Assembly (NCBI GenBank): GCA_017640785.1 | Contig: JAEPPZ010000010.1 | Location: 107,931 to 171,930 of the forward strand | DNA: 64,000 nt | Reading direction: 5' to 3' | Source: Balneola sp. | GTDB taxonomy: Bacteria > Bacteroidota > Rhodothermia > Balneolales > Balneolaceae | The notes under the pieces: model-generated | What the model was told of the DNA's origin: nothing | The model's input: only the letters and a program-made list of their open reading frames with translations | The model's database searches: none | Translations under genes and position numbers: made by a program | Shown: piece after piece, positions 1 through 64,000 of the stretch | How positions within the stretch are numbered: position 1 is the stretch's first letter | Layout of the letters: each line of letters starts with the position of its first letter

Positions 1-85
1 CAGAACTCAGAACTCAGAACTCAGAACTCAGAACTCAGAACTCAGAACTCAGAACTCAGAACTCAGAACTCAGAACTCAGAACTC
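1..85. repeat. Heptamer microsatellite, CAGAACT x12
   Basis: Twelve perfect, uninterrupted copies of CAGAACT fill positions 1-84 and reach the window edge, so the true number may be higher. The tract ends one base before the GTG start of the methyltransferase gene. It contains no stop codon in any frame and no ATG, GTG or TTG. A unit of seven is not a multiple of three, so a copy-number change would shift the frame of anything read through from upstream. It also occupies the whole position of the ribosome-binding site. Confidence 0.97.
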
Positions 86-847
86 GTGAAATCAGCGTCA
101 AATAATCAAATCAAGCTTTTAAGAAAACTCGGGCAGAAGAAGTACCGTGAAAAAGAGGGACTGTTTGTAGTTGAGGGAGAGAGAGCAGTGGAGCAGGTTT
201 TGGAGAATGGTATTCTGAATGTCCGGGAAGTTTTTGTTGATAAGGAAGCTAACAGCTATCAGCTAACAGCTATTAGCTCTTACTTAATCGATACAAAAAC
301 ATTTGACGAACTCTCTGATACCGAAAATAGCCAGGGAATCCTTGCCATTTGTGAGATTCCGAAAGAAGCTTCCGTTGAAGAGTTGTCCAAGAAAGAAGGA
401 TTGATCGTTGCAACAGACAGAATTCAAGATCCGGGAAATCTGGGAACTATTGTGAGGACAGCAGCCTGGTTTGGAGCTAGTTCGATTTTAGTTGGCAAAG
501 GGTCTGTTGATCTGCATCATCCGAAAGTGGTCAGAAGCACGGCGGGAGCAACAGGAGTTTTGAGTTATAGAAATTCGGATTTAGATAAAGATCTTGAAGT
601 ATTTGAGAAAGAAGGATGGCAGGTTCTTTTGCTTGATGGAAATGAAGGAGCATTACCGATTTCAGAAATGAGTTCAACCAACAAAACAGTTCTTATAGTT
701 GGGAATGAAGCTAATGGAGTTGATGCAAATCTTATTACATCAAGCAGAAAACGGGTTATGATTCCATCCGAAAAAAATAATCGTTCGGTTGAAAGCCTGA
801 ATGCGGCGATTGCACTGAGTATAGCCCTTTATCAACTTAATGGTTGA
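86..847 (+). CDS. TrmH/SpoU-family RNA 2'-O-methyltransferase
   Basis: Predicted SPOUT-class methyltransferase that transfers a methyl group from S-adenosylmethionine to a ribose 2'-OH of rRNA or tRNA. Residues 1-95 match the SpoU substrate-binding domain (GQKKYREKEGLFVVEGERA; SDTENSQGILA). The catalytic trefoil-knot domain follows, with motif 1 (DPGNLGTIVRTAAWFGA), motif 2 (VLIVGNEANGV) and motif 3 (IPSEKNNRSVESLNAAIA). Length (253 residues) is normal. The GTG start is the only start codon in the visible upstream frame and places the usual N-terminus correctly, but no Shine-Dalgarno sequence is visible because the heptamer tract lies there. The exact RNA target cannot be told from sequence. 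A second short repeat lies inside the gene. Confidence 0.9.
   Translation: MKSASNNQIKLLRKLGQKKYREKEGLFVVEGERAVEQVLENGILNVREVFVDKEANSYQLTAISSYLIDTKTFDELSDTENSQGILAICEIPKEASVEELSKKEGLIVATDRIQDPGNLGTIVRTAAWFGASSILVGKGSVDLHHPKVVRSTAGATGVLSYRNSDLDKDLEVFEKEGWQVLLLDGNEGALPISEMSSTNKTVLIVGNEANGVDANLITSSRKRVMIPSEKNNRSVESLNAAIALSIALYQLNG
247..278 (+). repeat. 14-bp tandem repeat inside the methyltransferase gene
   Basis: The 14-mer AGCTAACAGCTATC occurs twice, the second copy with a final T for C, followed by a partial AGCT. It is translated in frame as part of the variable loop (EANSYQLTAISSY) between the two halves of the substrate-binding domain. The unit resembles the short AGCTAACAGCT-type repeats often found between genes, so it may be a tolerated in-frame microsatellite insertion. 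Confidence 0.85.
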
Positions 848-1013
848 GTTATCAACATCTTTGGAAACCTTGAACTGTTAACTCAATATTAATTTCCAAC
901 GAGTTTTCCACATCCATTGCATATTGGTTTTGGTTTGATTTAATTAAAGAACCGTTCTTTAACATCATCTACATAAAGAGGTTTCGATCTCTGAAAATCA
1001 AAACGATTAGCCC

Positions 1014-2345
1014 ATGCCTAAGAAGAAAGCGAAGAAGATCTTCGTACTCGACACTTCCGTGCTTTTATATGATTATGAAGCCGTTAAGAATTTTGAAAAA
1101 AATGACGTTGCAATCCCAATAACAGTTCTGGAGGAACTGGACACCTTTAAGAAAGGAAATACCGTAATAAACTTACATGCCCGTGAATTCATCCGATACC
1201 TGGATGGAATTTCTGACGAAAATATGCTTCAGGACTGGATTCCATTGAACGGGAAATCCCATGGCAAGCTAAAGGTTATCAGCAATGGGGGGAAACATGT
1301 TGATGCCAATAAAGTTTTTGGAGCCACCCGCAACGATCATCATATCATAAATGCAGCGCTCCGGTTAAAAAACGAAAATGAAAATACCAGAGTAGTTCTT
1401 GTCTCAAAAGATATAAACCTGCGACTTAAAGCCAGAGCATTAAATCTGGACGCCGAAGATTACGAAACGGTTCAGGTAAAGGACATTGATCATTTATACA
1501 GAGGAAAAACTGATCTGGAGCTTGAAGATCCTTCTCTGATAAGTAAGTTCTATGATAAAGGCAGGATCAAACCCAAGGATGTAATGGAAATGAACCCGCC
1601 CAGCAATCATTACTATATAATGAAAAGTCATGGGTCGTCAGCGCTTGGTTGGTATAATGCCAAATCAAAATATATTGAACAGGTTGAGAAAATTAATGCG
1701 TATGGAATTCAGCCCAAAAATGCGGAGCAAACCTTTGCAATGCATGCGCTTTTAAACCCGAATATTCTTCTCACAACCATAACCGGAGCAGCAGGAACCG
1801 GGAAAACATTGCTTGCTTTAGCAAGTGCTTTAGAGCAACGGAGTGACTTCAAGCAAATATATTTGGCCAGACCAATTGTTCCGCTAAGTAATCGCGACAT
1901 CGGATACTTGCCGGGTGATGCTGAAGCTAAGATCAATCCATATATGCAGCCACTTTGGGATAATCTGAGTTTCATAAAACATCAATTCAAAGAAACCAGT
2001 AAGCAATACAAGAAAATTGATGAGATGATACAAACGGACAAACTCCGAATTGTACCATTGGCTTACATTCGTGGTAGAAGTTTATCGAACGTGGTATTTA
2101 TTATCGATGAAGCTCAGAACTTAACTCCACATGAAGTGAAGACCATTATTACCAGAGCGGGAGTAAATACCAAAGTCATTTTTACCGGAGATATTTTCCA
2201 AATTGATACCCCATACTTAGATACTCAAAGCAACGGACTATCTTATTTAGTTGACCGCATGCAAAAAAGTGACCTGTATGCTCACATCAACTTAGAAAAA
2301 GGAGAGCGGTCTGATCTGGCGAATATTGCAAGTGAGTTGCTTTGA
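1014..2345 (+). CDS. PIN-domain PhoH-family ATPase/ribonuclease
   Basis: A PhoH2-type protein (443 residues) fusing an N-terminal PIN nuclease domain with a PhoH ATPase/helicase domain. Family members are linked to RNA unwinding and cleavage. The PIN domain covers roughly residues 8-165, with the first acidic ligand in VLDTS (Asp13) and later LEELD and SKD acidic residues. The PhoH domain has Walker A GAAGTGKT (258-265), the family motif LARPIVPLSNRDIGYLPGD, and Walker B FIIDEAQN (DEAQ at 365-368). It ends DLANIASELL-stop, which may be partly supplied by the adjacent island, because a diverged second copy of these last codons lies 3.66 kb downstream. Domain assignment is firm; the physiological substrate is unknown. 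Confidence 0.93.
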   Translation: MPKKKAKKIFVLDTSVLLYDYEAVKNFEKNDVAIPITVLEELDTFKKGNTVINLHAREFIRYLDGISDENMLQDWIPLNGKSHGKLKVISNGGKHVDANKVFGATRNDHHIINAALRLKNENENTRVVLVSKDINLRLKARALNLDAEDYETVQVKDIDHLYRGKTDLELEDPSLISKFYDKGRIKPKDVMEMNPPSNHYYIMKSHGSSALGWYNAKSKYIEQVEKINAYGIQPKNAEQTFAMHALLNPNILLTTITGAAGTGKTLLALASALEQRSDFKQIYLARPIVPLSNRDIGYLPGDAEAKINPYMQPLWDNLSFIKHQFKETSKQYKKIDEMIQTDKLRIVPLAYIRGRSLSNVVFIIDEAQNLTPHEVKTIITRAGVNTKVIFTGDIFQIDTPYLDTQSNGLSYLVDRMQKSDLYAHINLEKGERSDLANIASELL

Positions 2346-2489
2346 TTAATAGTGAATATAACTTGATATGATAGGTGTCTTGACTAAGAATAGTTCCTTC
2401 TTTTAAAGAAAGAATAATTTTAGATACAAAAATATAACAATTTATTGCTTCCTTATAATTTTAATGTCTACAATACTAAAACCTACTCT

Positions 2490-2920
2490 TCAAAATGCTT
2501 TAGCGGAACTCTCACTCCAATATTTTTGAGGTTTGCCATATTGATTATATGAACAAAAAAGCTCATCCCATTTAGGGGATTCTGGAACACTATATCCGAA
2601 ACCACTACCTGAGTTAGGTATAGATGATGAAAGTGCAACCCAAGCATATGAAGATCGATTTCGATTAGATTGAACTTTAACAATAACAAAGTCTTTATAG
2701 CTTAAACAACCTATAGAAGTGCCACTTTTAGACTGCCAACTAAAAGTAGCATTTATTACCGAATCGTGTAGTAAAGTAGAAAAACTCCACTTTGCGATTA
2801 TTTGTTCTATTCCACAATTATAGTGGTTAAAATACTTTTACTCATACTATCTTTTCCTTGAGAAAAAAGATTAGAATTGAGTGCAAATAACGTGCTTAAA
2901 ATAAAAATTAAGGATTTCAT
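2490..2920 (-). pseudogene. Frameshifted secreted protein, unknown family
   Basis: The minus-strand ATG at 2920 opens a clear signal peptide (MKSLIFILSTLFALNSNLFS, then QGKDS) but the frame stops after 37 codons. A shifted frame, starting NHYNCGIEQIIAKWSF near 2835 and running without a stop for about 115 codons to 2490, continues what looks like the mature protein (LHDSVINATFSWQSKSG, SYAWVALSSSIPNSGSG, PKWDELFCSYNQYG). The shift falls near a run of T on the coding strand at about 2829-2840. One single-base indel explains everything. The gene is upstream of, and 13 bp from, the similar-signal gene at 2934-3608. Family not recognised; a sequencing error could also produce this. Confidence 0.6.
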
Positions 2921-2933
2921 CTTTTTGATATTT

Positions 2934-3608
2934 TTAATTGAATTCTAATAAACCAATTTTAATGCCTAATGTTACGGCACCTAGATTTTCACTATTTTCA
3001 TCTAGAGGTAAGGAAAAGTCTAAATTAATTGCTGCTCCAAATTTGTCTTGATTAAATGTATAAGCTACTCCAATAGGAAGAAAAAATTGAGAATAACTAT
3101 CCGTGATATCCTCAAAATCTTCAGAGGGATCGGGAAAAACTGTTTGTACATAATTATAGAATAATCCACCATAGATATTAACTTCATTAATAGGATTGTA
3201 ATTAATTAGTGGTCCGCCACCTCCTTCATTAATTTGATAATCATTTGAAAAACCTTCGCCAAAATTTCCCATTCTTGGAGCAAAACTACCATTTAACCAT
3301 AATTTTATATCATGATCACTCTTGAATGTATAGACGGGAAATTTAAAACCTAAGTATAAAACCCATTCTTCAGTATTGCTTTCACCATAACCTATATTTA
3401 CTTCTGAGTTTGGACCAAATAAAGGTAAGTTTAAACCAAATGCTTGATAGCTATAGTCAATATCATTATTTGTATATCCGAAAGAATAATAACCTAAAGA
3501 TATTGCTCTACTTAAATTATTATTAGGTAATTGAACAGGAATGTATTGAGCTTTAAGATTAACGTTTAGACCAAGAAATAATGTAATAAGAAGAATAAAG
3601 CTTTTCAT
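2934..3608 (-). CDS. Outer-membrane beta-barrel-like protein
   Basis: A 224-residue protein with an N-terminal signal peptide ending LNVNLKAQ and no internal hydrophobic helix. The mature part is rich in aromatic, Asn and Gly residues in alternating strands (YSFGYTNNDIDYSYQAFG; NIYGGLFYNYVQTV) and ends in ...GIKIGLLEFN, a C-terminal strand typical of small outer-membrane barrels. No recognised family motif, so the function is unknown. It lies between the three LuxR genes and the broken secreted gene, all transcribed leftward. The signal peptide resembles that of the broken neighbour, so the two may once have been secreted together. Confidence 0.65.
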   Translation of the reverse strand: MKSFILLITLFLGLNVNLKAQYIPVQLPNNNLSRAISLGYYSFGYTNNDIDYSYQAFGLNLPLFGPNSEVNIGYGESNTEEWVLYLGFKFPVYTFKSDHDIKLWLNGSFAPRMGNFGEGFSNDYQINEGGGGPLINYNPINEVNIYGGLFYNYVQTVFPDPSEDFEDITDSYSQFFLPIGVAYTFNQDKFGAAINLDFSLPLDENSENLGAVTLGIKIGLLEFN

Positions 3609-3709
3609 AAGTCACTAGATGGATTAAAATTCGTGATATTTCTGAAAAGCTAATTTTTGGAGTGCAACAAGTAAATACCCACAAGTGGGCATTTTTAGAA
3701 GGGGGGGCT

Positions 3710-4414
3710 TTAGATTAGATCAAATGCTTGAGCAAATCTCACCAGTTCAACAATATTCCGACATTCCGTTTTTCTCTTGATTATTTTTCGATGTTGCTTC
3801 ACCGTTTCTATGCTAATGAATAGCTTTTCTGATATTCTTGAATTAGTATCTCCAGAAGCAATCAGTTTTAGAATCTCTAATTCTCTATTAGTAAGGTTTT
3901 GAAATTGAAAAAAGTTGTTTCTTACATATAATTCTTCTCCTACGATTCTTTCAATTTTATTACAAACCCATTTTAAATTTGATATTGGGTTACACGAGGT
4001 AAGAAGTAATTCATTTTCTTTAAATGGTTTTGATACTGTAAAAAAAGCTTCATACTGATTTATTTTTGGATTTTTTATAAACTGAAAGTCTCCAATTACT
4101 TTTTCATCGTCAGCTGTATTGTAGAATTCAAGAAACCTAGGACCTGTTTTCCTAATTGTTTCTGGATGCATGTACTTTAAATAGTAATCGAATCCAAGAT
4201 TATTAATTTCATCTTTTGTTAGTTGAGAATATTCTTCTCCACTTTTGTTAAGATTACCTATTTCCATATTTCCCTTACTGTTGGTAAAAAAAATAGCTGG
4301 GATTTCTTCTATAAACTCTCCTATGTCATAGTTGTTTACACGAATACATTTATCGATCAAAAATATGTTTTGAAGTTGAGAAATCAATAATTCCTGATCA
4401 GTTCTATAACTCAT
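3710..4414 (-). CDS. LuxR-type regulator, copy 1 of 3
   Basis: A transcriptional regulator of 234 residues. The C-terminal ~60 residues form a LuxR/GerE helix-turn-helix (LTNRELEILKLIASGDTNSRISEKLFISIETVKQH). The N-terminal ~165 residues carry no response-regulator Asp pocket; they look like a PAS-like sensory fold (EIPAIFFTNSKGNMEIGNLNKSGEEY, then a beta-rich FTVSKPFKENELLLTSCN segment), but the ligand is unknown. It is the last gene of a leftward three-gene tandem array with 2-bp gaps, implying a single mRNA. The last 72 bases of its 3' region (3719-3790) are identical to those of copy 2, whereas the body is closer to copy 3. Confidence 0.85.
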   Translation of the reverse strand: MSYRTDQELLISQLQNIFLIDKCIRVNNYDIGEFIEEIPAIFFTNSKGNMEIGNLNKSGEEYSQLTKDEINNLGFDYYLKYMHPETIRKTGPRFLEFYNTADDEKVIGDFQFIKNPKINQYEAFFTVSKPFKENELLLTSCNPISNLKWVCNKIERIVGEELYVRNNFFQFQNLTNRELEILKLIASGDTNSRISEKLFISIETVKQHRKIIKRKTECRNIVELVRFAQAFDLI

Positions 4415-4416
4415 AT

Positions 4417-5121
4417 CTACACCAAATCAAATGCTTGAGCAAATCTCACCAGTTCAACAATATTCCGACATTCCGTTTTTCTCTTGATTATTTTTCGGTG
4501 TTGCTTCACTGTATCTATACTTATAAATAGTTGTTCGGAAATTTCCTTATTGGTATTTCCTGAAGCAAGCAAAATTAACACTTCGATTTCCTTTGGTGTA
4601 AGAGATTGATAGCATAGAAAGTTATTATGCAGGAATTCATTTTCACGAAGTAATCTGGACACTTTCTTAGACATAATGCCCATTTCCTTCATTGATAGAG
4701 AATAGGTTAGAAGTGAATTACCTCCTCTTAAAGGTTTAGTGACCGTGTATATAAGGTTATACTTTTTTCCTTCCCTTCTACGAAAACTTTGTGCGAAGCT
4801 AAATATTTTATTCTCATCATCTCGTTTGATAAATGGAACCAATTTTTTGGGGGTAATATGCAACGAATATGGATCTAGATGTTGTTCTTGATAAGAGTAC
4901 CCCAATTCATTTAACTCTATATTGGTAAATCCGGTTTCATTCGTACCTGTTTTGTTCATGAATGCAACTGAAATATCTTTCTTCAAATTCATATGAATAA
5001 AACCGGGAATATCATTTAAAAAATCTTTCCAGTCTTTTCCATGCTCTAGGATTGCCTTTTCAATGCGTAATAAGTCAATTTGCTGCCCTAAAAATATTTC
5101 AAGATCAGTTCTATAACTCAT
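4417..5121 (-). CDS. LuxR-type regulator, copy 2 of 3
   Basis: Same architecture and length (234 residues) as its neighbours: a PAS-like N-terminal region and a C-terminal LuxR helix-turn-helix (LTPKEIEVLILLASGNTNKEISEQLFISIDTVKQH). The sensory half is the most diverged of the three (FLNDIPGFIHMNLKKDISVAFMNKTG), whereas the last 72 bases match copy 1 exactly, including silent positions. That patchwork suggests gene conversion of the DNA-binding end. MSYRTD is shared with copy 1 at the start, and the flanking spacer bases are also nearly the same. The target genes are unknown. Confidence 0.85.
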   Translation of the reverse strand: MSYRTDLEIFLGQQIDLLRIEKAILEHGKDWKDFLNDIPGFIHMNLKKDISVAFMNKTGTNETGFTNIELNELGYSYQEQHLDPYSLHITPKKLVPFIKRDDENKIFSFAQSFRRREGKKYNLIYTVTKPLRGGNSLLTYSLSMKEMGIMSKKVSRLLRENEFLHNNFLCYQSLTPKEIEVLILLASGNTNKEISEQLFISIDTVKQHRKIIKRKTECRNIVELVRFAQAFDLV

Positions 5122-5123
5122 AT

Positions 5124-5828
5124 CTAAACCAAATCAAAAGCTTGTGCAAATCGAACTAGTGCTACGGTATTTTTGCACTCCGTTTTCTTCTTAATATTCT
5201 TTCGATGTTGTTTCACCGTTTCTATGCTGATGAATAACTTGTCGGATATTCTTGAATTGGTATCTCCTGAAGCAATCAATTTCAGGATCTCTAATTCTCT
5301 ATCAGTAAGGTTTTGAAATTGTCCAAAATTCTGCCGTACAAAAATTTCCTCTCCGGCAATACGTCTTATTTTCTGATTAGCCCATTCTAAGTTTTGGATA
5401 GTATTAGTGCTTGTAAGAAGTACCCCTTGCTTTTTATAGGGTTTGCTTACTGTAAAAAACACATCAAAAACACCCGTTCTTATGTTTTTTATTAACTGGA
5501 AATCGCCTTTTACCTTTTCATCGTCAGCATTATCATAAAACTTTTGGAATCGGGGGCCAACAATATTAATTGTGTAAGGGTGAGCATATTTTGAAAAATA
5601 TTCCATACCCATCTTGTTAATCTCATCTTTTGATAATTCGCAATACTCTTCTCCTTCCGAGTTCAGATTATCAATCGTCATATCATCACGCCGATTTGTA
5701 TGAAATATCCCAGGTATTTCGTTTACTAGATCTTTTAACTCTGCGCCGTCTTTACGTAACAACTTATCAAGTAGAAATAAGTTTTGCAGCTGTGAATCTA
5801 GCGTTTCTTTCTCTGTTAAATACCCCAT
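5124..5828 (-). CDS. LuxR-type regulator, copy 3 of 3
   Basis: First gene of the array. The ATG at 5828 (MGYLTEKET) is preferred over a more upstream one because it aligns with MSYRTDQE of the sister genes. PAS-like N-terminal half (EIPGIFHTNRRDDMTIDNLN) and LuxR helix-turn-helix (LTDRELEILKLIASGDTNSRISDKLFISIETVKQH). About 88% of bases agree with copy 1 through the sensory-to-HTH junction, but the final ~20 codons differ (KKTECKNTVALVRFAQAFDLV). The 140-bp AT-rich region upstream is the likely promoter for the array. Confidence 0.85.
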   Translation of the reverse strand: MGYLTEKETLDSQLQNLFLLDKLLRKDGAELKDLVNEIPGIFHTNRRDDMTIDNLNSEGEEYCELSKDEINKMGMEYFSKYAHPYTINIVGPRFQKFYDNADDEKVKGDFQLIKNIRTGVFDVFFTVSKPYKKQGVLLTSTNTIQNLEWANQKIRRIAGEEIFVRQNFGQFQNLTDRELEILKLIASGDTNSRISDKLFISIETVKQHRKNIKKKTECKNTVALVRFAQAFDLV

Positions 5829-5970
5829 TGTTTTATACTTAATTGTATTTAATAAATACAAATTAATGTATAAATCAAATTAAAATTTTAGAGAAACCAA
5901 TAAGTAGCAAAGACTTAAAAGTACTTACAAGCAATAGTCTTGGGTTATAAAAATCTGTTTGTCAACTCAC

Positions 5971-6003
5971 GATCTGGCTAACATCGCTAGTGAATTGCTG
6001 TAA
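5971..6003 (+). pseudogene. Displaced 3' end of phoH (DLANIASELL-stop)
   Basis: Reading GAT CTG GCT AAC ATC GCT AGT GAA, then TTG CTG TAA gives DLANIASELL-stop, exactly the last ten residues of the PhoH protein encoded at 2313-2345. Seven of 33 bases differ and every difference is silent. Upstream of 5971 the similarity to phoH stops abruptly. Eleven bases after the stop the convergent DUF427 gene ends, which is how the original phoH locus would have looked. Best read as the native gene end pushed away by an insertion; a partial duplication is the alternative. Confidence 0.75.
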
Positions 6004-6014
6004 ATTCGACGAAC

Positions 6015-6296
6015 TTAACCGGTCACTTTCACACCTTTCCAGAAGGCGAAGTGACCCTTTATTTCTTTAGCTGCATCTTTGGGTTCTGCATAATACCACG
6101 CTGCGTTTTCATTGGTTTCGCCCTCAACCTGAATGGATTTGTAGCTTGCTAATCCTTTCCATGGACAGGTTGTTTTGTGATCACTTTCAGTAAAGAATTC
6201 TTCATTGATAGAATCAGCTGGGAAGTAATGATTGTTTTCAACCACAACAGTGTTGTCGCTTTCTGCTAATGTTTTTCCGTTCCAGATTGCTTTCAT
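6015..6296 (-). CDS. DUF427 domain protein
   Basis: A 93-residue single-domain protein of the DUF427 family, a small beta-barrel fold of unknown biochemical role. Conserved features are visible: AIWNGKTLAES at the start, VVVENNHYFPADS, the signature CPWKGLASY in the middle, and AAWYYAEPKDAAKEIKGHFAFW near the end. Length is typical. It ends a leftward operon with DUF423 (6-bp gap) and the CDGSH protein, suggesting they are co-expressed, but no common pathway is evident. Confidence 0.9.
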   Translation of the reverse strand: MKAIWNGKTLAESDNTVVVENNHYFPADSINEEFFTESDHKTTCPWKGLASYKSIQVEGETNENAAWYYAEPKDAAKEIKGHFAFWKGVKVTG

Positions 6297-6302
6297 TTGA
6301 AG

Positions 6303-6674
6303 TCAGATTTGAGTTATAAATTTCCATCCTGCCATTACCCAACCAAGTATAAAGCAAATTCCTCCAATTGGTGTGATTGCACCCAACCAACTTGTATCGG
6401 TTAAGCAAAGCAGATATAAACTTCCTGAGAAAATAAAGATTCCTGCTACTATTAGGTTCAAAGACCAAGTCAGATCAACTTCAAAAACTCTGGAAATCAG
6501 CGCCAATCCAATCAAAGCTAAAGCGTGCCACATGTGATAAGTTACCGCAGTGTTCCATGTGTCTAGCCTTTTTGGAGAGAGAGATTCTTCTAAAGCGTGT
6601 GCTCCAAAAGCGCCTAATCCTACTGCAAGTGCAGCAAGGAAAGAAGCTATAACGAGAATAGTTGGGTTACTCAT
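6303..6674 (-). CDS. DUF423 (YgdD-like) membrane protein
   Basis: A 123-residue inner-membrane protein with four predicted transmembrane helices. It matches the DUF423 family through GLGAFGAHALEESLSPKRLDTW followed by YHMWHALALIGLA, and LYLLCLTD. Function unknown in the family. Its start overlaps the 3' end of the upstream CDGSH gene by 8 bases, so translation is probably coupled. Confidence 0.88.
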   Translation of the reverse strand: MSNPTILVIASFLAALAVGLGAFGAHALEESLSPKRLDTWNTAVTYHMWHALALIGLALISRVFEVDLTWSLNLIVAGIFIFSGSLYLLCLTDTSWLGAITPIGGICFILGWVMAGWKFITQI

Positions 6675-7329
6675 TAGTTTTAAACTCTATTTGGCGATGT
6701 GTTCCATCACAAAATGGTTTGTTTTCTGATGCACCACATCTGCAGAAACTCATACGCTTACATGTTTTTGTAGATTGGTTTTCACCTATCACTTCATAAT
6801 TCCCCTCTACAACAAAAGGTGCATTTTCAATAAGCTTGATCAGAAGTTCGCCACCTTCATTTTCCAGCGGTTCCAACTCTAATCGTTCCGGATTGTAGGA
6901 GGTGTCTGCCTCAAATCCAGCTTTAATATGAGAGTTGTCACACAGCGGCTTGTTTGATGATTTTCCGCATCTGCAAAAAGCTAAACGGGTTTCTCTGAGC
7001 AGCTCATTGCCCTCATTATCCTGAACAACGATATTACCATGAACGTAAAGAGGTCCGTTTTCATCGATAATTATTGTATTGGATGAAGGTGGAGTTTCAG
7101 GATTGCTTTTATTCTTGAAATGATATTGAAGAGCTCCAGTAGGGCAGCGCTCAATAGTTTCTACAATTTTGTCAGAATCAGGTTCTTTATCCGGATCGAT
7201 CCATGGTTTCTTCCCAGGATCAAATACATCAGGTAACCCATGCACGCATTCTTTGGCATGGATACAGCGTTTTAGATCCCAGGTTACTTCGAGTTCCTTA
7301 TTTTCGTAAGAGAATTTTTTTGATTGCAT
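6667..7329 (-). CDS. Ferredoxin-like plus double CDGSH iron-sulfur protein
   Basis: A 220-residue soluble protein with three predicted Fe-S sites. Residues 1-75 match the divergent mono-cluster Fer4_19/DUF1271 domain (WDLKRCIHAKECV ... ERCPTGALQYHF). Two CDGSH domains follow, FCRCGKSSNKPLCDNSH and FCRCGASENKPFCDGTH, each with the three Cys and one His that bind a 2Fe-2S cluster; the first has CDNSH instead of CDGTH. Members of this family are thought to act in electron transfer or cluster sensing. It is the first gene of a three-gene leftward operon. Confidence 0.9.
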   Translation of the reverse strand: MQSKKFSYENKELEVTWDLKRCIHAKECVHGLPDVFDPGKKPWIDPDKEPDSDKIVETIERCPTGALQYHFKNKSNPETPPSSNTIIIDENGPLYVHGNIVVQDNEGNELLRETRLAFCRCGKSSNKPLCDNSHIKAGFEADTSYNPERLELEPLENEGGELLIKLIENAPFVVEGNYEVIGENQSTKTCKRMSFCRCGASENKPFCDGTHRQIEFKTNE

Positions 7330-7334
7330 AAATT

Positions 7335-8201
7335 TTAAAATTTGAGAGTATAACTTACAAAAGGAATAAGTGTTTCTTCTATACCAAAGAAACCAAGATC
7401 AAAAGCACTTTTTGAACCAATGATTCTACCACCAAAGGAGACTAAAGCTGTTGATTCATTTTCGCCTGTTGGGAAGAAGATGTTTTCACTGATGAATGCA
7501 AAACGTTCACTGATTCTGTATTGACCACCAAGAATTAAAAGTGCATCTGATGAACTTCCTTCTGCCAAACCTACACCGTTACCGGCGGTTAGATCTAAGC
7601 GGCTTTTCGAGTATGTAATAGAGCCAAACAGTGAGGAAACTCCTTCGTCGATATCAAAGAATTTGTAGTATTTTATGTTTCCGGAAATATAAAGAGTGCT
7701 ATTTAATGAAGTTCCTATTTTAGCACCTGCCGTAAACATTTGGTTTTCAATTCCAAGTCCCGGAATCATACTAAATCCGGCATCTATGCTGAAGCTGTTT
7801 GTAATTCCATAAGAGAAATTGGAAAAGAAGATGTATGTGTTTTGATAGTAACCCGAGCCTTTATCTAACATTTTGCCGGTTTGTGTAACAAAAAGTTTGT
7901 TCTTCGCAGGGTTGTCGCGCCAGCCTGAAGTTACATCACTGGGGTTGTATATCCTGACGCTTTGAATTCGATCATATCTGAAATTGAATACACCATCTTT
8001 TGTTCTGACCCCTGCCGATTCTTCATCCACAGAAACTACATCACCGACGTATGTATTTTCGTTAGTTAAGGTAACCGTTACTTGTTTATTTTCCTGTTGA
8101 GCTTTTATAAATGTAGCCTTGAATTCTGATGTTTGTGCTGTTACAGTAAAGGAAAAGAACAGTGAAAAGAATGTTAAAAGAAAAGGATGTTTAGTTGACA
8201 T
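7335..8201 (-). CDS. Secreted envelope protein with Sm-like segment and barrel-like C-terminus
   Basis: The start at 8201 (MSTKHPFLLTFFSLFFSFTV, then TAQ) gives a clean signal peptide; a longer reading from 8258 would bury it. After the signal, residues ~20-70 form a short beta-rich unit (VTLTNENTYVGDVVSVDEES ... FNFRYDRIQSVRI) resembling an LSm-like or SH3-like fold. The remaining ~200 residues alternate Gly and aromatic residues in strand-like blocks (SYGITNSFSIDAGFSMIPG; QYRISERFAFISENIFFPTG) and end VSYTLKF, an outer-membrane-barrel type C-terminus. Specific function not recognised. Confidence 0.7.
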   Translation of the reverse strand: MSTKHPFLLTFFSLFFSFTVTAQTSEFKATFIKAQQENKQVTVTLTNENTYVGDVVSVDEESAGVRTKDGVFNFRYDRIQSVRIYNPSDVTSGWRDNPAKNKLFVTQTGKMLDKGSGYYQNTYIFFSNFSYGITNSFSIDAGFSMIPGLGIENQMFTAGAKIGTSLNSTLYISGNIKYYKFFDIDEGVSSLFGSITYSKSRLDLTAGNGVGLAEGSSSDALLILGGQYRISERFAFISENIFFPTGENESTALVSFGGRIIGSKSAFDLGFFGIEETLIPFVSYTLKF

Positions 8202-8435
8202 AGCGGTGAGAATTTTAATTTGATGGCATAGATTCAAGATGTTGATTAATCTAGACAAAAAAAAGAGACCCTATTAAAAGTTGCATGTATTTTCTTAGAG
8301 TATAAAAAAGTTCAATGATCAGCAGAGGATGCTTACAGGAAAGGTATTTTCCCAATTAATTAACTTAGATGCAGAAATCTGAATTACGAAGATAAATTTT
8401 TGTATTTTAAGTCAACTTTTAAAAGAAATTTGATC

Positions 8436-8939
8436 ATGAGTAACAACAAGATTTTAATATTCGGACTTCTATTTACCATAGGTTTTGGAGTGGCACTATT
8501 CTGGCCTAAAAAAGTAGCAGAGGAAGAGTATTCAGCAACGATTTCTTCGGCTTCTTCTGATAAGATTGAAGTGGTAATGTACAAGAACCCGGGATGCCAA
8601 TGCTGTACTAAATGGGCTGCTTTAATGAATGATGATCAATTTGAAGTAGTAGAAAAGCCTATCCCTAATTTGATGGAAGTAAAAAGAGAGAAAGGTGTAC
8701 CTCCAAGATTTGAATCATGCCATACGGCAATGGTTGGAGAGTACTTTGTAGAAGGGCATGTGCCAATTGAAGATGTTAACCGACTTTTAGAAGAAAAACC
8801 GGAAGATGCTATAGGACTTACTGTTCCGGGTATGCCTATTGGTTCTCCGGGTATGGAAGTACCGGGAAGAGAAGCAGACAGCTACGATGTATATCTTGTC
8901 AAGAAGGACGGTTCTACTGAAGTTTTTTCTTCCTACTAA
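8436..8939 (+). CDS. DUF411 metal-binding protein, membrane anchored
   Basis: The ATG at 8436 (MSNNKILIFGLLFTIGFG) begins an N-terminal hydrophobic helix, so the protein is probably anchored in the inner membrane with the domain in the periplasm. Residues ~40-160 match DUF411: VVMYKNPGCQCCTKWA with the CxCC metal-binding cluster, FESCHTAMVGEYFVEGHVP, and IGLTVPGMPIGSPGME with conserved Met residues. DUF411 proteins often accompany copper or other metal resistance genes, which fits PCuAC and SCO1 across the terminator. It is transcribed convergently with them. Confidence 0.88.
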   Translation: MSNNKILIFGLLFTIGFGVALFWPKKVAEEEYSATISSASSDKIEVVMYKNPGCQCCTKWAALMNDDQFEVVEKPIPNLMEVKREKGVPPRFESCHTAMVGEYFVEGHVPIEDVNRLLEEKPEDAIGLTVPGMPIGSPGMEVPGREADSYDVYLVKKDGSTEVFSSY

Positions 8940-8962
8940 ACATTTCTCTACACAAATTATTT

Positions 8963-8992
8963 AAAAAGACATGCTCAGGTATGTCTTTTTTT
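8963..8992 (+). terminator. Terminator after the DUF411 gene
   Basis: Perfect 10-bp arms AAAAAGACAT and ATGTCTTTTT with an 8-base loop, running into further T residues, 23 bases after the stop codon. A simple intrinsic terminator for rightward transcription. Confidence 0.8.
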
Positions 8993-9179
8993 ATGCCTTT
9001 CAGTTAACTGAGGTAGATTTAAATTCCCTCCATTTGATAGAGTAAAGATGCTTTTCGGCTATAAAACTACTCTAAACGGATACCTGACAACAAATTATAA
9101 TAAAATACAATCCGACTTAACGGGCTTTGCGTATTTAAGAATGAGCAATTAACCCGGCTCATTTTCTTAATCAACCCAG

Positions 9180-9209
9180 AAAGCCCGAATGGTGAAAAGT
9201 TCGGGCTTT
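9180..9209. terminator. Bidirectional hairpin between convergent genes
   Basis: Perfect 10-bp arms AAAGCCCGAA and TTCGGGCTTT with a 10-base loop. It lies immediately after the stop of the leftward PCuAC gene and is the second hairpin met by rightward transcription from the DUF411 gene. The preceding ~180 bases (9000-9180) contain a weaker hairpin with AATGAGC/GCTCATT arms but no gene. Confidence 0.78.
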
Positions 9210-9210
9210 A

Positions 9211-9660
9211 TTATTTGTTAGCTGTTACAGGTAATGTTAAGTCTACTTTTCCGGCTTGTTTGAATATTAAAGAGATTGTGACAGAATCCGGTTCTTGCAG
9301 ATCAGTTTTAAGATTCATAAGCATAACATGTAATCCTCCTTGTTTAAGGGTGATATTCTGTTTTGCCTGAACGATTATTTCTGCTTTCTCACGCATCCCT
9401 GCAAGGCCATCTTCGGTAGTGTATGATTCATGAATTTGAGTCATCATAGCTTGTGGGCTGTAAACAGAAATAAGCGTGTCAGCAATACTAAGAGGATTCT
9501 TGTATACAAAGTAAGCTCCACTCATTTGTCCCTGAACACTCGGCCGGGCCCAGTTTTGAATTTTATCAGGTTCAGATTTTTGAGGGGGATTTTTTTTAGG
9601 ATCATCTCCACATCCTGAAAAAAGCAATATTGTAAAAAATAGAACAACAGAGGTTTTCAT
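9211..9660 (-). CDS. Periplasmic copper chaperone PCu(A)C lipoprotein
   Basis: A 149-residue copper chaperone of the PCuAC/DUF461 family, which delivers Cu(I) to cytochrome oxidase or other cuproproteins. The lipobox FSGCG near residue 17 indicates a lipoprotein. The family copper site (His-Met ... His-x-Met) is present: MMTQIHESY, GLAGMRE, and GLHVMLM. It is followed on the same strand by nothing and preceded, 5 bp away, by the SCO1 homologue, forming a two-gene copper-delivery operon. Confidence 0.92.
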   Translation of the reverse strand: MKTSVVLFFTILLFSGCGDDPKKNPPQKSEPDKIQNWARPSVQGQMSGAYFVYKNPLSIADTLISVYSPQAMMTQIHESYTTEDGLAGMREKAEIIVQAKQNITLKQGGLHVMLMNLKTDLQEPDSVTISLIFKQAGKVDLTLPVTANK

Positions 9661-9665
9661 TTGAA

Positions 9666-10250
9666 TTATTTCCTTACAGTTTTAAGGTCTTCAACAATGT
9701 AGTTTACGGGTGTCATACTTCCGCCATATTCGAAAATTACTCTGCTTTTTTTGTCCAGCACCATAATTTTATCAGAATGGTTCATAAAATATACTTCTTT
9801 ATCATCTTCCCTTACTTGTGTAAATGAAACCTGAGAACGAACTCTTACGCTATCCATTAGCTCACTTATGGTTGTTGAATCAGCTGTTAAGAAATCGAAA
9901 TTATCGTCCAGATTAAAAAGTCCTTTGTAGTTCTTTAAAACTTCAGGAGTGTCTCTTTTGGGATCAAATGTGATTCCTAAAAACTGAATATCATCAGGAT
10001 TATTAAACTCTTTCTGAACTTTGATAAGATTTTGAGTTACTAACGGACAAATATCCGGACAGTTAGTATATATAAATCCAACAATAACGTACTTGCCCTG
10101 ATAATCGTCAGGAAAGGTAACCGATTCCCCATTTTGGTTAATGACGTTAAAAGATTTATCAGAAAGATCGTCTATTACTTTTGGACCGGTATTACACGAA
10201 GTAAAAAAGATAAAAAGAATGAAAACGAATGAGGGGAAAAGAGGTTTCAT
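9666..10250 (-). CDS. SCO1/SenC/PrrC-family copper protein
   Basis: A 194-residue thioredoxin-fold protein involved in copper delivery to, or redox maintenance of, the cytochrome oxidase Cu(A) site. The lipobox FFTSCN gives a lipoprotein anchor. The CxxxC copper motif is visible in YTNCPDICPLVT, with the distal His in YFMNHSDKIMVLD and the family motif FLGITFDPKRDTPEVLKNY. It precedes PCuAC by 5 bp in one operon. Functions of the two proteins are complementary in known systems, which supports the assignment. Confidence 0.93.
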   Translation of the reverse strand: MKPLFPSFVFILFIFFTSCNTGPKVIDDLSDKSFNVINQNGESVTFPDDYQGKYVIVGFIYTNCPDICPLVTQNLIKVQKEFNNPDDIQFLGITFDPKRDTPEVLKNYKGLFNLDDNFDFLTADSTTISELMDSVRVRSQVSFTQVREDDKEVYFMNHSDKIMVLDKKSRVIFEYGGSMTPVNYIVEDLKTVRK

Positions 10251-10281
10251 TTGAAAGGTGTTAATGCTGATGAGTTACAAT

Positions 10282-10386
10282 TTAGAATTTACGAGCATCA
10301 TAAGGTCGGCATTTAAATTCTAAAGTTGAATCATGTATTCCAAATTTATCATGTAATAAGGTTTTAATTTCTTTCCCGGTAATAGA
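10282..10386 (-). pseudogene. C-terminal relic of a cation diffusion facilitator
   Basis: The minus strand encodes, in one frame to a stop, SITGKEIKTLLHDKFGIHDS then TLEFKCRPYDARKF. The pattern I(K)xxLHDKFGIHxxTLEFxC is the end of CzcD/CDF-type zinc-cation efflux proteins, whose cytoplasmic C-terminal domain closes with ...LEEKFGIxHxTLQxE. No start codon or transmembrane region precedes it; it abuts the next gene's stop codon and would need a protein of about 300 residues. I read it as the surviving tail of a deleted metal transporter beside the copper genes. Identification is by motif only. Confidence 0.55.
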
Positions 10387-10388
10387 CC

Positions 10389-10847
10389 TTAAGAAATAAA
10401 CCAAATCCCAAAACTGACCAGCATGGAAGTAACCATCAACAGATATGCTTGCTTTACAGGTTTATCCGGTAAGAATTTATGTAGTGGGTTATCCTGAAAA
10501 AAACTAATGAGCTCTTGCTGTTTGGTTTTTGAAGCTTCATCAAGCTCATCGGTATTTTTTAGCAGAATCTGCAGATCACCCTGAACTTGATCAGTACTTT
10601 CATTGATGAACAAAGCTATAGATTGAGGGGTTATTTTGGCAAGACCACTTAAAATGAGATAGGTAGGAATACCAACCATCCAGATTGCAATGGCAACAAT
10701 AGATTTATCATAAATACTCAAATTGATAAATAAACCCAGAATCATACTGATCAAAGCGGCAAGTCCCATGATGCATAAGAGCGCACTAAGGATAAGCCTC
10801 AGTTTCCAATTGTTAAGCCCTTCAGTAAGTATTTTGGATCCGTTCAT
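10389..10847 (-). CDS. Membrane protein, unknown family
   Basis: A 152-residue protein with three likely transmembrane helices (LRLILSALLCIMGLAALISM; IVAIAIWMVGIPTYLILSGL; the C-terminal AYLLMVTSMLVSFGIWFIS) and a charged cytoplasmic or periplasmic central segment (QGDLQILLKNTDELDEASKTK) with coiled-coil character. No recognised domain. It stands between the copper operon and the M14 peptidase, on the same strand as both. Its stop abuts the cation-transporter relic. Confidence 0.7.
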   Translation of the reverse strand: MNGSKILTEGLNNWKLRLILSALLCIMGLAALISMILGLFINLSIYDKSIVAIAIWMVGIPTYLILSGLAKITPQSIALFINESTDQVQGDLQILLKNTDELDEASKTKQQELISFFQDNPLHKFLPDKPVKQAYLLMVTSMLVSFGIWFIS

Positions 10848-10885
10848 GCCTCAATTTAAAAAAATGTGGGAGATAGCAAAGTTTT

Positions 10886-12136
10886 TTATCGAACTTTGCT
10901 TTTTTCGTCCAACAATAATTTCATAAGACTTCTTGCAGCAGAGCGGCCTACTTGCTCAATGGTTTCAAAGGGAAGTTCGTCACTCATTTCAAAAGTCACG
11001 GCGTCTGCCCCAAAAGTCTTATATATCCAGTTTTTTGAAATCGGAGAAGTTGTATCAAATTCTTCTGTTACAAACCTGACAGATTGGTTGTCTTGCTTAA
11101 TAAAAGGAATCCATTTTTGAGTAACATCATCAGGAAATGTTTTTACAGATTGTTCAATAGGGTAGAAGATATTTTCATTCGTGGAATGAAAATCAATTCC
11201 GTAATAAACAGTTTTCATAGGGTCCTGAAGCAAAGGTAACAGAGCATCTTTAACAGCCCTGGTTTCCGGCTGATTGAAATTTTCCCAATCCCGGTTTAAG
11301 TCAATTCCGGCAGCGCTATGTCGCCAATGTCCATTTATAACACCATCCACATTAATCAAAGGGAATGAACGAACTATGAACTCAGATCTGAATTGTTTCG
11401 AAAGTTCTGAATCCGAAATCAGTTCTTCTATGAAATACCGGGCCGCGTAATAACCTGAAACTTCAGGTGGATGTTGCCGGCTCATTATGATTAGAACACC
11501 GGCCTTACTATTAGGATCTGTTTCATTAATTGTCAGTTCTTTGATCGGGTTTCCGAGTTTGCTGATTCCAATTTCACTGATTGAGGCATACGAATGTTGA
11601 GACATTTTCATCAACCATTGATCATAAGACTTTGTGTTTGAAATGGGTTGAGCACTTACTGTAATTGGTTCTTTTGAAAGATTGACTTGAAAGTCCAGTG
11701 TCTTTGAAGCCGAATCATAAACAGCTTTATTCATGTCCACTGTGTATGTAGAATCATCGGTGGAAATCTTAGGAACATATCTATGACGTGCGTTGTTGTA
11801 ATTGAGACGTATAACTGCAGATCGGGTTGAGTCGCTCCAAATTTTGAATGCGTACCAGGGACTGTTGTTTATCGGAGCGTTTTCCGGCTCAATAAAAACT
11901 TCAAATGTGCTGTCATCAATGGCATAAAAATCACTTAGCCTAGCACTTTCGAAATTATTTGAGACCCAAACGACCGGGTTACCTGCACCAATTATTCTTC
12001 TGTGTTGAGGATGGACTTTTTTATCTTGAGTATCCGTTACATTAGGGGGATCGTAGGAAAAACCCGTAAACTCCTCAGACGATTTGCAGTTAAATAAAAA
12101 GAGAAAACAAACAGAAAGAATTAAATATTTATACAT
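10886..12136 (-). CDS. M14-family zinc carboxypeptidase lipoprotein
   Basis: A 416-residue exported metallopeptidase. Lipobox at the N-terminus (FLFLFNCKSS). The M14 zinc-binding HxxE motif lies in SRQHPPEVSGYY, the substrate-binding Arg/Asn region in GIDLNRDWENFNQPETRAV, and the third zinc ligand in GIDFHSTNENIFYP; the catalytic Glu is probably in AVTFEMSDELPFE. About 130 residues of N-terminal beta-rich region precede the catalytic domain. Expected to trim peptides or peptidoglycan stems in the periplasm; the substrate is not determinable here. Confidence 0.88.
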   Translation of the reverse strand: MYKYLILSVCFLFLFNCKSSEEFTGFSYDPPNVTDTQDKKVHPQHRRIIGAGNPVVWVSNNFESARLSDFYAIDDSTFEVFIEPENAPINNSPWYAFKIWSDSTRSAVIRLNYNNARHRYVPKISTDDSTYTVDMNKAVYDSASKTLDFQVNLSKEPITVSAQPISNTKSYDQWLMKMSQHSYASISEIGISKLGNPIKELTINETDPNSKAGVLIIMSRQHPPEVSGYYAARYFIEELISDSELSKQFRSEFIVRSFPLINVDGVINGHWRHSAAGIDLNRDWENFNQPETRAVKDALLPLLQDPMKTVYYGIDFHSTNENIFYPIEQSVKTFPDDVTQKWIPFIKQDNQSVRFVTEEFDTTSPISKNWIYKTFGADAVTFEMSDELPFETIEQVGRSAARSLMKLLLDEKSKVR

Positions 12137-12233
12137 AGTACATTGTTAGTTGTATTAAACACATTCAAGAAATAAAGGGATAACTGCTAAGGCTACAAGA
12201 ATGCAGATTAAATATTTGGCTATTAATTAAACA

Positions 12234-14216
12234 TTGAAAAAATTACTTACTCAACATATCAGAATTTACGTAATCTTTTTGATGTTCGTAACCGTACCTC
12301 TGTCTCCGCTTATAGCTCAGGATGAAGGAAAACCGGATCGTATTTGGAATGTGAAAATTGAAGGAAATGACACATATAATGACATAGTACTCAAAAAGTA
12401 CATTTCAAATGAAGCCCCTTCTATATGGAAGAAGATCACCTTTTTTAATGAAAAAGGATTTTATGTTTCGGAAACGGAAATTCGCAGAGATGTAATACGA
12501 TTAGAAAGATTCTACCAACGTCGCGGATTTAATGAAGTAGATGTGAATTACAGATTGGAATCCAAAAATAAAGAGTGGAAGAAAGAACTCATATTTATGG
12601 TAGTTGAAAATACACCAATCAGAATAGATTCAGTTCAGGTACTTCTGCAAACATCTATGCGAGACAGCTCAGTTATCTACGGTAATGAAAAGTTCAAAAA
12701 AGAACTCAATCGTTTGCCTTATCGAAAAGGAAAAATTTATCAACCGGTCTCAAAAGCACAAGTGGAATCGGACTTTACAAACATATTGAGAAACCTGGGA
12801 TATCCATATGCGGAAACTGAGGTTCAAACAGAAGTAGATACCACTGCAAAAAAAGCAAGCGTGGCAATGCTTACTTATCCGGGGCCAAGAGCAAGATTCG
12901 ATTCTATGTTCGTAGAAGGAGAAACTACACTGGATGCAAAATACATCCGGAGGGAAACCGGAATCGATAAAAACGAATATTTTAGTGATGAAGCAATGCG
13001 AGAAGCGCAAAGAGAATTGTTTGGCCATCACTTACTGAGATTTGCACTAATTTCAATACCGGATCAGGAACAAGACAGCACTATAAATGTACTGGCAAGA
13101 GTGAAGGAAAGAAGTTTAAGATCTTTCGCTGCTACTTTTGGAATAGGAAACTATGACAGATTTAATGATGACCGATTAACAATTTTAAATTCCTACAAAT
13201 TATTTAGGGCACAAGCATCCTGGAGTCATAGAAATGCCAGAGGAAAAGGAGAATTATTTTCTTTGAATACAAAACTATCTGCATTTGATTTGAGATTGGG
13301 AGCAAGCTATTTGTTTCCTTACGTATACAATACTAAAAGCAGTATTACTATTTCGCCATTTGTTCAGCGACGTATTGAACGAGCCTATTCCATTGACACA
13401 GGAGGTATCAGGAATAGCTTCGGATATAACTACAGTGAGTCGGTTACAGGAACTTTCAACTATGATTTTACGCTGAACCGGGAGTTTGATGTTAAAGAAA
13501 ATGAAGATGGAACTTCTGTGGTCAGTCCCGACAGCATTTTAAACTATAATATTTCATCATTCAAGTTTAGCGTTTATGCAAGGAAAGGACTTCCAAGAGG
13601 TGGCAATGGCTTTACTGTTCAGCCATTTTTAGAATTATCGGGTTTGTTTAACGAAGCTACTTACTCTTTTCAGAAAGCATCATTAGATATAAGAGGATAT
13701 AAAAAGTTAAATGAGAGCCTGGTTGCAGCTGCAAGAGTAAATGGAGGATCTATTTATTACGCCAAACAGGATTCCTTGCCGGCTGATATCCGGTTTTATA
13801 ATGGAGGATCAAGTGAAGTTCGTGGATGGGGGAGACAAGAGTTGGGTCCAAAAGAAGCAGTGTTTGATTCCTTAGGTGCTTTTTCGGGCTATGTGCCAAC
13901 CGGGGGTAAAGCAACATTAAGTTTTAATTTCGAGCTGAGACAAGACGTTGACAGATTTATAAAAGGATTAAGTTTTGCAGGATTTATAGATGGCGGTCAG
14001 GTTTGGAAAACAATTCGTACAACTGAAAACCGACCGATTCAGTTTGGAGTTGGAGGAGGAGTCAGATATGAATCTCCGATCGGGCCTATTCGCGTCGATC
14101 TTGGATACAAAGTGAATCCTACTGATGAAGATCTGAATATCTATCAGGGAGACGATAGTATGAGCTCTGCCTGGAACAGGTGGCATTTTCATTTTAGTAT
14201 AGGGCAGGCATTTTAA
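12234..14216 (+). CDS. tamA: TamA-like Omp85 outer-membrane assembly protein
   Basis: An Omp85-superfamily protein (660 residues) with a signal peptide ending SPLIAQ, POTRA-type repeats in the N-terminal ~280 residues (WNVKIEGNDTYNDIVLKKY; VQVLLQTSMRD), and a 16-strand-type C-terminal barrel ending RWHFHFSIGQAF. The barrel has the lid-lock-like RGFNEVDVNY and the GGSSEVRGWGRQELG motif. The TTG start is forced: an in-frame TAA lies one codon upstream. It overlaps the next gene by one base (TAATG), so it is co-translated with TamB. The pair probably moves lipids or autotransporter-like proteins across the envelope. The name rests on the tamB neighbour; a BamA role is less likely. Confidence 0.88.
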   Translation: MKKLLTQHIRIYVIFLMFVTVPLSPLIAQDEGKPDRIWNVKIEGNDTYNDIVLKKYISNEAPSIWKKITFFNEKGFYVSETEIRRDVIRLERFYQRRGFNEVDVNYRLESKNKEWKKELIFMVVENTPIRIDSVQVLLQTSMRDSSVIYGNEKFKKELNRLPYRKGKIYQPVSKAQVESDFTNILRNLGYPYAETEVQTEVDTTAKKASVAMLTYPGPRARFDSMFVEGETTLDAKYIRRETGIDKNEYFSDEAMREAQRELFGHHLLRFALISIPDQEQDSTINVLARVKERSLRSFAATFGIGNYDRFNDDRLTILNSYKLFRAQASWSHRNARGKGELFSLNTKLSAFDLRLGASYLFPYVYNTKSSITISPFVQRRIERAYSIDTGGIRNSFGYNYSESVTGTFNYDFTLNREFDVKENEDGTSVVSPDSILNYNISSFKFSVYARKGLPRGGNGFTVQPFLELSGLFNEATYSFQKASLDIRGYKKLNESLVAAARVNGGSIYYAKQDSLPADIRFYNGGSSEVRGWGRQELGPKEAVFDSLGAFSGYVPTGGKATLSFNFELRQDVDRFIKGLSFAGFIDGGQVWKTIRTTENRPIQFGVGGGVRYESPIGPIRVDLGYKVNPTDEDLNIYQGDDSMSSAWNRWHFHFSIGQAF

Positions 14217-17200
14217 TGAGTGAGAAGTCAACAAATATCTTTGTAAAAATACTGAAGGGCTCGCTCTGGGTAATTTTAGTATTGTTTTTACTTCTTGCAG
14301 GATTACGTCTGTCACTGAAAACAAAGACTGTACAAAATTTCGCCAAGAATAAGATCGAAGAAATTGGCAATGAGAATCTTACTGTTGGTTTTTCCATCAA
14401 CGAAATAAGCGGAGATTTGTGGAAAGAAATTCGATTAACAGGCATTCATATAGGTGAGGCTGACTCTGTAGCATATGTAGATACATTGTATGCAAAATAT
14501 GATGTATTGAGTTTTCTGTCTGGGACATTTCACATCGAGCAAATAACAGTTGCAGAAGCAACCATCCACGCAAGACAAACAGGATATACAGAAGATTCTA
14601 CGGCGGTATTTAATGTTCAGGAAATTGTTAAACCTGATACCACTTCCGAAGAATCTTCATTTCAATTCGAGATAGCAGATATAAATATCAAAAGGAGCAA
14701 TGTTTCTCTGTATTCTCCTGACTTACTTCCGGATTCATCTGTTTCTATTCAAGGTATTGAAGCTCGTGCGAGTTTTGCGTTGAAAGAAGAAATTGAAGCT
14801 CAACTATCAAAATTGAATTTTGAGATCAAAGAAGGCAGACTACCGGAGTCGATTTCTTTTAAAGCTTCGGGATCATATGAGAATCAACAAATCTCGCTTC
14901 AGGATCTGGTACTGAATACAGGAAGATCGCTTTTTAAAGCAAATGGGTTTGCCAATCTGCAAGATTCCGTATTCAATTCCGATATAAAACTCGATCCGCT
15001 ATCTACTGAAGATGTACGAGCTTATGCTGAAACTGAAATCCCAAAAGAGGAAGTGGTAGTTGGAGTAAAGGTAAAAGGAGATCGTGAAAGTATTATTGTA
15101 GAATTGAATGCTGATGCAGATTTTGCAAGAAACCTTGAAGCTACTGCCACCTTTAATTTGAAAGAAAAGATTACGCTTACCCAATTTGGGATCAGAGGTG
15201 ATAACATTGATTTCGAAGCATTAACGAATGATTCTGTAGATGTGCAAACAGGTTTATTCCAGATGACAATGGATGGGGTAGTTAGTCAGGAATATGAAAA
15301 AGCAGATATTACCTGGGGATTTACCATAGAAGGAATCCGGTATGAAGAGTATAATTTCAGACGTTTTTTTGGAAGTGGAAGTCTGAAAAAAGGAAAAATA
15401 CTGGCAAATCTGGATGTTACAACAAGCGGAGAAGAAAATGTCCGTGCCAACACAACCATAGAAAATGTTTTCAATGATACAACGAGTTGGAGATTTGGGT
15501 TATGGCTGGACAGTTTTAATGCACAGTATTGGGCAGAGGACGCTCCACGAACAGATATCAGAATCAATATTACGGGGGATGGTAACGGATTTGAACTTTC
15601 AGAAACGCCATGGAATTTTACGATCGCAAACACCATAAGAGATCCGAGGAGCGAAGAATTTCAGAGAAATTACGGTGAAGGATTTGCGTCTCGTACCTCA
15701 AACCCACTGGTGATCGGAGATGAGGAGATTAAGTATGTATATCTGGATGCGAGTATATCAAATGACTCTGTGAAGGCGGAAGGGTTTACACGCTTACAAA
15801 CTTCGGATATTAATTTTAAAGCTCATGCAACGGAATTTCTGTCTGAACTACCGTCGTTTAGCTATCAGGTCTCTTCCCAAAGTTTAGATATATCTGAATT
15901 ATTGATGCTGTCGGACTTTCCAACTGATATAGACTTTGATGTCTCGGGTAAAGGTCGTGGGTCGAACCCGGAGAATCTGGTTTTAGAGGGTAGTGCAAAA
16001 GTAGATACAAGCTTTGTAAACGGAGCTGCAATTAATGTGCTAAATGGTAACTACACTATTGAAAAAGAGATTCTTAAAGTTTCTGAAGCCACTTTGAATA
16101 GTGATATTGCAAATGCAAGTTTCAGTGGACGAAGAAATATAAGTGATGAGAAGGATCCCGAAAATGTACTCTCATTTGATCTCGAACTCAAAAATACTCA
16201 GCCTTTTGCGGAACTAGCTGATCTGGAAATTTTACAAGCTCAAGGCCGTCTTTCTGCGGATGTTTATGAAAACGAGGAAGGTATATTGGAGTGTAAAACT
16301 GAGTTCGACCTTCAGAATATAGTAGTGGATGAGTTATTTCTTGCAAGTGGGATGACCGGAAGCGGAGAATTTGTATTGAAAGAGAGAGAAGAAGGGAGTT
16401 TTGAAATTGATATTAAAGACCCCAAGATCTATGAAACGTTATTGCAGGATATAAAAGTCACGACTAATTCAACCAGAACGGCGGACTCGCTTTTTGGAAG
16501 TTATTCTATTGAAATTCAGGACAACGTAAACGGCAGGATCAATAATGCAGGGACGTACGAATTACTTACTGATTCTATGCATATAGCAGTAGTTATGGAT
16601 AAGCTGGATCTTATAACGAATGATAACAGCCTTAAACTTCAGAACTCATTTAATATTTCGGTCAAAAATGGCGAGATCAGAACAGACTCATTAGAACTTG
16701 TTTCTCCAAATGGTGCTTTTCTGTCTCTGGCTGTGCCATATGCCGATAGCGTGAATCAACAGATTTGGTTTGTAGGAGAAAATTTCGATTTTGGCATCTT
16801 ACAGGAAATCATTTTCAGCGAAAGATATATAGATGGAGTTCTTTCAGGCCGTGCAAATATTAATAAAACAGAAACAACTCTTACCGGAAACGGAAATCTG
16901 GAACTGCAGAATATTGAATACGAGGGTGTTCAGGCAGATATATTCAGCATCAATTTTGATGCAAAGAACAAAAGGATACAATCCAATTTATCATTGATCT
17001 GGGATCGCAAAGAAGTTATTTCAGGTAGTCTGGATGTTCCTTTAGATCTTTCCGATCCGGAACAACTTTCAGATGAATTTTACACTCAATCAGTGAATGG
17101 TAATCTGATTATCAGACCAACTTCTTTATCAAGATTCAAATCAGCCCTGGAGAAATTTGAGATCACCGGAACGGAAGGAATTATAAGTTTTAACGGAACG

Positions 17201-18757
17201 CTTTCGGGAACAGCGGGGACACCAAATTTTGAAGGTTCGTTTAATATTCAGGATCCTGTGCTTTCCGATGTTCGTTTGGATTCCGTATTTGCGGAGTTTA
17301 ATTACAGCCAGGAAAAAGAAAATATCTTTATAAACACAGAGATTCTGGCCGCTAAACAAAAAGCCGCTGATATAGATATCGACTTTCCATTTTCTTACAA
17401 CTTTAAAACATTTGAGCTCAATACGGTAGATGAAAATAAACCCGTATCAGTGGAAGTAAGAACAAGGAACTTCAATCTTGCAGTATTCAATGATTTCGTA
17501 AACAAAGAGTACACCAAAAATCTGAAAGGCTCATTGAATGGAGAATTATCACTGAAAGGAACAGAAGACGAGATCACCACAAACGGCTATTTCGATTTAA
17601 CAAAAACGTCGTTCGAATCTCCGATTGCCGGTATAAAAGTTGATGGAATTAAATCCAGAATAGAGTTTTCCAAGGATAAAATATCACTTAAACAATTATC
17701 GGCTAAAAGTGGAAAAGGAAGTTTTAATGCAAACGGAACTATAGCTCTTGACGGGTTATATCCAACTACGCTTGATATAGAAGCCAAAGCCAATCAGTTC
17801 AAGCTTGCCAATACTGATGAATACAATTTAGTGATAGATCTGGATTCCAGATTAAGTGGTCCTGTATCCACCCCGAAAGCAACCGGTAGATTTGCGGTAA
17901 AAAACGGTTTCATAGTTCTGGACGATTTCGGTGATAAAACGGTGGAGGATGTAACGCTTGAAGGAGAAGAAGCAAATAATGTGAGTTATTATGATTCATT
18001 ATCCATTGAAATGGAGTTTGCGATAGAGCGGAATTTCTTTGTCAGAAACCGGAGATATTTAGATCTGGAAATTGAGATAGAAGGTGATCTGGATGCTCAG
18101 AAAGAAACAAAAGGAGAGTTGTCATTATTCGGTAGTCTCAGAGGTACAAGTGGTTATGTGCGACCATTAGGAAAACGATTTGAGCTGGAAGAAGCAGAAT
18201 TGATATTCAGTGGTCCTCCGGCGAATCCCGACCTGAATGTAAAAAGTGCCTATGTTCCGATATCCAGAAAAGGAGAGCAGGAAGTTACATTATATTATAT
18301 CATTAAGGGAACAGCAGAAGAACCTGAGTATGTTTTTGAAAGTGACCCGCCTATGGAGCAACAGGATATTTACTGCTACACCTTGTTTAATAAACCTTGT
18401 TATGCTTTTGATTCCTGGCAGAATGCATTGGTTCAAAATGGAGGTTCTTCGCCAACAGACTTACTTACAGGAGTTTTACTGGATGAAGTGGAAGCTCTGG
18501 CGACCAGAGAACTCGGAGTGGATGTTGTACAGATCGACAACACCAGAGTGGGGAATGAAACGGGTACGTCCATAAAAACCGGCTGGTATTTAAACGACCG
18601 AACGTTCTTTGCAATTGTAAATGAGATCACCAGTTCTGATCCCAAAACATTATTTATTTTAGAATATGCTCTTTCAAAAACCTGGGATCTGATCATTACA
18701 GAAGGGGAAGATTCCAACCGCCGTGGTATCGATTTCAGATATCAATATGATTATTGA
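14216..18757 (+). CDS. tamB: TamB/DUF490 (AsmA-like) envelope protein
   Basis: A 1513-residue protein with an N-terminal transmembrane helix (LWVILVLFLLLAGLRLSL) that anchors it in the inner membrane and a very long repetitive beta-structure reaching the outer membrane. The C-terminal DUF490/TamB domain is visible (ELSLFGSLRGTSGYVRPLG; ELIFSGPPANPDLNVKSAYV; LLTGVLLDEVEALATREL; IDFRYQYDY). It is thought to form a hydrophobic groove for phospholipid transport with TamA. Starts on the ATG overlapping the tamA stop by one base. Full length for the family. Confidence 0.92.
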   Translation: MSEKSTNIFVKILKGSLWVILVLFLLLAGLRLSLKTKTVQNFAKNKIEEIGNENLTVGFSINEISGDLWKEIRLTGIHIGEADSVAYVDTLYAKYDVLSFLSGTFHIEQITVAEATIHARQTGYTEDSTAVFNVQEIVKPDTTSEESSFQFEIADINIKRSNVSLYSPDLLPDSSVSIQGIEARASFALKEEIEAQLSKLNFEIKEGRLPESISFKASGSYENQQISLQDLVLNTGRSLFKANGFANLQDSVFNSDIKLDPLSTEDVRAYAETEIPKEEVVVGVKVKGDRESIIVELNADADFARNLEATATFNLKEKITLTQFGIRGDNIDFEALTNDSVDVQTGLFQMTMDGVVSQEYEKADITWGFTIEGIRYEEYNFRRFFGSGSLKKGKILANLDVTTSGEENVRANTTIENVFNDTTSWRFGLWLDSFNAQYWAEDAPRTDIRINITGDGNGFELSETPWNFTIANTIRDPRSEEFQRNYGEGFASRTSNPLVIGDEEIKYVYLDASISNDSVKAEGFTRLQTSDINFKAHATEFLSELPSFSYQVSSQSLDISELLMLSDFPTDIDFDVSGKGRGSNPENLVLEGSAKVDTSFVNGAAINVLNGNYTIEKEILKVSEATLNSDIANASFSGRRNISDEKDPENVLSFDLELKNTQPFAELADLEILQAQGRLSADVYENEEGILECKTEFDLQNIVVDELFLASGMTGSGEFVLKEREEGSFEIDIKDPKIYETLLQDIKVTTNSTRTADSLFGSYSIEIQDNVNGRINNAGTYELLTDSMHIAVVMDKLDLITNDNSLKLQNSFNISVKNGEIRTDSLELVSPNGAFLSLAVPYADSVNQQIWFVGENFDFGILQEIIFSERYIDGVLSGRANINKTETTLTGNGNLELQNIEYEGVQADIFSINFDAKNKRIQSNLSLIWDRKEVISGSLDVPLDLSDPEQLSDEFYTQSVNGNLIIRPTSLSRFKSALEKFEITGTEGIISFNGTLSGTAGTPNFEGSFNIQDPVLSDVRLDSVFAEFNYSQEKENIFINTEILAAKQKAADIDIDFPFSYNFKTFELNTVDENKPVSVEVRTRNFNLAVFNDFVNKEYTKNLKGSLNGELSLKGTEDEITTNGYFDLTKTSFESPIAGIKVDGIKSRIEFSKDKISLKQLSAKSGKGSFNANGTIALDGLYPTTLDIEAKANQFKLANTDEYNLVIDLDSRLSGPVSTPKATGRFAVKNGFIVLDDFGDKTVEDVTLEGEEANNVSYYDSLSIEMEFAIERNFFVRNRRYLDLEIEIEGDLDAQKETKGELSLFGSLRGTSGYVRPLGKRFELEEAELIFSGPPANPDLNVKSAYVPISRKGEQEVTLYYIIKGTAEEPEYVFESDPPMEQQDIYCYTLFNKPCYAFDSWQNALVQNGGSSPTDLLTGVLLDEVEALATRELGVDVVQIDNTRVGNETGTSIKTGWYLNDRTFFAIVNEITSSDPKTLFILEYALSKTWDLIITEGEDSNRRGIDFRYQYDY

Positions 18758-18805
18758 TTTTATTTTTTAGTTTTATGTGGAAGCAGAGTTACGAAATGAG
18801 GAAAA

Positions 18806-18869
18806 TGCCACGGAAACACAAAAGCTCAAAATTTCAATTATTAATTCGTGTTTTTGTGTATTAGTGGCA
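18806..18869. repeat. Imperfect inverted repeat after tamB
   Basis: TGCCAC plus ACACAAAA in the left arm pairs with TTTTGTGT and GTGGCA in the right arm across ~28 bases. The composition (CACGGAAACACAAA) is of the palindromic intergenic kind seen elsewhere in the window. It may act as a transcript end for tamAB; no clear T-run follows. Confidence 0.55.
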
Positions 18870-18958
18870 AATAGAAAAAAGTCTTGCTTGCGCAATATAT
18901 GGATATAGAAGCGAGAAGAATAAGTAAAGAGTTACAAAAGAAAAAGATGAGGAAATAA

Positions 18959-19948
18959 TTGAAGAGAATTAAAATATTTAATTTAGTTATTGTGCAACTA
19001 TTTTTGGGATGTACAGCGGCACAGCAAGTAAATTGGGACTTTGGAGAGAAGCTACTATTTGTAGAAGGTAACGAATTGTTAGCGGGGTCTTTTGGAGATA
19101 TTGTTTTGTTAAATGGTGAGAAAAATCAAAGAATAAAAATAACTCATGATCGAATTTATGATGAATCACCTTTTTTGATAAATGATTCTACAGTAGTTTT
19201 TTTATCAAAAAGAGAGAATCCTGGTGTTTATGGAGGGTTGACCAAACAAAGTTTTATCTATGCTGTTGTATTTGATAAAGATATCGAGAAGGAAATAAAT
19301 AAATCAAAACCTAAAAAGATTGAGACGGATGATAGTCCAAGCTCATTGTTATGGGCTAGTAAGGATTATTTTATTACTAGTAATTTTAATCTAGACATTG
19401 AAAATAGATATGAAATAATCAAACAAGGTTATTTGAAAAGAGACTTAGATACATTATCAAATAAAATTGGAATAAGTTCGCCTGGCCTTTTTTACATATA
19501 CAGTAATGAAGATGAAACTAATTTTGATCGATTTATTTTGTCTCATTCATATCTTTATGGTGTATCAATACATATGAAGGATGAAAAAAAGCTATTAGAA
19601 CCATTAATTGGAAAGGAGGATGAATTTCTTGGAATATTAAGAAGGGCAGATTGCATAGTAGGAAGTTTTAAAACTAAAAATGAGTTTTTTGTGAATTGCA
19701 GAATTTATAAGGAAAAGAAATCGAAAATATTTCTTTATGACATCGAAAATGATTCTTTAACTTCAATTTTACAATCAGATACTTTGAGAATTCAAACACC
19801 AGTTTATAAAGATGATAATCTATATTTCATATCAAATCTTTATTATGATAAGGACGACGAAAATATTTGGAAGTACGATTTGAAGGAGAATACTTTGACA
19901 AAAATTACAAACTCGAAAACACAGAAGAGCGACCTTCAAGTTTATTGA
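18959..19948 (+). CDS. Lipoprotein with TolB-like beta-propeller repeats
   Basis: A 329-residue protein. Start is the TTG at 18959, directly after an in-frame TAA and with GATGAGG upstream as a candidate ribosome-binding site. Lipobox LFLGCTA at residues ~14-20. The mature part contains repeated four-strand motifs typical of TolB/WD40-like propellers (RIKITHDRIYDESPFLINDSTVV; TPVYKDDNLYFISNLYYDKDDENIWKYDL). No enzymatic motif. Codon usage is AT-rich relative to tamAB, and the gene stands alone between hairpins. Confidence 0.65.
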   Translation: MKRIKIFNLVIVQLFLGCTAAQQVNWDFGEKLLFVEGNELLAGSFGDIVLLNGEKNQRIKITHDRIYDESPFLINDSTVVFLSKRENPGVYGGLTKQSFIYAVVFDKDIEKEINKSKPKKIETDDSPSSLLWASKDYFITSNFNLDIENRYEIIKQGYLKRDLDTLSNKIGISSPGLFYIYSNEDETNFDRFILSHSYLYGVSIHMKDEKKLLEPLIGKEDEFLGILRRADCIVGSFKTKNEFFVNCRIYKEKKSKIFLYDIENDSLTSILQSDTLRIQTPVYKDDNLYFISNLYYDKDDENIWKYDLKENTLTKITNSKTQKSDLQVY

Positions 19949-19990
19949 TAATTTTGTATTGTGGAAGTCAGAGACTTCTGTTTATTGTTA

Positions 19991-20026
19991 CTTTTAAGTC
20001 TCCGCTATTCGCTAAAGACTTAAAAG
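19991..20026. terminator. Hairpin between convergent genes
   Basis: Perfect 11-bp arms CTTTTAAGTCT and AGACTTAAAAG with a 14-base loop, between the propeller lipoprotein and the leftward small zinc-ribbon gene. A second imperfect hairpin (AATTAGAATAATTC ... AGAATTATTAATT) follows at 20042-20077. The arm AAAGACTTAAAAG also occurs alone at about 5911-5923. Confidence 0.65.
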
Positions 20027-20076
20027 ATCTTATGGCAAAGAATTAGAATAATTCTTAATCCTTCATTCTAGAATTA

Positions 20077-20262
20077 TTAATTCCCAAAAGCACAGCTTTC
20101 ACCACGGCAGCATTCTTCGGTATTTATTCCACAATTTGAACATTGCCCGTGACCATGAACCCATATCAGTTCAGCTTCATGACCGCAGTACAAACAACGG
20201 GTTTTGCTTGTCGAGGCTTTTTGTGAGTTTTTTTCAGCTAATGTACGGGATGAGTTTTCCAT
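20077..20262 (-). CDS. Small zinc-ribbon-like protein
   Basis: A 61-residue protein with seven cysteines after residue 22, paired as CLYC and CSNC followed by ECCRGESC, which fits a zinc ribbon plus a Cys-rich tail. The basic, Ser-rich first 20 residues look disordered. It lies five bases downstream of the broken metallo-beta-lactamase-fold gene and is probably in the same transcript. Similar small Cys-rich proteins are annotated as hypothetical. Function unknown. Confidence 0.6.
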   Translation of the reverse strand: MENSSRTLAEKNSQKASTSKTRCLYCGHEAELIWVHGHGQCSNCGINTEECCRGESCAFGN

Positions 20263-20267
20263 AACAA

Positions 20268-21055
20268 TTATCGGTCATAAGATGATGACAGCTCTTCGTA
20301 TGCAGCCTCAATGTTTCTGCTCAGCGTTAATCCCCAACCCGGTGCTTTAAATACTTCGAAACCCGGAATCACTTCAGCTTTAGCTATTTCTTCTTTGCTC
20401 TTGCCTTCGTTGATCCCTTTTTGAGTGTATTCCAAAAGCGCTTCGAGGAAATTACTTTTCAGGATCAGATCGTCTTTGTTTCCGGTAATTCCGAATTCAG
20501 AATTTCCATGTCCATAGATGTAAATGGTATCATTTTCTAACTCCTCAACGGTTTTACGCAGAACCTGGATCCAGTTGGTAATATTGGCACCGCCATTGGT
20601 GTCAATAAAAGGATATGCTCTATTAAACATAAGATCTCCCATGTGAGCAACATTAGCTTTCTCGAAATACACTACTGAATCTCCGCCGATCTTTTCTGGA
20701 GGTCCGGAACATTCTGATGCGCCACGATGTGCTTTGCAAAACCTTTGAAGACGGGATTTCCTGCTGTATGATCTCCATGATGATGAGTATTGATCAGGTA
20801 ATCCATCACATGATCTGTCTTTTCTTTTAAGCCATCCAAACAAGTTTGTGCTGAGTTTGGAAACTGAGAATCCACAGCTACCAGTGAATTATCTGTAGCC
20901 AGCCAACCGATAGTTCCGCCTCTGCCTACAAATGTGCCTACATTCCGGCGCAGAGTTGTAAATGGTGTTTGAAGTAAAAAAGCCAGTTTCTGAATAGGAA
21001 GCATAGTAGCTGCGCCCATCATTGCCGAGCGGAGCAAAAAGTCTTTTCTGTTCAT
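20268..21055 (-). pseudogene. Metallo-beta-lactamase-fold hydrolase, internally deleted and frameshifted
   Basis: The 5' part (21055 to ~20690) encodes a Tat-like leader (MNRKDFLLRSAMMGAATML), a propeller-free MBL domain start (TIGWLATDNSLVAVDSQFPN) and the metal motif INTHHHGDHTAGNP. The frame then ends after VAHQNVPDLQK. The 3' part resumes in another frame with GGDSVVYFEKANVAHMGDLMF and runs to 20268 (YGHGNSEFGITGN). In intact relatives about 40-60 residues separate these blocks, including the third metal His before GGD. One deletion that removed them and changed frame explains the break. Enzyme activity is unlikely. Confidence 0.75.
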
Positions 21056-21070
21056 AAGAATATCGTTTGG

Positions 21071-21727
21071 TTAGTCTAAAGCCAGATACCTTCCACGACG
21101 ATGATTCACAGCCAGAATCAGGTTGAGAAAGACTGACGCTAACACAGAATAAACAATAGCCATCACATCTACCAGAAAAATTGCACCTACGATGATGATT
21201 ACATCCACACACATTTGAAACCGGCCGGCATTGATATCATGAAATTTCTGCAGGTAAATAGAAACGATATTCAATCCGCCTAAACTGGCTTTATGTCGGA
21301 ACAGCATTAGTAAGCCGGTGCCAATTAAAAAGCCTCCAAGTGCAGCTGCGTAAATCGGATTTATATCTCCAAATTCAAAAACTAAAGGAACATAATCTGA
21401 GCAAAGAGAAACCAAAAAAACAGTGACAAAAGTTTTGAGGGTGAACTTCCATCCAAGCTTCCATAAAGCGAGACCATAAAAAGGAATGTTGATCATAAAG
21501 AAAACTTCACCAAAAGAAAATCCGGTTGCATACTGAGTAAGGAAAGCAACTCCGGCCGTTCCTCCGATCAAAAAATTCATTTCTGAAAACAAAGCGATCC
21601 CAAAAGAAAGAAGTACCGAAGCTACCGAAATAGCCATCAGATCTTCTAACAAAGTATGTTCACGGATAGAAGGATCGATGCCTTCTTCAATAAGTTGTTC
21701 AGTGATCTTGTCGTTAGGAGGAGCCAT
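21071..21727 (-). CDS. YitT/DUF161-family membrane protein
   Basis: A 218-residue protein with about five transmembrane helices and the YitT signatures: FLIGGTAGVAFL, FINIPFYGLALWKLG-type segment (MINIPFYGLALWKLGW) and KASLGGLNIVSIYLQ. The DUF2179 cytoplasmic tail of larger members is absent. Transport role suspected in the family but unproven. It sits 15 bp upstream of the broken hydrolase, on the same strand. Confidence 0.85.
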   Translation of the reverse strand: MAPPNDKITEQLIEEGIDPSIREHTLLEDLMAISVASVLLSFGIALFSEMNFLIGGTAGVAFLTQYATGFSFGEVFFMINIPFYGLALWKLGWKFTLKTFVTVFLVSLCSDYVPLVFEFGDINPIYAAALGGFLIGTGLLMLFRHKASLGGLNIVSIYLQKFHDINAGRFQMCVDVIIIVGAIFLVDVMAIVYSVLASVFLNLILAVNHRRGRYLALD

Positions 21728-21922
21728 TACTCTTGATGTTTTGTGAGCATTAAAGTTAAGGCTTATTTGCGTCTGAATTAACCCCGGCTAACAAGTTTTA
21801 TGTTATAAGACAGATAGTCTTTGTTGATGATTTGAATATAATCTTGAAGAGTGTAAGCCACGAAATCACCAAAACACAAAAGATAGGTTTTGTAATTTGA
21901 AATTTGTCTTTTGGTATTTGGC

Positions 21923-22846
21923 TTAGCCCGAAGGTCCACCTGTTTCAGGTTTTCCCTCCTTAGGATTATTAAAAACACGGATGGTTGGATATGCCAAATC
22001 AATAGAATCATTTTCTGAAAATTCATCCAGAGCTCGCTCCCAGATTGCCTGAGCACTTCCGCGTCTACGTCTCGGATCCGTTAAATAGCGTATGGATAAC
22101 ATCACTCCGCTGTCTTTTACATTGGTATAAACGATGGGGGTGAGATAGCGGTATTCAATGAGATAAGATTTCGCCGCTCTTTTTATTTGTTCCTTTGCTT
22201 GCTCAATAAAATCTTTGGATTCTTCCTCAGCGATCGTGCTCAGAATTTCCTTTGCTTTCTTCCAGTCGCTCTCAAATGTGACCATAATTCCAATTTCATT
22301 CCAGATAAACTGGAAGTCGCTGGTGTAATTTGCAAGCTGTTCTGTGAAAACGGTATGGTTGGGAATATGAATTACCCGACCGGTACTTTGGTCGGCATCC
22401 ACCCAGTTGCCAATTTCAAGTATGGTAAATTTAAACGGACGAATATCGATCACATCACCTTTAGATTTACCCAATTCTATTCTGTCGCCGACATCAAATG
22501 GTTTTCTCCAGATGATGAATAACCACGCTGCAAGGTCTGTAACGGGGTCTTTTAGGGCAATCGCTAATCCGGCTGAAAGTAACCCGAAATAGGTTGAGAG
22601 ATTACCTAAAGCACTAAACCAGATCTGAGCAATAAGAATTATTCCGATAAATGCAGAAATATAGGTAAGGTTTTTTCTCCATTTATAAGTAGTGCGCTTA
22701 CTCTCTACATTTTTATGTACAACACGGAGTGTTAAAGAACGAATGAGCCATAAAATGAATATAACTACAAGCGTTTTAAGGATTTGGCTTGTGAGAACCG
22801 GTGAGCTTTGAAAAAAATCTGCTATGCTGTTAAAAAATTTTTCCAT
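21923..22846 (-). CDS. Small-conductance mechanosensitive channel (MscS family)
   Basis: A 307-residue channel with N-terminal membrane helices (LKTLVVIFILWLIRSLTLRV; YISAFIGIILIAQIWFSAL) and the pore helix LSTYFGLLSAGLAIALKDPV with Gly/Ala packing residues, then the beta domain IWRKPFDVGDRIELGKSKGDVIDI and RVIHIPNHTVF. The C-terminal alpha/beta domain includes RYLTDPRRRRGSAQAIWERA. It releases solutes on hypo-osmotic shock. The monocistronic gene is divergent from secG. Confidence 0.9.
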   Translation of the reverse strand: MEKFFNSIADFFQSSPVLTSQILKTLVVIFILWLIRSLTLRVVHKNVESKRTTYKWRKNLTYISAFIGIILIAQIWFSALGNLSTYFGLLSAGLAIALKDPVTDLAAWLFIIWRKPFDVGDRIELGKSKGDVIDIRPFKFTILEIGNWVDADQSTGRVIHIPNHTVFTEQLANYTSDFQFIWNEIGIMVTFESDWKKAKEILSTIAEEESKDFIEQAKEQIKRAAKSYLIEYRYLTPIVYTNVKDSGVMLSIRYLTDPRRRRGSAQAIWERALDEFSENDSIDLAYPTIRVFNNPKEGKPETGGPSG

Positions 22847-22941
22847 GAATGGATAATAACCTTATCAAATGACAGTTACATGCTTGGGATAATATAGAAA
22901 TTTGAATATCTTTAATGCTCTGAAAAATTTAAGATTTTATC

Positions 22942-23340
22942 ATGCTATATAACATTTTAGTTGCAGTAATAACTATCATCTGCGCACTTTTAATATTAGT
23001 TGTTTTATTACAGAATGGTCAAGGATCCGGTTTATCCGGAATTAGCGGCGGCGGTGGGGGCGGTGGCGCTCTCGGTGGAAACTCAGGTTTAGGAGCCCGC
23101 AGAACTGCTGATTTGCTTTCTAAAGCGACTGGAATTTTCGGAGGTGCTTTTTTGGTTCTCTGTATTCTTGCTAATTTTGCTATTGATCGTACAGGAGACG
23201 GACCAACTCGTAGTATCCTTCAGGATGGTGGAGCTCCGGTTCAGGATCTGAACGCACCTTCTCAAACTCAATCAGCGGTTCCTATTCAGAGTAATGATGC
23301 CGGAAGTTCTGATGATTCAGGAGAAGAAGGGGATAACTAA
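22942..23340 (+). CDS. secG: Protein-export membrane protein SecG
   Basis: A 132-residue SecG: transmembrane helix 1 (ILVAVITIICALLILVVLLQ), then the family's NGQGSGLSG and Gly-rich loop (residues ~30-50), then RTADLLSKATGIFGGAFLVL leading into helix 2. An acidic, Ser/Asp-rich tail follows. SecG assists SecYEG/SecA translocation at the inner membrane. ATG start is preceded by a short upstream region shared with the divergent mscS gene. Confidence 0.95.
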   Translation: MLYNILVAVITIICALLILVVLLQNGQGSGLSGISGGGGGGGALGGNSGLGARRTADLLSKATGIFGGAFLVLCILANFAIDRTGDGPTRSILQDGGAPVQDLNAPSQTQSAVPIQSNDAGSSDDSGEEGDN

Positions 23341-23368
23341 TATTTAGTGTTCCTTTTTGAAAGAATTT

Positions 23369-23400
23369 AAAGCCCTGCTCGAAAAAGTAAGGGCTTTTTT
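23369..23400 (+). terminator. secG terminator
   Basis: Arms AAAGCCCT (23369-23376) and AGGGCTTT (23390-23397) with a 13-base loop, followed by T residues. It ends exactly where the displaced mnmE stop codon begins, which shows that secG and mnmE were convergent neighbours before the element came in. Confidence 0.88.
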
Positions 23401-23417
23401 TATTTCCCGATACAAAA
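23400..23417 (-). pseudogene. Displaced 3' end of mnmE / attL of the element
   Basis: On the minus strand this reads TTT TGT ATC GGG AAA TAA, that is Phe-Cys-Ile-Gly-Lys-stop. MnmE proteins universally end in (F)C(I)GK because the C-terminal Cys is part of the active site. The resident mnmE 6.6 kb away already ends this way, so this orphan end is the pre-insertion gene terminus. The shared core with the other end is CCGATACAAAA (11 bases, plus strand). Confidence 0.88.
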
Positions 23418-23840
23418 AGTAAAGTAATTTACATAAGTACATATAAATCATATTTATACAATGCAGTAATGATGGGTAAAATCTACAATTAGCAACAATT
23501 ATCAATAAAGTTGCTTGTTTTTCAGAGGATCTGACTCTACCAAATTGTTAAAATCCCAATCTGTAAGAAAAGAGAATTTACTCTCATATTTGAGAGCATA
23601 GTAACTAAATGTGAAAGCGGATACTAGCATTGACCTACTCTTTGAGAGCTTAAGTTAAGAGGCAGTATTAAGTAGCTAGCTCAATATATTTATTACTCTC
23701 AATTGTGAAACAAGCTACTCAAATTTTATCATACTCAATCAAATCAGAAAGCAGGGTTCTATTTAGGATTGATATGAAAGGTAACCCCCTTGTATAAATC
23801 AGTCTCAGATCCTTTCACATTAAGACTATTGCTTTCATAT
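23418..23840. other. Left intergenic region of the element
   Basis: About 420 AT-rich bases with no gene that I can support in any frame. It holds short motifs that could be recombinase arm sites or an origin (for example AGTAGCTAGCT near 23670, which shares AAGTAGCT or AGTAGCT with the right end near 29994), but none is long enough to be convincing. Nothing else is evident. Confidence 0.5.
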
Positions 23841-24437
23841 TCATTTATAAAGCTCATGTTTAAAAGTGCTTAATGCTTGGTCATGATTTTTCTCATTATA
23901 TTCAAGCTTTCTAAGAATCCTCTTATATCTCTTTGTAGGTTTGCCAGCATAGTGAGTCTTAAAGTGTTTACTGTATAGCTCTTCATATAACTTATCAGAG
24001 CCATGTAAGACCTTGCATACCTTATCAATCATTCTTCCATACTTAGAGTAAGTCTGAGTCTCATACATAGCATTAGGATAAGCATCTCTATGTAGAAAGT
24101 ATTTACCAGCATTGTATAGCTTTCTGCATCTCTTACCAGTCTGAGGACAAACAAAATACCAGATCTTTCCCTTACCTAGATTTGAGTTAATAGATGTTAG
24201 TTCAATTTTGTAATTAATCTCCACATCTTTGTTATAAGTGTAACTGAACTCAGTGTAAGGAGCATCAATTAGGTTAACTGTTAGGTTTATGCTTCCAATT
24301 TCTTGACCGTTTCTGCTCCAAAATAATCTACCTGATCTAAAGCTATCTGGCTCCATATATCCAAACTCCTTTAGCTTAGTAATAGAGACTTGCTTGACCT
24401 CATCAAATAGTGTTGGAAAAGTATACTGTTTTGGCAT
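23841..24437 (-). CDS. Element protein, unknown (Cys-containing)
   Basis: A 198-residue protein whose core has a zinc-ribbon-like fragment (WYFVCPQTGKRCRKLY) followed by a basic helical tail rich in Lys and Arg (KPTKRYKRILRKLEYNEKN). No signal peptide or membrane helix. It reads as a nucleic-acid-binding accessory protein of the element, but I do not recognise the family. Transcribed away from the neighbouring 293-residue gene, from a shared ~165-bp region. Confidence 0.65.
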   Translation of the reverse strand: MPKQYTFPTLFDEVKQVSITKLKEFGYMEPDSFRSGRLFWSRNGQEIGSINLTVNLIDAPYTEFSYTYNKDVEINYKIELTSINSNLGKGKIWYFVCPQTGKRCRKLYNAGKYFLHRDAYPNAMYETQTYSKYGRMIDKVCKVLHGSDKLYEELYSKHFKTHYAGKPTKRYKRILRKLEYNEKNHDQALSTFKHELYK

Positions 24438-24457
24438 TTGATTAGACTTGATAAAAA

Positions 24458-24469
24458 TTGATTAATCAA
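24458..24469. promoter_or_regulatory. Palindrome TTGATTAATCAA, candidate operator
   Basis: A perfect 12-bp palindrome 20 bases upstream of the ATG of the leftward 198-residue gene and within the divergent promoter region. The surrounding TTGATTAG and TTGATAAAAATTG are partial copies, which suggests a regulator-binding cluster. AT-richness makes a chance match possible. Confidence 0.4.
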
Positions 24470-24601
24470 AATTGAAACCTAAATTATTAGAGAATTTTGT
24501 TCAGGTTTTTTGAATCAAATTACAAGATTGCCCATTCACTAATATAATATTGCAAATAAATTCATTATAATTTAGCTTAAATAATTGAAATAAATAAAAG
24601 T

Positions 24602-25483
24602 ATGCCAAGTCAGGAAAAATTAAAAATTAAGTTTGGGGGAAAAGCTAATACTGTTAATGCTACAACATATCTTAATAGTCTTTCAAGCTTTGTTACAATC
24701 GCAGAAGAGGTCAATAAAAATCTAAATAATCAGGAGAAGATATCTATAAACATTCAAGCACATAAACCAGGGAGTTTTGAGGTTTTTCTTGAGCTTGTTA
24801 CATCTGCTTATGACACTGTAGATGTGATGTTTAATACTGGGGTTACTAATGCTGGAGATTTGTTTAAGATTATAACAGGAGTTTATACTGTTAGGAAATT
24901 CTTGTCTGGGAAAAAGCCAAAGAAAATTGATGAGGTTGAAGCAGGCATAAATATTACTAATAGCAAAGGAAATACTATAACTGTAAATAAAAATACTTAC
25001 AATATCTATAATTCCAATTTTTCAGTTATAGAGGCACTCAATAATAACTTTGAATCTCTAAATAATGACTCTTCTGTTGATAGTTTTGAAATATATGAAA
25101 AGGGAAACAAACCAGTATTTAAAAGTGATAAAAGTGACTTTGGATTCCTTACAGATCAAGAGTTAGAGGAAATTCAAGCTGATGAAAAGTATGTAACAAC
25201 AAGACATTCAATTCGAGTCTTCAAAGTAGTTTTTGAAAAGAAATATACTTGGCAGTTTATTCATAAAGGGGAAAAAATAAACGCTAAAATATTAGATGAA
25301 AAATTTTTAAAAGGAATAGAATCAGGTACTGAGCGGTTCGGTAAAGGGGATATTCTGGAAGTAGAATTAGAAGTTCTTAAAAAATATGATGAAAGTTTGG
25401 GTGCATTTATTAATTCAAAGTACAGTGTTAAAAAAGTTTTCAATCATATTCCAAGATCAAGTCAAGGAGAACTAAACCTTTAA
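24602..25483 (+). CDS. Element cargo protein, unknown
   Basis: A 293-residue soluble protein, the only rightward gene of the element. The N-terminal ~120 residues look folded alpha/beta (LKIKFGGKANTVNATTYLNS; ISINIQAHKPGSFEVFLEL) with a short hydrophobic stretch (TNAGDLFKIITGVYTVRKFL). After it comes a Thr/Asn-rich beta segment (NITNSKGNTITVNKNTYNIY) and a C-terminal beta domain (VFKVVFEKKYTWQFIHKGEKI). No catalytic motif recognised. Position and opposite orientation suggest cargo, possibly defence or stress related, but this is a guess. Confidence 0.65.
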   Translation: MPSQEKLKIKFGGKANTVNATTYLNSLSSFVTIAEEVNKNLNNQEKISINIQAHKPGSFEVFLELVTSAYDTVDVMFNTGVTNAGDLFKIITGVYTVRKFLSGKKPKKIDEVEAGINITNSKGNTITVNKNTYNIYNSNFSVIEALNNNFESLNNDSSVDSFEIYEKGNKPVFKSDKSDFGFLTDQELEEIQADEKYVTTRHSIRVFKVVFEKKYTWQFIHKGEKINAKILDEKFLKGIESGTERFGKGDILEVELEVLKKYDESLGAFINSKYSVKKVFNHIPRSSQGELNL

Positions 25484-25489
25484 AGAAAT

Positions 25490-25515
25490 TTACCGTTATC
25501 TATCGGTAATATTTT
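25490..25515. terminator. Terminator between convergent element genes
   Basis: TTACCG (25490-25495) and CGGTAA (25504-25509) with an 8-base loop and a run of seven T residues on the plus strand. It ends the 293-residue cargo transcript and overlaps the last codons of the leftward replication gene. Confidence 0.75.
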
Positions 25516-26429
25516 TTTAGTGCTGAAACTTTACTATCAAGCTCCTTAATAATTGGAGTAGAGTCTGAGATTGAGAACTCCTTGCTCTTGTCTCTAATCT
25601 GTTTCTTGAGTTTGCTGTAATATTCAGGTCTATCAAATACTTGTTTTGCTCTTAGCTCCTCTACTAGATCCACTGCTCCAGCCTGACCGATATTATCAAT
25701 CATGAGGAGAGCCATCTGATCCCAAAAGTCTTTTGGTGTTTTCATATTATCTGTATCTAAGCAGATTTGTGCATTCTTATGTATTGATTTAAAATCACTT
25801 ACATATCTATCTATCAATTTAATATAAAACTGCTCATCATACAATTTAGAAGCTTTTATTACTGGCTCTTTGAACTGTTTACTTAGTCTCCGCTTGTAGC
25901 TTATTTCATATCTTAGGATATGCTTGTCAATCCATACCTCAGGAACTAGCAATCTTTTAGATTTAGCTTCTAACAGCTTGTTGTAGAATAGTAGAGTCCT
26001 ACTCTTGTTTTTATAATAGAGGCTATTAGGTTGAGTATATCGCTTAAAATATTGGCATTCTCCTAAGTACTGGAAGTATGTTTCAGGATTATATTTCATA
26101 ATGAAATTTTGAGCAAAATCTACTCTGGAGACTTGAGCTTCTTTTATAGGTAAATGCAATTCATCTGAAAGCCGTTGAATGGCTTGCTCAGTATCTTGTC
26201 TCCTTAGAGTTTGCATATTATCAGACAGGTAATATTTAGCTAAACTGCCTTGTATAGAGACCCCTCTATCAGACACATAAATTCTTAGGTTTTCTTTAGT
26301 ACCTGAGAAGTATATCTGATCTGCTTTCTCATGTGCTGTAATGTCCTCTAAATAAACAGGAACCTCAGCCAGTAGATCAATGTCTCTGACTGAGTCCTGT
26401 CTTACATAGAGTTTAATTGTATCAAACAT
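25500..26429 (-). CDS. Rolling-circle replication initiator, gene II/X family
   Basis: A 309-residue protein resembling filamentous-phage gene II/X-type and related plasmid replication initiators. Family features are VSRVDFAQNFIMKYNPETYF (101-120), a LLFYNKLLEAKSK segment (146-158) and the ILRYEISYKRR motif (171-181), followed by an alpha-helical C-terminal half. The catalytic Tyr cannot be assigned from sequence alone. It would nick a double-strand origin and allow the excised element to replicate or transfer. Its ATG is three bases from a 17-bp palindrome that may regulate it or serve as its site. Next gene upstream is 22 bp away, so they are co-transcribed. Confidence 0.8.
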   Translation of the reverse strand: MFDTIKLYVRQDSVRDIDLLAEVPVYLEDITAHEKADQIYFSGTKENLRIYVSDRGVSIQGSLAKYYLSDNMQTLRRQDTEQAIQRLSDELHLPIKEAQVSRVDFAQNFIMKYNPETYFQYLGECQYFKRYTQPNSLYYKNKSRTLLFYNKLLEAKSKRLLVPEVWIDKHILRYEISYKRRLSKQFKEPVIKASKLYDEQFYIKLIDRYVSDFKSIHKNAQICLDTDNMKTPKDFWDQMALLMIDNIGQAGAVDLVEELRAKQVFDRPEYYSKLKKQIRDKSKEFSISDSTPIIKELDSKVSALKKYYR

Positions 26430-26431
26430 AA

Positions 26432-26448
26432 TTGACAGAATTTGTCAA
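26432..26448. promoter_or_regulatory. Inverted repeat TTGACA-N5-TGTCAA before the replication gene
   Basis: Perfect 6-bp arms around GAATT, ending three bases upstream of the rep ATG. The position overlaps the ribosome-binding region. It could be an operator for Rep or the HTH protein, or an mRNA hairpin that limits Rep translation. Confidence 0.45.
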
Positions 26449-26451
26449 CAC

Positions 26452-27015
26452 TTACAGCTTACTATAGCCATAGTCATAAAATGGCTTACAGTCTGCTCTC
26501 AGTTGTTTGATTTCTTGATCTAACTCTCCATCAATAAAATCCTGATACCAACTTCTAATTAGGTTGACTTGATCAGGCAAGATTAGCATTTCTAGCTCAG
26601 TTAAATCTTTATTAGCCCTGAATAAATATCCATCATACCTGTAGTTGAAAAATGGGTTCTCAGCTCCATTGCCTAACCTAATTGCATTATGAGGGTTGCC
26701 ATAGTAAAGCTCAGGATATTCAATATGCTCATTAAACAAACTTGTTAAATTAATTGAACATTTAGCTTGTCTCGATCTACCTGTGAGACTCCAGTCTGTT
26801 ATTCTCCTCACATCTGTATTTATAATCTCATTTGCTCTAACCTTGTTGAGATATATCATTCCTTTGTGATTCTTAAGAGAATCCAGACCTCTATGATCAC
26901 CTGAGCCATTAGAAAACTGAATACAGTCAAGCCTTTTGTCTGTTCTAATGCCATTAGCTTTTCTAATATCAATTGGCAGTGTTTTGAAATGATAATAATA
27001 GATAGGCTGATTCAT
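26452..27015 (-). CDS. Element protein, unknown
   Basis: A 187-residue soluble protein without a recognised domain. It is rich in Asn, Tyr and Arg (IDIRKANGIRTDKRLDCIQF; SLTGRSRQAKCSINLTSLFN) and ends KPFYDYGYSKL. Its start overlaps the stop of the HTH gene by four bases (ATGA), and the rep gene follows, so it is inside the replication operon and probably assists replication or its control. Confidence 0.65.
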   Translation of the reverse strand: MNQPIYYYHFKTLPIDIRKANGIRTDKRLDCIQFSNGSGDHRGLDSLKNHKGMIYLNKVRANEIINTDVRRITDWSLTGRSRQAKCSINLTSLFNEHIEYPELYYGNPHNAIRLGNGAENPFFNYRYDGYLFRANKDLTELEMLILPDQVNLIRSWYQDFIDGELDQEIKQLRADCKPFYDYGYSKL

Positions 27016-27299
27016 GATAAACCTCTCTCGATTAAGAAGTTTTCAGCCTTATCATCAATTTCATCCTGAGATAGTTTTTTGTTTCTCAGCATCCATTCAT
27101 CAAGCTCCTCTTTGTCAAAGTATAGCTTCTTACCTGTAGGTTTATAGCAAGGTATGCCACCTGTAGAGGTAAGTTTATATAGATGTGATTTGCTCAGTCC
27201 AGTATAGACTGCTGTCTCATCAAAGTTTAATACTGTCTTTTGACTCAGGAGCATATTCTCAATCCTACTGAGTCTCTCATCAAGTTCTGTAGTTTTCAT
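27012..27299 (-). CDS. AlpA/excisionase-like helix-turn-helix protein
   Basis: A 95-residue DNA-binding protein. Residues ~24-75 match the HTH_17/AlpA family (LNFDETAVYTGLSKSHLYKL then TSTGGIPCYKPTGKKLYFDK plus EELDEWML). In Bacteroidota elements such proteins act as excisionases or regulators beside the recombinase. Downstream genes overlap it by four bases. A complex palindrome lies two bases upstream of its start and is a likely self-binding site. Confidence 0.85.
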   Translation of the reverse strand: MKTTELDERLSRIENMLLSQKTVLNFDETAVYTGLSKSHLYKLTSTGGIPCYKPTGKKLYFDKEELDEWMLRNKKLSQDEIDDKAENFLIERGLS

Positions 27300-27300
27300 T

Positions 27301-27339
27301 GGTTCAATTGTTTTGAATTAAAATTGAACCGGCGCCGGT
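27301..27339. promoter_or_regulatory. Composite palindrome upstream of the HTH gene
   Basis: GGTTCAATT (27301-27309) and AATTGAACC (27322-27330) form perfect 9-bp arms; joined to them is the perfect palindrome ACCGGCGCCGGT (27328-27339), very GC-rich inside an AT-rich element. Candidate operator of the HTH protein, or the nick hairpin of the rolling-circle initiator. Confidence 0.5.
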
Positions 27340-27412
27340 ACTATTTATGTAATTACAGACCTAAGATGAGAAAGGATTGAAAGGATGAGAAAGGTTGTTA
27401 ATTGAGTCTTAA

Positions 27413-28768
27413 TTAACTCTTAAGTTTACTTATAATAGATAATATAGTATGTATAGTTTTGTTTGACTTTTCTTTTTGAATCTGTGAAAGCTGGCTTGCA
27501 AGACTTTTAGGTTTTAATGGTTCTCCCTTACTGCTTATAAAATGAGAGGCAGTTAACTCATGCTTTTTGCCTTTAATATTGATGATAAACTCCTCCGCTA
27601 ATGAATGCATCAGATAGGCTAAATATTTACTCTCTATGAGCCATTTAATTGAATGAGGTTCCTTTATTGGAGCCTGACCATCTACAAAGAAATGCTCCTG
27701 AATGATCTCTTCAGTGTTTTTTTTCTCAATTAAACCCTCTCTTTTTATAATGTCTAAAAAATGCTTGAGATTCTCCTTTCCTTTAAGCCAATGGATAGGT
27801 TTGATATAGTTTTCTAAACTCTTTTGTTTTGAGGTTGAATTATCAAATTTTGAATGAAACTCAGGTCTTAATTCAGCAGAAGTATGTTCTACTTTAAGCT
27901 GAATAAGTAAATTCCTCAAGCGATATAATGAATAAAATTCAAATCCATAAGGATCCATTAGTTTACCAATATTAACGGTCTTTTTGATCCTTTCATCCAT
28001 TTTTTTCTTAAAATCTAATCGCTGTTTTCTTTGTTCCTTAGTAAGCGGTTCTGTTTTTTGTATGATTCTTTCAGGTTTGAAATAATCACTGACTCCCATT
28101 CCTCCTTGATTACCTCCTCCCATCATGGGTATTTCTTTACCAGCCTTTTCATATTCTTCTATTTTGTTCTCAATTTCTTCAGGAGTAAAATCCCCTTCCC
28201 AAAACTCCATTTTCCAAAAGAAGTAATAATCATAATCATTACAGAGTAGGTCTATTTTTTTTGAATCAAAATTATCAGTTAGTTCTTGAACTCTTGTATA
28301 GATTTCTAAATCTGACATTCCTCCAGAATGAACATCATTAAAAAACAAATTTGAAATTCCTTCTTTAAAACTAGATTCAACTGATTCCCCTACAGTAACT
28401 TTATCACTTTTAAGATAATCGATTCTCTCTATATATGAGATTATAAGATCAATGAACTTGAAAATTGAATGCATTTGATATTCACTCAAATCAGCGTCTT
28501 GATAATAAGTTTGTATGACATAGTAGATCCGATAGTTCTCATCTTCTTCATTTTCATAAAGTTCTATAAGAGATGTATCTGACTTTCTTTTTTCTAAAAT
28601 CTTGTTAACATAATCTTGTAAATACCATGAAAAATCTGTTGCTAGATTAACCAGTAGGGCTCTTGTAACCCCATTTTCTTTGCTACCAAGTTCCTCGATG
28701 GCATCAATGATATCTAATCTTGGTAGTTTATTTTTTAAAACTCCATCAAATAATTCAGCTACTTTCAT
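27413..28768 (-). CDS. Large element protein, unknown
   Basis: A 451-residue soluble protein with long acidic and helical regions (YENEEDENYRIYYVIQTYYQ; EEIENKIEEYEKAGKEIPMM), a Gly-rich GGGNQGGMGVSDYF patch in the middle and a basic C-terminus (KPLKPKSLASQLSQI-like, FISSKGEPLKPKSLASQLSQ). No known domain seen. Its start overlaps the recombinase stop by four bases, so the two are translationally coupled. Position between the recombinase and the HTH protein is like orf2 of NBU-type elements, without proof of relation. Confidence 0.7.
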   Translation of the reverse strand: MKVAELFDGVLKNKLPRLDIIDAIEELGSKENGVTRALLVNLATDFSWYLQDYVNKILEKRKSDTSLIELYENEEDENYRIYYVIQTYYQDADLSEYQMHSIFKFIDLIISYIERIDYLKSDKVTVGESVESSFKEGISNLFFNDVHSGGMSDLEIYTRVQELTDNFDSKKIDLLCNDYDYYFFWKMEFWEGDFTPEEIENKIEEYEKAGKEIPMMGGGNQGGMGVSDYFKPERIIQKTEPLTKEQRKQRLDFKKKMDERIKKTVNIGKLMDPYGFEFYSLYRLRNLLIQLKVEHTSAELRPEFHSKFDNSTSKQKSLENYIKPIHWLKGKENLKHFLDIIKREGLIEKKNTEEIIQEHFFVDGQAPIKEPHSIKWLIESKYLAYLMHSLAEEFIINIKGKKHELTASHFISSKGEPLKPKSLASQLSQIQKEKSNKTIHTILSIISKLKS

Positions 28769-29895
28769 AATTCAATTTGGTTTAATCGATTGACAGCCTC
28801 TTTTCTCTTTTGATCTACAATATCAGCATAGATCTGAGTAGTCTTTAGGTTCTTATGTCCTAAAAGCTTACTAACAGTATAAATATCTGCTCCATATTGT
28901 AGCTGTAATATAGCATAAGTATGTCTAGCACAATGGAATGTGATATTCTTTGTAATACCAGCTTTCATCATCCACTTTTGAAGTGCTACATTCAAGTAAG
29001 TAGAATATTTCAAACCTTTAAAAGCTCTGATTTCAGGTGCTTTAGGGTTTCCTAAATATTGTTTAGCATTATCAGGTATTTCAACATATTGTAAACCACT
29101 TGTTTTCTTTTGGTGAAAGACTACTCTCCAGCCATCATCATTCATTTCAATTTCATCCCAAATAAGTTTTTGGCAATCAGACCATCTAAGACCTGTAAGG
29201 CAAGCAAACATAAAGGCATTTTTCAGAACAGGATATCTGCATTCAGCTTTAGATACTTCTTTCAACTCCTCTACAGTTAAATGTTGCCTCTTTGGAGTTT
29301 TAATAGTTGGTGCTTCAATATCATCTGCTGGATTAAATGATAAGTATCTTTTTTTAACCGCTTTTCTTAAACCGGCTCTGAACTTGCTGAAGTAAGTTGC
29401 TATTGTAGAAGTGGATAATGGATTTCCATCACTCTTTTCTACATTCTTTAAATATTCCAGAAAACCTTTACATAGATTTTTATCTATCCTTTTAAAGGAT
29501 TGTGTTTCAGATCCAATAAAAGACTCTAAATGTTTATATGTAGAATCCCAAGTATTGAAGGTACTTTCATTATTACTTTTCTCATCTCTTTGCTGTCTAA
29601 AAAAAGCCATAAAATCAGCATTACTACTACCTGATCTTTTAAATCCATACTGTCCATTTTTGATCTCCAGCTCTCTTTTTGCTCTTATGCTTTTAGCAAG
29701 CTCCAAAGTATCATTATTTATCTGTCTCTCTTGCTTAGTCTGAGGATTATCTTTTAAATACAGCTCCAGATACTCATAATCTCTGACTGCCTTTGTTTTG
29801 CCATCCTCAGCTTTGACAGTACCTTTATAGTACTCCAGATAAAGGCTAATCTTACCTGACTTAGTCTGTTTTCTCTGTCTTAAATGTACCTTCAT
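28765..29895 (-). CDS. Tyrosine recombinase (integrase)
   Basis: Phage-integrase-family site-specific recombinase of Bacteroidota type. The start at 29895 (MKVHLRQRKQTKSGKISLYL) is preferred; 13 more upstream residues are possible. An arm-binding/SAM-like core-binding half is followed by the catalytic domain with Arg (CLTGLRWSDC), Lys (VVFHQKKTSG), HxxR (FHCARHTYA), His (LLGHKNL) and the nucleophile Tyr (TTQIYADI). All catalytic residues are present, so it should be active. It lies next to attR and would catalyse recombination at the mnmE 3' end. Confidence 0.93.
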   Translation of the reverse strand: MKVHLRQRKQTKSGKISLYLEYYKGTVKAEDGKTKAVRDYEYLELYLKDNPQTKQERQINNDTLELAKSIRAKRELEIKNGQYGFKRSGSSNADFMAFFRQQRDEKSNNESTFNTWDSTYKHLESFIGSETQSFKRIDKNLCKGFLEYLKNVEKSDGNPLSTSTIATYFSKFRAGLRKAVKKRYLSFNPADDIEAPTIKTPKRQHLTVEELKEVSKAECRYPVLKNAFMFACLTGLRWSDCQKLIWDEIEMNDDGWRVVFHQKKTSGLQYVEIPDNAKQYLGNPKAPEIRAFKGLKYSTYLNVALQKWMMKAGITKNITFHCARHTYAILQLQYGADIYTVSKLLGHKNLKTTQIYADIVDQKRKEAVNRLNQIEL

Positions 29896-30045
29896 ATTGT
29901 TGCTATTTGTTGTTATCAAATCTCTATAGAACAAATTAACAACAATAAAACCACAAATAACAACAAAAGATTAGAAAATATACTACCTTAAAAAGTAGCT
30001 AAATGAAAGCATTAGATGAGTTTAGCTAATCAAAAGAAAAGTACT

Positions 30046-30063
30046 TCACTTTCCGATACAAAA
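30046..30063. other. attR, element-mnmE junction
   Basis: The plus strand TCACTTTCCGATACAAAA carries the stop and CIGK codons of the resident mnmE. The core CCGATACAAAA is shared with attL; three silent or stop differences (AAG TGA here, AAA TAA there, GGA against GGG) mark the two gene ends as different in origin. Confidence 0.82.
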
Positions 30064-31437
30064 CCGCGAGAAAATGGAATCCAATATGTGTTCATTGGTG
30101 ATCTCGCCGGTAACTGTTCCTAATTCATTTAAAGCAGCTCTCAGGTCAATAGAAAGGAAATCGCCCGTTAAGCCATTCTCTAAACCGGTAAGTGCCGCTT
30201 GAATATGCTCCTTGGTTTTTTGCAACGCATCACGGTGACGGGAAGAAGTGACCAATAAACTGGAAGCGTCATAGTGTTTATTTTCAAGAGCACGGTTTTT
30301 CAGCAGAGTTTTTAAAGCTTTAATATTCTCTTCTTCTACCGCTGATATTTTCAGATCAAATTCGGTTCGCCATTCCCGGTCCGCTTCAATATCAGCTTTG
30401 GTGCCGATCAGGATAAAAGGAGTTTCGCCCGCTCGTTTCTGAAAGGCGGCAATTTCTTTTCTCTCTTCTTCCGTAAAAGCTTGAGACAGATCTTTCAGGT
30501 AAATAACCAGATCAGCTTGTTCAAAAGCTTTTTGTGATCGCTTAACACCTTCTGCTTCCACAAGATCTTCAGTTTCCCGAAGTCCTGCTGTATCTATGAG
30601 CTTGAATAACAAGCCATCGAAGTTCCAATCCACATCAATGGTATCACGGGTGGTTCCTGCAATTTCTGTTACAATAGCACGGTCTGAGCCAACTAAGGTA
30701 TTCAATAGCGTGGATTTCCCGGCATTAGGGCGCCCGATCAGCACGGTTTTAACACCGTCTTTTACCAAACGTCCGGTTTCATAGGTATCCAGTAAATTCG
30801 AGAGTTCCGCATCCACGTCTTCCAGCAATTTCTGAAGCTGTTCCTTATTAGCAAACTCAACGTCTTCTTCAATAAAATCCAATTCCAGCTCGATCATTGC
30901 TGTGGCATCAATGATCTGTTGACGAAAGGTTCGGACATAATCTCCCAGTTTACCTTCCAGTTGTTGATGAGCCGCATCTACGGCTTTTATGCTTTTTGCA
31001 TGAATGATATCAGCAACAGCTTCGGCCTGATCCAGATCTAATTTTCCATTCAGGAACGCGCGCTGGGTGAATTCTCCGGCTTCAGCTGCCTTCACTCCCA
31101 GGCTAAGTATGGTTTCCAGAACTTTCTGAGTAACTAAAACTCCGCCATGGCAGGATATCTCGACGGTTTCTTCACCGGTGTAAGATCTTGGGGAATGAAA
31201 AAGAGTGACCAATACTTCATCAACCGGTAGTTTACTTTTATCGATGATCTTGCCAAAATGAACGGTATGAGAATCTAAAGAAGTAAGGTCTCTTCCCTGA
31301 AAGGCTTTATTTACTAGTGAAATAGCATCTTTTCCGGAAACACGAATAACCGCAATTCCGCCTTCTCCCACGGGGGTGGCAATGGCTGCTATGGCTGATT
31401 TTTGTATGATTGAATTGTTCTTCTTTGTATCATTCAT
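30046..31437 (-). CDS. mnmE: tRNA modification GTPase MnmE (TrmE/ThdF)
   Basis: A 463-residue GTPase that with MnmG installs 5-carboxymethylaminomethyl on U34 of certain tRNAs. N-terminal tetrahydrofolate-binding domain (AAIATPVGEGGIAVIRVSG), a helical domain, and an inserted G domain with G1 GRPNAGKS (235-242), G2 TTRD, G3 DTAG and G4 GTKAD. The C-terminus FCIGK has the catalytic Cys. The last codons are likely supplied by the integrated element. The remaining gene is intact. Its usual partner mnmG is not in this window. Confidence 0.95.
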   Translation of the reverse strand: MNDTKKNNSIIQKSAIAAIATPVGEGGIAVIRVSGKDAISLVNKAFQGRDLTSLDSHTVHFGKIIDKSKLPVDEVLVTLFHSPRSYTGEETVEISCHGGVLVTQKVLETILSLGVKAAEAGEFTQRAFLNGKLDLDQAEAVADIIHAKSIKAVDAAHQQLEGKLGDYVRTFRQQIIDATAMIELELDFIEEDVEFANKEQLQKLLEDVDAELSNLLDTYETGRLVKDGVKTVLIGRPNAGKSTLLNTLVGSDRAIVTEIAGTTRDTIDVDWNFDGLLFKLIDTAGLRETEDLVEAEGVKRSQKAFEQADLVIYLKDLSQAFTEEERKEIAAFQKRAGETPFILIGTKADIEADREWRTEFDLKISAVEEENIKALKTLLKNRALENKHYDASSLLVTSSRHRDALQKTKEHIQAALTGLENGLTGDFLSIDLRAALNELGTVTGEITNEHILDSIFSRFCIGK

Positions 31438-31466
31438 AGGTCAAATATAAGCTTAAATCATCTACT

Positions 31467-32177
31467 ATGAATAATCGACTTGTCACACTTTTAGTTATCG
31501 CAGTATTTCTTTTTTCAGGATCTGCAATAGCACAAAATATCTCTGCTGACCGACCCGGAGCCGGTTATGGAACGTTCACTGTTCCGGCAAAGACAGTGTA
31601 TCTCGAATCAGGAGCCTCTATCAGTAGTAACTTTTCTGATATCGGACAGATCTTTTTAAGAACGGGATTGAGTGAAGATCTAGAAATTCAGTTTAATGCA
31701 GGCTCGTTGTTGTTCATTGAAGGAGTTGATAAACCAAGAGTGGGGGTACAATCCTTAGCTTTTAAATATAGTTTGGGTTCTTTTCAGGATGAAAAATTGA
31801 ATCTGTCTTTACTAAGTCGCACAAACCTTCCTTTTTTTAATGATGACTATGAATACTATTTGACCAGATTCATGTTGTTAGCGGATTATTCGATCAACGA
31901 CACATGGGGCTTGAATTCCAATTTTGGATACGGTGATTTTTTTGATGGACTGAATAACGGTTCTTTCAATTTTAATCTCACGCCGGGCTTTTCAGTGAAT
32001 GAAAACACAGCAGCTTATTTCGGGTATGCAGTAACGTTTGATGAGAACTTTTCAAGCGACTTGATCGAAGCAGGTATGGTTCACTTTTTAGACCCGTCTT
32101 TCCAACTTGATGCCGGGTTTATTTATTCTGATGGAGATGTTCTTTATCTGACACTAGGTGTTGCAAAGAGGTTTTGA
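31467..32177 (+). CDS. Transporter-type outer-membrane protein (Phenol_MetA_deg-like)
   Basis: A 236-residue outer-membrane protein with signal peptide ending SGSAIAQ. The opening DRPGAGYGTFTVPAKTVYLE and the strand pattern match the MetA-pathway-of-phenol-degradation-like/transporter barrel family (pfam13557), and the last residues LGVAKRF end in Phe. Function in the family is poorly known. It is divergent from mnmE, 29 bp away. Confidence 0.72.
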   Translation: MNNRLVTLLVIAVFLFSGSAIAQNISADRPGAGYGTFTVPAKTVYLESGASISSNFSDIGQIFLRTGLSEDLEIQFNAGSLLFIEGVDKPRVGVQSLAFKYSLGSFQDEKLNLSLLSRTNLPFFNDDYEYYLTRFMLLADYSINDTWGLNSNFGYGDFFDGLNNGSFNFNLTPGFSVNENTAAYFGYAVTFDENFSSDLIEAGMVHFLDPSFQLDAGFIYSDGDVLYLTLGVAKRF

Positions 32178-32201
32178 TCTTTTATTTCGAAATTAACCCT
32201 T

Positions 32202-32224
32202 GATCCCGAATCTGTTTCGGGATC
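32202..32224. terminator. Terminator after the outer-membrane protein
   Basis: GATCCCGAA and TTCGGGATC with a five-base loop, 25 bases after the stop codon. The following T-run is short, so it may be Rho-assisted or also serve the opposite strand. Confidence 0.65.
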
Positions 32225-32230
32225 TTTCGA

Positions 32231-32740
32231 AAAAGCTTTCAACTATACCGACCTTTAGAATTATTGGCGAGCCAAGAACGCAATGAAATCGACGGCTCCA
32301 AAGGAGCAATCATTACACTCGGGCTGATTTGTGAATATGTATCAATCGTAGGAAGACCTTTTGTAATGATTAGTCGATGTAATGGAGTTCGCGCCAATAA
32401 TTCTTGTCGGGAGTTTTTGGTACTGTAGCCTGTGCTGAGGAAGCTCAGTATCGGTACAAAAGTACATAGAACCAAAGAGCAGAATCCTGTAAACACATTT
32501 AGCTTAGAATACGGGTATCTACTTTTGTCTTGATATCCTGTTCTGTGAAAATTAGTACACTCTTCACCAGAAAGGATTATTCCTACTTCGCAGACGCATC
32601 TGGATCACGCTCTCTTTTCCATCTTAAATACTAAGGGCGAATTTTTCCAGGACGATCTCTACTAAACTGTCAACGAATTGCATAACATCTACAAGAATGG
32701 CGAAATCGTTAATATCAAAGGGATGCAAGACGTTCATTCA
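32231..32740. other. Gene-poor region with decayed coding traces
   Basis: No intact gene is supported. The minus strand can encode an 85-residue frame (ARTPLHRLIITKGLPTIDTY) without a known family. On the plus strand 32589-32760 resembles a gene tail broken by a stop (THLDHALFSILNTKGEFFQD, then after a stop, TVNELHNIYKNGEIVNIKGM). I read the stretch as the remains of one or two genes between mnmE's neighbour and the transporter. Confidence 0.4.
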
Positions 32741-32745
32741 AACAA

Positions 32746-32779
32746 AAAAGGCTTCTCTCAATGAAGAAAGAAGCCTTTT
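32746..32779. terminator. Terminator of the peptide transporter
   Basis: Perfect 11-bp arms AAAAGGCTTCT and AGAAGCCTTTT with a 12-base loop, 20 bases after the stop of the leftward transporter. T residues flank the hairpin on both strands. Confidence 0.85.
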
Positions 32780-32799
32780 AAATTTATAGATAAGTTCAA

Positions 32800-34329
32800 T
32801 TAATGAACGTTGCCCATCATGCGTTTAAGTATTGGGGATAAAATAAACACGATCACAGAAGCTCCAAGAGCGTACTTAGCGATCAAATCAAAACCGCCCA
32901 GATATGTGTTTAATGTTTGAAGACCACCGACATTGATGTCTGTACTTTCGATAGCCAGCTGTTTTCCTATAAAACCTACGACCTGGAAGGCATAAGCTGA
33001 TGACAAGAACCAAATTCCCATCATAAAGGCTACGATTCGTTTAGGAGACAGATCAGTGATCTTAGACAATCCAACCGGTGACATGAACAATTCACCAACC
33101 GAAAGTAAGAAGTACATGATCATTAGGTATGAAAATGGAACCATTCCTGATTCATCAGCACTGTTTCCACTCAAGGCCAGTACATAAAAACTAATCCCTG
33201 CTAATGCTAAACCTGTAGCAAATTTATAAGGAGTAGGTGGGTTCTTCTTTTTCTTACTTAGATAACCCCATAAGAGAGAGATCGGAATTGAAAGAATAAT
33301 GATCCACATCGAATTTAGAGCGTTGGTCTGTGCAGCATCGATCCAAACCAAATTTACGTTTCTCGCAGCAAACAATGTAATAACACTACCTGAAAGCTCA
33401 TGAAAACCCCAGAAAATTGTCATGAAAAGTGTGATGAAGACTGCAACAATCAGTTTTTTTCTTTCATCAGGAGTACATTGAGACATTATATATCCTAAAT
33501 ACAAGAGGATTCCAACGCCAACAATCTTAAAGATTACATTCACAATATTTTGATCACCTAAAAAGGTGTTTCCACCACCAATATCCTGGTAGGCAGACAA
33601 TAAATAAGCTATTACAGGAGCAGATAAAAAAGCTAGTATCGGAACAAAGTATTTTTGAGGGATGCCCAACACTTTCTTCTCATATACTTCCTGATTTGGT
33701 GGTAATCCATTATCGCCAAAAACATTTTTCTTAATTCCGCTCCAAAAGAAAGCCAAACCTGTAAGCATCCCTATGCCTGCGAGTCCAAAACCATAATGCC
33801 ATCCATATTCCCGACCTAGCCATCCACATAAAAGTGGAGCAACAAATCCACCAATATTAATACCCATGTAGAAAATTGTGAAACCGGAATCTTTTTTTGC
33901 ATCGCCATCCTTATACAAAGAACCTACAAAAGTGGATATGTTCGGTTTAAAGAAGCCATTCCCAACCACAATGAAAGCAAGTGCCAGAAAGAAGGTGATG
34001 TTACCGGGAATAGCCAACACAAAGTGTCCTAAAGCCATTAAAACTCCACCAAGAAAGATAGATTGCCTCATACCTAATATGGTATCAGAAACCCTGCCTC
34101 CAATAACAGTAGAAGCGTAAACTAAAGACCCATATGAAGCATACACAGCGGCGGCGGCTATATCTCTTGAAGCTAACGCCTCAAAAACCTCATTAACCAT
34201 ATACAGGGTTAACAGAGCTCTCATTCCATAGAAACTGAATCGTTCCCACAACTCAGCGAAGAATAAGTAAAAAAGCCCTTTAGGATGCCCGAACATCATT
34301 TCCTGATTTTGTTCTGCTACATTTGCCAT
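32800..34329 (-). CDS. POT/PTR family proton-dependent oligopeptide transporter
   Basis: A 509-residue inner-membrane transporter of the POT family with 12 or more helices. The signature ELWERFSFYGMRALLTLYM holds the ExxERFxYYG motif and the conserved GNGFFKPNISTFVGSLY segment is present; a second PTR motif (FTIFYMGINIGGF) follows. Imports di- and tripeptides with protons. It is monocistronic, between its terminator and a divergent DUF456 gene. Confidence 0.92.
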   Translation of the reverse strand: MANVAEQNQEMMFGHPKGLFYLFFAELWERFSFYGMRALLTLYMVNEVFEALASRDIAAAAVYASYGSLVYASTVIGGRVSDTILGMRQSIFLGGVLMALGHFVLAIPGNITFFLALAFIVVGNGFFKPNISTFVGSLYKDGDAKKDSGFTIFYMGINIGGFVAPLLCGWLGREYGWHYGFGLAGIGMLTGLAFFWSGIKKNVFGDNGLPPNQEVYEKKVLGIPQKYFVPILAFLSAPVIAYLLSAYQDIGGGNTFLGDQNIVNVIFKIVGVGILLYLGYIMSQCTPDERKKLIVAVFITLFMTIFWGFHELSGSVITLFAARNVNLVWIDAAQTNALNSMWIIILSIPISLLWGYLSKKKKNPPTPYKFATGLALAGISFYVLALSGNSADESGMVPFSYLMIMYFLLSVGELFMSPVGLSKITDLSPKRIVAFMMGIWFLSSAYAFQVVGFIGKQLAIESTDINVGGLQTLNTYLGGFDLIAKYALGASVIVFILSPILKRMMGNVH

Positions 34330-34472
34330 AAATTCTTTATTTAAAGTTTTGTATAAAAAAGACCGATGATGATACCTAAAGAGTTACAATGGTGCAAGAA
34401 CCGATTGTTCAGACATCTGCAACAAAGAACAATAAATAACGTGTACATTCCAGTTCATAAATCTGATAATTC

Positions 34473-34949
34473 ATGGATATATTATTTATTGGTCTTGGTG
34501 TGGTGTTAATCCTGATGGGTTTAGCAGGAGCTTTTCTTCCTGTGCTGCCGGGACTTCCTTTCGGTTACGCGGCACTTTTAGTGCTTCACTTTAGCGGAGT
34601 CGCTCAGTTCAGCACATTCTTCTTAGTAGCATGGGCAATTGTTGTTTTGACTATATTAATACTTGAGAACGCACTTCCTGCTTACACCACCAAGAAATTT
34701 GGGGGGACGGTCTATGGAGTTACGGGAAGTACAATTGGAATGATCTTAGGGATGTTATTCTTTCCTCCATTAGGATTTTTTCTGGGAACACTGATTGGAG
34801 CTTTTGTGGGAGAAATGATCTATAAGCAAGATGTTAAAACAGCACTTAAATCAGCTTGGGGATCTTTTATAGGGTTTTTGACCGGAACCGCTATCAAAGT
34901 TACCGTTGCGGCAATGATCGCTTTCTCATTTTTTAAGGCTATTCTCTGA
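34473..34949 (+). CDS. DUF456 membrane protein
   Basis: A 158-residue protein with four to five transmembrane helices, matching the DUF456 family (GLAGAFLPVLPGLPFGYAAL; TKKFGGTVYGVTGSTIGMIL; GTLIGAFVGEMI). Function unknown. Its last 24 bases overlap the 3' end of the convergent gene at 34926. Confidence 0.85.
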   Translation: MDILFIGLGVVLILMGLAGAFLPVLPGLPFGYAALLVLHFSGVAQFSTFFLVAWAIVVLTILILENALPAYTTKKFGGTVYGVTGSTIGMILGMLFFPPLGFFLGTLIGAFVGEMIYKQDVKTALKSAWGSFIGFLTGTAIKVTVAAMIAFSFFKAIL

Positions 34950-35366
34950 GCTATTTTTTTTGAGATATTGCTTTATTGTGTAGAATGCGACAGCGAAACA
35001 CAAAAGAGAACCACTTCCAAATAAGGTCCGGGCAATCCAAACATTTTGTGCATTACTAAGAAAAGGAGTTCCACCTGAGAAGTGAGCTGTTTCACCATAA
35101 AATGCGATCCAGCCACCGATGCAACCAAAGCTCAAAACCAGTAAGCCGGATAACAGATGATTAATTGGTGACTTTTCTCCAATAAGTATCATTACTCCAG
35201 CTAATGAAAATACAAATCCACATAAGCCAACCACCCATTTTGGAGCATTTAGTGTTGGATCATCAACAGGAATAATTCCTATGCCAATCAGAATAAAAAA
35301 TAAGCCTGTTAAAATGAAAAGCCAGGAGAACAGCTTTTTTTTTGCTGGACTTAATTTTGTACTCAT
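34926..35366 (-). CDS. Small membrane protein, unknown
   Basis: A 146-residue protein with four predicted helices (WLFILTGLFFILIGIGII; VGLCGFVFSLAGVMILIG; LLSGLLVLSFGCIGGWIAFY; GSGSLLCFAVAFYTIKQY). No family motif that I recognise. It is the downstream member of a convergent pair whose coding regions overlap by 24 bases. Confidence 0.65.
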   Translation of the reverse strand: MSTKLSPAKKKLFSWLFILTGLFFILIGIGIIPVDDPTLNAPKWVVGLCGFVFSLAGVMILIGEKSPINHLLSGLLVLSFGCIGGWIAFYGETAHFSGGTPFLSNAQNVWIARTLFGSGSLLCFAVAFYTIKQYLKKNSSENSLKK

Positions 35367-35419
35367 TCAGATAATAGTTTTATAACAAGTAAATCCTTTA
35401 GAAATTGAATCTTAAATGA

Positions 35420-37672
35420 TCAATTCTCTTCAGCCCATTCTTCCTGCCATTCACCTTTTTCTTTTAAGAATTGGACTACATTTTCACGCATTATCCCAAG
35501 ATCAGCATAAATCTTCTTTTCAAACGCTTCAAAATTTTGTGACTCTTTTATCCTGAAAAAAGGAATCTCAGATGTAATAATTAATGGATAATTTGCTTTG
35601 GAGTTTAATTCGAAATAGAATTTTTCCATCGCAGCAACAGCTTCGTCATATTGCTCTGTTGCGATCTGGCACCATAGTTTAACATCTAATTCATTGTAGA
35701 TTTCTGTGTGCCCACTCTCTTCCATTTCAGCCAATCTTTTATCTTTATATTCACATATACGATCAGCGATCATATCAACTTCTTCCGTTTTCCCGGCTTT
35801 ATCAGCTAATGTGAGATAAAACATCGAAGCAGTTTGTTGGTCCTCATTAACTATTTCTTTCCCAGGTTCATCCAAAAAATCAGAAAATCTCATTTTCAAT
35901 AAATCTAAGCCTTCCTGATATTCTTCTCTCTCATAATGATAAGCCAACAGATCTATTACAAAGAATTCCACTGTTCGTTCTCCATAGGTTTCGATGAGAT
36001 CATCTACAATTCTTTTAGTGGTCTCAAAGTCACCTCTGGTCTGACTGGTTTTCAAAAGGTTACGAGGACCTGCATGATTCTCAGGATATTTTTCCGAAAT
36101 TTTCTCCCCAAAATATTCAGCCATATTTAGCATGTTCAGGTCACGAGCGATATCAGAGACCATCCACATAAAATCCATATCGGCGGGGTTTTGCAGATAT
36201 CCTTCATAAGCAAAGGTAAAAGCATTGTCGAGTTCTCCATAGGGAACATCACGCAGTAACCATGCTTTGGCATAATAAGAGCCATTATAATCAGGGGTTC
36301 GTTTGATATTGCGATCAATGATATCCATTGCCTCATCATACCTGTTTTCCACATCTACCAGATGACGTGCATAGGAATTGGATATATACGGACTCAACGG
36401 ATCCAGTTCATAGGCTTTAAATAATTGAGCTCTGGATTCTTGAACTTTATTATTTCTTCCCAGTGCACTTCTGTAATCCATACGAATAGAAGCATCATTG
36501 GGGGCAAGTTCAACAGCTTTTTTGAGTGTTTCTTCTCTTTTTTCGAACTGAAATTCAAAACCATAATAATCTGCCAGTGCCTGATGAGCTTTCCCAAGAT
36601 CTTTGTCTAACGAGATTGCCATTTCTGCATTCTCTCTCATTAGAACTTTGGTCTCGTCTGCACTTATGTTTCCATTCTGATGAAGGTTATTGTATGCAAG
36701 AGCTAAACGAGCATAAGCTTCCGCAAATGTGGGATCGAGTCGAATCGCTTCTTTATATTTTTGAATGGCATATTCAATATCATCCGGTTGGTAGGTGATT
36801 TCCCGCTGAGTAGCCTCCAGAAAGGCATTGTACGCTTCAATGTCCATGGTTGGACGACTGGCTAACTGAGCTTCATCTTCAGGAAGTAAGCGTACTTTTA
36901 GTTCTTCCATTACATGTAAGGAGATCTCTTCCTGTATATCAAAAATATTGTCGACCGTAAATTCACGATCATAGGTTTCGCTCCACATATGGAAACCGTC
37001 CGAAACACGGATCAGCTGAGCTGTAATTCGAAGTCGGGTTCCTGACTTGCGAACGCTGCCTTCCAGAATATTTGCAACTCCAAGTTCACTCCCGATCTCA
37101 GTCAGATTCTCGTTCTGCCCTTTGAATTTGAATGAAGAAGTTCGCCCTGCTACCTGCATATCTTCTACTTTGGCGAGAGCATTGAGTAATTCCTCTGATA
37201 GTCCGTCAGAGAAATACTCGTTTTCTGTATCACTACTCATATTTACAAATGGAAGTACTGCAATAGAGGCTGTTTCAATTTTAGCGATTGCTCCCGCATC
37301 CTCTAAAATGGAAGCTTTAGCAAAGAAAATACGCTCAACAACCACAAAAAATAAAGCAATGGATAACACCGAAATAATAACGCCATTAAGTTTTTTCCCG
37401 GTTCGGTCAGTAACGGATTCTGTAATCTCAACTTCTCTGGATTTTTTAATTCCTTCAGGAGTTAGCTCGAAAGCCCAGGCAAAAATTAGCGTGAGTGGAA
37501 ATCCAATTCCAACTAACACGATTACGACCGTATCAAACCAATCAGGTATGTTCAGAGGCGCTTCAATTACAGTAACAATCTGAATGATCAACCATCCGGC
37601 AATTGCATAAGCTACGGCTACTTTGAAGACATTACGCCTTTTTAGCTCTTCTATAAAGTTCGAAATATTCAT
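35420..37672 (-). CDS. TolB-like/TPR membrane protein, copy A of a tandem array
   Basis: A 750-residue protein. Two N-terminal transmembrane helices (FKVAVAYAIAGWLIIQIVTV; VVIVLVGIGFPLTLIFAWAF) and a third (GVIISVLSIALFFVVVERIF) are followed by the conserved TolB-like/FlgO-like domain (IAVLPFVNMSSDTENEYFSD; GLSEELLNALAKVEDM) and then about eight TPR repeats. This COG5616-type fold sits beside adenylate-cyclase or sensor domains in other bacteria; none is fused here. Suggests an envelope-associated scaffold or sensor. It is the last copy of four tandem genes with 157-bp spacers. Confidence 0.82.
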   Translation of the reverse strand: MNISNFIEELKRRNVFKVAVAYAIAGWLIIQIVTVIEAPLNIPDWFDTVVIVLVGIGFPLTLIFAWAFELTPEGIKKSREVEITESVTDRTGKKLNGVIISVLSIALFFVVVERIFFAKASILEDAGAIAKIETASIAVLPFVNMSSDTENEYFSDGLSEELLNALAKVEDMQVAGRTSSFKFKGQNENLTEIGSELGVANILEGSVRKSGTRLRITAQLIRVSDGFHMWSETYDREFTVDNIFDIQEEISLHVMEELKVRLLPEDEAQLASRPTMDIEAYNAFLEATQREITYQPDDIEYAIQKYKEAIRLDPTFAEAYARLALAYNNLHQNGNISADETKVLMRENAEMAISLDKDLGKAHQALADYYGFEFQFEKREETLKKAVELAPNDASIRMDYRSALGRNNKVQESRAQLFKAYELDPLSPYISNSYARHLVDVENRYDEAMDIIDRNIKRTPDYNGSYYAKAWLLRDVPYGELDNAFTFAYEGYLQNPADMDFMWMVSDIARDLNMLNMAEYFGEKISEKYPENHAGPRNLLKTSQTRGDFETTKRIVDDLIETYGERTVEFFVIDLLAYHYEREEYQEGLDLLKMRFSDFLDEPGKEIVNEDQQTASMFYLTLADKAGKTEEVDMIADRICEYKDKRLAEMEESGHTEIYNELDVKLWCQIATEQYDEAVAAMEKFYFELNSKANYPLIITSEIPFFRIKESQNFEAFEKKIYADLGIMRENVVQFLKEKGEWQEEWAEEN

Positions 37673-37829
37673 AACGCTTCGCGGATTAAAAATTTTTGTA
37701 TTGTCATGTCGAACAGATGTGAGACATCTAAAGAATACCTAAACCGGTATAAAACCTCTAGACTTCTCACATTCGTTCGAAGTGACAGAATGGAATGGGA
37801 AGTAATTTTTAATTCTAAATCTTTCATTT
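37673..37829. repeat. Array spacer 1 with inverted repeat
   Basis: Spacer of exactly 157 bases between copies A and B. It holds the inverted repeat GTCATGTCGAACAGATGTGA ... TCTCACATTCGTTCGAAGTG (arms ~28 bases, imperfect). The end beside copy B contains that gene's AT-rich 3' trailer. Similar palindromes occur in the two other spacers and near 49404 and 55428. Confidence 0.9.
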
Positions 37830-40085
37830 TTAATTCTCTTCCCATTCTTTTTTCCAGTCGCCTTCTTCTTTGAGGTAGATAATCACTTCGTTTCGCATTT
37901 TATGAATGTCATCTAAAATGAGTTCTTTGGTTTTTATCATTTCCGGATGGTCTTTATAAAGCAGAAATACATCGCTAAGAAAAGCAAAAGGATATGCTCG
38001 TTTTCCCTTTCGCTCGAAGTAATATTCTTTTAGTAGATCCATTCCTTCCTTTACATTTCCTTTGATGAGGCTACAATTCATTGACATCCATAAATCGTTA
38101 GGATCTAAATCGGAATCAGTGGTTTCTTTGCCCTGATTTTTGGCGCTATAGTCTTCACAAATACTATTAATAAAGAATTGAGCTTCTTTTTCTTTGCCTT
38201 CATCAATTAACACGGTTGCATAAAGAAATACCAGGTCTAATGCATCTCTTTTTAACAAATCGTTGTTGTAAGAATCAAAGTCATATGTTTTGTTAGCAAT
38301 CTCAGGCCAATGTTTATCTATCATTTCTAAAATCTCTTCGTTTCTCCCAAGTATGAATAGATTGCTGGAATAAGAAGAAGTAATAAATTTTTCAACCTGA
38401 GGACCAAATTGAGTTTTCATAGCATCCATTGTACTAAGAGCCAGTTCGCTTTGCCCCATCAATGTTTGGGTTTCTAACATACCACCTATAGCTTCAAAGT
38501 TGCTGGGATAAAGCTCTAACATTTTATCTGAATAGTATTTTCTTACCGGAATCAGATCTAGGTCAGAAGAGAGACCAACGATTAAACTTAATATTTCCAG
38601 AGATTCAGGGTTTTCTTTTAAAGCCTTATGTGCGGCTATAAAAGCTTTATCTAAATCTCCATTAGGAATTAATGCCAATGTAGAGATTTTTGCGCGGTGA
38701 GCAGAGGTATAGTCAGGGGCTCTGGCAATTACTTTGTCCAGCAATTCAATTCCCTTTTCATATTCTTTTCTTACCAGAAAAAGTGAAGCGTAATTTACTG
38801 CGATCGGATTGCTTAAAGGGTCTAATTGATACGCTTTTTCTAAATATCTATAAGCTTCTTCTTCACTTCGGCTCTTTATAGCTATATATAAACTGTTATA
38901 GGCATACGCATCGTTTGGGGTTAATTCAATTGCTTTTCGATATGCATTTTCAGCGGCTATTAGCGCATTTTCTTCAAGTCGCTGGTTCTGATAAAAACCA
39001 AGCGCCCGGTATACAATTCCAAGGTTTGGGTTGATCAATAATGCTTTGTTAATATTGGTATCCATTTTTTCAAGCATCTCAGCAAATGACAAGTTTCCAT
39101 ATTGGTTTAACAAGCCATAAGCAATTGCTAAACGAGCGTAGGCTTCTGTAAATGTTGGATCAATTTCGATTGCTTGTTCATAAAGTGTGATAGCTGTTTC
39201 CAGATCTTCCGGGCTACGACTTACTTCTAATTGCGTTGCTTTAAGGAAAGTGTTATAAGCTTCAATATCATCTGTTGGACGCTTTGCGATTTCTTCTTCA
39301 TCAACAGGTAGTAGGCGTACTTTTAGTTCTTGAACAACTTTACGGGAAATTTCTTCCTGTATAGCGAAAATGCCCTCCAGTTCCCGGTCATAGGTTTCAC
39401 TCCAAAGATGGAAACCGTTATCAGCCTGAACAAGCTGAGCAGTTATTCTAATCTGATCACCATCTTTACGAACACTGCCTTCAAGAATGTGCTTTACTCC
39501 GAGTTGTTCAGCAATGACCCTCAAATCCTCATTTTTATTTTTAAAACTAAATGAAGAAGTACGTCCCGCAACCTGCATTCCTTCAATGTTTGCGAGTCCA
39601 TTTAATAACTCTTCTGAAAGTCCATCTGAGAAATATTCGTTGGATTGATCTGCACTCATATTAACGAAAGGGAGAACGGCAATGGATGCATTTTCAATCT
39701 TAGATACATCCGAATCAAAAATGGTAGATTGTGCAAAAAAGATCCGTTCAACTAAAAGAAATACTAATCCAAAAGATAGAGCACCTATGATGAGTCTATT
39801 CAATTTCTTTCCGGTTGATTCGGTTACTGACTCTGTTATTTCAATGTCTTTTGATTTCCCTATTCCTTCAGGGGTGAGTTCAAAAGCCCATGCAAAAATA
39901 AGCGCTAACGGGAAGCCAATAAGTACCAACGTAGTTACAAGAGGAGCAACCCAATCCGGGAATCCGAGTTGCGGTGCAATTGTATCAAATACCTGAATGA
40001 TCAACCAACCGGCAATAGCGTAAGCAGTAGCTACTTTAAAGACATTACGCCGTCTTAGTTCTTGTATGAAATTCGAGATGTTCAT
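37830..40085 (-). CDS. TolB-like/TPR membrane protein, copy B
   Basis: A 751-residue paralogue of copies A, C and D with the same layout: helices in FKVATAYAIAGWLIIQVFDT and TTLVLIGFPLALIFAWAF, the TolB-like domain starting IAVLPFVNMSADQSNEYFSD, then TPR repeats. The N-terminal ~250 residues are highly conserved among the four, whereas the TPR region (from about residue 280) has diverged, which suggests different partners recognised by each copy. Nothing points to a particular ligand. Confidence 0.82.
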   Translation of the reverse strand: MNISNFIQELRRRNVFKVATAYAIAGWLIIQVFDTIAPQLGFPDWVAPLVTTLVLIGFPLALIFAWAFELTPEGIGKSKDIEITESVTESTGKKLNRLIIGALSFGLVFLLVERIFFAQSTIFDSDVSKIENASIAVLPFVNMSADQSNEYFSDGLSEELLNGLANIEGMQVAGRTSSFSFKNKNEDLRVIAEQLGVKHILEGSVRKDGDQIRITAQLVQADNGFHLWSETYDRELEGIFAIQEEISRKVVQELKVRLLPVDEEEIAKRPTDDIEAYNTFLKATQLEVSRSPEDLETAITLYEQAIEIDPTFTEAYARLAIAYGLLNQYGNLSFAEMLEKMDTNINKALLINPNLGIVYRALGFYQNQRLEENALIAAENAYRKAIELTPNDAYAYNSLYIAIKSRSEEEAYRYLEKAYQLDPLSNPIAVNYASLFLVRKEYEKGIELLDKVIARAPDYTSAHRAKISTLALIPNGDLDKAFIAAHKALKENPESLEILSLIVGLSSDLDLIPVRKYYSDKMLELYPSNFEAIGGMLETQTLMGQSELALSTMDAMKTQFGPQVEKFITSSYSSNLFILGRNEEILEMIDKHWPEIANKTYDFDSYNNDLLKRDALDLVFLYATVLIDEGKEKEAQFFINSICEDYSAKNQGKETTDSDLDPNDLWMSMNCSLIKGNVKEGMDLLKEYYFERKGKRAYPFAFLSDVFLLYKDHPEMIKTKELILDDIHKMRNEVIIYLKEEGDWKKEWEEN

Positions 40086-40242
40086 GTCGCTTTGCGAATT
40101 GAAAATTCGAGCTTTGTCATGTTGTACGGATGTGAGACATCTACTGAATTACTAAACTGATATAAATTTTTTAGACTTATCACATCCGTTCGATTTGACG
40201 GAAGGGAAGAGGGGATAATCTTTAATTTTACATTCTTCATTT
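40086..40242. repeat. Array spacer 2 with inverted repeat
   Basis: Again exactly 157 bases, between copies B and C. Arms GTACGGATGTGAGACATCTA and AGACTTATCACATCCGTTCG are recognisable though more degenerate than in spacer 3. Equal length indicates duplication of a gene-plus-spacer unit. Confidence 0.9.
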
Positions 40243-42489
40243 TTAATTTCCTTCATCCCATTCTTTTTTCCAGTCACCTTCAGCTTTCAGGTAGGCAATA
40301 AGATTTTCTTTTTGATCTCTCAGATCAGCAAATACAACGTCCATGATTTTCTTGAACTCAGGGTGCTCCATTGCAAGTTGGAATTTTTTGTCTTTTTTAA
40401 GTGACCTGTATTCATTTCCACGATTATTTCTTTCCAGATAAAGTTTTGTCATGATCGGAATGACGGCGTCAATTTGCTCTCTTTCCAAAAGACAGGTTGC
40501 TTGATCGAATAAATACCAATTATCTTCTTCTTTTTGTGGATAGAGATCCACATTTGATGTGCTAAAAGCACAGAACTTGTCTAATAATAAGTCTGCTTTT
40601 TCTTTTTCATCTGTGAATTTGTAAAGTTCACGAAGAGGCAATGTATGCCATAGATTTTGCATACTAATTGTCAGGTCTTTTGGGGTCAATAAAGTAGAAT
40701 CAAATTTAGCGAACCACTGTAGTGCAAATTCAGGATCATCTTTATAAATAGCATAATCAGTCATTGTCCAGTAAAATCCTGAAGAACCCGGTATAAGATC
40801 AGAATCTTCAATGTATGGTAACAGAGCATCCTCTACATACGAGTAATCAAATGTATAAGAAGCAAATAATCCTGCACGGTTTAAGTAATCTAAACTTTCA
40901 GGATAGTTTCTTTTCAATATCTCCATGTAATGTCGGGCAACAGGTTCCAGATCAAGTTCCAAAGCCCTCGTAGCCATAATATTTAAAGAACGGGTAAAGT
41001 TATTGTCGAGTTGGTAGGCTTTATGTACAGCCATAAATGCTTCATCCAAGCGCCCATAATGTGGGTCGGATTTCAGGAAAGCCAACCCTAAGTATGTAGG
41101 AACAAACTCGGGATTGTGTTTTTTATTCATTTCATGAAACGAAAGTGCTTCTTCATATTTATCTTCAAATTGACTGGCTTGGGCCCGGTTGTAGATAGAT
41201 AAAGGAGACAAAGGATCCACCTTATACATTTTCTTGTATTGATCATTTCCTTTCTGGAAATCATTTAGCTCATCCATGTACAGGTTTCCTAACCAATTGT
41301 ACACATCTGATAGGTTTGGATTTAACTCCAGGCTTTTTAAAAAGGCTTTTTCTGATTCTTCAAAATCTGTTTTCATGTCATGTAACAAGCCTAATGCAGC
41401 ATAAGCTTCAGCTAAGTTTTCATCTATTGAGAAAGCTTGGTCAACATGAGGTGTCATGTTTTCAATTTGTTGTTCTCTGGGGACGTTTCCATAATATCCC
41501 TGTAAATTATAGGCAATAGCTAACCGTGCGTGTGCTTCAGCGAAAAAGGGATCAATACTGAGAGCTTGTTTGTAGAGATCTATCGCAACATTGATCTCAT
41601 CTATATCCCGGTTTACCACAAGCTGGTTTGCTTTCAGATACATAGAATATCCCTCAATATCAGATGTTGGAATGTTTTCCAGATCAGATTCATCTTCAGG
41701 TAACAGGTGTACTTTCAATTCACTTAATACCGTGCGCGAAATTTCTTCCTGTATCTCAAAAATGTTTGTTGCTGTAAGTTCCCGGTCAAAAGTCTCTGAC
41801 CACATATGAAACCCATCATCCACTTTTATCAGTTGAGCAGTAATGCGAACTCTGCCTCCAGCTTTTCTGACGCTACCTTCCAGAATATGACCAACCCCAA
41901 GTTGGTCCCCAACGATTTTTAAATCTTCGTTTTTTCCTTTGAATTTAAATGAAGAAGTACGTCCGGCTACTTTCATTTCTTTTACTTTAGCAAGAGCATT
42001 GAGCAGTTCCTCAGAAAGACCATCAGAGAAATATTCGTTGTTTTTATCACCGCTCATATTCACAAAAGGGAGCACAGCAATGGAAGCAGTTTGAAAATCA
42101 GCAAGTTCTGATTGGTTTTCTATAAAAGATGCTTCAGCAAAAAAGACCCGCTCAACCAATAAAAATACTACGGCCATCGAAAGAACGGTGATTATTATCC
42201 CATTAAGTTTTTTACCGGTACGGTTGGTTACGGATTCAGTGATATCCACTTCCTGAGATTTTTTTAGTCCTTCAGGCGTTAATTCAAATGCCCAGGCAAA
42301 GATCAGGGCCAGAGGAAAACCAACTAAAACCAAAACGGTAAAAAAGGGTGCTACCCAGTCAGGGAAACCAAGTTGTGGAGATACGGTAGACACAACCTGA
42401 ATAATCAACCAACCTGCAATAGCATACGCAGTCGCAACTTTAAAGACATTACGCCTTTTTAGTTCTTCTATGAAATTTGAGATGTTCAT
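40243..42489 (-). CDS. TolB-like/TPR membrane protein, copy C
   Basis: A 748-residue member of the array. Transmembrane helices, TolB-like segment (IAVLPFVNMSGDKNNEYFSD; GSVRKAGGRVRITAQLIKVD) and TPR region as in the others. Its N-terminal half is closest to copy D (both have GIIITVLSMAV), so C and D appear to be the most recent duplicates of the membrane part. A short TPR-repeat motif YNLQGYYGNVP occurs in both. Confidence 0.82.
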   Translation of the reverse strand: MNISNFIEELKRRNVFKVATAYAIAGWLIIQVVSTVSPQLGFPDWVAPFFTVLVLVGFPLALIFAWAFELTPEGLKKSQEVDITESVTNRTGKKLNGIIITVLSMAVVFLLVERVFFAEASFIENQSELADFQTASIAVLPFVNMSGDKNNEYFSDGLSEELLNALAKVKEMKVAGRTSSFKFKGKNEDLKIVGDQLGVGHILEGSVRKAGGRVRITAQLIKVDDGFHMWSETFDRELTATNIFEIQEEISRTVLSELKVHLLPEDESDLENIPTSDIEGYSMYLKANQLVVNRDIDEINVAIDLYKQALSIDPFFAEAHARLAIAYNLQGYYGNVPREQQIENMTPHVDQAFSIDENLAEAYAALGLLHDMKTDFEESEKAFLKSLELNPNLSDVYNWLGNLYMDELNDFQKGNDQYKKMYKVDPLSPLSIYNRAQASQFEDKYEEALSFHEMNKKHNPEFVPTYLGLAFLKSDPHYGRLDEAFMAVHKAYQLDNNFTRSLNIMATRALELDLEPVARHYMEILKRNYPESLDYLNRAGLFASYTFDYSYVEDALLPYIEDSDLIPGSSGFYWTMTDYAIYKDDPEFALQWFAKFDSTLLTPKDLTISMQNLWHTLPLRELYKFTDEKEKADLLLDKFCAFSTSNVDLYPQKEEDNWYLFDQATCLLEREQIDAVIPIMTKLYLERNNRGNEYRSLKKDKKFQLAMEHPEFKKIMDVVFADLRDQKENLIAYLKAEGDWKKEWDEGN

Positions 42490-42646
42490 AATGCTTCGCG
42501 AATTAAAAATTCTTGTATCGTCATGTCGAACGGATGTGAGACATCTAAAGAATCACTAAACCCGCATAAAACCGTTAGACTTCTCACATCCGTTCGAAGT
42601 GACAGATTGGAAGAGGGGATAATCTTTAATTTTACATTCTTCATTT
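42490..42646. repeat. Array spacer 3 with inverted repeat
   Basis: Exactly 157 bases between copies C and D, with the best-preserved palindrome of the array: GTCGAACGGATGTGAGACAT and TTCTCACATCCGTTCGAAGT. Candidate transcript terminator or REP-like mobile repeat. Confidence 0.9.
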
Positions 42647-44875
42647 TTAATTCTCTTCCCATTCTTCTTTCCAGTCACCCTCAGCTTTCAAAAACTCAAC
42701 TACATTGCTCCTTTGCTGATCGAGTTCGGAATGTACTTCATCGATCACTTTTTGATAGCCATCTATTTCATAAACCTCAGAAGGTAAGTTTTCAAATAAA
42801 TACCACGCAGCTAGCTTGCGATTGAGTTCTAAAAACACCCGTTCAAAATAGGGTAGGGCTTCTTCGTACTTTTTCTGGTTGATCAAACAGATGTACTTTT
42901 CGACAAGGTATGCTTCACCATCCTCACCAAGGTCAAGCTCATCTTTATTAGCTTCAACCGCTCTGCAATGCGCGTTGTATAATTGTGTAGCCCTTTCATT
43001 ATTTCCCATGTCCTTATATATGTCAGCGAGTAATCGCGCTTGGGAAAGGTTTCGGATTTCAAGTGCAGGGATTTCTTCTTCAAAAAAACCGGGTTCAAAT
43101 TTTCTGAATTCACTTAAAACACGATCATAATCACCTGTGTTATTTCCATAATGCAATAATGAGATATAGAAAGAGAATGAAGGAATCGTTAGATCATTTT
43201 CATCAATATACTCGAACATATCTTCCTGGAGATAGCTATAATCTTTTTTGAAAATAGAGTAATAGGGTATATAACTTATATACTCATAGCTGCTCCTGTA
43301 TTGATTTTTCAACTGAGTAAAATAATGATCAGCCAAATCCTCTAACTGAAGATCTAATGCCCTTAATAAGAGGATGCCTAAAGCCCTTGAATCTCTACCA
43401 TACGCTCTTGCAGTTGTAGAATACTTAAAGGACTCGTCCAGTTGTCCATAAGGAGGGAGTGCTTTTAAGGAGCTTAAACCGGCATATGTTAGTGCAAATT
43501 CAGGGTTGTCGTCTATATTCTTCTGGAATAAAGCTAATGCATCATCATATTCTCCTTCATAGAAATGAACACTGGCCCTGTTATATATTGATAGCGGAGA
43601 CAGAGGATCAACAGCATACATCTTTTTAAAAGCTTCGTTGCTTTCTTTTAAGTTTCCTTTTTCTTGGTATGCGATTGATAGCCAGTTATAGACATCAGGA
43701 TTGTTAGGATTTAATTTAATGCTTTGTTCATATTTTTCTATTGCTTTATCTGTTTCAAAAGTATTTGCATGATACAGACCCAAGGCTGCATAAGCATTGG
43801 CTTCTTTACTGTTGATAGAAAGAGCTTTTTCAGCATTCTCTTTTACCTGTTCCTGAACTTGATCAAACGGAACATTTCCGTAATATCCCTGCAGATTATA
43901 TGCGATAGCTAATCTGGCATAAGCTTCAGAAAAGGTGGGATCTAAACTGAGTGCGTTCTTATATAGGTCGATTGCCAAATTGATCTTATCGATATTTCTT
44001 TCTGCTATAAAGGAATTGGCTCTCAAATAAGCTTGATATGCCTCGATGTCCTGAGTGGGAACGTTATCTAATTCAGCTTCATCTTCATCGAGCAATCGTA
44101 CTTTCAGTTCTTTTAGCACCGTTCTGGATATTTCCTCCTGAATATCAAAAATATTGGTAGCGGTTAGTTCACGATCAAAAGTTTCACTCCAGAGATGGAA
44201 TCCATCGTCCGCTTTTATAAGCTGAGCTGTAATTCGAATTCGGTTTCCTGATTTTCGAACACTGCCTTCCAGAATATGCTGAACATTTAATTCATCACCA
44301 ATGAGCTTCAGGTTTTCGTTTTGCCCTTTAAATTTAAAAGAAGAAGTCCGACCAGCTACTTTCATATCTTCAACTTTGGCAAGGGCGTTGAGTAGTTCTT
44401 CGGAAAGCCCATCCGAGAAATATTCCTGATCTTGATCTGCGGACATGTCTACAAAAGGAAGCACGGCAATGGAGGCTGTTTCAAATTCAATTTCTGATTG
44501 GTTTTGGATAAAAGCGGCTTCGGCAAAAAACACGCGTTCCACCAAAAGAAAGATCACCGCCATTGAAAGCACAGTGATGATGATGCCGTTTAATTTTTTT
44601 CCGGTTCTGCTGGTTACAGATTCGGTAATCTCTACTTCTTTGGATTTTTTAAATCCTTCCGGGGTTAATTCAAACGCCCATGCAAATATTAATGAGAGAG
44701 GGAAGCCTATCAAAACAAAAACAATTACCGCAGTAATCAACCATTCCGGCAGATTTAAGAAAGGAAAGGTAGTAGCACAGATCTGAATGATAAGCCATCC
44801 CGCTATGGCGTAGGCAGTGGCGACGCGAAAAACATTCCGTCGTTTCAGCTCAGCAATAAGATTGCGAAAATCCAT
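42647..44875 (-). CDS. TolB-like/TPR membrane protein, copy D
   Basis: The first gene of the array, about 742 residues from the ATG at 44875 (MDFRNLIAELKRRNVFRVAT); a GTG nine bases upstream is less likely. Same architecture as the others: FRVATAYAIAGWLIIQICAT, FVLIGFPLSLIFAWAFEL, the TolB-like IAVLPFVDMSADQDQEYFSD, then TPR repeats. The start region differs most from A-C. No spacer-type palindrome lies upstream of it, so it marks the array's 5' edge. Confidence 0.82.
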   Translation of the reverse strand: MDFRNLIAELKRRNVFRVATAYAIAGWLIIQICATTFPFLNLPEWLITAVIVFVLIGFPLSLIFAWAFELTPEGFKKSKEVEITESVTSRTGKKLNGIIITVLSMAVIFLLVERVFFAEAAFIQNQSEIEFETASIAVLPFVDMSADQDQEYFSDGLSEELLNALAKVEDMKVAGRTSSFKFKGQNENLKLIGDELNVQHILEGSVRKSGNRIRITAQLIKADDGFHLWSETFDRELTATNIFDIQEEISRTVLKELKVRLLDEDEAELDNVPTQDIEAYQAYLRANSFIAERNIDKINLAIDLYKNALSLDPTFSEAYARLAIAYNLQGYYGNVPFDQVQEQVKENAEKALSINSKEANAYAALGLYHANTFETDKAIEKYEQSIKLNPNNPDVYNWLSIAYQEKGNLKESNEAFKKMYAVDPLSPLSIYNRASVHFYEGEYDDALALFQKNIDDNPEFALTYAGLSSLKALPPYGQLDESFKYSTTARAYGRDSRALGILLLRALDLQLEDLADHYFTQLKNQYRSSYEYISYIPYYSIFKKDYSYLQEDMFEYIDENDLTIPSFSFYISLLHYGNNTGDYDRVLSEFRKFEPGFFEEEIPALEIRNLSQARLLADIYKDMGNNERATQLYNAHCRAVEANKDELDLGEDGEAYLVEKYICLINQKKYEEALPYFERVFLELNRKLAAWYLFENLPSEVYEIDGYQKVIDEVHSELDQQRSNVVEFLKAEGDWKEEWEEN

Positions 44876-44990
44876 ATACCCCACCCAAAATTTAAATCAT
44901 GTAAATAAACTAAAAAAATGGATGACTTGCTTGTTTAAACCATTAAAAATGAAAATGGTTAGTTGGCTAACGAAGCCCGGAAATACAAAA

Positions 44991-45015
44991 CGCTCCAATG
45001 CAGAGCATCGGAGCG
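44991..45015. repeat. Hairpin CGCTCC...GGAGCG upstream of array copy D
   Basis: CGCTCCAATGC and GCATCGGAGCG, 11-bp arms with one mismatch around AGA. It lies in the ~290-bp intergenic region between the TPR array and the S9 peptidase gene, outside any reading frame I trust. Possible terminator or REP unit. Confidence 0.6.
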
Positions 45016-45043
45016 AGGGTTGGGGAGGAAATTAGTAAATAGG

Positions 45044-45142
45044 TTTGAATCACGGATTAAACAGATTTTTGGATTAACACGGATTTTTAATATCTGCATA
45101 AAATCCGTGCCATCTTTTAATCCAACTTATCCGTGATTCAAA
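45044..45142. repeat. Palindromic repeat, arms TTTGAATCACGGAT
   Basis: TTTGAATCACGGAT (45044-45057) and ATCCGTGATTCAAA (45129-45142) are perfect 14-bp arms; inner sequence GATTTTTGGATTAACACGGA pairs loosely with its mate. A nested REP-like structure just after the peptidase gene stop. Confidence 0.8.
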
Positions 45143-45166
45143 AACCATTTTAAGGATAGACTCCCA

Positions 45167-47179
45167 TCAATTCTCAATATTCGTAGTTTCAATATCCAAC
45201 TCAGTATCAGGTCGTTCTTTTTCGCCTTTCAGATATTGGTTGAACCATCGCATCATTCTTAAATTGAAATCGAAACGAGCTGTCGCTTTACGGTTTCCGT
45301 GTCCTTCACCGGGATAAAGAACCAAACGAACAGGAGTTGATGTTCTGGTTTTTATATGTCGGTATAATTCATAAGACTGACCGGGATCAACGCGGGTATC
45401 TTCTTTTCCATGCATGATCAAAAGTGGAGTTTTGGCATTATCAACATGAAAGATCGGACTGCGCTCTAAATATCCCTGATAGTCATCCCAGATTCTTTTG
45501 CGGGCATGAACGTGATACAGTTCTTCAGGAATATCACTGGTTCCCCATTTCGAAATGTTGTTGCTGATTCCAACCGACATTACTCCGGCAGCAAAACGAT
45601 CACTGTATTTGGTACTCATCCATGCAGTAGCATATCCACCGTAAGAACCCCCGGTTACTCCAACTTTGTCGCCATCTACTAATCCGATTTCAATTAAATG
45701 ATCAACACCTTCTACGATATCGTCAAATTCAGCACCAGCTAGATCACCCTGACTGCTCATTGCGAACTCCAACCCACGGCCGGTACTTCCTCTGTAATTC
45801 GGATAAAAAACTGCAAATCCCTGAGCGGTAGCCACTTGTCCGGCCATTGAATAAGTGGTTAACCAACCGTTGTCGTAATGAGATTCCGGTCCGCCATGAA
45901 TTACATTGATCAGCGGATAACGAGTTCCTTCTTCATATCCAACCGGATACATCAAAAGACCTTGAATTTCCGTGCCATCTTTGGTGGTGTAGGTAACTAC
46001 TTTTTGTTGTCCAAGTTCAACTTCATCTAACCAAGGGTTGCTGTTGGTTACTCGTGAAGCGCTCTTCATGTTTTTGCTCATCAGGTACACTTCATCAGGA
46101 TGAGAGGAAGTTTCTGCATCCAGCAAAGTAGTTCCATTTCCGGCCATCGAAAATGCGTTGATGATAACATCTTCTGAATTATTGATAACATCCATTTTTC
46201 CGGTTTCAACATTTACAGTACCAAACTCAGATTGAACACCTTTACTTGAAAGGAAATACAGTTCATTGTTATCCTTCCAGATCAGTTGATGAAACATTCC
46301 CGGGTACTCTTTTTGAAGAAGAGTCGTTGCCCCGGTTTCAGTATCCGCAATTTTAATTCTTCCGGCAATTGGATCGTTGATAGTTGCTGCAGCAACTAAT
46401 GCTAATTTGCTGCCATCAGGACTCCATACATACGATCCCAGCTTTCCGGTGTGATCAACTTCTGCTAATATTTCCTTGGAATGATGATCAACGACAAGGA
46501 TCTTTTGTTCCATGAATGAATCATCCACCAAAGAAGAGGGTGCTACAGCCATTGCAATTTTGGATCGGTCAGGACTCCAGAAAGCAGAATATACATTTCC
46601 CTGCACCGGAATTCGATGAGGTGTGTGTCCCTCTTTAGCTACATTCTGAATGTAAGCCCAAGTGTTACTGAGGTTTTCTTCATAGATTTCTGGAGCATAA
46701 GGAAGGGGAGATGTTTTTTCCGGTCTGGGTTCCGATGCTCTGAACACAATATGATCTCCATCAGAAGCCCACTCATATCCGGAAATGGATTGCTCAAAAT
46801 CGAAGATTCTCATAAATGATTTTTCTTCGACTGAGTATTCAATCAGGTCTCCATTTACCAAATAAGTGAGTGTGTTCTTAACCGGCCTGAAAGAAATTCC
46901 TCTTACATTTTTATCGGTGATCAATGGAATCGATTTTTTTGTGGCGATATCCAACAGATATAAATGAGTACTTTCGGCAATATTTTCTTTGAAAGGATCA
47001 GCCGGGACTGATAATGTGTATGCCGCGAATTGTCCATCTTCAGAAATATAAACGTTGCCAACAGATTCAATTTTAGCCAACTGAGTAGGTGTTAATCCCG
47101 ACTGAGCGAATAATACATCAGTAGAGAAAAGCAGAATAATTGAAGCTGTAAACCATAAAGATCTTTTTAAGATATCCAT
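45167..47179 (-). CDS. S9-family prolyl oligopeptidase-like peptidase
   Basis: A secreted serine peptidase (about 670 residues). The start at 47179 (MDILKRSLWFTASIILLFST) places a signal peptide ending DVLFAQ at the N-terminus; a start 12 codons upstream would also be possible. Residues ~60-390 form a TolB/DPPIV-type propeller; the catalytic domain has the nucleophile in GVTGGSYGGYATAW, the Asp in HGKEDTRVDPG and the His in YPGEGHGNRK. It likely degrades oligopeptides in the periplasm. It is divergent from the DksA-like gene. Confidence 0.9.
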   Translation of the reverse strand: MDILKRSLWFTASIILLFSTDVLFAQSGLTPTQLAKIESVGNVYISEDGQFAAYTLSVPADPFKENIAESTHLYLLDIATKKSIPLITDKNVRGISFRPVKNTLTYLVNGDLIEYSVEEKSFMRIFDFEQSISGYEWASDGDHIVFRASEPRPEKTSPLPYAPEIYEENLSNTWAYIQNVAKEGHTPHRIPVQGNVYSAFWSPDRSKIAMAVAPSSLVDDSFMEQKILVVDHHSKEILAEVDHTGKLGSYVWSPDGSKLALVAAATINDPIAGRIKIADTETGATTLLQKEYPGMFHQLIWKDNNELYFLSSKGVQSEFGTVNVETGKMDVINNSEDVIINAFSMAGNGTTLLDAETSSHPDEVYLMSKNMKSASRVTNSNPWLDEVELGQQKVVTYTTKDGTEIQGLLMYPVGYEEGTRYPLINVIHGGPESHYDNGWLTTYSMAGQVATAQGFAVFYPNYRGSTGRGLEFAMSSQGDLAGAEFDDIVEGVDHLIEIGLVDGDKVGVTGGSYGGYATAWMSTKYSDRFAAGVMSVGISNNISKWGTSDIPEELYHVHARKRIWDDYQGYLERSPIFHVDNAKTPLLIMHGKEDTRVDPGQSYELYRHIKTRTSTPVRLVLYPGEGHGNRKATARFDFNLRMMRWFNQYLKGEKERPDTELDIETTNIEN

Positions 47180-47245
47180 CTGATCAAATTTTGTGTTATT
47201 TAGTTTTAGTATCATGAAGGAATATAATAAATAGATGTATTGCAG

Positions 47246-47578
47246 ATGAACTCTGAAGAGAAATCAAAATTACTCAAGGTAATTGAAGACAGAATTGAAT
47301 CTATAAAAATTGATATTGAAGAACTTCAGGAGTTGATCAAACCCATTCCTTTGGATGCTTCGATTGGCAGAATTTCCAGAATGGATGCTATCAATAATAA
47401 AACCATTAATGAATCTTCTCTAAGAGAGAAGAAAAAGATCCTTCAAAGATTAGAAAAGGCGTTAGAAAGATCCGGTGATAAAGACTTTGGAAATTGCCAA
47501 AAATGCGGAGGGGAAATTCCTTTCGGCAGGTTAGAATATATGCCGCATGTAACCAGATGCGTGGGTTGTGTTGGGTAA
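47246..47578 (+). CDS. DksA/TraR-type zinc-finger protein
   Basis: A small (110-residue) protein with an N-terminal coiled coil and the C-terminal zinc finger FGNCQKCGGEIPFGRLEYMP ... CVGC. The ATG at 47246 (MNSEEKSKLLKVIE) is preferred over a TTG two codons upstream. Members bind RNA polymerase or act as accessory factors. The DxxDxA tip motif of DksA is not evident (RISRMDAINNK lies at that position), so the role in transcription is uncertain. Confidence 0.85.
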   Translation: MNSEEKSKLLKVIEDRIESIKIDIEELQELIKPIPLDASIGRISRMDAINNKTINESSLREKKKILQRLEKALERSGDKDFGNCQKCGGEIPFGRLEYMPHVTRCVGCVG

Positions 47579-47602
47579 GTATTATTAGCTGAAAATATTT
47601 AA

Positions 47603-47641
47603 TTTAACTCTGACAGGGTTTGAAACCCTGTCAGAGTTAAA
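47603..47641. repeat. Perfect 39-bp palindrome, 19-bp arms
   Basis: TTTAACTCTGACAGGGTTT, one central base, AAACCCTGTCAGAGTTAAA. It lies 24 bases after the DksA-like gene, before a lipoprotein gene. The length and exact symmetry exceed a normal terminator; it looks like a REP-type repeat that may also stop transcription. Confidence 0.9.
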
Positions 47642-47695
47642 TAAGAAACAAAAGATGATAAAGCTCCAACCAAATAAATACTATCATATTTATAA

Positions 47696-48082
47696 ATGAG
47701 AAACTCAATTTCACTTATATTTTTTCTTTTGGCTGTTTCCTGTGGTTCATCAAGTTTTAGACTCAATAATACTTTTTCTGGTTATCAAAAAGGGTACACT
47801 TATGTTTTAACCATAAACCCAGATAGTTCTGCAAAATATGTCAAAACTGATATTGCATGGCCAACACCTTGTCTTGGGTTGGTTTCTCAAATAGAAGCTA
47901 AAGTATTCGAAATTAAATGTTCAATACATAAACCAAATATTGTTCAGGTAAGCTCTGATGACTCCCTCATCTTGGTTGACAAACCCCAACTTGTAGAAAC
48001 AAAAGTTGATACTTTTTTTGTAATTAATTCTAGAAAAATTAAACTCAAACAAGACAATGTAATTTTAAAAACCAATAAGTAA
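47696..48082 (+). CDS. Lipoprotein, unknown
   Basis: A 128-residue protein with lipobox LLAVSCGSS. The rest is a small beta-rich domain (YTYVLTINPDSSAKYVKTDI; QVSSDDSLILVDK) without recognised family. No enzyme motif. Follows the palindrome and precedes a coding relic and the EamA transporter. Confidence 0.6.
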   Translation: MRNSISLIFFLLAVSCGSSSFRLNNTFSGYQKGYTYVLTINPDSSAKYVKTDIAWPTPCLGLVSQIEAKVFEIKCSIHKPNIVQVSSDDSLILVDKPQLVETKVDTFFVINSRKIKLKQDNVILKTNK

Positions 48083-48127
48083 ATCGCTACATAACAATTA
48101 TTTTAAGCGGACGCTGAATCAAGTTAA

Positions 48128-48259
48128 GCGCATTCTCATTTTCTAAATTTTGATGAGGACTCATTTCTAAACAGAGAAAAGGTGCTAGATCTTTTTGGAG
48201 GATTGGTAAATTTTGAAGCAGCCCATTCAGAAAATATTTTTGATGTAGAAGTCTTTTAG
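48128..48259 (+). pseudogene. Possible C-terminal coding relic
   Basis: One frame between stops reads AHSHFLNFDEDSFLNREKVL then DLFGGLVNFEAAHSENIFDV plus EVF-stop, 43 codons without a start. Its composition is protein-like rather than random, but I do not recognise the family. It may be the tail of a deleted gene preceding the transporter. Confidence 0.35.
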
Positions 48260-48282
48260 GAGAAAAATCGTATAATCAGGAA

Positions 48283-49242
48283 ATGAAAAATGCTCTCCTG
48301 TTTATAACACCTGTCCTCATCTGGGGATCAACCTGGTATGTGATCAAATTTCAGGTAGGGAATGTGGATGCGATGCTGTCTGTTTCCTATCGCTTTGGTA
48401 TTGCAGGTGTATTGATGCTGATCGTTTGTTCTCTTTGGAAAATGAAGATGAACTTCACCAGAAAAGAACATCAATTCATTTTACTTCAGGGACTTCTCAT
48501 TTTCGGATTTAATTACTGGCTGGTTTACACCTCTGAGCTTTACTTAACCAGCGGCTTAGTAGGATTGATCTTTTCTCTATTGGTATTCCTGAATATCCTG
48601 AATGGACGAATTTTTCTGAAAACTCCTTTCGAAAACAAAGTGATTATCGGTGGATTTTTGGGACTAGTTGGAACGGGAATGGTATTCTGGGAAGATCTTT
48701 CTCACTTTTCATTTACTGATGGGAAGATCATAGGACTATGCTTCGCAGTAGGAGGTACGTATCTGGCTTCACTGGGAAATATTACATCAGCGAGAAATCA
48801 AAAAGCAGGAATTCCGGTCATTCAATCCAATGCTTTTGGAATGGTTTACGGTGCGATCGCTATGTTTGTAATCGCCGTTATTTTGGGAAAAGAGATCAGG
48901 TTTGAAGTGTCACAAAGCTATGTGCTGTCACTGTTATATCTGGCAATATTTGGTTCAATAATCGCATTTGGTGCTTTCATGACATTGATCGGAAATATCG
49001 GAGCCAGTAAAGCTGCTTATGTTTCCTTAATTGCGCCGGTCATAGCGCTTACCATTTCTACTTTTCTGGAAGATTATACATGGACAACAATCAGCTTAAG
49101 CGGAGCTGTAATGATCTTGGTTGGAAATGTAGTTGCTTTACGATCATCAAAAAAGAAAGAAAAAGCTTTTCCAAGAGTACAAGAGCTGGAAGTGCCGGTC
49201 GAGGTTTTGGAAGAGAAACTCCCGGATAAATTGACAAAATAA
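48283..49242 (+). CDS. EamA/DMT-family transporter
   Basis: A 319-residue drug/metabolite-transporter-type permease with ten transmembrane helices in two EamA repeats (FITPVLIWGSTWYVIKFQVG; GKIIGLCFAVGGTYLASLGN; ASKAAYVSLIAPVIALTIST). A charged tail (SSKKKEKAFPRVQELEVPVE) follows. Substrate unknown. Confidence 0.87.
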   Translation: MKNALLFITPVLIWGSTWYVIKFQVGNVDAMLSVSYRFGIAGVLMLIVCSLWKMKMNFTRKEHQFILLQGLLIFGFNYWLVYTSELYLTSGLVGLIFSLLVFLNILNGRIFLKTPFENKVIIGGFLGLVGTGMVFWEDLSHFSFTDGKIIGLCFAVGGTYLASLGNITSARNQKAGIPVIQSNAFGMVYGAIAMFVIAVILGKEIRFEVSQSYVLSLLYLAIFGSIIAFGAFMTLIGNIGASKAAYVSLIAPVIALTISTFLEDYTWTTISLSGAVMILVGNVVALRSSKKKEKAFPRVQELEVPVEVLEEKLPDKLTK

Positions 49243-49258
49243 AGCACATTTTCTGCTG

Positions 49259-49349
49259 GTTCCGTAGCTCCGCTGCGGAACTAAGCTTGAAAGCTCTGCT
49301 TTCATTGAGGCAGAGCCTCAAGTCCGCATTCCGAACGAGACGTTCGGAA
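49259..49349. repeat. Three consecutive hairpins after the EamA gene
   Basis: GTTCCG/CGGAAC (49259-49281), GCTCTGC/GCAGAGC (49293-49316) and TTCCGAACG/CGTTCGGAA (49329-49349) follow one another. A compact REP-like cluster; the first or third may terminate transcription. Confidence 0.75.
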
Positions 49350-49403
49350 CGAGAGCAAAAGCACATTTAATTATTGGCTGACCCCAAATTATAATGACCT
49401 CTG

Positions 49404-49480
49404 TCATATCGAACGAAGTGAGATATCTAAAGATTTGCTTTAAAATTAGACTCTTAGATTTCTCCCGCTGGTCGAAATAA
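49404..49480. repeat. Inverted repeat related to the array spacer palindrome
   Basis: TCATATCGAACGAAGTGAGA and TCTCCCGCTGGTCGAAATAA resemble the arms found in the three 157-bp spacers. The 5' half TCGAACGAAGTGAGATATCTAA is the closest match. Lies downstream of hutG. Confidence 0.65.
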
Positions 49481-49494
49481 CAAAAGGAATATAG

Positions 49495-50475
49495 CTAGAT
49501 AATTACAGCACTAAACAAACTTCCCGCTGTTTTTGCAGTTTGACTATTAAAATCATATTCAGGGTTTAGTTCACAAATATCAGACGAGATCATTTTTCCG
49601 GACTCTTTCATAACCTGAATAAGATTTAAAGCATGATTCAACTTCAACCCATTCCAGGCCGGAGCACTGACTCCGGGAGCTATTGGTGCTTCAAACACAT
49701 CGAGGCAGATGGTCAGGTAGATAAAATCCCGATCGTCAATAAATTTCTGAACTTTTTCTAAACTTTTCTTCTCATCATTAAAGATCTCAGTATTCAAACA
49801 GAACTTTGTATCAAGTTCATCAGCTTTATTGAACAGAGATCTTGTGTTGTTATCCTGATTGATTCCATACACAAAATATTTCAGATCAAGACCGATCTTT
49901 TCTGCATGTTCATGAGCCTGAAGGAAAGGAGAGCCTGAATGAGGAATTCCGTTATGTGGTCTTAAATCGAAATGAGCATCAATATTTAAAATGCCGAGTT
50001 TAGCTTTTGGATTTTTCTGTTTTAGAAATGAAGAGATTCCCAAAAAATGCCCGAATGCGGTTTCGTGTCCACCCCCAATAACAAAAGGATTGTTATCTGA
50101 TTCTAAAATATGATGAACGGCTTTCCCTAATTCCTGATGAGCAGTTTCGAGGTCTTCATTTTCCGGGATGATATTGCCACCATCAATAAATCCACCCTCA
50201 TTTCCGCGCCAACAAAGTGAGCCGATAGAATTTCTGAAATGACTTGGTCCTTGAGCAGCTCCAACTCTTCCACCGTTTCTCTGGACGCCAATATCAGAAG
50301 CGAACCCCAAAAGAACGGTTTGATTTCCTGTGCTTATATCTTTCAAATCTATACAATGTACAGCTTGGTGATATCTGAATTGATCAAAGTCAGATCTGGA
50401 ATCAATGCGGCCACCCCAGATTTCGGGTTCTGTTGGGCGATATAATTTTGAGCTAAAATTCAAAAGAATCTCCAC
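49495..50475 (-). CDS. hutG: Formimidoylglutamase
   Basis: A 326-residue ureohydrolase-fold enzyme for the last step of histidine breakdown: N-formimidoyl-glutamate is hydrolysed to glutamate and formamide. Mn-binding motifs are GGGHETAFGHF, NIDAHFDLRP and CLDVFEAP; the HutG hallmark IAPGVSAPAWNG distinguishes it from arginase. The substrate loop HSGSPFL is present. Its start overlaps hutI's 3' end by 23 bases, implying coupled translation in the hut operon. Confidence 0.93.
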   Translation of the reverse strand: MEILLNFSSKLYRPTEPEIWGGRIDSRSDFDQFRYHQAVHCIDLKDISTGNQTVLLGFASDIGVQRNGGRVGAAQGPSHFRNSIGSLCWRGNEGGFIDGGNIIPENEDLETAHQELGKAVHHILESDNNPFVIGGGHETAFGHFLGISSFLKQKNPKAKLGILNIDAHFDLRPHNGIPHSGSPFLQAHEHAEKIGLDLKYFVYGINQDNNTRSLFNKADELDTKFCLNTEIFNDEKKSLEKVQKFIDDRDFIYLTICLDVFEAPIAPGVSAPAWNGLKLNHALNLIQVMKESGKMISSDICELNPEYDFNSQTAKTAGSLFSAVII

Positions 50476-51691
50476 TGATTATAGTAGCGCTTGGCTTAAG
50501 TTGTCCTTGCTGATAAAAGATATTTCTAAAGTCATCGGTTTCAAAAACGGTGAAATTGGCTTCATCTCCCTTTCTTAGAATCCCGCCTTCAATTCTTAAT
50601 GCCCGGGCAGCGCGGAAAGTAATCCCTGCTAATGTCTCTGCAATCGTCAGTTTTTCAGATGCACCCAAAATCGAAGCTTGAGTGATCAGATCTCCCATTG
50701 GAGCAGAACCGGGATTCCAGTCGGTGGCAATAGCTACACATGCGTTAGTATCCAATAATTTTCGGCATGGAGTGAATTGCATTCCTAAACCCAATGAAGC
50801 CCCGGGAAGAGCAACGGCAACCGTTTCGGATCGGCCAAATAGTTCACAGGATTCATCATTAGTAAACTCTAAATGATCCGCTGAAACACACCCTTCTTCA
50901 ATGGCCAGTTTCGATCCGCCCGGATGAAACTGATCCACATGCATGGTTATATCAAAGCCTTTTAGCTTTAAATTCTTTGCGTAGATACGAGCTACATCAA
51001 TATCGAACGCTCCCTCTTCAACAAAGATATCTGCACGTGTGGCTAGCTTTTCTTCAACAATAATTGGTACGACTTCTTGCAGTAGAAAATCTAAGTATTC
51101 TCCATGACTTCCGTCAAAATCCTTTGGCTTGATATGAGCTCCCAGAAAAGTGGGAATCAATCTAACGGGAGTTTTCTCATTCGCTTTCTTGATCGCTCGA
51201 AGCATTTTCAGCTCGTCATCCAGATTTAAACCATAACCGGATTTCACTTCAATGGTTGTGATTCCTCTTTTTAAATGTTGCTCAGCTCTTTGAAGTATCA
51301 GAATTACTAATTCATCTTCAGATGCTTTTCGGGTTTCCGCAACGGTATCAGAGATTCCTCCACCTGAAGCTGCAATTTCTAAATACGATTTTCCTGCAAC
51401 CCGCATTGAATAATCATTTACCCGATTTCCACCCCAGCAAATATGAGTGTGGCAATCGATAAAAGAAGGAAGGGCAACTAGATCTGAACTATTATTTAAC
51501 TTTTTTTCCGAATCAGGATGAATATTTTCGAGATCAGAATAGCTTCCCAAGGCCAGAATTTTTCCATCCTGAATAACAATTCCCGCATTCGTTATAATCT
51601 CCAATTGTTCGTCCTTCAACGGACCTTTAAGCGGTAATCCGTTCATGGTTAAAAGCTGTTTAAAAGGACCGTATAGAGTTTTTGAGCTCAT
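50453..51691 (-). CDS. hutI: Imidazolonepropionase
   Basis: A 412-residue amidohydrolase converting imidazolonepropionate to formimidoylglutamate. Metal ligands are in the HTHICWGG motif, TMHVDQFHPGGSK and IATDWNPGSAPMGD, and the catalytic Glu region is EVKSGYGLNLDDELKMLRA. The family-typical opening GNRVNDYSMRVAGKSYLEIA is intact. The DUF559 gene is four bases upstream. Confidence 0.95.
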   Translation of the reverse strand: MSSKTLYGPFKQLLTMNGLPLKGPLKDEQLEIITNAGIVIQDGKILALGSYSDLENIHPDSEKKLNNSSDLVALPSFIDCHTHICWGGNRVNDYSMRVAGKSYLEIAASGGGISDTVAETRKASEDELVILILQRAEQHLKRGITTIEVKSGYGLNLDDELKMLRAIKKANEKTPVRLIPTFLGAHIKPKDFDGSHGEYLDFLLQEVVPIIVEEKLATRADIFVEEGAFDIDVARIYAKNLKLKGFDITMHVDQFHPGGSKLAIEEGCVSADHLEFTNDESCELFGRSETVAVALPGASLGLGMQFTPCRKLLDTNACVAIATDWNPGSAPMGDLITQASILGASEKLTIAETLAGITFRAARALRIEGGILRKGDEANFTVFETDDFRNIFYQQGQLKPSATIISGDSFEF

Positions 51692-51695
51692 TAAT

Positions 51696-52058
51696 TTAGA
51701 GTGATGTTTGGATTTTTAATTTAACTGATTCTACAACTCTATCTATATCATTTTCAATTTCACTGTTTTTAAACCTTAAGACATGTATACCATTTCTTTC
51801 AAGAAAAGCATCTCTGTTTAAGTCTTTTCTCTTTACTTCCTCCAGATTATGAATACCACCGTCTATTTCAATACAAAGATTCGCTTTTGGAACATAAAAG
51901 TCTAAGATATAAGGGCCTATTCCATATTGCCTTTTGAATCGTGTATCCAGAATCTGCTTATTTCTAACTCTTTCCCAAAACAAAGTCTCTGCATCAGTCA
52001 TCGATCGCCGAAGAGTTCTTCTTTGTTCTAAGCTATTTCTTGGATTTTTGATACTCAT
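51696..52058 (-). CDS. DUF559 (Vsr-like) endonuclease-domain protein
   Basis: A 120-residue protein with the DUF559 fold related to very-short-patch endonucleases: TDAETLFWERVRNKQILDTR then FKRQYGIGPYILDFYVPK and LCIEIDGGIHN with the acidic active-site residues D...E.D. The ATG at 52058 (MSIKNPRNSLEQ) has GGAGG eight bases upstream; a longer start at 52088 lies within a hairpin. It is unrelated to histidine degradation and splits hutU from hutI. The flanking hairpins suggest a small mobile unit. Confidence 0.82.
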   Translation of the reverse strand: MSIKNPRNSLEQRRTLRRSMTDAETLFWERVRNKQILDTRFKRQYGIGPYILDFYVPKANLCIEIDGGIHNLEEVKRKDLNRDAFLERNGIHVLRFKNSEIENDIDRVVESVKLKIQTSL

Positions 52059-52076
52059 GTTTTTGACCTCCTCTGT

Positions 52077-52097
52077 CTCCTCCTTCATAAGGAGGAG
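52077..52097. repeat. Hairpin next to the DUF559 gene
   Basis: CTCCTCCTT and AAGGAGGAG with a three-base loop, perfect 9-bp arms. It overlaps the extreme 5' alternative start of the DUF559 gene. Its purine arm would mimic a Shine-Dalgarno sequence. Confidence 0.85.
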
Positions 52098-52133
52098 AAC
52101 TTTCTAAATATATCTTAATTTAAACAACGAGTC

Positions 52134-52154
52134 CTTCCCCTTAATAAGGGGAAG
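52134..52154. repeat. Hairpin near the end of hutU
   Basis: CTTCCCC and GGGGAAG around TTAATAA, perfect arms, 12 bases downstream of the hutU stop. Together with the 52077 hairpin it brackets the upstream side of the DUF559 gene. Confidence 0.85.
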
Positions 52155-52165
52155 ACAGAAGGGGT

Positions 52166-53836
52166 CTATATTATCATTTGATGTTCATTCCCAACTTCCG
52201 TTGCTTTTTCGTAACCGGCATCGTGATGACGGAATATTCCCATTGCAGGGTCATTATACAACACACGACGAATACATGCTTCTGCGCGGTCGGTTCCATC
52301 TGCAAGAACTACCATTCCGGCATGTTGGCTGTATCCCATTCCAACGCCGCCGCCGTGATGGAAACTGATCCAGGTTGCTCCGCCGGTAGCGTTGCTCATC
52401 AGATTTAAAAGTGGCCAATCGCTTACCGCATCGGTACCGTCTTTCATTCCTTCCGTTTCTCTGTTTGGGGATGCAACCGATCCGCAATCCAAATGATCAC
52501 GACCTATTACGATCGGTGCTTTTACATTTCCTGTTCTTACCAGATCGTTGAAGATCAAGCCTGCTTTTTCGCGTTCACCCATTCCCAACCAGCAAATTCT
52601 GCAAGGCAATCCCTGGAAAGCTACTTTTTCTTTAGCTTCATCCAGCCATTTTATCAGATTGTGATTTTCAGGAAAAGCTTCTTTTAAAGCCTGATCGGTG
52701 ACATAAATATCTTCCGGGTCTCCGGAAAGAGCGGCCCATCTGAAAGGCCCTTTTCCTTCACAAAAAAGCGGTCGGATATACGCCGGTACAAAACCCGGAA
52801 AATCGAAGGCGTTTTCTACTCCGCCTTTTTGAGCATAAGCTCTAAGATTGTTTCCGTAATCAAAAGTGATGGCTCCACGATCTTGTAAAGTCAGCATATG
52901 ACGAACGTGTCGGGCCATACTTTCAATTGATTTCTTTTCGTAGGATTTTGGATCAGATTTTCTGAGATCCTGTGCTTCTTTCAAAGAAATTCCATGAGGC
53001 ACATATCCATTGATCGGATCATGTGCAGAAGTTTGATCCGTTAAAATATCGGGTGTTATTCCATCTTCTATCAATCGTTCAAGAACATCTCCGATATCTC
53101 CAACTAATCCAACGGAAAGATTTTCTTTGTTAGCTTTTGCTTCCGTAACCCATTTAATGGCTTCCTCATATGAATGAGTCATTTTATCAATGTAGCGGGT
53201 TTTGATGCGTTTTTCGATTCGGGCCGGATCAATATCCACACCTAAAAAAGTAGCTCCTGCCATGGTCGCAGCCAACGGCTGTGCACCACCCATGCCTCCA
53301 AGTCCGCCGGTAACTAAAAGTCTGCCACGAAGGTCACCATCAAAATGTTTTTCTCCACAAGCTACAAAAGTCTCGTAGGTTCCCTGAAGAATTCCTTGTG
53401 TTCCGATGTAGATCCAAGAACCTGCAGTCATCTGTCCGTACATCATCAAACCGCGTTCTTTCAATTCATTGAAGTGATCCCATGTCGCCCATTTCGGAAC
53501 TAAATTACTGTTGGCGATCAAAACTCTAGGAGCTTCAGGATGCGTTCGAACTATCCCAACGGGTTTTCCTGATTGTACCAACAAGCTGTGGTTTTCATCC
53601 AGATCGAGTAAACATTCCACGATCTTTTCCAGAGACTTTCGGTCTCGTGCAGCTTGACCGTTTCCTCCGTACACAATCAGGTTTGCAGGATCTTCGGCAA
53701 CATCTTCATGCAGGTTATTAAGCAACATTCTGAGCGGAGCTTCTGTCTGCCACGACTTTGCATTTAGCTTCGTTCCGGTTGGAATTTTGTAGTTAGGATG
53801 TTGGACGTATTTTTTAAGAAACTCGGAATTGTTCAT
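52166..53836 (-). CDS. hutU: Urocanate hydratase
   Basis: A 556-residue enzyme converting urocanate to imidazolonepropionate with NAD+ as a catalytic cofactor. The NAD-binding and family motifs are intact ([60 protein letters not shown] with the catalytic Cys region). Length is normal. Its start overlaps the end of hutH by 23 bases, implying translational coupling. Confidence 0.96.
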
Positions 53837-55376
53837 CGTATAATCCGTTTAAGTCTATATTTAATTTGTTTGCGATCTCATCCGCTTTATGTGAAATGAT
53901 GTGAGATTGAATAAGATCCAGTGCTTTTCTGATGTCATTAGCGAAAACCCGGTCTTCATCAGCGTGATCGATATGATCCCGAACCAACTCATGGCAAGCA
54001 TCCAGAATTGGTCCCGACTTCATGGGTTTTCTGAAATCAAAAGCCTGAGCGGCACTCACGAGTTCAACAGCCAGAATTTTTTCTACGTTATCAATAACTT
54101 GATTTAGTTTTCTGGAACTGATAGAGCCCATACTCACATGATCTTCCTGTCCAAGAGATGTTGGAACACTATCGGCGGAAGCAGGGAAACAAAGCGCTTT
54201 ATTTTCACTTACCAAAGCGGCTGAAGTATATTGAGGGATCATGAAACCGGAATTTAAACCAATATCGGTCATCAGTAATTTTGGTAGTCCGGGATGTTCA
54301 CCATTCAGCAATAAATAAGATCGTCGGTCTGAAATATTTCCAACTTCATGTGCAGCCAAAGTCAGATAATCGCAGGGCATTGCAAGCGGTTGGCCATGAA
54401 AATTTCCACCGCTGATAGATTCTTCTGCAGAAAGAATGATCGGATTATCGGTCACAGAATTGATCTCGATATCAACCATCTGCTTAACATGAAGCCATGC
54501 ATTTCTACTGGAACCATGAACCTGAGGCATACAACGAATGGAATACGGATCCTGAACTCGACCACAATTTTCATGAGAAGCCACCATTTCTGAATTTTGA
54601 AGTAGAGCTCGTAATCGGTGAGCAACTAAACGGGAACCGTCAAAAGGGCGAACTTCGTGAAGGCGTTCATCAAAAGGACTGTCGCTTCCTAAAACTCCTT
54701 CCAAACTCATCGCTCCGATTATATCGGCAGCATTCAGGCAATGATGCAGATTGTACACTCCCCAAACGGCATGAGCTGCAATAAACTGAGTGCCGTTGAT
54801 CAGTGCTAAACCTTCTTTGGCTTTTAGGTTGATGGGATCTAATCCTAATTCATTATAAACATCCGGTGTTTCTCTCCATTCGCCTTTATAATGAACCTTC
54901 CCCAATCCGATCAGCGGCAAAAACAGATGAGCAAGAGGAGCGAGGTCTCCGGAAGCACCAACCGAGCCTTGCTCAGGGACTTCAGGAATAATGTCGTTTT
55001 GTATGAAAAAAATAATTCGATCTAAAGTAGCTTCCCGAATCCCGGAAAATCCTACGCTTAAATTATGAGCTTTCAGGATCATCATCGCTTTGGCGATTTT
55101 CAGGTCTATAGCATTTCCAACACCCACACTATGGCTTCTTAAAATATTATCCTGAAGTTTGGCTGTATTTTCTTTTGATATAATTGTGTTGCAAAGCGGA
55201 CCAAATCCTGTATTTACACCATAGACAACATCGCCACTTTCAACAATTTGAGATACGTTCTCAGAGCTTTTTACAACTTTAGCCCTCGCTTCTTTATTTA
55301 GCTGGAAGGATAATTTACCATCGCAAATATCGATTACGTTTTGGATGGAGATGGTGTCAATTCCGAGATTAAACAT
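53814..55376 (-). CDS. hutH: Histidine ammonia-lyase
   Basis: A 520-residue enzyme from the ATG at 55376 ([17 protein letters not shown]), which matches the family N-terminus; a start 19 codons upstream is possible but adds unusual residues. The MIO cofactor triad is in [14 protein letters not shown], and the conserved SEDHVSMG-type motif appears as [11 protein letters not shown]. It removes ammonia from L-histidine to give urocanate. First gene of the hut operon, divergent from a LysR-type regulator. Confidence 0.96.
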
Positions 55377-55427
55377 ATACTTAATTAATCTATTATTTAA
55401 AATGAGTTTGATGTAAATCTCTCTCAT

Positions 55428-55534
55428 GGTCATTCCCGTGAAGACGGGAATCTGGATTTTGCTAATTAATTAGGATGAAGTCCTTAGCTTAGTTCCAGAT
55501 TTCGGCCTTCGCCGCGAAATGACAGTAGTTAAAT
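55428..55534. repeat. Long imperfect inverted repeat upstream of hutH
   Basis: GGTCATTCCCGTGAAGACGG ... AATCTGGAT pairs with TTCCAGATT ... GAAATGACA across about 40 bases, with an internal CCCGTGAAGACGGG hairpin. It lies between hutH and the lysR gene, where the shared promoters should be, so it may affect their regulation. Similar in style to the spacer palindromes. Confidence 0.7.
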
Positions 55535-55593
55535 GACAAAATAGATTATTAATGTAATGTTTTGAAATACTTTATATGTATATATTGATGCCT

Positions 55594-56475
55594 ATGAGTA
55601 ATCAAATTGAATTCAGACATCTCAATTATTTCCAGACGGTTGCGAAAGAACTTCACTTCAGAAAAGCAGCAGAGAAGCTATTTATTACCCAACCGGCGCT
55701 TAGCAGGCAAATTCAGCAATTGGAAGAATATGTTGGGGTTGAGCTTTTTAAAAGGGATAAACGAAATGTGTCGCTGACAAAAGCGGGAGAATATCTGCTC
55801 AAAGAATCTCAGTTTCTGTTTGATCATCTGGGATTTATAAAAGATAATATTCGTCACATCGCCAAAGGAGATGAAGGTGAGATAAGAATCGGATTTGTGG
55901 GTTCAGCTATGCAGAGTGTAATTCCTTCGCTACTCAAAAAGATCAACAAAGATTCTCCGGGAATTCATTTTGTACTTACTGAGTTGACCAATCAGGATCA
56001 GGTGGACAAGGTCAGAAACGATCAATTAGATCTGGGTTTCATCAGAACAATGCGATTACCGGAAGGTTTAAAGAAGCTGGATGTTTTTGAAGAGACCTTT
56101 TGTCTGGTATTGCCTAAGTCGCACTCGATATCTTCTGGAAACTTTAAAAATATTTCTGATCTGAAAGAAGAGAGTTTCATTTTGTTTTCCAGCCAATACA
56201 GTCATGGTTACTATGATAAGATCATGAGTATTTTTGAAGATCAGGGCTTTACTCCGAAAGTAGCGCACGAGTCAGTTCATGCGAATACCATTTTTCGTTT
56301 GGTAGAAAATGAGTTGGGGATCGGAATTGTGCCGAGTTCATTAAAGCAAGGATTTGATCTGAATATAAAATTCATCGATTTGAAGAAAATTCCTCAGAGA
56401 ACTACGTTATCGGCTATCTGGAAGGAAGAGAGTAGGAATCCGATATTAGAAAAAGTGATCCGGACATTGGGTTGA
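55594..56475 (+). CDS. LysR-family transcriptional regulator, probable hut regulator
   Basis: A 293-residue LysR-type regulator from the ATG at 55594 (MSNQIEFRHLNYFQTVAKEL). The N-terminal winged helix is clear (HFRKAAEKLFITQPALSRQI then QQLEEYVGVELFKR), and the effector-binding domain (residues ~90-290) has the usual two-lobe pattern. Being divergent from hutH, it most likely controls histidine use, with urocanate or histidine as a plausible effector; this is inferred from position only. Confidence 0.82.
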   Translation: MSNQIEFRHLNYFQTVAKELHFRKAAEKLFITQPALSRQIQQLEEYVGVELFKRDKRNVSLTKAGEYLLKESQFLFDHLGFIKDNIRHIAKGDEGEIRIGFVGSAMQSVIPSLLKKINKDSPGIHFVLTELTNQDQVDKVRNDQLDLGFIRTMRLPEGLKKLDVFEETFCLVLPKSHSISSGNFKNISDLKEESFILFSSQYSHGYYDKIMSIFEDQGFTPKVAHESVHANTIFRLVENELGIGIVPSSLKQGFDLNIKFIDLKKIPQRTTLSAIWKEESRNPILEKVIRTLG

Positions 56476-56520
56476 TGATCAGTTTTACCTGGTTTCAAAA
56501 TTTAAAACTCTGAATACTAA

Positions 56521-56554
56521 CCCGTAGGGGGAATTCATGAATTCCCCCTACGGG
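56521..56554. repeat. Perfect 34-bp palindrome
   Basis: CCCGTAGGGGGAATTCA followed directly by its exact reverse complement, with no loop. It lies between convergent genes (lysR and the 275-residue gene), six bases from the latter's stop. No gene overlaps it. Cruciform-capable REP-like sequence; may terminate transcription from both sides. Confidence 0.92.
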
Positions 56555-56559
56555 TGTTG

Positions 56560-57387
56560 TTAGGCATCTTTACTAAATGCCACAGCCTTGTTTATAAATT
56601 CTTGTATCTGCTTTTCCTGATCACCCATCTTTAAAATTTCTGATAAAGCTAACCCGGCGCCTTTCAGTTTTTCGGGTAACCATTCTCCATATTCCAGATC
56701 AGGAGCTTTCGAATAATCAACTTTCGCCTCTTTTTTCCATTGGGTCACATAGAAGTAAGGTTCGTTTATTACAGAATCAGCGACGGCGTATCCGACACTG
56801 AAAGATTGAATAGCTTCACCATTATCATTAAACTGAAAAGGGACATACACTCCATGATCAAAATGATGAGGCCATGTTCTGGCAGGGCTTGCTTTAGCAT
56901 GCTTTGTGAAGACCTCGTTACAAAGCTGATCAGCAATAGTTCGGTGATTTGCTAATTCTTCCAGAACTGAAGCATCAACTTCTGAAAAAGGTTTTGCCTC
57001 ATCGGTTGGGTGTTCGGGAATATCGTAATGCATTTTAAGCGCAAGATCAGAGGCATCAATTTGCTTTAGTTGAAGTGCTTGCCGAAGCCACAATAATCCT
57101 TCCCGCTTGGTTTTCCCCGACAAAGAAAGTGAAGCCAGTTCAATTCCCGTTGGCCCGGTTACTTTTAAACTTAAAGTCGGGACATGAAGTCCAACTCTGG
57201 CGCGGTTATTAATAGAATGTCCGTAGAAAATCTTATTCCCAGAATCCCAACTCATACTGGTATGGCTGTCATCATCCTTTTCTTCCAACAAATACTTCCC
57301 TGATGCAGCTATAAATTGAACTGCATGATGTAGTGCTAGCTGGGCAGTATTGATCTTATCAATAAGTATGTTCGTGGAGAATCTCAT
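56560..57387 (-). CDS. Protein of unknown function (possible DUF5996 relative)
   Basis: A 275-residue soluble protein. The segment WPHHFDHGVYVPF plus GYAVADSVINEPYFYVTQWK resembles the DUF5996-type pattern (WPHHFD...EPYFYVT), which is my only family hint. N-terminal MRFSTNILIDKINTAQLALH is helical. Its start overlaps the stop of the upstream gene by one base, so it is the last gene of the operon headed by the Rieske-glutamate synthase fusion. Confidence 0.6.
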   Translation of the reverse strand: MRFSTNILIDKINTAQLALHHAVQFIAASGKYLLEEKDDDSHTSMSWDSGNKIFYGHSINNRARVGLHVPTLSLKVTGPTGIELASLSLSGKTKREGLLWLRQALQLKQIDASDLALKMHYDIPEHPTDEAKPFSEVDASVLEELANHRTIADQLCNEVFTKHAKASPARTWPHHFDHGVYVPFQFNDNGEAIQSFSVGYAVADSVINEPYFYVTQWKKEAKVDYSKAPDLEYGEWLPEKLKGAGLALSEILKMGDQEKQIQEFINKAVAFSKDA

Positions 57388-58760
57388 TAATTTTCTGTTT
57401 TTGATCTGATTTCAGATTGAGTTTTGATTTGTTTCAGAACCCTTAAATGGATATCAGAAAGAATTTTGTCAGCGATAACTTTCCAGTACAATGCAGGATA
57501 CATTTCATTTTTGTACCAAGTAGTTCCAATAATAACAGTATTACCGTTCGGAAGTGTTTCAAGTTTAAACTCTCCATTTATTGTGCGAAAATAATTATCA
57601 AGATGGGGAGTAACTATTTTACCATATGGGCTCCATTCTTGAAGAGGTTGAGGTTGCTCCAATACATCAAACTGAATTAAATTCGGATAGTCCCACGTTG
57701 TAATAGGCTCTACAAAATCTCCGGTAGAAAACTCGCAATATCTGATTGCTCCAACACCTTCACCTTCAATACGAGCACTAATCGGGTAAGCCAATCCAAG
57801 TTTAAAAAATCCGCTGGGTTCATCTTCAATAGTTTTGAAGTCTATGAATTCATCCCAAACGATCTCTTTTGAAGCTTCAATCTCAATTTGAGTTGTGATA
57901 GACATGGTGCTATTATTCGTAAATAATTTATCCGCACTAAGACCAAAGAGTAAAAGCAATGGAAATAATACCAAAAGTTGCTTTCTGTTGGCACGTAATC
58001 GAGCAACATGATATCCAAAAAAGCTTCCAAGACCACCTACAGTTAATGCAATAGGAGCTGAAAGAAGAATGCATACAAAACCTTCAGCTGCGAATAAAAT
58101 AGCAGTTCCGCTTGCTAAAGCTAAAGTGAACATTGTGTGTGAAAAAGATTTCCCTTGTCCAACCAATCCATCTTTATTTAAAAAATAAGATGCCGTTATA
58201 CCTACAAAGAAAGGAGTGGATATAAATAAAGTAGTACTATAAATATCAAATAGGTAGATACTGCAAACAAAAGCAACGGCAGCAATTACAATTCCGGCGA
58301 GTATCCCATACAATGCATTCGAAATGGAGTTTGTAATTTCCTTGGATTCTGATTGAATTTTTTTAGTAATTATTTTTGCAGACTCAGGGATTGTCAATGC
58401 GAGCATTACAAAATAGTTTAGTATAGGGGCAAAAAAGAATAATGCATACCAAGGAGATTTTCCGGCATCTAATAGTCTTTTCATCATGAGGTTGACCCCG
58501 ATCCAGATGAAAGGCAGAGTCCATATCAAAAAGAAAATATAGAAAGTCTGGGAAGGTTTAAGTGGGTAAATGAAACCTCTATCCATAGAGATAAAAGGCG
58601 ATAAATAATCAATAGGGGACCAATAGATATCATAAAGGAAGAAAATGACCAGAGAATCAATTAAGTATTTACCAAACATCAACCCGAAGCCGGCAATTAA
58701 ATATGTCTTTCGATCAACTCGTCCTTCTAGTTTGAATAAGAGAGAGATAATTTCTTTCAT
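57387..58760 (-). CDS. DUF805 membrane domain fused to a SRPBCC-like domain
   Basis: A 457-residue protein. The first ~150 residues match DUF805 (LLFKLEGRVDRKTYLIAGFG; MKRLLDAGKSPWYALFFFAP), followed by further helices to about residue 280. The C-terminal ~170 residues resemble an SRPBCC/START-like ligand-binding domain (ITTQIEIEASKEIVWDEFID; IRYCEFSTGDFVEPITTWDY; GNTVIIGTTWYKNEMYPALY). An unusual membrane-anchored lipid or small-molecule binder. It overlaps the upstream gene by four bases and the downstream gene by one. Confidence 0.75.
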   Translation of the reverse strand: MKEIISLLFKLEGRVDRKTYLIAGFGLMFGKYLIDSLVIFFLYDIYWSPIDYLSPFISMDRGFIYPLKPSQTFYIFFLIWTLPFIWIGVNLMMKRLLDAGKSPWYALFFFAPILNYFVMLALTIPESAKIITKKIQSESKEITNSISNALYGILAGIVIAAVAFVCSIYLFDIYSTTLFISTPFFVGITASYFLNKDGLVGQGKSFSHTMFTLALASGTAILFAAEGFVCILLSAPIALTVGGLGSFFGYHVARLRANRKQLLVLFPLLLLFGLSADKLFTNNSTMSITTQIEIEASKEIVWDEFIDFKTIEDEPSGFFKLGLAYPISARIEGEGVGAIRYCEFSTGDFVEPITTWDYPNLIQFDVLEQPQPLQEWSPYGKIVTPHLDNYFRTINGEFKLETLPNGNTVIIGTTWYKNEMYPALYWKVIADKILSDIHLRVLKQIKTQSEIRSKTEN

Positions 58761-60367
58761 ATAACCCCCGCATATTCAACACCGGATAGATGATGCATTT
58801 CTTTTTTCCAGGTTACTAAGTCGTAAGGAGAAAAGTCTTTAAAACTGGTATGACCACACGCCCTGGCCAGAATTTTCATAAGTTCTGTAGATCCATGAAA
58901 GAAGTTATCCAACATCGCAGCTGATTTTTCGATTTCGAAGCGTGCCCGCAAGTCATCTTTTTGAGTTGCAATTCCTACCGGACAGTTATTGGTATGGCAA
59001 GCCCTCATTCCTAAACAGCCAATGGCTTGAATGGCTGCATTTGATACCGCAATTCCATCAGCTCCAAGCGCCAACGCTTTTGCAAAATCAGGAGCCGTTC
59101 GTAAACCACCGGTAATAATTAAAGTGATTTCATCCGGTCCGAGCCCTTTACCATCCAAATATTTTCTGGCTTTGGCTAATGCGGGAATAGTTGGAATTGA
59201 AATATGATTTCTGAGTACGGTTGGTGCGGCTCCGGTTCCACCGCCACGACCATCCAGTATGATGTAATCAGCTCCGGCATCAAGTGCGAATTGTATATTT
59301 TCTTCTATATGATTGGCGGAAAGCTTAAACCCAATTGGAATTCCTCCTGTTACTTCCCGAACCTTATCACCCATTTTTCTGAAGTCATCAGGAGTAACCA
59401 AATCATCAAATTTAGGCGGTGATATTGCGGATGTGCCCTCTTCAAGTTCACGCACTTCAGCGATCTTTCCTTTTACTTTTTCTCCGGGAAGATGTCCTCC
59501 TACACCTGTCTTAGCTCCTTGCCCTCCTTTAAAATGAAAAGCCCGTACTTTTTTGAGTTTATCCATTGAAAAACCAAATTTGGCAGAAGCCAGCTCATAA
59601 AAATATCTGGAGTTTTCGGCTTGTTCCTCAGGCAGCATTCCACCTTCGCCTGAACAGATTCCTGTTCCGGCCATTTCAGCCCCTTTTGCCAGAGCGATTT
59701 TAGCTTCTTCGGACAGAGCACCAAAACTCATGTCAGATACAAAGAGTGGTATATCTAATTCGAGTGGTTTTTTAGCTTTTGGCCCAATGACCAGCTTAGT
59801 CTCTACTTCAACATCTTCAAACTGTGGAGCAGGAGAGAGTTGTGCGGTTTGGAACTGAATGTCATCCCAAACAGGAAGTTCTTGTCGGCTAACACCCATG
59901 GCTTCCACACTTCCATGAGCACCTTCTTTCATTCGGTTTTTTGCCAGTCCCTGAATTTCTCCATTAAAAGGCTCATCGTCTGTTCCGTGAATATCCTGAT
60001 AGGTTCCTAAATATTGGTCGCGTTGATAAGGTTGAGGATTGTCCTTTTCCCAGTCAGCGATTTCTTCTTCATCCACCCAAACCTGCCCGTCATCTACCCA
60101 GGATTTAAAACTATGAAGTGCTTCATCATTATTGTATTCGCTTATTCCGGTTTTGTAACGATAGTCCCAGCCATGCACACCACAAATAAGATTATCACCA
60201 TCGATATGACCATCAGCAAGCAAAGCGCCTCTGTGGTGACATCGCCCAAAAAGAACGGAGACTTCATCGCCATACCGAACAATTACCAGATCAACATTGG
60301 AAACCAGAGCATAAGCCGGGGTAAGTTCTTCAAGATCGTCCCACTTAAAAATTGATTTTGGCAGCAT
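58757..60367 (-). CDS. Rieske - glutamate synthase-like FMN protein fusion
   Basis: A 537-residue protein from the ATG at 60367 (MLPKSIFKWDDLEELTPAYA). Residues ~1-100 form a Rieske 2Fe-2S domain with CHH and CGVH ligands (FGRCHHRGALLADGHIDGDN; LICGVHGWDYRY). The rest is the FMN-binding glutamate-synthase central domain (DMSFGALSEEAKIALAKGAE; GEGGMLPEEQAENSRYFYEL; FHFKGGQGAKTGVGGHLPGE; CPVGIATQKDD). Cys in ACHTNNCPVGIATQ could bind a 3Fe-4S cluster. The glutaminase domain of GltB is absent. The reaction is unknown; electrons may come from the Rieske centre or the operon partner. First gene of the overlapping three-gene operon. Confidence 0.85.
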   Translation of the reverse strand: MLPKSIFKWDDLEELTPAYALVSNVDLVIVRYGDEVSVLFGRCHHRGALLADGHIDGDNLICGVHGWDYRYKTGISEYNNDEALHSFKSWVDDGQVWVDEEEIADWEKDNPQPYQRDQYLGTYQDIHGTDDEPFNGEIQGLAKNRMKEGAHGSVEAMGVSRQELPVWDDIQFQTAQLSPAPQFEDVEVETKLVIGPKAKKPLELDIPLFVSDMSFGALSEEAKIALAKGAEMAGTGICSGEGGMLPEEQAENSRYFYELASAKFGFSMDKLKKVRAFHFKGGQGAKTGVGGHLPGEKVKGKIAEVRELEEGTSAISPPKFDDLVTPDDFRKMGDKVREVTGGIPIGFKLSANHIEENIQFALDAGADYIILDGRGGGTGAAPTVLRNHISIPTIPALAKARKYLDGKGLGPDEITLIITGGLRTAPDFAKALALGADGIAVSNAAIQAIGCLGMRACHTNNCPVGIATQKDDLRARFEIEKSAAMLDNFFHGSTELMKILARACGHTSFKDFSPYDLVTWKKEMHHLSGVEYAGVI

Positions 60368-60645
60368 AATAGATTGGTTTTTAAAGTTAAATGAATAAAC
60401 CAAAATTTGATGTGGGAAAAAAGGAACTAAGGAAAATGTTAAAAAATTTAGAAGAGGCTTTATGGTCCATCCATCATTTCGCTGAAAGCGGGGTGATGGA
60501 ATTGGGTTGAAGTCAAGGAGTGGCTAGATAAGGTAACCATCAGCCGTGCAAAGCCCGACAGATGGTTGGATAAAACAAAAAAAGCCCCTCGGAAATCAAT
60601 CACGAGAGGCTTTAGGGGTACAAATTGTTAACAGATAATTCTGTT
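60368..60645. other. Intergenic region with hairpins
   Basis: No gene supported. CCATCATTTCGCTGAAAGCG ... GGGTGATGG forms a stem with an inner CGCT/AGCG hairpin at about 60472-60500, and the terminator of the DEAD-box-like gene follows at 60581. Otherwise featureless. Confidence 0.5.
60581..60613 (-). terminator. Terminator of the DEAD-box-like gene
   Basis: Arms AAAGCCCCTCG and CGAGAGGCTTT with one mismatch and an 11-base loop; read leftward the stem runs into a run of T residues. Lies 33 bases after the leftward gene's stop codon. Confidence 0.8.
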
Positions 60646-62355
60646 TTAATTAAATAATTTTTTCACCCAACCGAATACACCACCGGAGCGGTCGCCTTCG
60701 CGTCCACCTGAAAGGCCATCATAACTAGGTCTGGGTAATCCGTAACTATTATCGGCAGTTTCTTTCTTCTTTTTAGCTTTTTTATTATTTGAAGAACTGC
60801 GACGAGTTTTATTATGGGGTTTGCTCTGTTTATTATTTCTTTTCTTATTGTTGGAGTTCTTTCCTTTTTTCTTCTTTTTAACTTCTTCAGGAAGTTTTAT
60901 TTCTTCTGGAGCGTATCCAACTTCATTAGTGATCTTCTCAATGTCATCTCTGTCCATTTTTGAAACCAATGAAACCATTTGTCCGGCTTTTTTTGAACCT
61001 ACCAGTTCAGCCCGGTAACGGTATTCTTCCACTTCATTTGGTACATCATAATTGATTACCTGAGTGACTTTATCAATTTCGATATCAGTTGCGGACATAC
61101 CACCAACGATCAGGATCTTCATCTCATTTGAAGTGAACTTCTGGAAGCGTTCGTTAAAGGTTTCTTTGTTGATGCTTTCATCAACACTTACTACGCCCCA
61201 GCTCTTTTTAAGAATGATTCTGAAAAGTCGGTCTGCCGTTCTTTTTGAAGCCGTGAAAACTAGAATTCTTTCAACCTTACTGTTTTCCAGATGTGCCATT
61301 AACGTAGAAATTTTCATTCTTGGCGGCACGTTGATATAACCTTGTTCCAGATTTTTTGGGACAGAAGGTTCATCTGTCTGATCTTTCTTCAAGACTACTG
61401 AAACAGATGCTTCTTTAAGTTTTTCGACAGGAGCTTTGTCAGAGTCGGAACCAGAATCAGTTTTATTTTCAGGCTCTTTTTTCTCCGGATTCAAAACTAC
61501 TTTAACAGAGGCTTTTTCTAATTTGGCTTCAACTTCTTTCTGATCAATTACAGCAGGCTTTACTTCTTTGTCATCTTCGCCATCCTGATCTTGATTCTGG
61601 ATCTTTTCTGACTCTTTATTGTCCTTTTTCTCTTCAGGATTCAGAACCACTTTTACAGAAGCTTGCTCTAATTTTTCTTTTACTTCTTCTTCGTCGATTT
61701 CAGCAGGTTCAACTGCTTTTTTCTCTTCAATATCAGTAGACTGAAATCCAATTAATTCAGGATTTTTAAGCGCATTTTCGGCTAGCTGCTTAGTAGCATT
61801 ATTCATAGTTCCGGAAAAAATGAGTACCTGTGGCTGGTTCTCAATAAATTCAAAGATAGACTTCACCCTGCCTACTAGGCTAAAGTTTTCCATATTATGC
61901 GCTTCATCGATCACAACACATTCGAGATCGGTAAAGGTTTTTTTGGTTTTTTCCAGTATGTCAACTAATCGGCCGGGATTTGCTACAATCACGGGCGCTT
62001 CATCTAAAACAGCTTGTTCTTGTGCGACTTTGTCACCTTTCATGGATAATGAAGTACTGCTCACTTGTGCATGATACCCCATCGCCCAAATCATTTCATC
62101 AATCGCTTTCGCTCGCTCTATAGATGGTGTTAAAATTAATATTCGCGTGCCGTTTACCTCTCCGTTTGCTATCAACTTCTGCAATGCAGGGATCAAAAAT
62201 GCTCCGTTATCCTCACTTTCATTCTTAACAAGCAGGTGCTTGCCTTCTAAGGCCTGTGGAATAACTTCTTGCTGGAGAGGGGTTGGCTTTTCAATTCGTG
62301 TATCAACCAGTCCGTTCAATAGATCAGGACTCAGGTCATATTGTTCAAAAGACAA
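60646..62355 (-). CDS. DEAD-box-like protein with degenerate ATPase motifs and internal repeats
   Basis: A 569-residue protein with the overall plan of a DEAD-box RNA helicase. A Q-motif-like PTPLQQEVIP, motif II VIDEAHNM (150-153), a SGT motif (FSGTMNNAT) and RecA-like domain 2 (VERILVFTASKRTADRL, VTQVINYDVPNEVEEYRYR) are recognisable. Walker A (expected GxGKT) is replaced by VKNESEDNGAF (43-53), and motif VI lacks the arginine fingers (YRYRAELVGSKKAGQ). It should not hydrolyse ATP. Between the domains (about 210-330) lie repeats with EKLEQASVKVVLNPE at 227-241 and 277-291 and a shorter EKLKEASVSVVLKKD at 311-325. The C-terminal ~75 residues are Lys-rich. Start is TTG at 62355; the upstream frame has no ATG or GTG. 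Confidence 0.83.
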   Translation of the reverse strand: MSFEQYDLSPDLLNGLVDTRIEKPTPLQQEVIPQALEGKHLLVKNESEDNGAFLIPALQKLIANGEVNGTRILILTPSIERAKAIDEMIWAMGYHAQVSSTSLSMKGDKVAQEQAVLDEAPVIVANPGRLVDILEKTKKTFTDLECVVIDEAHNMENFSLVGRVKSIFEFIENQPQVLIFSGTMNNATKQLAENALKNPELIGFQSTDIEEKKAVEPAEIDEEEVKEKLEQASVKVVLNPEEKKDNKESEKIQNQDQDGEDDKEVKPAVIDQKEVEAKLEKASVKVVLNPEKKEPENKTDSGSDSDKAPVEKLKEASVSVVLKKDQTDEPSVPKNLEQGYINVPPRMKISTLMAHLENSKVERILVFTASKRTADRLFRIILKKSWGVVSVDESINKETFNERFQKFTSNEMKILIVGGMSATDIEIDKVTQVINYDVPNEVEEYRYRAELVGSKKAGQMVSLVSKMDRDDIEKITNEVGYAPEEIKLPEEVKKKKKGKNSNNKKRNNKQSKPHNKTRRSSSNNKKAKKKKETADNSYGLPRPSYDGLSGGREGDRSGGVFGWVKKLFN

Positions 62356-62404
62356 TGTTCCACCTCGTTCGTTTGGCGTTATAATTCAATTTTCAAAGAT
62401 CAAA

Positions 62405-62425
62405 TGCTTAGATCGTCCCTAAGCA
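62405..62425. repeat. Small hairpin upstream of the DEAD-box-like gene
   Basis: TGCTTAG and CTAAGCA with a 7-base loop, 50 bases before the TTG start on the transcribed strand. It could lie in the 5' leader and influence translation, as in cold-shock helicase mRNAs, but this is speculative. Confidence 0.45.
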
Positions 62426-62607
62426 AGCTCAAATATACAAAATGTGAAGGAGAGTTGATAAGCTTCGTTTCTAAAAAGCGGTTTTAGTTAAAAAGAGTGC
62501 ATAAAATCAGACTTATCAATTTCTTTATTTGCCCTTGCGGAACTTTTTTGGGAAACTAACATACCTAAAATTAGACCTATCTTTTTAAAACCTAAATTAC
62601 TACTGCT

Positions 62608-64000
62608 ATGCCACACCATCGCCGATGCTTACTATCTCTGTTTCTGCTAATTTCTTTATTCACCGCTTGTTCAGAACCGGAATCGCCAGAACAGATCTCA
62701 GATCCGGAACAATTTGCAGAATTTATTGAGGGATATACTTCCGGCGAAATTAGTTCGCATAGCGAGATCGCGGTTACATTTACTAAACCTGTTTCTGAGA
62801 AGATCAATATCCGGTCGTTGAGGCTTTTTGATCTTTCCCCGTCAGTGAATGGTTATTCGGAATTGGTGAACGACAGAACAATTGTGTTTAAACCCAATGA
62901 TCCATTTAAGCAGGGACAGGAATACCAAGTTTCTTTTGAGTTGTCAAAGTTGTTTGAAGTACCCGATGACAAGAAAAAGTTTTCGTTTGCTGTAAATACA
63001 ATGAAACAGCAGATGGAAGTGGTTTTAGGCGAACTGGAAATAGTAACGGAAACGAGCATGAAGCTTTCAGGTACAATTTATACAGCAGATAAAGCCTGGA
63101 AAAAAAATATAGATCGTGCGCTATCCATATCTCAAAAAGGAAATAATAATCTCGTACTAAGCTGGACTCAAAATAACTCAGGAACGGTTCATGATTTCGA
63201 AATTTCGGGAATACGGAGAGACGACCAAAAAAGTGAATTGAAATTAAGTTGGGATGGCAACCCGATAGGAACAGACACAAAAGGAAATCAGGTTATAGAA
63301 ATTACAGATAGTTCTGTATTTGAACTTTTAGCTACACGGGTTTTTACGGATAACAATCCAAGGGTTGAGCTTACTTTTTCTGATCGTTTAGATGCCACAC
63401 AAAATTTACAGGGATTGATTCAGGTTCAGGACATGAATGAGATCAACACCATCATTAACGGGAATACATTAGTAATCACTCCAAGACAACGAAGAACCGG
63501 AGTTAAAACACTGACCATCAATTCAGGAATTAAAAACGAAGCCGGAAGACGATTAGAAACTGAGATCACAAGAGAAATTCAATTCAATCAGCCTAAACCA
63601 CAACTGGAATTACTTGGAAAAGGTACTATCATCCCCAGTTCTGATAATCTGTTATTTCCGTTTAAAGCGGTGAGCTTAGGAGCTGTAGATGTTCGAATCA
63701 TCAGGATTTTCGAGAATAACATGGGGCAATATCTGCAGGAATATGGTATTTCAGCGAATGACCAATATAGAATTGAACGGGTTGGACGTCAGGTATTTGG
63801 CGGAGCAATTCCACTTTCAAGTTTGGGAACAGTGGAGGCCGGGAACTGGAATAACTATGCACTTGACCTGTCAAAAATCATTGAACCTGAACCCGGAGCG
63901 CTCTATCAGGTAGAAGTTGATTTCAGAAAACATCAGGCAGTTTATGAGTGTGGGGAAAATGATTCAGAAACTACTGCGCAAGTTACGGATAGAAGCTGGA
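62608..64000 (+). CDS. Alpha-2-macroglobulin-like lipoprotein, N-terminal part
   Basis: The ATG at 62608 starts a frame that stays open to the window edge (464 codons seen) and so is truncated on the right. A lipoprotein signal peptide with lipobox LFTACSEP comes first. The opening domain (GEISSHSEIAVTFTKPVSEK), the Ig-like beta pattern, and later segments (LAVSLGAVDVRIIRIFENNM-like: KAVSLGAVDVRIIRIFENNM; ERVGRQVFGGAIPLSSLG) match the MG-domain N-terminus of bacterial alpha-2-macroglobulins. Complete relatives exceed 1,500 residues. Such proteins are thought to trap proteases in the periplasm, often with penicillin-binding protein 1C. Confidence 0.8.
   Translation, partial: MPHHRRCLLSLFLLISLFTACSEPESPEQISDPEQFAEFIEGYTSGEISSHSEIAVTFTKPVSEKINIRSLRLFDLSPSVNGYSELVNDRTIVFKPNDPFKQGQEYQVSFELSKLFEVPDDKKKFSFAVNTMKQQMEVVLGELEIVTETSMKLSGTIYTADKAWKKNIDRALSISQKGNNNLVLSWTQNNSGTVHDFEISGIRRDDQKSELKLSWDGNPIGTDTKGNQVIEITDSSVFELLATRVFTDNNPRVELTFSDRLDATQNLQGLIQVQDMNEINTIINGNTLVITPRQRRTGVKTLTINSGIKNEAGRRLETEITREIQFNQPKPQLELLGKGTIIPSSDNLLFPFKAVSLGAVDVRIIRIFENNMGQYLQEYGISANDQYRIERVGRQVFGGAIPLSSLGTVEAGNWNNYALDLSKIIEPEPGALYQVEVDFRKHQAVYECGENDSETTAQVTDRSW

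Follow-up and report, generated by a model that had tools for sequence, protein, structure and literature searches.

The window, a stretch of 64,000 nucleotides of genomic DNA from Balneola sp., was found to carry the 18-nt end of mnmE (FCIGK-stop) twice, both times on the minus strand. One copy, TTTTGTATCGGGAAATAA (23400–23417), is displaced from its gene and lies beside the secG terminator (23369–23401); the other, TTTTGTATCGGAAAGTGA (30046–30063), is the 3' end of the resident mnmE and closes with GGA AAG TGA. An 11 bp core, CCGATACAAAA, is common to both ends and gives attL (23407–23417, within the displaced end) and attR (30053–30063, within the resident end). This core has exactly two perfect matches in the window; with up to one mismatch allowed, six matches were counted against 1.46 expected, and six were reached in 0 of 100 shuffles. 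Genome-wide, the only exact matches to the 14-mer TTYCCGATACAAAA are those at the two mnmE ends.

Empty sites were identified in four genomes of the same genus (loci L007, L008, L009 and L012; genomes G007, G004, G001 and G005). There mnmE is joined directly to the secG terminator, which is common to mnmE in these sites and is separated from it in the window by the inserted DNA. The displaced copy matches the mnmE end of the empty sites, including GGGAAATAA in L008 and L009. On the evidence of these four sites, the displaced copy (AAA TAA) is the native gene end and the resident GGA AAG TGA end was brought in by the element. Site-specific recombination within the FCIGK-stop codons has therefore placed an integrated element at the 3' end of mnmE. 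The element spans 6,646 bp from core copy to core copy (23407–30052), as delimited by the direct core repeats, the empty sites and a drop in GC content (32.2% against 38.2% in the flanks). Since the element end substitutes for the native gene end, the C terminus of MnmE is unchanged. It belongs to the integrative elements of the mnmE 3' end, since its direct repeats restore the gene end and relatives have the site empty; the genome holds a single copy, and of eight genomes examined in the genus one carries the element. The original prediction had proposed integration between two CIGK-stop ends about 6.6 kb apart, with one end incoming and with mnmE joined to secG in relatives lacking the element. 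All of this was borne out, the integration also by an independent sister element (see below). The prediction had counted an empty site in relatives as a refutation as well; that argument was inverted, as empty sites favour integration.

When the element ends are joined, the reconstructed circle reads ACTTTACTT-11 bp-AAGTGAAGT, an inverted repeat around the core. The predicted attP, or circle junction, is ACTTTACTTTTTGTATCGGAAAGTGAAGT. In the integrated form, one half of the inverted repeat is AAGTAAAGT (23417–23425) and the other is ACTTCACTT (30043–30051), which on the mnmE strand reads AAGTGAAGT, that is, Lys-stop-Ser codons. Putative arm-type integrase sites were located directly upstream of the integrase gene (29897–29967) as inverted repeats, namely paired TTGTTGCT/TTGTTGTT and AACAACAA motifs. 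At the left end, a weak direct repeat, ACAATTAGCA/ACAATTATCA (23485–23504), may serve the same purpose.

Seven genes were annotated in the element. The integrase gene (28765–29895, minus strand; ORF open to 29934) encodes a tyrosine recombinase of 376 aa from its ATG, with the Pfam domains Arm-DNA-bind_5 (PF17293), Phage_int_SAM_5 (PF13102) and Phage_integrase (PF00589). The catalytic residues R, K, H, R, H and Y are conserved in the alignment. The protein was assigned by domains to the IntCTnDOT type, as it combines arm-binding, SAM-like core-binding and catalytic domains with these residues. It is followed on the same strand by orf451 (27413–28768), to which no function was assigned and which is flanked by int and xis in sister elements; distant relatives occupy the same position in loci L069, L110 and L112. 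A distant relationship of orf451 to DUF6617 was considered and was unsupported by profile comparison. The next gene (27012–27299, minus strand) encodes a putative Xis of 95 aa, an HTH_17/excisionase-type protein (PF12728, 8e-13; TIGR01764, 4e-11). Between xis and rep lies orf187 (26452–27015, minus strand), likewise without assigned function, with a 27% identical relative at the same position in L065. The replication initiator of 309 aa (25500–26429, minus strand) belongs to the Phage_CRI (G2P-type) family (PF05144, 1.7e-15), with 57.8 bits against a Pfam gathering cut-off of 21.7; seven of its ten aligned relatives match PF05144. On the opposite strand (24602–25483, plus), a cargo gene encodes a 293 aa member of the PDC-S42 defence candidate/LAPAL family (NCBIfam NF053583, 4e-53), which matches the PADLOC PDC-S42 model along its length (residues 3–292, 1.8e-38). 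The last gene, orf198 (23841–24437, minus strand), has no assigned function and no family match in Pfam, PADLOC or NCBIfam profile searches. Of the gene content originally predicted, the tyrosine recombinase, the HTH protein and the G2P initiator were confirmed; the AlpA identity of the HTH protein was not, its AlpA match lying below the cut-off. Structure models of Rep and orf451, computed from two-sequence alignments, had mean pLDDT values of 35.5 and 43.3, respectively, and were too poor for use.

In Gracilimonas mengyeensis DSM 21985, mnmE carries a sister element (NZ_FXTP01000012.1, locus L041, 11403–17254). This element is 5,841 bp long, has its own displaced FCIGK-stop and shows the same gene order. 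Site and backbone are the same (identity of 83% for int, 96% for xis, 80% for rep and 73% for orf198). The two elements differ in their cargo, with a 151 aa ORF in place of the S42 gene, and orf451 and orf187 are only 49 and 55% identical. The 118 bp from attR to int are 89.8% identical, and the reconstructed circle of the sister reads ACCTCACTT-11 bp-AAGTGAAGT. The conserved backbone thus comprises int, orf451, xis, orf187, the Phage_CRI rep and orf198, and the cargo varies; the S42 gene was found neither in the sister nor in the other searched genomes of the family. A third case with the same gene order at mnmE was identified in a distant Bacteroidota genome (L066), so that the combination of genes, originally thought unfamiliar, is not unique. 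Where secG and mnmE are 2–7 kb apart in other members of the family (L042, L047–L049), the intervening DNA contains neither an integrase relative nor a displaced core next to secG.

Among 394 Bacteroidota genomes, 17 of 25 integrase matches at E ≤ 1e-62 lie directly 3' of mnmE on the same strand. Integrases were compared in 41 rows, none of them from SGI1, NBU1 or CTnDOT. In the Bacteroidota clade that includes the window integrase, 24 of the 33 sampled members use the mnmE tail, as judged by chromosomal position or by the attP sequence of viral contigs; for eight the site is a different one or was not identified, and one sequence is truncated. Within this mnmE-using Bacteroidota lineage, the integrase is combined with different replication modules; some relatives at this site carry primase/helicase modules. 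The clade is not purely mnmE-specific: close relatives in one family (L075–L078) are at a different gene, contrary to the expectation that the recombinase would always be found at the mnmE end. Viral contigs gave no match with the window integrase alone, and relatives were found in IMG/VR contigs by using a three-sequence alignment. In four of these contigs (L117, L118, L122 and L126), FCIGK-stop lies upstream of int and is preceded by non-mnmE sequence, as expected of attP. For the larger relatives, a search over about 18 kb did not reach the other end; in two of them, G155 and G346, the mnmE tail recurs on the same strand further out, at distances of 30.8 and 21.4 kb, respectively.

We consider it very likely that the locus holds a small integrative element that encodes an initiator of the rolling-circle type and works as follows. 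The recombinase, with its arm-binding domain, would join the attP of the circle to attB in the FCIGK codons, and together with the HTH protein as excision factor it would release the circle again. The excised circle would be replicated by the Phage_CRI Rep in rolling-circle mode. The roles of the HTH protein in excision and of Rep in nicking and replication are suggested by their family matches. The S42 gene would be cargo open to exchange, with a probable anti-phage role. To move between cells, the element probably depends on a conjugative or viral helper; neither a T4SS coupling protein (PF02534) nor Zot (PF05707) was found in the host genome. In a more specific form of this explanation, which comes close to an even chance and stays somewhat on the doubtful side of it, the element is mobilizable: Rep would double as relaxase, like MobT/Rep_Trans, and a conjugative helper would reside in another strain. 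RCR-type initiators do act as non-canonical relaxases in streptococcal integrative mobilizable elements (PMC5704250), the layout is akin to that of small Bacteroidota elements, and the sister resides in a different genus. An integration module is present, but no canonical relaxase was found by Pfam search of the element, no oriT was identified, the coupling protein is missing from this host, and the Bacteroidetes elements of the same study have canonical relaxases (PMC5704250).

That the insertion is instead an integrated filamentous phage or satellite, the ssDNA made by Rep being packaged by phage or helper proteins, is unlikely. In favour of this reading, Rep falls in the G2P family of inoviruses, integrase relatives occur among IMG/VR contigs, and one Parabacteroides record has int-orf-HTH-rep followed by nine small ORFs; these ORFs, however, have no family match, a search of 50,697 phage records gave no match to Rep, and neither a Zot/pI ATPase (absent also from the host) nor a recognisable coat gene was found in the element, which was accordingly not classed as an inovirus. 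An immobile relic that has lost excision would agree with the single copy and with the restriction to one genus genome, but all genes are open, the catalytic residues of the integrase are intact and the ends are undamaged, so this reading is quite improbable. Virtually no credence can be given to the view that the second FCIGK-stop arose by chance or from a partial mnmE duplication, with ordinary chromosome in between: the exact match is short (11 bp), but the four empty sites already refute this reading, and the GC drop, the sister and the genome-wide uniqueness of the 14-mer speak against it too.

Among known systems, the integrative element differs from the SGI1 islands, which are far larger, are mobilised by IncA/C plasmids, have other replication proteins and reside in gammaproteobacterial hosts. 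The site is the same, as SGI1 integrates in the last 18 bp of mnmE/thdF (PMC2297512), in line with the original prediction. The SGI1 recombinase was placed in the IntCTnDOT subgroup alongside Bacteroidetes integrases (PMC8138268), and its replication protein is Rep_3 (PMC5704250); the integrases are likened here by site and by published description. The E. coli mnmE tail, TTCTGTATTGGTAAGTAA, encodes FCIGK-stop too. None of the seven genes of the window element gave a family match to the SGI1 backbone (IncC-dependent mobilisation genes, Rep_3), and it was not filed as SGI1. In four of four E. coli genomes checked with a split mnmE-tnaC junction, an unrelated gene and not SGI1 was found, and the mnmE end was unoccupied in four of four chromosome-sized plasmid records checked. 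The tyrosine recombinase of the window element, with its arm-binding domain, is broadly of the type found in NBU1-type mobilizable elements and CTnDOT-type ICEs of Bacteroides. The gene order of these elements (int, orf, excision HTH, orf, replication/mobilisation genes) is probably similar as well. The attachment site of NBU1 is a tRNA-Leu end, and NBU1 carries a MobP-type relaxase with a primase; the window element instead carries a Phage_CRI initiator and lacks a recognised relaxase. It combines SGI1-like site use with an NBU-like modular layout and is not a new category.

The universal tRNA-modification gene mnmE offers a C-terminal FCIGK that is conserved across bacteria, so one integrase lineage can settle in almost any host. 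A near-universal site would explain the spread of the lineage over several families and its pairing with ICE-like, IME-like and viral modules. In the literature searched, no report of an mnmE-tail attachment site in Bacteroidota was found; in Gammaproteobacteria, SGI1-type islands are known to use it. It is conceivable, if rather doubtful, that one integrase lineage has been dedicated to the mnmE tail since ancient times, across ICE/IME-like elements of Bacteroidota, small CRI-Rep elements and temperate viruses, with the SGI1 thdF integrase as a gammaproteobacterial offshoot or its site use shared by descent. A common origin of the site choice of SGI1 and of the Bacteroidota elements thereby becomes a testable question. 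The mnmE tail is also a predictable place to seek cargo, including candidate defence genes, and with its integrase it is a possible integration tool. A lineage devoted to one tRNA-modification gene has a parallel in the dusA-targeting integrase family, which is found in many hosts (PMC4482086) and differs in using another gene, the 5' end and another host group.

A repeat at the two ends of the element had been noted and is confirmed: CCGATACAAAA occurs exactly at 23407–23417 (attL core, secG side) and at 30053–30063 (attR core, resident mnmE side), with no third exact copy in the window. The displaced mnmE end, TTTTGTATCGGGAAATAA (23400–23417, minus strand), adjoins the secG terminator; the resident end, TTTTGTATCGGAAAGTGA (30046–30063, minus strand), lies inside the resident mnmE gene. 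Exact copies of TTYCCGATACAAAA in the 3.39 Mb genome number two, both at these mnmE ends. The GC content of the element is 32.2 % versus 38.2 % outside. Four congeneric genomes (G007, G004, G001 and G005) have an mnmE that ends in ...GGN AAA TAA AAAAAGCCC and is followed by the secG terminator, which is the empty site expected in the original prediction. The attB of the window was reconstructed by joining the two flanks of the element. Aligned over the full junction, it was identical to the three closest empty sites at 118/131, 117/131 and 114/132 positions; alignment with the fourth was weaker. Because these empty sites match the reconstructed attB, the displaced copy is the native mnmE end, and the resident end was brought by the 6646 bp element (23407–30052). 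Integration is thus site-specific and regenerates the mnmE end. Empty sites in relatives had been held in advance to speak against an insertion; those in the four genomes show insertion instead.

In Gracilimonas mengyeensis DSM 21985 (L041; L050 is the same record), a 5841 bp sister element occupies the end of mnmE; a displaced TTTTGTATTGGGAAATAA marks its distal boundary. Protein identities to the window element are 83 % (int), 49 % (orf451), 96 % (xis), 55 % (orf187), 80 % (rep) and 73 % (orf198); the S42 gene is absent, and a 151 aa ORF stands in its stead. At the DNA level, the 118 bp that separate attR from int are 90 % identical; xis reaches 86 %, int 82 % and rep 81 %, but orf451 and orf187 only 64–66 %. 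Conservation is thus concentrated in the parts for recombination and replication. Circle junctions of both elements were reconstructed by joining the element ends. They contain an 11 bp spacer (TTTGTATCGGA in the window element, TTTGTATTGGT in the sister) flanked by imperfect 9 bp inverted repeats (ACTTTACTT/AAGTGAAGT and ACCTCACTT/AAGTGAAGT, respectively); judged by sequence, these resemble core-type sites of a tyrosine recombinase. Paired motifs TTGTTGYT/ARCAACAA between attR and int are putative arm-type sites; several distant relatives have similar motifs ahead of int.

The integrase has arm-binding, SAM_5 and catalytic domains with conserved catalytic residues, and xis matches the HTH_17 and excisionase families. 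Rep matches Phage_CRI (57.8 bits; cut-off 21.7), with FYxK and RxE motifs among the positions invariant in ten relatives. Family searches with orf451, orf187 and orf198 gave no significant match. At locus L098, a DUF6617 (PF20322) protein (2473–3534) fills the int–xis gap, the position of orf451 in the window; the two proteins have no clear homology. The cargo gene belongs to the PDC-S42/LAPAL family, relatives of which were seen in Lactobacillus phage A2, where the gene sits between those for lysin and integrase (L137, 4001–4903), and in a Vibrio phage that is small and tailless (L138, 11496–12350). Such phage locations fit a lysogeny or cargo role.

The circle would be excised by Int together with the HTH protein and replicated by the CRI Rep, and S42 may guard the host against phages. 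Integration cuts mnmE off from the terminator that it shared with secG, and int follows it closely in the same direction, so int may be expressed by read-through from mnmE. With regard to a transfer route, neither a T4SS coupling protein nor Zot was found in the host genome.

Of the 25 integrase matches (E≤1e-62) obtained from 394 Bacteroidota genomes, 17, in seven families, follow mnmE immediately and share its strand; the sampling was seeded with the integrase of the window and gives no overall frequency of mnmE-site use. Within the class of the window, an mnmE-site integrase was found in only 2/245 genomes (E≤1e-62), and a third match (L038) lies away from mnmE. At four loci from further genomes of the host family (L042, L047, L048 and L049) with a secG–mnmE interval of 2 to 7 kb, neither an integrase relative nor a displaced core beside secG was found. 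In four IMG/VR contigs (L117, 678; L118, 5333; L126, 7770; L122, 4214), an exact FCIGK-stop stands ahead of int and the sequence in front of it is not mnmE, the arrangement that attP of a free form should have; in L119 and L121 the end of mnmE itself is present. A phylogeny of 41 integrases has one branch of 33 (support 98/96) that comprises 24 mnmE-tail users (including L124, with one mismatch), eight non-users or integrases without an assigned site, and one on a contig too short; none of the eight outside is a user. The exceptions include four close relatives (L075–L078) that adjoin a different gene at its 5′ end. The integrases of L109–L112, which share about 50 % identity with that of the window, adjoin an exo/endonuclease/phosphatase-like gene (C terminus GGYSDHLPLLL), likewise at its 5′ end, a target switch inside the lineage.

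Islands of Gammaproteobacteria, SGI1 among them, are already known to use the thdF/mnmE tail (PMC2297512, PMC5704250, PMC7449626). Since the SGI1 recombinase has been assigned to the IntCTnDOT subgroup alongside Bacteroidetes integrases (PMC8138268), a common origin with the Bacteroidota mnmE-site integrases is a live possibility. The literature searched, which excluded subscription papers and island databases, contained no account of a Bacteroidota element that attaches at mnmE, although such reports may exist. In E. coli, an mnmE–tnaC query was not matched as one stretch in about 770 of 5374 genomes; in the four of these that were checked (L141–L144) a gene annotated as type III effector family is present there, without an integrase.

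The same integrase lineage is combined with differing replication genes: Phage_CRI rep in the window element, G. mengyeensis and a distant Bacteroidota genome (L066); BT4734-like/DUF3987/PriCT_2 at L098 and L100; and VapE-like or DUF5906 plus Toprim/Zn-ribbon primase at L101 and L102. A second same-strand mnmE-tail copy lies 30.8 kb off in genome G155 and 21.4 kb off in G346, and a possible one 66 kb away in G376. On a short Bacteroidales MAG contig (L051), the rep shares up to 72 % identity with that of the window and adjoins an integrase just 26 % identical, a pairing that we read as evidence of module exchange. In Parabacteroides distasonis (L073, NZ_OY725790.1, 5775–13920), int, a 399 aa ORF, HTH and a Phage_CRI-type rep are accompanied by nine small ORFs with no significant Pfam match; this region is possibly an undescribed filamentous-type phage.
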